Notes under the pieces: generated by a model | Database searches by the model: none | What the model saw: only the letters and a program-made list of their open reading frames with translations | What the model was told of the DNA's origin: nothing | Shown: piece after piece, positions 1 through 22,887 of the stretch | Layout: each line of letters opens with the position of its first letter | Numbering within the stretch: position 1 is the stretch's first letter | Virus record (IMG/VR): IMGVR_UViG_3300006793_000305 | Span: 1-22,887 of that record | Reading direction: 5' to 3' (one strand) | Source of the DNA: a virus | DNA: 22,887 bases | Made by a program: the position numbers and the translations under genes

Positions 1-2
1 AC

Positions 3-215
3 GGATATAGTGGTAGTAACTTTATTTATGGCTCGTCAAATAATCAGACTCCGTATGCTACTCAAATTTGGTTAATGGGTGATGGAACTTCAGATTCTTA
101 TGCTAATGGTATAAGAAATCAAGTATCTCCTTCTGACCAAAACTATACTAAGTTACAATTAAACAGTATGGTATCTAATGATATTGAAACTGTAAATATT
201 AATGGATTAACATAA
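3..215 (+). CDS. 3' end of an unknown, probably structural, protein (5' end outside window)
   Basis: An open frame enters from the left edge and runs for 70 codons before a TAA stop at 213-215. It carries no start codon of its own, so this is the C-terminal part of a gene that begins outside the window. The visible residues are rich in N, S, G, T and Y and contain no motif I recognise. Composition and position directly before other virion genes suggest a structural or fibre protein, but this is inference only. The next gene starts 4 nt after the stop, so the two are very likely cotranscribed. Confidence 0.6.
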   Translation, partial: GYSGSNFIYGSSNNQTPYATQIWLMGDGTSDSYANGIRNQVSPSDQNYTKLQLNSMVSNDIETVNINGLT

Positions 216-219
216 TAAT

Positions 220-1662
220 ATGAAAAATCAAACTTATAGTAGAACTTCTCCTACAGATGGGAGAAGGGCTACTCTGGGTGCTAATGGTAAGTACTCAAGA
301 AAAAATAATAAAGGTTATATAATAAATCAAGGTATTGGTAATTTAAATAATCAAGGTAATGAGCAAAATCATACTTCATCATCTTTTATTAATAACAACA
401 ATACAGGTAGTACTAATAATAGTAATACTGGTAATGGTGGATTTGAGACTGGTGGTACTAATAATACTAGTTATAATACTAACTATACTAAGTATGATAC
501 AAATAACGATGGTTATGGTGAAGCTCATTCTTTAGGTGGTACTGTTAATAATCTTGGATATAATATATTTAGTGAGTATACTGTAGACCATACTCAATAT
601 GGAACATTTGCTACTGCTGATAATTATACAGCATTAACTGTAGATAATATCCTTACGGTTCATCCTACTGCTATAGGTGTTTCACCTTCTTACAATCAAT
701 ATGGATTAGCTGACGGTATGAATGGTTATGTTAGATATAGATATGGATATGACAATCAGATATCTGATAAAGCTATGAGACAATTTATGGCAGACAGATT
801 AACTAATGAAGGTGTTGTTGCTAGAACTGAAGAACCTCAATTTGAAAATAATGGAGCTCTTAATACATTTCTTAACAGATTTGATGATACAGTTTATTTA
901 GGTAATGACCAAGAAAGTATTTCTGTAGGAGACAGTATATATGCTGATGCTAACGGAACACCTTTAGCTGATGGTACTACTAATGGTAGAGCTAACAGAT
1001 ACTGGTTTATACATAAAGATACTAATGATAAGTATATGGTATGTAAAGTTACTGCTGGTGTAGTTACTCATTATTATGAATGGAGAAATGGACCTGAAGG
1101 ATGGTTAGAATTCTCTTACACTAATAGATGGAGTTCTAATATAGTATTAACAGGAAATACTTCTCACGACTCTTTAATAGTAGATGGTACTGAATGGGTA
1201 GGTAATCCACCTGATTCAACTGAAGAACCTCTTGGTGAATTAATTACTCATAATACTTTTGCTGATGCTGTTGCAGATGCACAAGCTAAACTTAATGATA
1301 ATTACTCACTTACTTCTAGTTTTGAGAATGATGAGAAGAATGTATGGTTAGACTTTAGAACTGGATTAGGAGATGATGCTGGTAAATATATATATAACTA
1401 TAATAAAGGTACTCATAATATAAGATATAGCCTTACTCAGAATTTAGAAGTAACTACAAAACCATTATCAGTTACTATAGCTGGACAAACTGTTAGTTAT
1501 CCTCATAGAGCTGTTGAATCTAAATTTAAGTATTTACCTTTATATGGTGGAATGTCTGCTAGTTTCAACTTTAACAATATAGGTAAAGCTGTTATTGTTA
1601 TGGAGTATAAGCATTATACAGGAGAGATAGTACAATCTCAAATAGTATATAAAAACAATTAA
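220..1662 (+). CDS. Unknown N/G-rich protein, probable virion component (480 aa)
   Basis: I do not recognise a family. Residues 1 to about 105 are low-complexity and dominated by Asn, Gly, Thr and Tyr, a composition seen in fibrous or adhesive phage proteins. The remainder is a more normal mix with aromatic-rich stretches (for example YVRYRYGYD near 170) suggesting beta structure. There is no signal peptide or membrane segment. The ATG lies 4 nt after the preceding stop in the usual TAATAATATG junction of this genome. A hairpin follows the stop, so the gene may end a transcription unit. A role as tail spike, fibre or head-decorating protein is inferred from position among virion genes. Confidence 0.7.
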   Translation: MKNQTYSRTSPTDGRRATLGANGKYSRKNNKGYIINQGIGNLNNQGNEQNHTSSSFINNNNTGSTNNSNTGNGGFETGGTNNTSYNTNYTKYDTNNDGYGEAHSLGGTVNNLGYNIFSEYTVDHTQYGTFATADNYTALTVDNILTVHPTAIGVSPSYNQYGLADGMNGYVRYRYGYDNQISDKAMRQFMADRLTNEGVVARTEEPQFENNGALNTFLNRFDDTVYLGNDQESISVGDSIYADANGTPLADGTTNGRANRYWFIHKDTNDKYMVCKVTAGVVTHYYEWRNGPEGWLEFSYTNRWSSNIVLTGNTSHDSLIVDGTEWVGNPPDSTEEPLGELITHNTFADAVADAQAKLNDNYSLTSSFENDEKNVWLDFRTGLGDDAGKYIYNYNKGTHNIRYSLTQNLEVTTKPLSVTIAGQTVSYPHRAVESKFKYLPLYGGMSASFNFNNIGKAVIVMEYKHYTGEIVQSQIVYKNN

Positions 1663-1670
1663 TAATGTAG

Positions 1671-1702
1671 AGGGGTGAAAACCAAACACTTTTACCCCTT
1701 TT
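1671..1702 (+). terminator. Hairpin with short T-rich tail, possible terminator
   Basis: The arm AGGGGT-g-AAAA (1671-1681) pairs with TTTTACCCCT (1690-1699) over ten base pairs with one bulged G. The loop is about eight nt and a short T run follows. It sits between the stop at 1662 and the start at 1732. The A-rich upstream arm and T-rich downstream arm could also let it act on the other strand. Confidence 0.5.
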
Positions 1703-1731
1703 ACGTTATATTAACTATAAAATTAATTAAT

Positions 1732-2349
1732 ATGAAAGCAACAGAAATCATAGCAAAATTCAAAGAAGTTTTGTTATCAACTGTTACTCCTGAAGTTAAG
1801 GAAGAAGTATTACTAGAAGAAGCAGTACAAGATACAGCTATTGAGGTGTCTCAAGAGGACAACGTAGAATCTTTAGAATTAAACGAAGAAGTATCAGAAA
1901 TTGAAGTAACTGAAGAAGAAGTTATCGAAGAAGAAGTATCTGAAGAAGATGCTCCTGAAGTTGAAGCTGAAGCTGAAGTTGAATTATCTGAAGAAGTATC
2001 TGAAGAAGTAGAAGTTGAACTTGCTGAGGAAGCACCTGTAGAGGAAGCACCAGAAGTTGAAGCTGCTAAACAACCAGAATATGCTTCTAAAGAAGATTTA
2101 GGTAAGTTATCTGCTGAAATATCTGCATTAGCTGATATGTTAAATAACATGTCTCCTAAGAAAGATGTACCTCAACAGTTATCTGCTGAAGAAATTGAAG
2201 TTAAAGAAGCTGTAGAAGCTGAAGAAGCAGTTATTGCTGTATCTCCAGAAGCTGAAGTATCTAAAGCTCCATTAGGATTAAACGTACCGATGAATAGAGG
2301 TACAAGCACTAAAGATGTAGTGTGGAATAAACTATTCGGAAATAATTAA
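1732..2349 (+). CDS. Highly acidic protein, candidate capsid scaffolding protein (205 aa)
   Basis: The body of the protein (about residues 25-105) is an E/V/A-rich, strongly acidic tract of EEV and EAEVE repeats. A likely helical segment follows (about 120-145), with a second acidic tract and a C-terminus ending in a basic-aromatic NKLFGNN. No family is recognised with certainty. It lies immediately before the probable major capsid gene, the usual place for a scaffolding or assembly protein, and a helical charged protein fits that role. I chose ATG 1732 (MKATEIIAKF). An in-frame GTG at 1675 would add 19 residues but falls inside the preceding hairpin. Scaffold function is inference from context and composition. 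Confidence 0.65.
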   Translation: MKATEIIAKFKEVLLSTVTPEVKEEVLLEEAVQDTAIEVSQEDNVESLELNEEVSEIEVTEEEVIEEEVSEEDAPEVEAEAEVELSEEVSEEVEVELAEEAPVEEAPEVEAAKQPEYASKEDLGKLSAEISALADMLNNMSPKKDVPQQLSAEEIEVKEAVEAEEAVIAVSPEAEVSKAPLGLNVPMNRGTSTKDVVWNKLFGNN

Positions 2350-2382
2350 TAATAAATAACAATTAAACAAAAACGCTAAATT

Positions 2383-3279
2383 ATGGCAACTACTACAAGT
2401 ATTACAACTACTTATGCTGGAGAAAAAGCTGCTAGTTTTATCTCTGCTGCATTATTATCTTCTAACACTATCGAAAAAGGTGGTATGGAAGTTAAACCAA
2501 ACATTAAATTTAAACAAGTATTAAGAAAATTAGAAACTGGTGATTTAATCGCTGATGGTTCTTGTGATTTCGATGCAACTTCTTCTGTAACTCTTACTGA
2601 AAGAACTATCGAGCCTAAAGAATTTCAAGTAAACCTTGCTTTATGTAAGAAAGATTTCCGTTCTGATTGGGATGCTATCTCTATGGGTATGTCTGCTCAT
2701 GATAACTTACCAAAGTCTTTTCAAGATTACCTTTTAGCACACGTTGTTGCTAAGGTTGCTGCAAAGAACGAACAAAATATCTGGAATGGTGCTGCTGCTA
2801 ACGCTGGTGAGTACGCTGGATTATTAGAATTATTCGCTGCTGATGCTGACGTTATTGACGTTGCTGCTGCAACTATCGATGCTTCTAATGTAATTGATGA
2901 GTTAGGAAAAGTTATTGATGCTATTCCAGCTGAATTATATGGTAATGATGATTTATCTATATACATTTCTCAATCTACTGCAAGAGCTTACGTAAGAGCT
3001 CAAGCTGCTTTAGGTTACAAAGATTTATACCATGTAGGTCAAACTCAAATGGACTTTGAAGGAACTAGACTTATGGTATGTAACGGTCTTCCAGCTAACA
3101 AAATGGTAGCTGCTGAAAAATCAAACTTATTCTTCGGTACTGGACTTATGTCTGATATGAATGAAGTAAAAGTTATTGATATGGCTGATATCGATGGTTC
3201 TCAAAACGTAAGAATAGTAATCAGATTTACTGCTGCTGTTCAATACGCAATTGGTGCTGAAATCGTACTTTACGCATAA
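2383..3279 (+). CDS. Probable major capsid protein (298 aa)
   Basis: The length, gene position and residue pattern fit an HK97-fold major capsid protein of a Bacteroidota phage. An N-terminal helical segment is followed by a central region with aspartate and aromatic residues (KKDFRSDWDAISMGMSAHD around 90-108), a helix with QNIWNG, and a C-terminal beta-rich part ending in FTAAVQYAIGAEIVLY. It follows the acidic scaffold-like gene. The codons are the most GCT/GAA-biased in the window, as expected for the most expressed virion gene. The leader carries CAAAAACGCTAA directly before the start. The capsid assignment is by pattern and context; no catalytic motif exists to prove it. Confidence 0.75.
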   Translation: MATTTSITTTYAGEKAASFISAALLSSNTIEKGGMEVKPNIKFKQVLRKLETGDLIADGSCDFDATSSVTLTERTIEPKEFQVNLALCKKDFRSDWDAISMGMSAHDNLPKSFQDYLLAHVVAKVAAKNEQNIWNGAAANAGEYAGLLELFAADADVIDVAAATIDASNVIDELGKVIDAIPAELYGNDDLSIYISQSTARAYVRAQAALGYKDLYHVGQTQMDFEGTRLMVCNGLPANKMVAAEKSNLFFGTGLMSDMNEVKVIDMADIDGSQNVRIVIRFTAAVQYAIGAEIVLYA

Positions 3280-3281
3280 TC

Positions 3282-3331
3282 TTTAATATAATAATAATCT
3301 TTAATATGCACCCTCTTTAATATAGGGGGTG
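3282..3331 (+). promoter_or_regulatory. TTTAATAT triplet ending in a conserved-loop hairpin
   Basis: Three copies of CTTTAATAT occur in the 77-nt gap after the capsid gene (TTTAATAT at 3282, 3300 and 3316). The last forms the loop of a hairpin: CACCCTC (3309-3315) pairs with GGGGGTG (3325-3331), seven pairs including one T-G, around the nine-nt loop TTTAATATA. There is no strong U-tract, so it may be an RNA-processing, mRNA-stability or protein-binding site rather than a classical terminator. The same loop recurs at 7201 and 10511. Confidence 0.6.
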
Positions 3332-3356
3332 TTATATTATACAATACATAAATAAT

Positions 3357-3887
3357 ATGAGCTGTGATATCACACTAGGACGTAAAGAAGCATGTAAAAC
3401 CTCTGTAGGTGGTTTGAAAGCTGTTTACTTCATAAACTACGATGGTGCTCTTTTATCTGGTGCAACTTTTACTGGTGAATTAATGACTGGTTTAAATGCT
3501 GCAACTGATGCGTTCAAATACGAACTTAAAGGAGACAATAATACTTTCGAAGAAGCTAATGAAAACAGTAGAGATAATGGAACTTCGTTCTTTACTCAAA
3601 CTGGAGCATTAGTATTGAAAGTACAAGACTCTGCTACTCAAGCAGAATTAACTTTACTAAGTTACGGTAGACCTCACGTAATTATCGAGGACCATAACGG
3701 AAACTTTAGATTAGCTGGTGCTAAGAATGGAGTTGAAGTATCTGTATCAACTTCTACAGGTGGTGCAATGGGTGACTTAAATGGTTACAATTTATCTTTT
3801 GAAGGTAAAGAAGTTAACCTTTCTACTTATGTTGACTCTGCACTTATGGGTGCTGTTGACGGTTTCGTTGTAACTGAAGGTGCTTAA
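3357..3887 (+). CDS. Conserved Bacteroidota-phage structural protein (176 aa)
   Basis: The N-terminus MSCDITLGRKEACK followed by GGLKAVYFINYDG, and the later segments SRDNGTSFFTQ, LLSYGRPHVIIEDHNGNFRLAG and TGGAMGDLNGYNLSFEGKE, match a pattern I associate with virion proteins next to capsid genes in phages of Bacteroidota. The predicted fold is beta-rich, and there is no signal peptide. Two cysteines lie close to the N-terminus (residues 3 and 13). A tail-tube, decoration or other auxiliary role is possible and cannot be settled here. It sits between two hairpins (3309-3331 upstream, a strong terminator at 3919-3950 downstream), so it may also be made from its own short transcript. Confidence 0.7.
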   Translation: MSCDITLGRKEACKTSVGGLKAVYFINYDGALLSGATFTGELMTGLNAATDAFKYELKGDNNTFEEANENSRDNGTSFFTQTGALVLKVQDSATQAELTLLSYGRPHVIIEDHNGNFRLAGAKNGVEVSVSTSTGGAMGDLNGYNLSFEGKEVNLSTYVDSALMGAVDGFVVTEGA

Positions 3888-3918
3888 TATCTACTAATAG
3901 ATTTAAGACAATAAAATA

Positions 3919-3950
3919 GAGTCATCTCTTCTGAGGTGGCTCTTTTTTTT
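3919..3950 (+). terminator. Strong intrinsic terminator
   Basis: GAGTCATCTC (3919-3928) pairs with GAGGTGGCTC (3933-3942) over ten positions including two T-G pairs, with a TTCT loop, and is followed directly by eight T residues (3943-3950). This is a textbook rho-independent terminator closing the transcript that covers the capsid and the 176-aa structural gene. Confidence 0.88.
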
Positions 3951-3969
3951 GCTCTATATCAAACTAAAA

Positions 3970-3993
3970 CAAAAACGCTAATTTAGCGTTATA
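3970..3993 (+). promoter_or_regulatory. CAAAAACGC inverted repeat plus CGTTATA, candidate late regulatory site
   Basis: AACGCTAA (3974-3981) and TTAGCGTT (3983-3990) are perfect 8-bp inverted arms around a single T, and the sequence runs on into CGTTATA (3987-3993), 5 nt before the next start codon. It sits straight after a strong terminator, where a new transcript must begin. A related element with 6-bp arms lies at 8740-8763. It could be a late promoter, an operator or a start-proximal RNA hairpin. Confidence 0.5.
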
Positions 3994-3998
3994 ATACT

Positions 3999-4565
3999 AT
4001 GATTATAACTAATACAGAATCCATACAAGTATTCAAGGCAATACTAAGGACAAACACTACATACGCACCTAGCGATTTGACTATCACACTATTAAGAGAA
4101 GGTCAGGAAGATGCAACTACTTACGTTGCTGACAGTTTAGTATACGAAGCTAATAATGTTTCTGTAACCTATACTGTTGATGATATAACTCTTTTAGACG
4201 GTCAAAGATTTCTTTTAAGTTTAACTGACTCTGCTAATAAATTATTATTTAGAGATAAGATGTCTGTTGAAGGAGAAGAGGTAGATTCTACAGGACAATT
4301 TACTTTTGTTTCTGATGAATTATCTGAAGATGAATATACATTGATAGATGTAAATACTTATGGTGGTGGAGATAAACATTATACTCATAACCAATCTTCT
4401 GCACAATCAACATGGAATATAACACATAATTTAGGTAAGTTTCCTTCTTTATCAGTTGTTGATTCTAGTAAGAATGTAGTTATAGGAGATGTTCAATATA
4501 TAGATGCTAACAGTTTATCTGTTACATTTACTGCTGCATTTAGTGGCAAAGCATACATGAATTAA
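3999..4565 (+). CDS. Tail/fibre-associated structural protein (188 aa)
   Basis: The C-terminal part (about 125-188) has the pattern HNQSSAQSTWNITHNLGKFPS, then VVDSSKNVVIGDVQYIDANS and VTFTAAFSGKAYMN. Such W-x-I-x-HNLG...FSGKAY segments are found at the end of many phage fibre and tail-attached proteins, where they form a small beta domain. The N-terminal 110 residues are beta-rich and of unknown family. Its start lies just downstream of a terminator and the CAAAAACGC inverted repeat, so it probably opens the fibre transcript (4-8.7 kb). A role as baseplate or fibre-linking protein is inferred. Confidence 0.7.
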   Translation: MIITNTESIQVFKAILRTNTTYAPSDLTITLLREGQEDATTYVADSLVYEANNVSVTYTVDDITLLDGQRFLLSLTDSANKLLFRDKMSVEGEEVDSTGQFTFVSDELSEDEYTLIDVNTYGGGDKHYTHNQSSAQSTWNITHNLGKFPSLSVVDSSKNVVIGDVQYIDANSLSVTFTAAFSGKAYMN

Positions 4566-4604
4566 ACACAATATATATATATAATAATTTAAAACAATTA
4601 ACAA

Positions 4605-7181
4605 ATGGCAATTAAATACTTAAGTAATATTTCCTTAGAAGGGAATGAATTACAAAATGTAAAGATTCACCCAGCTGGAACTTCTCCAGCAAATGGAGCT
4701 GGTGGATTATGGTACGATACCTCGACCAATAAATTAATGGTTAACAATGGTAGTTCTTGGTATTCTGTAAATGGTGATTTAGAATCATTATCTTCAGCTA
4801 ATACAAATGTATTAACTATTGGTGGTACTGCTACTGCTCCTACTGTAGACGTAGTAACTGCTGCTATAGCTGACGGTGGAACTGGATTAGCAACTGCTGA
4901 CCAGATTTATGATTTCGTAACTAGTCAAGTTGGTGCTGTACCTTCTGAAACTGTTACAAGTTTAGGATTAAGCTCTAACATTCTTACATATACTGATGAG
5001 AATGGTTCTGATACAGATATCGATTTATCTTTATATTTAGATGACAGTAACTTAGCTAGATTAACTTCTGGTTCTATTAATGGTTCAACTGGTCTCGCAA
5101 CATTCACAAGAGATGATAGTACTACTTTTACTATTGATATGTCTGCATTCTTAGATGGTATTACAGTAAACAATACTTTAACAAGTACTTCTACTACAGA
5201 AGGTTTATCTGCTGCTCAGGGTAAAGTCTTAAAAGACCTTATTGATGCATTACCAACTGAAGATACTAACACACAATTAAGTGATGGTGATATAGCTGCA
5301 TTTGGATACATTAAAGATTACACTCCTACTGAAGCTGAAATAACTGCACATGAAGATGCTTTAACAATAGACTATAGTCAATTAACTAGTACTCCAACTG
5401 TACCAACTAATAACAATCAATTATCTAACGGTGCTAATTATATCACTGGTGTTGATTTTGATGAAATTGGTGGAACTCAATCTGACTTAAGTTTAAGTGG
5501 ATTTAATAATGATTTAACTTTAGCTCCAAGTAATGCTGAACAAAACGTACAGTCTGATTGGAATGCAACAAGTGGAGATGCATTTATACAAAACAAACCA
5601 AGTTTATTTGATGGAGCTTATTCTTCATTATCTGGTTTACCAACTATACCTACTAATAATAATCAGTTAACAAATGGTAGTAACTATATATCTGATTATA
5701 CAGTAACTAGTGCTGATGTAACTGCTCACGAAGGTGACATTACAATAACAGAATCTCAAATTAGTGATTTATCTCACTTCTCTGGTTCTTATAATGATTT
5801 AACTGATGTACCTTCTAATTTAGGTGCTCAAAATTTATCTATAGCTGGTAACACTATATCTTTAGATGGTGGTGGAAACAGTATTGATGTTTATGACCAA
5901 ACTTTAGCTACAACTGATGATGTAGAATTTAGAGATATTACTTCTAGTAATAAGATATTAGCTGAAGAAAGTTACAGTGGAACAACTGGTGCTCCTCATG
6001 CGACTATTAAAGGATTACAAACTACAACTGCAAAAGGTTCATTTAACATTGCAATGTATGGTGATTCTAGTTCTACTGGTTCAAATGAATCTGGATATAA
6101 CTACGGTTCTTATTCTAGAGGTCAGATGAACTCTTCTAATGGTTATGATGGTGTTATATACGGTGCTTACAATGAAGCTAAATATAATGGTTCTGACCCT
6201 AATGGAAATAATGCTTCTTGGAGTTCTGCTTACGGTAGTCAAACTGTAGCTAAGGTAACAGGTACTGGTGATTTAGGATATGTAATTGGTGATAATGTTT
6301 ACTCTATAATAGATAATGCTGCAGCTGATGTAGAATTCTTACAAGGTCAACATACAACATTAGATTTAAAGAATGGACATGTTTCTGGTTCTGCTGCTGT
6401 AATGTTATTAGATGCTGACCATACTAATGCTACTATAGACGGAGATTTAGCATACCTACAGATTCAAGGTGATACTTTACCAACACCTACTTCTGGAACA
6501 GTAAGAGCTATAAATTCTGATTCTACTTACCCATCTAAATTTGATGGTTTAATTGAATCTACTAGCTTTGTTAAATCTGGTGGTACTTCAAGTCAGTTCT
6601 TAAAAGCTGATGGTACAGTTGATTCTAACACATATGTAACTAGTGCTTCTATTCCAACTAACAACAATCAGTTGACAAATGGAGCTAACTACATAACTGG
6701 TTATACTGTTACAAGTGGAGATGTTACTGCACATGAAGGAGATATAACTATTACTGAGTCTCAGATATCTGATTTAAATCATTTCTCTGGTGATTATAAT
6801 GACTTAAGTAATTTACCATCTATACCAACTGTAAGTACTGCAAGTACTACTGCTGCTGGTATTATAGAGATAGCTACTAATACAGAAGCTAAAGCTGGTT
6901 CAATGACTAATAGAGCTGTAACTCCTCAAGGAGCTAAGCAATTAGTTGACCAACAAATAGCTGCTGATAAAGTAAATGTAACTATTGGTGATGGTACTAA
7001 TACAACTCTAACTGCAACACATAACTTTGGAAATAAGAAATGTTTAGTTTCTATAACTGAAGTTGCTACTGGTGATGAAGTTTATGCTGAAATAATAAAG
7101 AACACAAATGACGTAAGTGTTATATTTGGTTCTGCTCCAGCAACTGGTGCATACGAAGTAAGCATGTTTAAAATGAGTTAA
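4605..7181 (+). CDS. Repeat-rich tail fibre protein (858 aa)
   Basis: This is a long beta- and T/S/N/G-rich protein, typical of trimeric phage fibres. The N-terminus (MAIKYLSNISLEGNELQNVKI, then GLWYDTSTNKLMVNNGSSW) is a common fibre start that likely contacts the virion. Inside are imperfect repeats: PTNNNQLTNGANYI occurs near residues 266, 347 and 683, and the longer unit with DVTAHEGDITITESQISDL and SGSYNDL occurs twice (about 347-404 and 683-739). A GGTSSQFLKADG segment near 660 recurs in the next gene. The last 65 residues resemble the HNFG-type terminal domain of the preceding gene. Receptor binding is inferred from family resemblance. Confidence 0.82.
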   Translation: MAIKYLSNISLEGNELQNVKIHPAGTSPANGAGGLWYDTSTNKLMVNNGSSWYSVNGDLESLSSANTNVLTIGGTATAPTVDVVTAAIADGGTGLATADQIYDFVTSQVGAVPSETVTSLGLSSNILTYTDENGSDTDIDLSLYLDDSNLARLTSGSINGSTGLATFTRDDSTTFTIDMSAFLDGITVNNTLTSTSTTEGLSAAQGKVLKDLIDALPTEDTNTQLSDGDIAAFGYIKDYTPTEAEITAHEDALTIDYSQLTSTPTVPTNNNQLSNGANYITGVDFDEIGGTQSDLSLSGFNNDLTLAPSNAEQNVQSDWNATSGDAFIQNKPSLFDGAYSSLSGLPTIPTNNNQLTNGSNYISDYTVTSADVTAHEGDITITESQISDLSHFSGSYNDLTDVPSNLGAQNLSIAGNTISLDGGGNSIDVYDQTLATTDDVEFRDITSSNKILAEESYSGTTGAPHATIKGLQTTTAKGSFNIAMYGDSSSTGSNESGYNYGSYSRGQMNSSNGYDGVIYGAYNEAKYNGSDPNGNNASWSSAYGSQTVAKVTGTGDLGYVIGDNVYSIIDNAAADVEFLQGQHTTLDLKNGHVSGSAAVMLLDADHTNATIDGDLAYLQIQGDTLPTPTSGTVRAINSDSTYPSKFDGLIESTSFVKSGGTSSQFLKADGTVDSNTYVTSASIPTNNNQLTNGANYITGYTVTSGDVTAHEGDITITESQISDLNHFSGDYNDLSNLPSIPTVSTASTTAAGIIEIATNTEAKAGSMTNRAVTPQGAKQLVDQQIAADKVNVTIGDGTNTTLTATHNFGNKKCLVSITEVATGDEVYAEIIKNTNDVSVIFGSAPATGAYEVSMFKMS
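5646..5818 (+). repeat. Fibre repeat unit, copy A (partner at 6651-6822)
   Basis: This encodes IPTNNNQLTNGSNYIS then YTVTSADVTAHEGDITITES and QISDLSHFSGSYNDL. It is nearly identical in protein sequence to the segment encoded at 6651-6822, while the nucleotide sequences differ at many silent sites. A shorter piece of the unit occurs near 5399-5452. Confidence 0.8.
6572..6822 (+). repeat. Fibre repeat unit, copy B, with segment shared with the next fibre gene
   Basis: The first part (6572-6690) encodes SGGTSSQFLKADGTVDS followed by PTNNNQLTNGANYIT, which recurs in the neighbouring gene at about 7519-7643. The second part repeats the DVTAHEGDITITES unit of 5646-5818. Shared blocks between the two fibre genes indicate duplication or recombination. 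Confidence 0.75.
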
Positions 7182-7200
7182 TAAATAATAATGATACAAA

Positions 7201-7239
7201 GTACCCTCTTTAATATAGGGGGTACATTTGTTTAATATA
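7201..7239 (+). promoter_or_regulatory. Conserved-loop hairpin (TTTAATATA) between fibre genes
   Basis: GTACCCTC (7201-7208) pairs with GGGGGTAC (7218-7225) over eight pairs (one T-G) around the loop TTTAATATA (7209-7217). A further TTTAATATA follows at 7231-7239, just before the leader of the next gene. It has the same loop as the hairpins at 3309 and 10511, and no long U-tract. Confidence 0.65.
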
Positions 7240-7250
7240 ATAACAATAAT

Positions 7251-8318
7251 ATGAGTGTAAAATTTGTAAATGATATAGCTGTTGAAACTGGTAAAATAGA
7301 ATTAAACCATACTGCAAACGAAATAGTTGCTGATGGTTATCTAGATATCGTTAGTTCTGATACTAGTGCTACTGATGTACTTGATATAGGTACTTCTACT
7401 AATTCTTGGAAGTCTGTAGGTATAAATGCTGCTACTATTCAATTTAAGAATGGAGTTGATGCTGATTTTGTTAATATAGACCCAGATGATGGAGATATTA
7501 TATTAACTGGTGGATATAAAGTAGATGGTGGAACAAGTTCACAGTTTCTTAAAGCAGATGGTTCTGTAGATTCTACAACTTACGCTACTGGTACTATACC
7601 AACAAACAACAACCAGTTAACTAATGGTGCTAATTATATTACTTCTGCTTCTATACCTAGTATACCTGATAATTCTGATTATGTTGATTTAACCTCAACT
7701 CAAACTATAGGTGGTACTAAAACATTTAGTAATAATGTTAAATTTAGTGGTACATTTGGTAACTTAGATACTGTTAATGATAAAGGTATGCAGTTCGAAA
7801 TAGGAACTTCTACTACTAATACATTAAGAACAGATGCTGATAACTTCAGAATCTATTTTGGTGGTACTAGTGGAATAGGACAAGCATATAATATATCACA
7901 AACTGGTCAGCATGACTGGGATGGAACTTCAGGTTCTAATAAGATGAGATTAACAGGTGCTGGAGATTTACATGTAGATGGTGATGTTATAGCTTATTCT
8001 ACGACTGTTTCAGACGTTTCTATGAAAGATAATATCAAAACAATAGAAAACGCTACAGAAACTGTAAAAGAGCTTAGAGGAGTATCTTATGAATGGAATA
8101 AAGGTTCTAGAAAAGGTAAATCTGAAATAGGATTAATTGCTCAAGAAGTTGAACAAGTATTACCTGATTTAGTACACGAAAAAGAAATGATGAATGGTGA
8201 TACAATTAAAACTGTAGATTACCAAAAAATGATAGGATTATTAATAGAGTCAAATAAAGAATTATCTGCAAGACTAGAAAAATTAGAATGTGGATGTTCA
8301 GCATGTGACTGCAAATAA
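7251..8318 (+). CDS. Tail fibre/spike with C-terminal S74 intramolecular chaperone (355 aa)
   Basis: Residues 254-345 match the intramolecular chaperone of endosialidase (Peptidase_S74): SDVSMKDNIKTIENA, YEWNKGSRKGKSEIGLIAQ, EVEQVLPDLV and VDYQKMIGLLIESNKEL. In this family the chaperone trimerises the fibre and then cuts itself off just before the conserved Ser of the SDxxxK motif, here S254, with K259 as the conserved Lys. The upstream part holds the GGTSSQFLKADG and PTNNNQLTNGANYI segments (about 93-131) shared with the 858-aa fibre. The chaperone ends in an unusual Cys cluster (CGCSACDCK, residues 347-355). This is likely a receptor-binding fibre or its distal subunit. Confidence 0.88.
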   Translation: MSVKFVNDIAVETGKIELNHTANEIVADGYLDIVSSDTSATDVLDIGTSTNSWKSVGINAATIQFKNGVDADFVNIDPDDGDIILTGGYKVDGGTSSQFLKADGSVDSTTYATGTIPTNNNQLTNGANYITSASIPSIPDNSDYVDLTSTQTIGGTKTFSNNVKFSGTFGNLDTVNDKGMQFEIGTSTTNTLRTDADNFRIYFGGTSGIGQAYNISQTGQHDWDGTSGSNKMRLTGAGDLHVDGDVIAYSTTVSDVSMKDNIKTIENATETVKELRGVSYEWNKGSRKGKSEIGLIAQEVEQVLPDLVHEKEMMNGDTIKTVDYQKMIGLLIESNKELSARLEKLECGCSACDCK

Positions 8319-8324
8319 AAGAAT

Positions 8325-8735
8325 ATGGCATTACAATCAAGTGGACAAATAAGTTTAGATGATATTAGAGTTGAAATAGGGGCTACACAATCAAACGTAA
8401 GTTTAGGTAGTATGTCTGCTGTTGCTGGGTTTACAGGTGAAGATGCTATGTCTGAATTTTATGGATATAGTCATATAACTTATTCTACATGGACAGGTTC
8501 TTCTAGAGCTAATACTAGTACAGTAGCTTGTAGTTATAGTGTAGGTACTACTTATTATCATAATAATGGTTCTGGTGGTTCTGATACTTATCCAGCTATA
8601 AATGATTATGTTTATAGTGATACTGGTTTAAGTGTTAAATTAGCTGGTGGATATTATAAAGTAAATACTCCATCTTTTGATTGGGTAAGAGTTAATGGAT
8701 TTGGAAGAATATTTGCAACAGGTATCTGTTCGTAG
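8325..8735 (+). CDS. Small tail-fibre-associated protein (136 aa)
   Basis: The N-terminus MALQSSGQISLDDIRVEIG is a motif common to small virion proteins encoded next to fibre genes in marine and Bacteroidota phages. It is followed by a short helix-like part ending MSEFYGYSH and a Gly/Ser/Tyr-rich beta-type C-terminus. It starts 6 nt after the S74 fibre and ends with TAG just before a CAAAAACGC hairpin. It probably caps or joins a fibre, but the exact role is unknown. Confidence 0.7.
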   Translation: MALQSSGQISLDDIRVEIGATQSNVSLGSMSAVAGFTGEDAMSEFYGYSHITYSTWTGSSRANTSTVACSYSVGTTYYHNNGSGGSDTYPAINDYVYSDTGLSVKLAGGYYKVNTPSFDWVRVNGFGRIFATGICS

Positions 8736-8739
8736 CAGA

Positions 8740-8763
8740 CAAAAACGCACTTTTTGCGTTATA
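8740..8763 (+). promoter_or_regulatory. Second CAAAAACGC inverted repeat with CGTTATA
   Basis: AACGCA (8744-8749) pairs with TGCGTT (8755-8760) around a five-nt loop and continues as CGTTATA (8757-8763), 30 nt before the portal start. It shares CAAAAACGC and GCGTTATA with the element at 3970-3993 but has a different arm sequence with the pairing preserved. Possible late promoter, operator or RNA hairpin. Confidence 0.5.
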
Positions 8764-8793
8764 TAAGTATAATAAAATAATAACAATAATAAT

Positions 8794-9987
8794 ATGAATA
8801 AGAATAGTAATGTAAGAATGTTAAACCTATCAGGTTACGAAGCCCCTAAGGTGGAAGAAGTTGTAGGTAAGGAATGGATTTCTTACGGAGAAAATAACGA
8901 TTACTTTGATAGTCTTATTGAAAGATATCTTGGTTCACCTACTAACAGTAGATGTATTAATGGTATTGTAGATATGATTGCTGGTAGAGGATTAGAATGT
9001 ACTGATTCAGAATTATTTCCTGAGCAACATGCTAAAATGAAATTATTACTTAAGAAAAGAGAAGTAAAAAGAGTAGCACATGATTATAAAATGTTAGGTC
9101 AAGCTGCTGTTCAAGTTATATACAACAAATCTAAAACTAAAATAGTAAAGATAGTTCATCACCCAATGGAAACATTGAGAGCTGAGAAATGTGATTCTAA
9201 AGGAGTTATAAGAGCTTATTACTATCATCCTAAATGGGCTGAATTAAAGCATAGTGATTCTCCAAAAAGAATACCTACATTTAGAAATGGAACAAAAGGT
9301 CAAAAGGTAGAATTATATATCTTTAAACCATATAGAAGTGGATTCTATTATTACTCACCAGTTGATTATACTGGATGTTTACAATACTGTTCACTAGAAG
9401 AAGAAGTATCTAACTATCATATTAATAATATTAAGCAAGGATTACAACCTACTTTATTAATGAACTTTAATAATGGAGTACCTAATGCTGAAACACAAGA
9501 GTTAATAGAAAGAAAGATATATGACAAGTTTTCAGGTTCATCTAATGCTGGTAAATTTATACTAGCTTTTAATGATTCACAAGAAACTGCTGCTGATATT
9601 CAACCAATACATTTACCTGATGCTCATGCTCAATATCAATTTATGAGTGATGAAGCTACACAGAAGATTATGTTAGGTCATGGTATTGTATCACCAATAT
9701 TATTAGGTATTAAAGATAATACTGGATTTGGTAACAATGCTGAAGAATTAAGAACTGCTGCTGTATTGATGGATAACGTAATTATTAAGCCATTACAAGA
9801 TGGTTTATTAGATGGTTTTGAAGAAATACTTGCATTTAATAAAATTAACCTAGATTTATACTTTGTTACTATTCAACCAATAGAATTTACTTCTATGGAG
9901 AATATATCAACTGCTATCAAGAGAGAAGAAGAAACTGGAGAGAAAGCAGCAGACCAAGATGAATCTGTAAAAGAAGAAGGAAAATAA
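8794..9987 (+). CDS. Portal protein (397 aa)
   Basis: The portal forms the dodecameric ring through which DNA enters the capsid and to which tail parts bind. The pattern ISYGENNDYFDSLIERYLGS, then SPTNSRCINGIVDMIAGRGL near the N-terminus, is typical of the compact portal proteins of Bacteroidota phages. The C-terminal half carries KIMLGHGIVSPILLGIKDN followed by GFGNNAEELRTAAVLMDN, the conserved portal region before the DNA-facing tunnel helix. The last 25 residues are charged (EEETGEKAADQDESVKEEGK). At 397 aa it is short for the fold but near complete. The next gene starts 1 nt after the stop, consistent with a connector partner. Confidence 0.85.
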   Translation: MNKNSNVRMLNLSGYEAPKVEEVVGKEWISYGENNDYFDSLIERYLGSPTNSRCINGIVDMIAGRGLECTDSELFPEQHAKMKLLLKKREVKRVAHDYKMLGQAAVQVIYNKSKTKIVKIVHHPMETLRAEKCDSKGVIRAYYYHPKWAELKHSDSPKRIPTFRNGTKGQKVELYIFKPYRSGFYYYSPVDYTGCLQYCSLEEEVSNYHINNIKQGLQPTLLMNFNNGVPNAETQELIERKIYDKFSGSSNAGKFILAFNDSQETAADIQPIHLPDAHAQYQFMSDEATQKIMLGHGIVSPILLGIKDNTGFGNNAEELRTAAVLMDNVIIKPLQDGLLDGFEEILAFNKINLDLYFVTIQPIEFTSMENISTAIKREEETGEKAADQDESVKEEGK

Positions 9988-9988
9988 T

Positions 9989-10498
9989 ATGAAAGCACTA
10001 TTTATAAATGTTAAAGACTTAAAACGTAAGTCTATAATAAGTGGTAATATAGATGGAGATAAAATAATTCAATTTATCGAAGTTGCACAAGATACTGCTA
10101 TTCAAAATTATTTAGGTGGTAAATTATATAAGAAGATGCAATCATTAATTGTTAACGATACATTAACTGATGCTGAAAACGCTAATTATAAATTATTACT
10201 AACTGATTATATAAAACCTATGTTGATATGGTATACTCAAGCAAATTACATTCCATTTGCTGCTTATACTGTATCTAACGGTGGTATATTTAAGAGAAGT
10301 CCAGAGAATACTAATGAAGCTAGTCAAGAAGAAATATCTTTATTAACTGCTAAAGTTACTGACACTGCTGATTTTTATACTAGAAGATTCATAGATTTTA
10401 TGAATTACAATAGTACTCTATATCCTGAATATACTTCTAATCAAGATAACGATATGTATCCTGATAGAGATGTTCAATATACTGGATTTGTTCTGTAA
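9989..10498 (+). CDS. Probable head-tail connector protein (169 aa, DUF6712-like)
   Basis: A mostly helical protein with FIEVAQDTAIQNYLGGKLY near the N-terminus and LLTDYIKPMLIWYTQANYIPF in the middle, a pattern I associate with the DUF6712-type proteins next to portals in phages of Bacteroidota. Their helical layout resembles head-completion or gp6-like connector proteins, which bind under the portal ring. Its start is only 1 nt after the portal stop, so the two are translationally linked. The conserved-loop hairpin and terminator at 10511 follow the stop. The connector role is inferred from position and fold pattern. Confidence 0.65.
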   Translation: MKALFINVKDLKRKSIISGNIDGDKIIQFIEVAQDTAIQNYLGGKLYKKMQSLIVNDTLTDAENANYKLLLTDYIKPMLIWYTQANYIPFAAYTVSNGGIFKRSPENTNEASQEEISLLTAKVTDTADFYTRRFIDFMNYNSTLYPEYTSNQDNDMYPDRDVQYTGFVL

Positions 10499-10501
10499 AT
10501 G

Positions 10502-10541
10502 TTTAATATATACCCTTGTTTAATATACAGGGGTATTTTTT
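10502..10541 (+). terminator. Conserved-loop hairpin with U-tract, terminator
   Basis: TACCCTTG (10511-10518) pairs with CAGGGGTA (10528-10535) over eight pairs around the loop TTTAATATA (10519-10527) and is followed by six T (10536-10541). A linear TTTAATATA precedes it at 10502. This is the one copy of the conserved-loop family with a clear terminator tail. Confidence 0.75.
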
Positions 10542-10553
10542 ACACTTAATAAT

Positions 10554-10640
10554 ATGAGTAACTTATATAAACCTAAGACAGCTAATGTCGAAAAACTAAA
10601 AGAATACCTTAACAAGGTAAAAGAAAAAACTAAAAAATAA
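10554..10640 (+). CDS. Tiny basic peptide (28 aa)
   Basis: ATG 10554 opens a 28-codon frame (MSNLYKPKTANVEKLKEYLN, then KVKEKTKK) ending in TAA. The leader cttaataATG matches the other starts in this genome. The peptide is Lys-rich and probably a single helix. It stands between the connector terminator and the lysis block. Function is unknown; its small size leaves some doubt that it is a real gene. Confidence 0.45.
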   Translation: MSNLYKPKTANVEKLKEYLNKVKEKTKK

Positions 10641-10670
10641 AACTAACTCCCCATAACAACATAAGAAACT

Positions 10671-11375
10671 ATGGAAATCACAAATTTACTTGATAGCATG
10701 TTAGACGCACCTATCGAGAACCTAGTAGCAATAGCTGTAATATTAGTAGCTATTGTATTTTGGGCTGCTATAAAAACTTTTAGCAAAGAGCAATTCTATA
10801 TGCTAAAAAGTTATGTATTTAGCAGAAGAGAGAATAAAAGAATTAAGACATTAAGATATCATGATATGTTTAGAACTATCAATGATGTAAGACAAGAAAC
10901 AAGTAAAGCACAATTCTATACTGATGGTGAACTAGATGTTACTAAAGGTAGAATGTTTGCTGACTTTATGGACTTTAAATTAAATGCAGTAAGCTTAGCT
11001 TTTTTAGATGTAATAGAAAGAGCTGCTGATGCAAGAAACGATGACCATTTAAAAAATATGATTATTGATGCTGTAACGGATAGTGTTAAAGCTTATATAT
11101 TAAAAACAGAAAATCATTTCTTAAGAAAAGGAATACCAATAGATGATGCAAGATATGCAGTAAATGTATTTGAAGAATGGAGAGTAGACACTATAAAGTC
11201 TGTAAGTAATGAAATAAAGAATGTATTTAGTTCTGAGTTTCATAGAGGTAAATATGAAAAGTTATTAGCTGTATTACAAATAATAAGTATGGCAATATCT
11301 TTAATACCTAAAGATGGTAAGATGGCATTCAATAGTATGAATGGTAAATTTAAGAAGATTAAATACAAACAATAA
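10671..11375 (+). CDS. Membrane-anchored protein of the lysis block (234 aa)
   Basis: Family not recognised. One clear membrane segment lies at residues 17-35 (hydrophobic AIAVILVAIVFWAA core). It is followed by a basic stretch (SRRENKRIKTLRY) and a soluble, mainly helical domain with charged heptad-like segments and an amphipathic stretch near 200. The anchor plus a large soluble domain next to amidase and holin could mean a role in lysis, such as a spanin-like or antiholin-like protein, but there is no lipobox and no direct support. Its TAA overlaps the amidase ATG by one base (TAATG), showing translational coupling. Confidence 0.7.
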   Translation: MEITNLLDSMLDAPIENLVAIAVILVAIVFWAAIKTFSKEQFYMLKSYVFSRRENKRIKTLRYHDMFRTINDVRQETSKAQFYTDGELDVTKGRMFADFMDFKLNAVSLAFLDVIERAADARNDDHLKNMIIDAVTDSVKAYILKTENHFLRKGIPIDDARYAVNVFEEWRVDTIKSVSNEIKNVFSSEFHRGKYEKLLAVLQIISMAISLIPKDGKMAFNSMNGKFKKIKYKQ

Positions 11376-11797
11376 TGAGAGAAATTGATTTAATAGTTGT
11401 ACATTGTTCAGCTACTCCAGAAGGTAAACATTTTAGTACTGAGACAATAAGAGATTGGCACGTTAACGGTAACGGTTGGTCTGATATAGGTTATCATTAC
11501 ATTGTTGAACTAGATGGGAAAGTAAGAGCTGGGAGACCAGTACAAAGAGCTGGTGCACACGTAAGAGGTCACAATAGAAGTAGTATCGGAGTATGTTATG
11601 TCGGTGGCATGACAGAAGATATGAAGTTCAGTAAAGATACTAGAAACGATGTACAACGTGAATCATTAGAACAATTATTATTAGAATTAAAAGTAAAATA
11701 TCCTAACAGTATTATAAAAGGTCATAATGACTTTAGTAATAAAGCTTGTCCATCATTTGATGCGAAAGAAGAATATTGTTGGATTAATGAAATGTAA
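11375..11797 (+). CDS. N-acetylmuramoyl-L-alanine amidase, endolysin (140 aa)
   Basis: This is an Amidase_2 / T7-lysozyme-like enzyme that cuts the MurNAc to L-Ala bond in peptidoglycan at the end of infection. Visible features are VVHCSATP with the first zinc ligand H10, GYHY with the catalytic-type Tyr (Y40), GAHVRGHN, and KGHNDFSNKACPSFD giving H117 and C125 as the other zinc ligands and K123 as the conserved Lys. The length equals that of a single catalytic domain, with no cell-wall-binding module and no signal peptide, so it depends on the holin encoded directly downstream. ATG 11375 overlaps the previous stop. Confidence 0.93.
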   Translation: MREIDLIVVHCSATPEGKHFSTETIRDWHVNGNGWSDIGYHYIVELDGKVRAGRPVQRAGAHVRGHNRSSIGVCYVGGMTEDMKFSKDTRNDVQRESLEQLLLELKVKYPNSIIKGHNDFSNKACPSFDAKEEYCWINEM

Positions 11798-11798
11798 T

Positions 11799-12245
11799 AT
11801 GGGAAATTATAAAGAAGAAAACGGAACTACTAGAGTTGGTGACTTTCTAAGAAAATTAGATGTAAACAAGTCATTAGAAGTAGTTGGTAATTTAGTTAGT
11901 GGTAATATTAAAGGAGCAATAGATTCTATAACAGGTGCAGAAAATATATCACCTGAACAAAGAGAACATGCTCTTAAAGTTATGCAATTAGATATTGAAG
12001 AAATGAAATCAGTCAGTAAGCGATGGGAAGCAGACCTTCAGTCAGATTCAGTATTAGCAAAGAATGTAAGACCTATGAGTTTAATATTCTTAACACTAGC
12101 AACAGTAATACTTATATATATAGATTCGTTTAACATAACGGTTACAGTACCTAATGAATGGATTGAATTATTAAAATCATTATTATTAGGAATCTATATT
12201 GCTTATTTCGGTAGTAGAGGTTTAGAGAAATATAAATCTATCTAA
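11799..12245 (+). CDS. 3TM-type holin (148 aa)
   Basis: The pattern resembles the holin family called holin of 3TMs. Two strong hydrophobic segments are at about 93-110 (SLIFLTLATVILIYID) and 123-137 (LLKSLLLGIYIAYFG). They are preceded by the family's KRWEADLQSDSVLAKNVRP motif (W76, D83, R91, P92), and a helical N-terminal region comes first. It would form pores in the inner membrane to release or activate the amidase. ATG 11799 (MGNYKEENGT) is 1 nt after the amidase stop. The frame stays open upstream, but that part lies inside the amidase gene. A strong terminator follows at 12291. Confidence 0.8.
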   Translation: MGNYKEENGTTRVGDFLRKLDVNKSLEVVGNLVSGNIKGAIDSITGAENISPEQREHALKVMQLDIEEMKSVSKRWEADLQSDSVLAKNVRPMSLIFLTLATVILIYIDSFNITVTVPNEWIELLKSLLLGIYIAYFGSRGLEKYKSI

Positions 12246-12284
12246 ACAACAAAAACGGAATAAGTATATATAAAAATAAACAGA

Positions 12285-12447
12285 AAAAGTAGAGTTACAT
12301 TTAATTATGTAGCTCTTTTTTTTTGCATAGTCCTCAGATGTCTAATCCATTATTATGTTTAATATGCTACTTATTCAGTAACTAGGCTATATTCTAGTAT
12401 TTTTTTATATTTTATATTTAGACTAATAATATGCTATATATATTAAA
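12285..12447 (-). ncRNA. Predicted short leftward RNA (hypothetical)
   Basis: From the leftward promoter to the bidirectional hairpin at 12291-12316 the minus strand has only frames of a few codons, so any transcript of about 160 nt would be non-coding. Both ends are inferred from the promoter match and from the T-rich tail on the minus strand after the hairpin. No RNA family is recognised. Confidence 0.25.
12291..12324 (+). terminator. Strong terminator after the holin gene
   Basis: GAGTTACAT (12292-12300) pairs with ATGTAGCTC (12307-12315), nine pairs with one T-G, and is followed by nine T (12316-12324). A run of A's just upstream (gaaaaag) would give a T-run on the other strand, so it may also end leftward transcripts. 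Confidence 0.88.
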
Positions 12448-12453
12448 ATGGTA

Positions 12454-12485
12454 CAAAGATAATACAAAACACCTTACACTCCAAA
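12454..12485 (-). promoter_or_regulatory. Candidate leftward Bacteroidota promoter
   Basis: On the minus strand TTTG (12485-12482) is followed after exactly 20 bp by TATCTTTG (12461-12454), which fits TAnnTTTG. It shares TTTGG at the upstream box and TTTGTACCAT past the -7 box with the rightward promoter at 13786. The GTTCGC element is absent. Transcription would start near 12447 and run left into a region with no ORF. Confidence 0.5.
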
Positions 12486-12502
12486 TTATTTAGCTGCAAA
12501 TT

Positions 12503-12520
12503 TGTCATGACATATTGTCG
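12503..12520. promoter_or_regulatory. Operator-like TGTCA half-site cluster
   Basis: TGTCATGACA (12503-12512) is a perfect 10-bp palindrome, and a third half-site TGTCG lies at 12516-12520, so that GACAtatTGTC is also an inverted repeat. It sits inside the 55 bp between the upstream boxes of the leftward and rightward promoters, where a dimeric DNA-binding protein could affect both. Confidence 0.45.
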
Positions 12521-12540
12521 TAAAAAAAAGTGTTAAAATA

Positions 12541-12572
12541 TTTGGTGGTTCGCAATATATATTGTATATTTG
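12541..12572 (+). promoter_or_regulatory. Early promoter P1
   Basis: TTTG (12541-12544), 20 bp, TATATTTG (12565-12572). The spacer begins with GTGGTTCGCA, an extension shared with four other promoters in the window. The start codon of the 27-aa peptide follows 18 nt later. It drives the peptide, the M15-like gene and tRNA-Ala up to the terminator at 13158. Confidence 0.88.
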
Positions 12573-12589
12573 TATCAAACAAAATAACT

Positions 12590-12673
12590 ATGACAACATA
12601 TACATTAATATCACTAGGATGCACCTGTATAGGTTTTATATTTGGATATAACGCTAATAGAGATGGAAAATAA
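12590..12673 (+). CDS. Tiny single-membrane-span peptide (27 aa)
   Basis: The first ATG after promoter P1 (leader aaaataactATG) opens a 27-codon frame: a hydrophobic stretch (YTLISLGCTCIGFIFGY) followed by NANRDGK. This is the shape of a one-span inner-membrane peptide with two Cys inside the span. Its 3' end overlaps the start of the M15-like gene by 11 nt in another frame, so the two may be translationally coupled. Function unknown; position as the first gene of the first early transcript suggests a host-takeover or exclusion role (inference). Confidence 0.55.
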   Translation: MTTYTLISLGCTCIGFIFGYNANRDGK

Positions 12674-13046
12674 AAATACAGAAGGTTTAAGATATTTACA
12701 ATGGTCAGAATTTGATTGTCCTTTGGAAAAAGGTTCAGCATATAAATTCATGGAAAGACTACCAGTTCTTATTTTAGATAAATATATAACAAAGACTAGA
12801 TATAATATAAAAGTATTAGAAGGTTATATGTCTCCTAAATATGCAGACAAACATAAACCAGCAAGAAGCTCACATAGAGTAGGACATGCTGTCAGAGTAA
12901 AAATAACTGCACCTGACAAAAGAATGAAGTTTATATCGTTCTTAATACATGAAGGTGTTAGAAGAATTGGATTTGATGAGGTATCTGTTTATTATGATAC
13001 TGATGATTTAAAGAAACCGTTTTTAACCTACGGATTTAAAGGTTAA
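12663..13046 (+). CDS. M15-peptidase-like protein with lost metal ligands (127 aa)
   Basis: The layout resembles M15 (D-Ala-D-Ala carboxypeptidase-like) domains: YLQWSEFDCP at the start, then VLEGYMSPKYADK, SSHRVGHAVRV (70-79), HEGVRRIGFDEVSVYYDTDD. The family's SxHxxGxAxD zinc motif keeps H71, G74 and A76 but has R78 where the ligand Asp should be, and the final H-x-D motif reads YYDTDD with Tyr in place of His. It is therefore probably not an active zinc peptidase. I chose ATG 12663; an in-frame TTG at 12642 lies inside the upstream peptide. It is transcribed from P1 together with a tRNA, away from the lysis genes. The family call is by pattern. Confidence 0.65.
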   Translation: MENKNTEGLRYLQWSEFDCPLEKGSAYKFMERLPVLILDKYITKTRYNIKVLEGYMSPKYADKHKPARSSHRVGHAVRVKITAPDKRMKFISFLIHEGVRRIGFDEVSVYYDTDDLKKPFLTYGFKG

Positions 13047-13052
13047 TATACT

Positions 13053-13126
13053 GGGGAATTAGCTCAGATGGCTAGAGCACTTGGTTTGCATCCAAGAGGT
13101 CAAGGGTTCGACTCCCTTATTCTCCA
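13053..13126 (+). tRNA. tRNA-Ala (anticodon UGC)
   Basis: The 74-nt cloverleaf is complete: acceptor GGGGAAT/ATTCTCC, D stem GCTC/GAGC, anticodon stem CTTGG/CCAAG with loop TTTGCAT (anticodon TGC at 13087-13089), variable loop AGGTC, T stem AAGGG/CCCTT with TTCGACT, and discriminator A. The CCA end is not encoded, so it depends on host CCA addition. It lies 6 nt after the M15-like stop and before a terminator, so it must be cut out of an mRNA transcript. GCT and GCA are very common in the virion genes, and this tRNA would help to read them. Confidence 0.96.
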
Positions 13127-13157
13127 CGTTTTTTATTTTGTTTTTAGTTAAATTAAG

Positions 13158-13188
13158 CACTCATCTTATCAGGTGGGTGTTTTTTTTT
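13158..13188 (+). terminator. Strong terminator after tRNA-Ala
   Basis: CACTCATCT (13158-13166) pairs with AGGTGGGTG (13171-13179) over nine positions (two T-G) around a TATC loop, followed by nine T (13180-13188). Promoter P2 begins only 10 nt downstream. Confidence 0.88.
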
Positions 13189-13197
13189 GCTTAAATA

Positions 13198-13229
13198 TTT
13201 GGTGGTTCGCATTATTTTATGTATGTTTG
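13198..13229 (+). promoter_or_regulatory. Early promoter P2
   Basis: TTTG (13198-13201), 20 bp starting with GTGGTTCGCA, then TATGTTTG (13222-13229). The 68-aa gene starts 31 nt later after an A-rich leader. Confidence 0.88.
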
Positions 13230-13259
13230 TACTATCAATAACTAATAAAACAAATAATT

Positions 13260-13466
13260 ATGACAAAACAAGATTTAGAATTAATGGGAGTTATTTACGA
13301 AGTAACTTACACACAAGAGTACAACTCAGTATGGATACAAGATGTAACAGAAGTATCAAATCCTTTTAAAGGTACTGAAGAAGATATGACTTACAAAGAA
13401 GGTGAGTTATGGGGATATTTAACAGATATGTTAGTTGAACAATATGAAGACTCAAGAGAATGGTAA
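13260..13466 (+). CDS. Unknown small acidic protein (68 aa)
   Basis: First gene behind promoter P2. It is acidic, with no recognised family, signal peptide or membrane segment. The N-terminal half is probably beta-rich (IYEVTYTQEYNSVWIQDVTE) and the C-terminal half helical and negatively charged (LVEQYEDSREW). The start follows the leader aacaaataattATG, like the other promoter-proximal genes. Its stop overlaps the next tiny gene by 7 nt. As a promoter-proximal early gene it may act on the host, but nothing in the sequence shows how. Confidence 0.7.
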   Translation: MTKQDLELMGVIYEVTYTQEYNSVWIQDVTEVSNPFKGTEEDMTYKEGELWGYLTDMLVEQYEDSREW

Positions 13467-13555
13467 GATTTATAAAAGAATATCTATTACCAGTAATTAG
13501 AATAACATTAATATTAACAACTATAGCCTTAGTGCTATTACTAATAACATTATAA
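13460..13555 (+). CDS. Tiny single-membrane-span peptide (31 aa)
   Basis: The ATG lies within the last codons of the 68-aa gene, in another frame. The peptide has a short basic N-terminus (MVRFIKEYLLPVIR) followed by an uninterrupted hydrophobic helix (ITLILTTIALVLLLITL), typical of a one-span membrane peptide. It ends 1 nt before the next ATG. The tight packing (overlap, then TAATATG) supports real translation. Function unknown. Confidence 0.55.
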   Translation: MVRFIKEYLLPVIRITLILTTIALVLLLITL

Positions 13556-13556
13556 T

Positions 13557-13781
13557 ATGGACGAAATACAATTTCACAATAACTTTAAAATGCTAGGAGA
13601 TTTAATGAAAGCATTTGCTGATAAGAATCCTGAAAAGGCAGATAAATATGTAAGAGCATTAAACGAAATGTATTTTTATACTAATTCTGCATGGATGACT
13701 AACAGAAATATAGAATTAAATTATAATGATTTAAGAGAGAGATATATAGAAATATCAAAAAAATATAAAGAATTCTTATAA
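13557..13781 (+). CDS. Unknown small helical protein (74 aa)
   Basis: Predicted all-helical and rich in Asn, Tyr, Lys and Glu, with two amphipathic helices (FHNNFKMLGDLMKAFADKNP and a C-terminal LRERYIEISKKYKEFL). No family is recognised and there is no membrane segment. It is the third gene of the P2 transcript and ends 5 nt before promoter P3, with no terminator between, so P2 transcripts probably continue into the Erf gene. Confidence 0.65.
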   Translation: MDEIQFHNNFKMLGDLMKAFADKNPEKADKYVRALNEMYFYTNSAWMTNRNIELNYNDLRERYIEISKKYKEFL

Positions 13782-13785
13782 ATAA

Positions 13786-13817
13786 TTTGGTGGTTCGCAA
13801 TAAATTACTTATATTTG
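13786..13817 (+). promoter_or_regulatory. Early promoter P3 (recombination operon)
   Basis: TTTG (13786-13789), 20 bp starting with GTGGTTCGCA, then TATATTTG (13810-13817), 31 nt before the Erf start. The downstream genes to 17236 carry no further match, so this promoter probably serves the whole 3.4-kb recombination and sigma block. Confidence 0.9.
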
Positions 13818-13847
13818 TACCATCAATAACAATAAACAATTTAAATT

Positions 13848-14384
13848 ATGACAATACAAGAAAAACTATTACAGATTCAAGGTAACTTAAAAGCACCAAA
13901 GAATCAACGTAACAATTTCGGTAAATATAATTACAGAAGTTGTGAAGATATTTTAGAAGCAGTTAAACCACATTTATTAAATGTAGATGCTTCTTTAATG
14001 ATTACTGATACAGTAACAGAAATTGCTGGAATACCTTTAGTAGAAGCTAGAGCAGTATTTTTTGACAATGAAGGTAAAGTAGAGGTAACAGCCCAAGCTG
14101 GTATAGACCCTAATCGTAAAGGTATGGATATTGCTCAGTCTTTTGGTTCATCAAGCTCTTATGCTAGAAAATATGCTTTGAATGGCTTATTCCTTATAGA
14201 TGATACTAAAGATGCTGATGCTTCTAATACACACGATGACAAGCCTACAGTATGGCTAAACGAAGGTACTAAAGAATTTGACAGAGCTAAAGCAAAATTA
14301 CAATCAGGTGAACTGACTATAGCTTCCTTAAAATCTAAAGTATTAATGAGTAAAAAAGTAGAACAATTATTATTAACCAATTAA
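13848..14384 (+). CDS. erf: Erf-family single-strand annealing recombinase (178 aa)
   Basis: Erf proteins anneal complementary single strands and help recombination-dependent phage replication and circularisation. The family signature is clear: NQRNNFGKYNYRSCEDILEA near residues 19-38, then KGMDIAQSFGSSSSYARKYA and LNGLFLIDDTKDADA (about 92-125). The C-terminal 50 residues are variable and helical, as usual. It is the first gene of the P3 transcript, followed 13 nt later by an SSB-like gene and then an ATPase and RusA, the standard neighbours of a phage recombination set. Confidence 0.93.
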   Translation: MTIQEKLLQIQGNLKAPKNQRNNFGKYNYRSCEDILEAVKPHLLNVDASLMITDTVTEIAGIPLVEARAVFFDNEGKVEVTAQAGIDPNRKGMDIAQSFGSSSSYARKYALNGLFLIDDTKDADASNTHDDKPTVWLNEGTKEFDRAKAKLQSGELTIASLKSKVLMSKKVEQLLLTN

Positions 14385-14397
14385 AAACAGATAAACT

Positions 14398-14721
14398 ATG
14401 AGTGCATTATTAAATTTAAGTATAGACGTGGCAGCATTGCCAAAAGAAAAATTCGTAAAAGGTAAAAACGGTAAAGTATATTATAACTTTACAGTATCTA
14501 TTAACGATGAAACTAATCAATTCGGACAGAATGTTTCTGCCTTTGATTCTCAAACTAAAGAAGAGAGAGAAGCTAAGAAAAAGAAAGATTACTTAGGAAA
14601 TGGTAAGGTGGTTTGGACTGATGATTCAATCGTTGTAGCTGAAAGAATGGATGCAGATGCTCCTAAACCAGCTCCAGCTCCAGCAGTAGAAACTGCTTCT
14701 GAGGATGATTTTCCATTCTAA
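14398..14721 (+). CDS. SSB-like single-stranded DNA-binding protein (107 aa)
   Basis: The N-terminal part is a small beta-type domain (FVKGKNGKVYYNFTVSINDE, then FGQNVSAFDSQTKEEREAKK) with aromatic residues suited to ssDNA binding. The last 25 residues are a Pro/Ala linker (PKPAPAPAVE) and an acidic tip ending DDFPF. That tip is the hallmark of bacterial-type SSB proteins, where it recruits partner enzymes. The OB fold is not provable by eye and the domain is short. Its place between Erf and the RecA-like ATPase agrees with a role in coating ssDNA. Confidence 0.75.
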   Translation: MSALLNLSIDVAALPKEKFVKGKNGKVYYNFTVSINDETNQFGQNVSAFDSQTKEEREAKKKKDYLGNGKVVWTDDSIVVAERMDADAPKPAPAPAVETASEDDFPF

Positions 14722-14750
14722 GAAATAAATTAAATGACAGAGATATTATC

Positions 14751-14814
14751 CTAAAAAGAGGTGTTTAATATCCATATTAATAGAGGGGGATTCTAAAAAG
14801 AGGTGCTTCCCCCT
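14751..14814 (+). promoter_or_regulatory. Leader with direct repeat, palindrome and C/G-rich hairpin
   Basis: The 126-nt gap before the ATPase gene holds CTAAAAAGAGGTG twice (14751-14763 and 14793-14805, exactly 42 nt apart). It also holds a palindrome TTAATAT-cc-ATATTAA (14765-14780) and a hairpin AGGGGGA/TCCCCCT (14784-14790 with 14808-14814) whose 17-nt loop contains the second repeat. It could attenuate, process or control translation of downstream genes. Confidence 0.5.
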
Positions 14815-14847
14815 TTATATTATTAACAAACTAAAAAACAAAACAAT

Positions 14848-15720
14848 ATGAGCGAAGAGAAAGAAACAGTGCAGAATATGTATTTTGATAAATTAGCTGA
14901 AGATTTATTTATAGATGCTGAAGAAGAGATATCATATCCACCAGTAGCTATTTCATTAGGTGAGGCTATGACTAATACACCTAAAGGTACTATTAGTTAT
15001 CCAGTGCCTATTGGTACTTACGGTAATTTCTCATTCGTACAAGCTCCCCCAAAAAGCAAGAAAACATTCTTTATATCATTACTAGGTTCAGTATTTTTAT
15101 CTGGACAAAATAACTTTGGTGGTAATATAAGAGGTCATAGAAAAGATGAATGTTTAGTACATTTTGATACAGAGCAAGGTAGATTCCATGCACAGAAAGT
15201 ATTTAGAAGAGTATTAGATATGAATGAGGGAGAAGATGCTGGATGTTATCATACATTTGGATTGAGAACATTAGGTTATAAAGAGAGAATAGATTTTATA
15301 GAATATTATTTATATAATAAATTAGAAAATAAATGTGGTGTAGTTATCATTGATGGTATAGCAGATTTAGTATCAGATGTAAATAATTTAGAAGAATCTA
15401 ACAATGTAGTACAAAAGATTATGAAATGGTCAGCAGAACTTAACTGTCATATAATTACTGTAATTCACAGTAACTTTGGTTCAGATAAGCCAACTGGTCA
15501 CTTAGGTTCATTCCTAGAGAAAAAGACAGAGACTCAGATACAATTAGAGGTTAACACCGTAAATAAAGAATTAGTAACTGTTTCTTGTAAGCGTTCAAGA
15601 GGTTTTCCTTTTGAATCATTTAGCTTCAAAGTAAATCAGAAAGGATTGCCTGAAGTAGAAGGTGATTTATTTGATGTATTAGAAGGAACTAACTTTAAAA
15701 AAGTTCAGTATGAAAATTAA
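14848..15720 (+). CDS. RecA/RepA-like AAA ATPase, probable replication helicase or loader (290 aa)
   Basis: A P-loop ATPase of the RecA/RepA type common in Bacteroidota phages. The P-loop reads APPKSKKT (66-73), a degenerate Walker A with Pro-Lys in place of the usual Gly residues but with K72 and T73 kept. HFDTEQG (105-111) follows, then Walker B GVVIIDG (164-170), and finally TVIHSNFGSDKPTGHLGS (204-221), matching the loop and sensor region. There is no primase domain. The protein ends inside the next gene (11-nt overlap with RusA), so the two are coupled. A hexameric helicase or DNA-pairing role is inferred from the family. Confidence 0.82.
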   Translation: MSEEKETVQNMYFDKLAEDLFIDAEEEISYPPVAISLGEAMTNTPKGTISYPVPIGTYGNFSFVQAPPKSKKTFFISLLGSVFLSGQNNFGGNIRGHRKDECLVHFDTEQGRFHAQKVFRRVLDMNEGEDAGCYHTFGLRTLGYKERIDFIEYYLYNKLENKCGVVIIDGIADLVSDVNNLEESNNVVQKIMKWSAELNCHIITVIHSNFGSDKPTGHLGSFLEKKTETQIQLEVNTVNKELVTVSCKRSRGFPFESFSFKVNQKGLPEVEGDLFDVLEGTNFKKVQYEN

Positions 15721-16105
15721 ATTTAATACCCCTTTTGCAGTCTATCTGCCTAGAGTTAAATCTAAAGATAAGAGAATAGCTATGAATTTAAATACTTATA
15801 GAAATTTACATTTCTTAGTAAATAATCAAGCTAAAAAAGTATATAAAGATTTAATGAGAGAACAGTTAGAAAATTTAGAGATAGAAACTCCAGTAGAAAT
15901 TACATATCAAGTATTTAAACCTAGTAAAAGGTCACTAGATAAAATGAACGTAGTATCTATTGCAAGTAAATTCTTTTTAGATGCAGTAACAGAATATGGA
16001 TGTTGGGATGATGACAATGATGATAATGTAAAGACAGAGATTATTTTACCAACAGAACTCGATAAGGAAAATCCTAGAGTCGAGATAACAATAAAATCAA
16101 TATAA
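15710..16105 (+). CDS. RusA-like Holliday junction resolvase (131 aa)
   Basis: RusA enzymes cut four-way DNA junctions symmetrically so that branched recombination intermediates can be packaged. The family pattern is visible: FKPSKRSLDKMNVVSIASKF (69-88), LDAV (D91) and WDDDND (D100-D102), giving the acidic metal-binding residues D77, D91 and D100/D101, and the closing NPRVEITI. Length is normal for the family. It overlaps the ATPase gene by 11 nt and is followed 1 nt later by a small gene. Confidence 0.88.
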   Translation: MKIKFNTPFAVYLPRVKSKDKRIAMNLNTYRNLHFLVNNQAKKVYKDLMREQLENLEIETPVEITYQVFKPSKRSLDKMNVVSIASKFFLDAVTEYGCWDDDNDDNVKTEIILPTELDKENPRVEITIKSI

Positions 16106-16106
16106 T

Positions 16107-16253
16107 ATGTATATAACAAGTAGATTAATAGTAGGACTAGTTTTTGGATTTGAAGTAGTAGAAGTTCAGGAGTCAGAAGATTTTGCATATAATGTGTATA
16201 AATTAGATTTAGGATTCGTTAGTGTTAATATGATTCCTACACCTAGAGACTAA
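16107..16253 (+). CDS. Unknown small protein (48 aa)
   Basis: A compact frame between RusA and the sigma-like gene. Its ATG is 1 nt after the RusA stop (TAATATG) and its TAA overlaps the next ATG by one base (TAATG), so tight coupling supports that it is real. The sequence begins with a hydrophobic patch (LIVGLVFGF) and is then acidic and probably beta-rich. No family is recognised. Confidence 0.6.
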   Translation: MYITSRLIVGLVFGFEVVEVQESEDFAYNVYKLDLGFVSVNMIPTPRD

Positions 16254-16825
16254 TGATACTAAAGAAACTAGCAAGAAGCCATAAAGATTGGCATAGGATG
16301 GTACTAGGGTTTGGAGCAAATCCAAGTATAGCAGAAGATATAGTACAAGATATGTATTTAAAGATACATGGAATGGTAGAAAGAGGTAAAGATATTACTT
16401 ATGGTGATGATGATGTAAATAGGTTTTATGTTTATCTTACTTTAAAATCTCTACATGGAGATTACTATAGACAGAAAAATAAATTAACAGTTTATTCTAC
16501 TGATGATAACCCAGAAGAGAATAAATATGATAGAATATCTAGTAATGATGATTACGATGGGATTGAGCAAATGGCATTTGAAAAAACTTATGCAAAAGTA
16601 ATGGCTGTCCTAAATAAATTACCATTATCAGATAACTATCCATACTTTAAGAATATATTTATAGGATACAATACAAGAGACCTTTCTATGAGAAGAATGG
16701 CAGAAGAAACTGGTATCAACGTAAATAGTATTTTTAATACATTAACCAAAGTAATGGCTATTGTAAGAGAAGAATGTGGAGAAGATTTAGAAGATTACTT
16801 TAATAAAGATTATCACTTAATATAA
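16253..16825 (+). CDS. Sigma-70-like (ECF-type) RNA polymerase factor (190 aa)
   Basis: The N-terminal part carries the region-2 signature NPSIAEDIVQDMYLKIHGMV (23-42), the helix that docks on core RNA polymerase, followed by a helical segment ending in LKSLHGDYYRQKNK. The C-terminal part (about 139-175) has a region-4-like HTH: LSMRRMAEETGINVNSIFNT, then LTKVMAIVREE. A Glu/Asp/Asn-rich linker joins them. It probably redirects host polymerase to phage promoters. It is early-transcribed (P3 unit), so a natural target is the late virion genes, which lack the TTTG/TAnnTTTG promoters. Target specificity is inference. Confidence 0.78.
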   Translation: MILKKLARSHKDWHRMVLGFGANPSIAEDIVQDMYLKIHGMVERGKDITYGDDDVNRFYVYLTLKSLHGDYYRQKNKLTVYSTDDNPEENKYDRISSNDDYDGIEQMAFEKTYAKVMAVLNKLPLSDNYPYFKNIFIGYNTRDLSMRRMAEETGINVNSIFNTLTKVMAIVREECGEDLEDYFNKDYHLI

Positions 16826-16831
16826 ATAAAT

Positions 16832-17236
16832 ATGGCAAAGAGAAAATCAACAAAGAAAGCTAAACCAGTTGTTAAGAAATCAGAAGGTTTAGGAGATACA
16901 GTAGAGAAAGTATTAGAAGCTACTGGTATCGCAAAAATCGCTAAGTTTGTTCTTGGAGATGATTGTGGTTGTGATGAAAGAAAAGCATTATTAAATAAAA
17001 TGTATCCTTATCAAAAACCTAATTGTCTAGTAGAAACTGAGTACAATTACTTAACTAAGTACTTTAAAAAGTATCCTGAACATAAAGGAACTTTAAGAGC
17101 TGCTGATGTACGTGAATTATATTCTATATATAATCGTGTAATGAATCAGAAGAAAGTACCTAGTAATTGTCCTTCATGTGTTAGAAATGTACTTAATGCA
17201 TTGAAGTCAGTTGTTAAGACTTACGAAGATGAATAA
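16832..17236 (+). CDS. Conserved Cys-containing Bacteroidota-phage protein (134 aa)
   Basis: A Lys-rich basic N-terminus (AKRKSTKKAKPVVKK) leads into an amphipathic helix (LGDTVEKVLEATGIAKIAKF). LGDDCGCDERK (C45, C47), PNCL (C65) and SNCPSCVRN (C113, C116) follow. The paired Cys could bind zinc. I associate the DDCGC-ERK pattern with proteins of unknown function in phages of Bacteroidota. It starts 6 nt after the sigma-like gene and is the last gene before a strong terminator. With its basic tail it may bind DNA or RNA polymerase together with its neighbour, but no role is proven. Confidence 0.7.
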   Translation: MAKRKSTKKAKPVVKKSEGLGDTVEKVLEATGIAKIAKFVLGDDCGCDERKALLNKMYPYQKPNCLVETEYNYLTKYFKKYPEHKGTLRAADVRELYSIYNRVMNQKKVPSNCPSCVRNVLNALKSVVKTYEDE

Positions 17237-17244
17237 ATAAAATT

Positions 17245-17278
17245 ATCCCTATTTAGTAAAATAAGTAGGGATTTTTTT
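17245..17278 (+). terminator. Strong terminator overlapping promoter P4
   Basis: ATCCCTATTTA (17245-17255) pairs with TAAGTAGGGAT (17262-17272) over eleven positions (one T-G) around GTAAAA, followed by six T (17273-17278). The last three T belong to the TTTG box of promoter P4, so the end of one transcript and the start of the next share bases. Confidence 0.88.
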
Positions 17279-17307
17279 GGTAGTTCGCATAATTATACTT
17301 ATATTTA
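17276..17307 (+). promoter_or_regulatory. Early promoter P4
   Basis: TTTG (17276-17279), 20 bp beginning GTAGTTCGCA, then TATATTTA (17300-17307), which has A instead of the last G of TAnnTTTG. The 116-aa gene starts 29 nt downstream. Confidence 0.82.
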
Positions 17308-17335
17308 CAGTATTAATAACTAAAACAAATAAAAT

Positions 17336-17686
17336 ATGAAAAAAGTATTTAAAAGTATTACAGTCTTTCTAATAACAACAGTAGTTTATTTAGGATATTT
17401 TCAATCTTATACAGATGGGTTTTACATTAGTCATGATTTAGCGTCAGAAGATAATAACTACTATGCAAAAGTCTTTACTATAGAAAATGGACTGGTAAAA
17501 GATGGATGGAAGCTTGGATATGAAGGCGATAAACATAAAGGTGAAGAAACTATTATAAACGTATATAGTGAAGGAGAATGGGGTTACTGTTCTGTTTTAG
17601 TAGATGGAGAGTTTTATGAGTATGCAGATATGAATAAAGTTCAAAGGTTTATTTATTCAATTATATATTATATTAATAACAACTAA
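17336..17686 (+). CDS. Unknown secreted or membrane-anchored protein (116 aa)
   Basis: The N-terminus has a basic start (MKKVFK) followed by a hydrophobic segment at about 7-22 (ITVFLITTVVYLGYF), fitting a signal anchor or signal peptide without an obvious cleavage site. The remainder is acidic and probably beta-rich, with a second weakly hydrophobic stretch at the end (FIYSIIYYI). No family is recognised. It is the first gene of the P4 transcript. An envelope location is likely, and superinfection exclusion is one possible role (inference). Confidence 0.65.
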   Translation: MKKVFKSITVFLITTVVYLGYFQSYTDGFYISHDLASEDNNYYAKVFTIENGLVKDGWKLGYEGDKHKGEETIINVYSEGEWGYCSVLVDGEFYEYADMNKVQRFIYSIIYYINNN

Positions 17687-17697
17687 AAATAAAAATT

Positions 17698-17892
17698 ATG
17701 ACAATAGAAGAAAGAGCACATAACTTTGCATGGGCTAGATTACAAAAAGCAAAGAAGAATGTAGAAAACTTTGATTGGAGAGGATATCCAATAGTAAGTA
17801 AAGAACAAGTTAATTTAGTATATCAAGGCTACGAACAAGAATTAGAGTTAGCTAATTATATATATACTATGTTAGAATTAAATAGAAGCTAA
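17698..17892 (+). CDS. Unknown small helical protein (64 aa)
   Basis: The predicted helical pattern (IEERAHNFAWARLQKAKKNV, then QGYEQELELANYIYTMLELN) suggests a small helical-hairpin protein. It has no membrane segment and no recognised family. It starts 11 nt after the preceding stop and its TAA overlaps the next ATG by one base (TAATG). Confidence 0.6.
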   Translation: MTIEERAHNFAWARLQKAKKNVENFDWRGYPIVSKEQVNLVYQGYEQELELANYIYTMLELNRS

Positions 17893-17981
17893 TGGTAACA
17901 GATAGAGATATAGTAGATATGTTAGCAAGTAATCATCCTGATATATTTGCAAATATAGTAGATAACTTAATAAACAAATAA
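17892..17981 (+). CDS. Tiny acidic peptide (29 aa)
   Basis: ATG 17892 overlaps the previous stop by one base. The peptide (MVTDRDIVDMLASNHPDIFA, then NIVDNLINK) is amphipathic, probably two short helices. It ends 2 nt before the next ATG. The tight packing supports translation. Function unknown. Confidence 0.45.
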   Translation: MVTDRDIVDMLASNHPDIFANIVDNLINK

Positions 17982-17983
17982 AT

Positions 17984-18157
17984 ATGGAAACACTAGTAGT
18001 AAACGGAGATAGATATGTAATTAACACAGAAGGTGAACATTTCTATAATCATTTAACGATTATACTAAACAAATACCCTTCAGATGCGTTAGTATGTTGG
18101 TCAGAAGTTACAGAAGATGATATGCTTCAGTATGCTATTCCTTCAAGAATGATATAA
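17984..18157 (+). CDS. Unknown small acidic protein (57 aa)
   Basis: Begins METLVVNGDRYVINTEGEHF, a likely beta-hairpin, followed by a helix and an acidic tail (WSEVTEDDMLQYAIPSRMI). No family is recognised. It starts 2 nt after the 29-aa gene and is the last gene before promoter P5. There is no clear terminator, so P4 transcripts may run into the P5 unit. Confidence 0.55.
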   Translation: METLVVNGDRYVINTEGEHFYNHLTIILNKYPSDALVCWSEVTEDDMLQYAIPSRMI

Positions 18158-18172
18158 ATAATTGCCAAAAAG

Positions 18173-18204
18173 TTTGGTAGTTCGCAATATAATACTTATA
18201 TTTG
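18173..18204 (+). promoter_or_regulatory. Early promoter P5
   Basis: TTTG (18173-18176), 20 bp beginning GTAGTTCGCA, then TATATTTG (18197-18204). The HTH-exonuclease gene starts 26 nt later. No further match or terminator is seen to the window end, so it may serve everything through the terminase. Confidence 0.88.
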
Positions 18205-18229
18205 CGTATAACAATAAAACAAATAAAAT

Positions 18230-19165
18230 ATGACATTTAAACAATTAACAGATTCAGACAAAGAATTAATTAGATTATCTTACAGAAGAGAAGATTCTAA
18301 GCAAGAAGTACAAAAGCAATTATCATCAACATTTGGTGTAACTCAAAGAACAATTAGAAACTGGGCTAAAGATTTAGGTCTTACTGGTGATGATGTTACT
18401 ACAGAATCATTTAGAGTTATGGTATATGATATAGAAACTTCTAGAGTAACTGCTAAAGTATGGTGGACTGGTAAACAATATGTTGGTCACAAACAATTAC
18501 AATCAGAGCCTAAAATTATTTCTGTATCATGGAAATGGCTAGGTGAAGATAAGATTCACGCTTTAACATGGGATAAAAATCATTGTGATAAACAATTATT
18601 AGTAGACTTTATGAAAGAATATAATTCTGCTGATATGGTTGTAGGTCAAAATAATGATAGATTCGATAATAGATGGTTAAATGCTAGAGCTATGAAGCAT
18701 GGTATTCACTTTAATACATTTGTTAAATCATTTGATATTATGAAGCAGACTAAAAGGTTATTTAGATTACCTTCTTATTCTATGGATTATATTACTAAAT
18801 TCTTAAATGTAGAGAATAAACAAACTCACGAAGGTATTAAAATGTGGGATATGATTCAAGAAGGTACTAAAGCTCAACAGAAAGAATATCTACAGAAAAT
18901 GGTAGATTATAATGTTGGTGATATTGTATCTACAGAAGCTATGTATATTAAATTACGTAAGTATATGGGTCATAAAGTTCACTTTGGTGTATTAGGTGGT
19001 AAGCCAAGATATACTTCACCTAGTGATGGTACTTCTAATGTATTTTTACTTAGAACTACTTGTACTCCTAATGGTACTATTCAACGTATAATGCAATCTA
19101 ATACAGATGGTGTTCAATACAAGATTAGTAACAGAGAATACATGAGATTCTTAGAGGATAACTAG
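18230..19165 (+). CDS. HTH-fused DnaQ-like 3'-5' exonuclease (311 aa)
   Basis: Residues 1-50 form a predicted helix-turn-helix (QEVQKQLSSTFGVTQRTIRN, then WAKDLGL). From about 62 an RNase-H-like exonuclease domain of the DnaQ / polymerase-B proofreading type follows: motif I VYDIET (D67, E69), motif II GQNNDRFDNRWL (D143/D146) and motif III YNVGDIVSTEAMY (Y227, D231). All expected acidic residues are present, so it is likely active. No polymerase domain is attached. The C-terminal 60 residues are unassigned. It may proofread for a polymerase encoded elsewhere or process DNA ends, with the HTH giving DNA targeting. Confidence 0.85.
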   Translation: MTFKQLTDSDKELIRLSYRREDSKQEVQKQLSSTFGVTQRTIRNWAKDLGLTGDDVTTESFRVMVYDIETSRVTAKVWWTGKQYVGHKQLQSEPKIISVSWKWLGEDKIHALTWDKNHCDKQLLVDFMKEYNSADMVVGQNNDRFDNRWLNARAMKHGIHFNTFVKSFDIMKQTKRLFRLPSYSMDYITKFLNVENKQTHEGIKMWDMIQEGTKAQQKEYLQKMVDYNVGDIVSTEAMYIKLRKYMGHKVHFGVLGGKPRYTSPSDGTSNVFLLRTTCTPNGTIQRIMQSNTDGVQYKISNREYMRFLEDN

Positions 19166-19166
19166 T

Positions 19167-19322
19167 ATGGCAAATCACTTAACTAAACCAGATTTATATT
19201 TCTCAGATTGGGATGAGCTCACTTCAAATTGTTGTGGAGCTTATCCTCTTGGGGAGTTAGATAAATATAACGTAGGAAGATGCTCTGAATGTAAAGAAGG
19301 AGCAGAATTTATTAACAACTAA
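19167..19322 (+). CDS. Small zinc-ribbon-like protein (51 aa)
   Basis: The sequence shows NCCGAYPLG followed 16 residues later by GRCSECKEG, i.e. a Cys pair and a C-x-x-C pair in the arrangement of a small zinc ribbon. The N-terminal 20 residues are acidic and aromatic. The ATG is 1 nt after the exonuclease stop (TAGTATG). It could bind nucleic acid or act as a partner of the exonuclease. I do not recognise a named family. Confidence 0.6.
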   Translation: MANHLTKPDLYFSDWDELTSNCCGAYPLGELDKYNVGRCSECKEGAEFINN

Positions 19323-19334
19323 AACATATAGAAA

Positions 19335-19466
19335 ATGAAATACAATACAGCAAGTTACAAATGTAACGAGAGTAATACAATAATTGGTTATTCAACTAAA
19401 AAAGAATTACCTGAAACAATAGAAAGAACAATAGACGGACAATTACTAACTTTAACAAGACAATAA
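19335..19466 (+). CDS. Unknown small protein (43 aa)
   Basis: A short Thr/Lys-rich frame (MKYNTASYKCNESNTIIGYS) starting 12 nt after the previous stop in the leader catatagaaaATG and ending 1 nt before the next ATG. No membrane segment or known family. Kept because it fills the gap between two tightly packed genes in the same direction. Confidence 0.45.
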   Translation: MKYNTASYKCNESNTIIGYSTKKELPETIERTIDGQLLTLTRQ

Positions 19467-19467
19467 G

Positions 19468-19635
19468 ATGGCAAAAGGATTTAAATTTGACAAGAAACAT
19501 ACACATGCTCAGAGAATGGGCAGAGTAGAAAAAGTATTAAGTCAGCTATATGTAGCTATGGTAGATTTAAACGCAAGAGTAACAGCCTTAGATGGTGGTA
19601 AACAGAAAGAAAATGAAGAAGAAAAACAGGCATAA
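19468..19635 (+). CDS. Unknown small helical protein (55 aa)
   Basis: The basic N-terminus (MAKGFKFDKKHTHAQRMGRV) is followed by a heptad-like helix (VEKVLSQLYVAMVDLNARVT), suggesting a small coiled-coil oligomer, and a charged Lys/Glu tail. It starts 1 nt after the preceding stop, and its tail overlaps the next tiny gene by 23 nt in another frame. No family is recognised. Confidence 0.5.
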   Translation: MAKGFKFDKKHTHAQRMGRVEKVLSQLYVAMVDLNARVTALDGGKQKENEEEKQA

Positions 19636-19702
19636 TTTCGGACTGGTATTACTAGCAAGTCTAGTATGCTTACAATTGAGTATTAATTTAATTCTAATAT
19701 AA
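19613..19702 (+). CDS. Tiny single-membrane-span peptide (29 aa)
   Basis: Starts within the Lys/Glu-coding tail of the previous gene in another frame. The shape is MKKKNRHNFG followed by a hydrophobic span (LVLLASLVCLQLSINLILI), i.e. positive-inside then one membrane helix. A Cys lies in the span but the residues before it do not form a good lipobox. It ends 1 nt before the next ATG. Position and composition support a real membrane peptide; function unknown. Confidence 0.5.
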   Translation: MKKKNRHNFGLVLLASLVCLQLSINLILI

Positions 19703-19703
19703 T

Positions 19704-20087
19704 ATGAGTGATTCAATAAGTAAATATTACGAAGCAAATCCTTATGGAGATATAAGGTTAGAATATGAATGTGAAGATGTAACTAATTTAGAAGTTAAAT
19801 CTGTAGCACAACAAAGAAAAGGTACTCCAGTATTTTCTGGTGTATTAAATTACTTCCCTGATGCTATTAGAGAAGTAGCTATATGTTCTAGAATAGGTAA
19901 TGACCAACATAATGCTGGTAAACCTTTACATTGGGATAGAAGCAAATCTGGTGATGAATTAGATGCTTTAACAAGACATTTAATAGAAGCTGGTACAATC
20001 GATACAGATGGTGTTAGACATTCAGCAAAAGTGGCTTGGAGAGCTCTAGCTAACCTACAAAAAGAAATAGAAAGAGATAACCTTTAA
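19704..20087 (+). CDS. dATP/dGTP diphosphohydrolase N-terminal-domain protein (DUF5664-like, 127 aa)
   Basis: The conserved core fits the family annotated as dATP/dGTP diphosphohydrolase N-terminal domain: GVLNYFPDAIREVAICSRIG (46-65), GKPLHWDRSKSGDELDALTRH (72-92), then DGVRHSAKVAWRALANL. The His, Asp and Glu of the WD..SGDELDALTRH and RHSAKVAWRALA helices are those expected in a MazG-like helical nucleotide hydrolase. Related enzymes clear dGTP in phages that build 2-aminoadenine DNA, but no PurZ is seen here. A general role in dNTP pool control is the cautious reading. Confidence 0.78.
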   Translation: MSDSISKYYEANPYGDIRLEYECEDVTNLEVKSVAQQRKGTPVFSGVLNYFPDAIREVAICSRIGNDQHNAGKPLHWDRSKSGDELDALTRHLIEAGTIDTDGVRHSAKVAWRALANLQKEIERDNL

Positions 20088-20097
20088 TATAAATAAT

Positions 20098-20778
20098 ATG
20101 ATAATACTAATAGATGCTGATACAATGATATTTGCAAGTGCAGTTACTAGTGATACACTAGATGAAGCACAAGATAAGTTTAGATGGTCTTATAGACATT
20201 TGATGAACGACATAATGAATACTTATACTCCTGATGGTGTATATATCTTTTCAGGTTCTAGAGGTAACTTCAGGAAACTAATAACTCCAGTATATAAAGC
20301 TAATAGAAAGAAGCAAGAACTTCCTGAACATTTGTTCGCATTACATAACCATGTTAAGACTGAATATAAGTCTATAGTTGGATATGGTGTTGAAACCGAT
20401 GATATGATTGCTTCTTACTGGTATAGAGCACAGAAAAATGTGGGTAGAGATAATGTAATGATTGTTGCAGTTGATAAAGACTACCTACAATTTCCATGCT
20501 TATATTATAATTATAAGAAGAGAGAGTTATTAGATATAACAGAAGAACAAGCTATGTATAATTTCTATGAACAAATGGTTGTAGGAGATACTGCTGATAA
20601 TGTTAATTATCTAAAAGGTTACGGAAAAGCTTATGCTAAAAAACTATTTGAAGGTTGTAATTCACAGTATTTATATACTAAAAGATTATATAACTTATTT
20701 AAAGAAGTTTATAAAGGTAAAGCTAAACAGAAATATATAGAATGTTATAATTTATTAAAACTAAGAACAGATGCATAA
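20098..20778 (+). CDS. 5'-3' exonuclease / flap endonuclease (226 aa)
   Basis: The PIN/FEN-family motifs are complete: LIDADTMIF (D6, D8), VYKANRKK (K67, R70 of the arch), GVETDDMIASY (E99, D101, D102), VAVDKDYLQFP (D126, D128) and VVGDTADNVNYLKGYGKAYA (D164, D167) forming the helix-3-turn-helix. These enzymes remove RNA primers and flaps or resect 5' ends to expose the single strands used by Erf. The length is typical of the phage stand-alone nucleases (T7 gp6-like). The gene ends inside the next one with an 8-nt overlap. Confidence 0.92.
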   Translation: MIILIDADTMIFASAVTSDTLDEAQDKFRWSYRHLMNDIMNTYTPDGVYIFSGSRGNFRKLITPVYKANRKKQELPEHLFALHNHVKTEYKSIVGYGVETDDMIASYWYRAQKNVGRDNVMIVAVDKDYLQFPCLYYNYKKRELLDITEEQAMYNFYEQMVVGDTADNVNYLKGYGKAYAKKLFEGCNSQYLYTKRLYNLFKEVYKGKAKQKYIECYNLLKLRTDA

Positions 20779-21031
20779 TATACTAAACGAAACAATAAAA
20801 GAGTACTATTTAATGGTTAAATATGACTTAGAAGATGGAGCTGATATAGAAATGATTCAGTTAGGTCTTAAAGGATTAGAAGAAGAAGAGGATTACTTAG
20901 CTTGTGCTGGTGTTCACTTAGCTATGCAAGAGCACTTAAATAGACAGATAGAAGAAGATAAAAACAACTTTGATGAACTAATAAACGAAATAATAAATGG
21001 CGAAGAAGAAAAAGGAGAAGAAGGAGAATAG
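20771..21031 (+). CDS. Unknown acidic helical protein (86 aa)
   Basis: Predicted all-helical and acidic (DLEDGADIEMIQLGLKGLEE, then a tail of EEEKGEEGE), with no known family. It overlaps the 5'-3' exonuclease by 8 nt at its start and the next gene by 35 nt at its end, in different frames. The overlap lies in a purine-only tract that encodes Glu here and Lys in the next gene. Possibly an accessory protein of the nuclease, inferred from overlap only. Confidence 0.65.
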   Translation: MHNILNETIKEYYLMVKYDLEDGADIEMIQLGLKGLEEEEDYLACAGVHLAMQEHLNRQIEEDKNNFDELINEIINGEEEKGEEGE

Positions 21032-21254
21032 AAAAACTATACCTGATTATGCATTTCACCAAAAATCAATGGTGTGGTGCATAAGAAATGGTTATAGAAT
21101 ATATCCTGAAAGAAACGATAGAATGGAATGGAATATAGCAGTAGAATTAGGATTAAAAAAAGCTGTATTTCCTGAACCATATAAACAATCTGAGATACAA
21201 TATGGTCTATATCAGGCATTTAAAACAATATACCTAAAACATAATAAGGACTAA
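20997..21254 (+). CDS. Conserved small phage protein (85 aa)
   Basis: Begins with a Lys-rich tail (AKKKKEKKENRKTIP), then CIRNGYRIYPE, MEWNIAVELG and IQYGLYQAFKTIYLKH. This resembles small proteins next to terminase genes in phages of Bacteroidota, but the function is unknown to me. The ATG overlaps the previous gene by 35 nt. It could bind DNA through the basic tail. The terminase genes follow 14 nt after its stop. Confidence 0.65.
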   Translation: MAKKKKEKKENRKTIPDYAFHQKSMVWCIRNGYRIYPERNDRMEWNIAVELGLKKAVFPEPYKQSEIQYGLYQAFKTIYLKHNKD

Positions 21255-21256
21255 TA

Positions 21257-21263
21257 CGTTATA
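21257..21263 (+). promoter_or_regulatory. CGTTATA box before terminase genes
   Basis: The same CGTTATA found at 1704, 3987 and 8757 occurs 5 nt before the small terminase start. It is short, so chance is not excluded. Confidence 0.25.
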
Positions 21264-21268
21264 TATAT

Positions 21269-21658
21269 ATGGCTAGAAGAAAGAAAAATTCATCAGAGAT
21301 TAAACCAACTGATGGCAGAAAAAATAATAGTAGATTACAAGCTAAACCTTTATCTACTAAAGATAAGTTATTACCAGCTAAGAATAATAACGCTAAGAGA
21401 GAACGTATATCTGCTTATGCAGTAGATGCTATGAAAAATGTATTTGGCTCTGAAGCTGAAGCATTTGAAAACTTAGCTAGATTAGGTAAAGATAACTTTA
21501 ATCAAATGAAATTATTATTAGAGTATGCTTATGGTAAACCTTCTGATTCTATATCAGATAAAGGTGGTCCAGTTAATAAGATATCTGCTCCAGTAATTAA
21601 CTTTATTAATCAAAATGCTCCTCAAGAGGATGATACAATTGATATAACAAATGACTAA
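21269..21658 (+). CDS. Probable terminase small subunit (129 aa)
   Basis: The basic, disordered N-terminus (about 1-48) is followed by a helical core VDAMKNVFGSEAEAFENLAR, then FNQMKLLLEYAYGKPSDS, a pattern of TerS-like proteins in which helices bind the packaging site. The C-terminus is an extended tail (APVINFINQNAPQEDDTIDI) that could contact TerL. It overlaps the large subunit gene by 8 nt, the usual coupling of the two subunits. The assignment rests on pattern and neighbour. Confidence 0.75.
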   Translation: MARRKKNSSEIKPTDGRKNNSRLQAKPLSTKDKLLPAKNNNAKRERISAYAVDAMKNVFGSEAEAFENLARLGKDNFNQMKLLLEYAYGKPSDSISDKGGPVNKISAPVINFINQNAPQEDDTIDITND

Positions 21659-22862
21659 TATAAACTTAAATCCAAAATATATACCATTATTCCAATCCAA
21701 AGATAGATACTATGTTATCACTGGTGGTAGGGGTTCTGGTAAATCATTTGGTATTTCATTATTCTTATTGAATCTAACTTATGAAAAAGGTCATAAGGTG
21801 TTGTTTAGTAGATATACATTAATGTCTGCTCAAACTTCTATTATACCTGAATTTATAGAGAAGATTGATTTAATGGATAAGCATAGTGATTTCCGTATAA
21901 CTAAAGATGAGATAATTAATCTTACTACTGGTAGTTCTATTATGTTTAAAGGTATTAGAACTTCATCTGGTAACCAAACTGCTGCACTTAAATCTTTAAA
22001 TGGTGTAACTACATTTGTATTGGATGAAGCTGAAGAGTTAATTAATGAGGATGATTTTAATAAGATTGATTTCTCTATTAGGTCTCAATTAAAACAAAAT
22101 AGATGTATATTAGTATTGAATCCAGCTACTAAAGAGCATTGGATATACCAAAGATTCTTTCAGTTTAAAGGTATTGAAGGTGGTTTTAACGGTGCTAAAG
22201 ATGGTGCTACTTATATACATACAACTTACCAAGATAATAAAGCAAATCTATCTGAATCGTTTCTTAAGCAATTATATGAAATGAAACTAAGAAATCCACA
22301 AAAGTATGAACATACTGTAATGGGTGGTTGGTTAGCAAAAGCTGAAGGTACTATAATTAGAAACTGGAAGGTAGGTGAGTTTGTACAGACTGAATTAATG
22401 TGTTATGGTCAGGATTATGGATTTAGTAATGATAAAAATACATTAGTACAAGTTTCTGTTGATAAACCAGCTAGAAAAATGTATGTAAGAGAGATTTATG
22501 GTAAAACTAATATGTCTACCTCTGAGATTGCATTTGCAAATAAAAAAGAATGTGGAGCGCAATTAATAATTTGTGATAATTCTGAGCCACGTTTAACAAA
22601 TGAATTAAAACAAACTGGATTAAATATTAAGCCTACTATTAAAAAGAAAGGTAGTATATTATCTGGTATAGCTTTAATGCAAGATTATCAAATGATAGTG
22701 TCTAGAGATAGTAAAGATATAATAAGAGAGCTTAACAATTATGTTTGGCATGAGAAAGGTTTGAAGCCTATTGATAAATGGAATCATTATATTGATGCTA
22801 CTAGATATGCATTACAATATTTAGTTCAAGGTATGGCTTCAGGTCGTTACGTAATAAGATAA
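21651..22862 (+). CDS. terL: Terminase large subunit (403 aa)
   Basis: The packaging motor couples ATP hydrolysis to DNA translocation and cuts concatemers. The ATPase motifs are Walker A GGRGSGKS (25-32) and Walker B FVLDEAEEL with the catalytic Glu (122-130). The C-terminal RNase-H-like nuclease shows YGQDYGFSND (D255), LIICDNSEPRLTNELK (D309) and YIDATRYALQY (D382), the three metal-binding acids. It resembles the Terminase_3 / PBSX type. The length is normal and the frame ends at TAA 22860-22862, 25 nt before the window edge, so the gene is complete. Confidence 0.95.
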   Translation: MTNINLNPKYIPLFQSKDRYYVITGGRGSGKSFGISLFLLNLTYEKGHKVLFSRYTLMSAQTSIIPEFIEKIDLMDKHSDFRITKDEIINLTTGSSIMFKGIRTSSGNQTAALKSLNGVTTFVLDEAEELINEDDFNKIDFSIRSQLKQNRCILVLNPATKEHWIYQRFFQFKGIEGGFNGAKDGATYIHTTYQDNKANLSESFLKQLYEMKLRNPQKYEHTVMGGWLAKAEGTIIRNWKVGEFVQTELMCYGQDYGFSNDKNTLVQVSVDKPARKMYVREIYGKTNMSTSEIAFANKKECGAQLIICDNSEPRLTNELKQTGLNIKPTIKKKGSILSGIALMQDYQMIVSRDSKDIIRELNNYVWHEKGLKPIDKWNHYIDATRYALQYLVQGMASGRYVIR

Positions 22863-22887
22863 ATAATTTCCTCTATCCTTAATTGGG

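Follow-up and report, generated by a model that had tools for sequence, protein, structure and literature searches.

A sense-strand signal repeated behind late genes of marine Bacteroidota phages and its possible relation to boxA

The boxA element is the NusB-S10 antitermination signal of rRNA operons and keeps RNA polymerase from terminating early. It normally acts from leaders and not from 3' UTRs, but a 3' UTR can serve as the leader of the next unit. The nut site of phage lambda consists of boxA together with the boxB hairpin, T-phi of phage T7 is an intrinsic terminator after the capsid gene, and REP/BIME elements are repeated intergenic palindromes. The locus compared here with these systems is a window of 22,887 bases (the whole stretch of DNA analyzed), which is a complete IMG/VR record. 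Its nearest isolates are the Nonlabens phages P12024L/S, with identities of 34% in the major capsid protein (MCP) and 49% in TerL. The phages carrying the repeated RNA signal are marine and make up a family of Bacteroidota phages. The signals are tentatively read as boxA/nut-like elements on late transcripts, in the window built into intra-operon attenuator hairpins; with the same reserve, TTTAATATA is taken as the form that a sense-strand RNA signal just past late-gene stop codons has in the window clade.

The sequence-only reading had described three hairpins with a common loop and particular stems, linear copies near each of them, a related loop in the terminator at 12291, and a single copy with a clear U-tract, and all of these were found (Table 1), the good U-tract being at 10510 only. 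Folded with their flanks, hairpins 1, 2 and 3 reached -17.2, -17.3 and -14.6 kcal/mol (z = -4.4, -3.7 and -3.2), and the first T of TTTAATATA is predicted to pair with its last A, leaving a 7-nt loop. The hairpins are GC-rich and stable as in intrinsic terminators, and among the three a U-tract, T6, was present in hairpin 3 only. The palindrome noted at 14765 exists as a sequence (at 14764) but not as a strong hairpin; it is predicted to be a linear copy 5' of a separate GGGGG/CCCCC hairpin. Comparison with Rfam gave no described family, only tRNA and one sub-threshold match. A 28-codon ORF (MSNLYKPKTANVEKLKEYLNKVKEKTKK) at 10554-10637, directly 3' of hairpin 3, is conserved in the relatives L005, G001 and G003.

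Table 1. Positions of the signal copies, hairpins, terminators, putative promoters and relevant genes in the window.
Feature	Position	Strand	Context
Putative late promoter AACA-N15-CGTTATA	1685-1710, 3968-3993, 8738-8763 (one mismatch), 21238-21263	+	before late genes and terS
Major capsid protein-like gene (phrog_11320)	2383-3279	+	upstream of hairpin 1; capsid role assigned from gene order
Linear motif copy 1	3282-3290	+	3 nt past MCP stop
Linear motif copy	3300-3307	+	directly 5' of hairpin 1; conserved in L004-L010
Hairpin 1 (GCACCCTC-TTTAATATA-GGGGGTGT)	3308-3332	+	between MCP and gene 3357
Canonical terminator with T8	3918-3943	+	closes MCP unit
Hairpin 2 (GTACCCTC-TTTAATATA-GGGGGTAC)	7201-7225	+	between tail-fibre gene 4605 and S74 fibre gene 7251
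Linear motif copy	7231-7239	+	3' of hairpin 2
Linear motif copy	10502-10510	+	4 nt past gene 9989 stop
Hairpin 3 (ATACCCTTG-TTTAATATA-CAGGGGTAT)	10510-10536	+	after gene 9989; followed by T6
Intrinsic terminator with T9, related loop ATTTAATTAT	12291-12316	+	conserved in G001
Linear motif copy TGTTTAATATG	12358-12366	+	after lysis operon
Linear motif copy	14764-14771	+	43 nt past SSB-like gene, 5' of GGGGG/CCCCC hairpin
Putative phage sigma factor	16253-16825	+	weak Sigma70_r2
terL	21651-22862	+	25 nt left before record end

The window contains ten copies of TTTAATATA against 2.8 expected, a number reached by none of 100 shuffles. All but one of the seven sense copies are intergenic, the exception (20083) overlapping a stop codon. 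Sense copies of TTTAAYAT in the intergenic DNA of the window numbered nine where 1.05 were expected (none of 500 shuffles of the intergenic DNA alone gave as many), the antisense copies being at or below expectation. The earlier view of the motif as an element between genes was thus borne out: it is far commoner between genes than inside them, on the sense strand only, and the loop motif of the window is not a product of chance. Enrichment of intergenic sense copies extended to G001 (23 observed, 1.87 expected), G003 (12 and 0.88) and L005 and was weaker in G004 and G006; G005, G007 and the isolate P12024L did not show it. When five clade genomes were pooled, noncoding TTTAAYAT was present in 53 sense copies versus one antisense copy. 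The clade copies are single, paired or triple and lie mostly 2-30 nt past stop codons. This placement, in untranslated stretches and on the sense strand relative to the genes, is by sequence position that of boxA.

When eight clade hairpins were aligned on the loop, 95% of the stem positions were paired and two-sided changes were present at seven of the eight stem pairs (0 of 500 shuffles), in agreement with the earlier observation that the stems change sequence yet keep pairing. Because these eight had been chosen as hairpins, all 53 distinct noncoding clade copies were tested by exchanging 5' and 3' flanks between copies. Strong stems surrounded 16 of them, compared with 5.1 after swapping (0 of 500), so the display of the motif in hairpins is real in the clade. 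Around the motif in the wider tandem arrays outside the clade, pairing was not significant (35 of 205 versus 30.7). The covariation bears on a simpler explanation, according to which the hairpins are plain intercistronic attenuators or 3'-end stabilisers that lower downstream expression and protect mRNA ends, with a loop common by duplication and no factor involved. Duplication would copy both stem and loop, whereas here the stems are wholly different while the loop is kept; also the hairpin-less linear copies and arrays are equally conserved, and strand and 3'-end position are strict. Plain attenuation is therefore considered rather unlikely, but it agrees well with the site behind the MCP gene.

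The 80 MCP relatives gave 56 distinct comparable post-MCP intergenic regions, and a hairpin of -8 kcal/mol or better was kept in 55 of these 56 non-independent samples regardless of the loop. Many of the hairpins have U-tracts, with at least six U in the eight following positions in 13 of the 56 relatives, and the one at G001:9315 is a full terminator with T7. Position is conserved at this site and the loop is not: outside the closest clade the loops are unrelated, and one factor universally binding the loop is therefore excluded. The sequence-only reading had called the loop invariant and had set against this the possibility of random loops in the homologous hairpins of relatives. Invariance holds in the closest relatives (at least 92% MCP identity) only, and it fails in the third hairpin of L005, which carries TATAATATA, and in the post-MCP hairpins of other relatives. 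In a set of 65-68% relatives the loops read CTTTAA[T/C/G]TAG, the variable position being the N of boxA, a coincidence that may be due to chance.

The pattern AACA-N15-CGTTATA occurs four times in the window against 0.43 expected (0 of 100 shuffles reached four), and is a likely late promoter for the phage sigma factor. With N16 spacing nothing was found, and N15 fits; similar CGTTATA sites are present in G001, G003 and L005. In P12024L, a gene before terS/terL is annotated as Sigma-70 region 2. A basic cysteine-containing protein encoded at 16832-17236, directly after the sigma gene, is conserved in most relatives and is a possible partner in late transcription. Blocks of TTTGGTRGTTCGCA...TA-TTTG before early genes (12541, 13198, 13786, 17277 and 18174) are probable host-type Bacteroidota promoters. 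Together with the T8 and T9 terminators (3918 and 12291), the putative late promoters divide the late region so that each of hairpins 1-3 lies inside a different putative late unit, which argues for intra-operon attenuators. Tuned partial termination, suggested earlier, is accordingly the best fit for the hairpins, but it does not cover the motif as such, which is mainly a linear 3'-UTR repeat with a boxA-like sister form. For RNA processing and a dedicated loop-binding protein, both suggested by the sequence-only reading, the evidence pointed neither way.

In more distant relatives the motif was found as linear tandem arrays at 3' ends, and its interpretation as mainly a hairpin element was therefore rejected. 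The hairpin is not the primary element, the motif being mainly a linear 3'-UTR tandem repeat common to many viruses. The array units, TGTTTAAYATRAKGGGG / ATGTTTAAYATRAKGGGG, follow terL on the sense strand with a period of about 19, and some of them end in ACCCC, so that neighbouring units can pair. A scan for two motif copies 4-14 nt apart, covering viral stretches and 257 Gb of bacterial genomes, identified more than 100 viral stretches, most of those listed being ATGTTTAAYATRAKGGGG arrays. Among the matches listed, 86 of the 94 arrays with a called upstream gene were on the same strand as that gene, the median distance being 85 nt from the upstream stop and 476 nt to the start that follows. 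A promoter element was rejected because of the long distance between the arrays and the next start and because the putative late promoter is a different motif. Also a host-derived repeat was rejected: the bacterial genomes gave 63 scattered tandem matches in 257 Gb, and the inspected ones were without the G4 unit except for a Prevotella MAG. This MAG (L269 1236) has tandem TTGTTTAACATAATGGGCTCTT, which suggests that gut Bacteroidales elements have the array as well. BLAST found neither form of array in INPHARED, and none is present in Rfam. AT-rich palindromes (TTTAGAATNATTCTAAATA) resembling Fur-box-like operators are repeated 3' of the arrays in L130 (about 8480-8600), L179, L164 and others.

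In the relatives the arrays begin 4-100 nt past the terL stop, and in near-complete distant relatives they are present at one or two places only, after terL and before the late operon. The direct repeats adjoin terL and recur at a second place 1-2 kb on, with variable genes flanked, which would suit a DNA-level element by terL, either a packaging site, replication iterons, or recombination sites on both sides of the small-gene module. In the window clade, however, the copies are dispersed over the 3' flanks of many late genes, tens of nucleotides or less from the stops, and their stems covary as in RNA, and a DNA-level element is very unlikely.

A sister unit, YTCTTAAACRYAGTAGG / YTCTTAAACATAGTAGG, occupies the same post-terL place in other lineages and was found in more than 100 viral stretches, but in none of 397 Flavobacteriaceae genomes. 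Among the 99 sister arrays listed, 98 follow a same-strand gene (median 39 nt), and 68 of the upstream genes are TerL homologues. The units at this place are lineage-specific (TTTAAYAT versus TTAAAC), and some lineages have 1-2 copies only. A phage-encoded RNA-binding regulator of late mRNAs, recognising UUUAAYAURA in looped or linear form and diverged in each lineage, would be consistent with such units, with the 17-25 nt spacing of the multi-copy ones and with the fixed sense strand. It is nevertheless improbable, as no candidate protein was found and the sister form resembles a host signal instead of an arbitrary one. Binding of the RbpB-type RRM was rejected, the consulted passages of the RbpB paper containing no matching motif.

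In the rrn operons of Flavobacteriaceae, GTTC[AT]T[TA]RACATATTG is present in the leader and in the 16S-23S spacer, the arrangement expected of boxA, and the sister units scored up to 14.8 bits (ATTCTTAAACATATTGG, L379) against the Flavobacteriaceae boxA matrix. The gamma-proteobacterial consensus is GYTCTTTAANA, the C4 of which matters in E. coli (PMC5725501). L346 carries a perfect match to this consensus, GCTCTTTAACA, and matches of at least 10/11, which sister arrays of several lineages reach, were present in 12 of 69 post-terL regions versus 2.5 in shuffled ones (maximum 8) and 2 antisense. Also the bases 5' of the sister core, which were outside the search pattern, read Y-Y-C as in boxA. 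By letter shuffling, the similarity to boxA had a p-value of 0.0006 for the sister form; window-type units showed a modest similarity in this comparison only, with p-values of 0.0016 for the window loop with its closing bases and 0.019 for the T unit. The boxA identity of the sister arrays is fairly supported by these letters. Window-type units scored at background (1-4 bits) against the Flavobacteriaceae matrix and GYTCTTTAANA was not enriched in the window (9 versus 8.1), so that a claim of boxA from the window alone was rejected. The link to boxA goes instead via intermediates (L346 and C-variants) and the shared position, and the boxA identity of the window motif is only indirect. With several boxA-like copies on each transcript, at one place or two, the arrays could also serve as decoys that sequester host NusB-S10 and thereby lower rRNA synthesis, but this would leave the placement inside late operons and the hairpin integration unexplained and fits poorly with the lineages of 1-2 copies, which makes it a highly improbable function.

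If the signals are boxA/nut-like, they probably tune how far late transcription runs, since their relatives resemble boxA. The boxA-like sister form (YTCTTAAACATAGTAGG) suggests that host NusB-S10, possibly with a phage factor, would be recruited to RNA polymerase by the signal; a loop of 9 nt may, however, not give NusB-S10 enough room. The polymerase would then pass the untranslated stretch with a lower tendency to terminate, and late transcription would continue. The window hairpins would be leaky terminators or attenuators setting the expression of the next gene, for example that of gene 3357 in proportion to MCP. In hairpins 1 and 2 the sequence CUCUUUAAUA takes in the loop as well as the 5' arm of the stem, so that motif binding and hairpin formation may compete and make read-through tunable. 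On this reading the motif letters UUUAAUAU would affect read-through past the hairpins or the terL array, and CUCUUUAAUAUA and CUUAAACAUAGUAGG RNAs are candidate ligands of flavobacterial NusB-S10. It is somewhat unlikely that the whole is a system both widespread and undescribed, with tandem boxA-like arrays 3' of terL in Bacteroidota phages and the same signal in intra-operon hairpins, by which the phages would use the antitermination machinery of rRNA to set the timing and proportions of late gene expression, binding and folding being mutually exclusive. If the arrays are boxA-like, an abundant group of marine phages would have tandem antitermination signals of rRNA type in its late region, and termination control in Bacteroidota could be approached genetically through them.

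Compared with boxA, the window unit has usually T for the C of boxA, with G at the C4 position and C4 often missing, while the sister arrays match the letters of Flavobacteriaceae and E. coli boxA and are predicted to be sense-strand RNA in an untranslated transcript. Unlike boxA, the phage arrays are tandem copies after late genes with G-rich spacers (GGGG/CCCC variants). As in the lambda nut site, a linear copy in the window is often followed by a hairpin within about 10 nt (3300/3308 and 10502/10510), but the loop of the hairpin repeats the linear motif and the sites follow stop codons. No antitermination protein, an N-like protein included, was recognised, so the lambda arrangement of boxA followed by a boxB hairpin bound by such a protein was not found, and the arrays elsewhere are without hairpins. 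The repeated intergenic hairpins of the window are like REP/BIME elements, but a REP-like mobile palindrome was rejected, as the stems are unrelated and only the loop is kept; the motif is also linear and strand-fixed. In comparison to late terminators of the T7 T-phi type, most of the phage hairpins have weak U-tracts, and the loop is conserved within the clade, while the hairpin directly after the MCP gene, its conserved position and the U-tracts of some members of the phage family are common to both.
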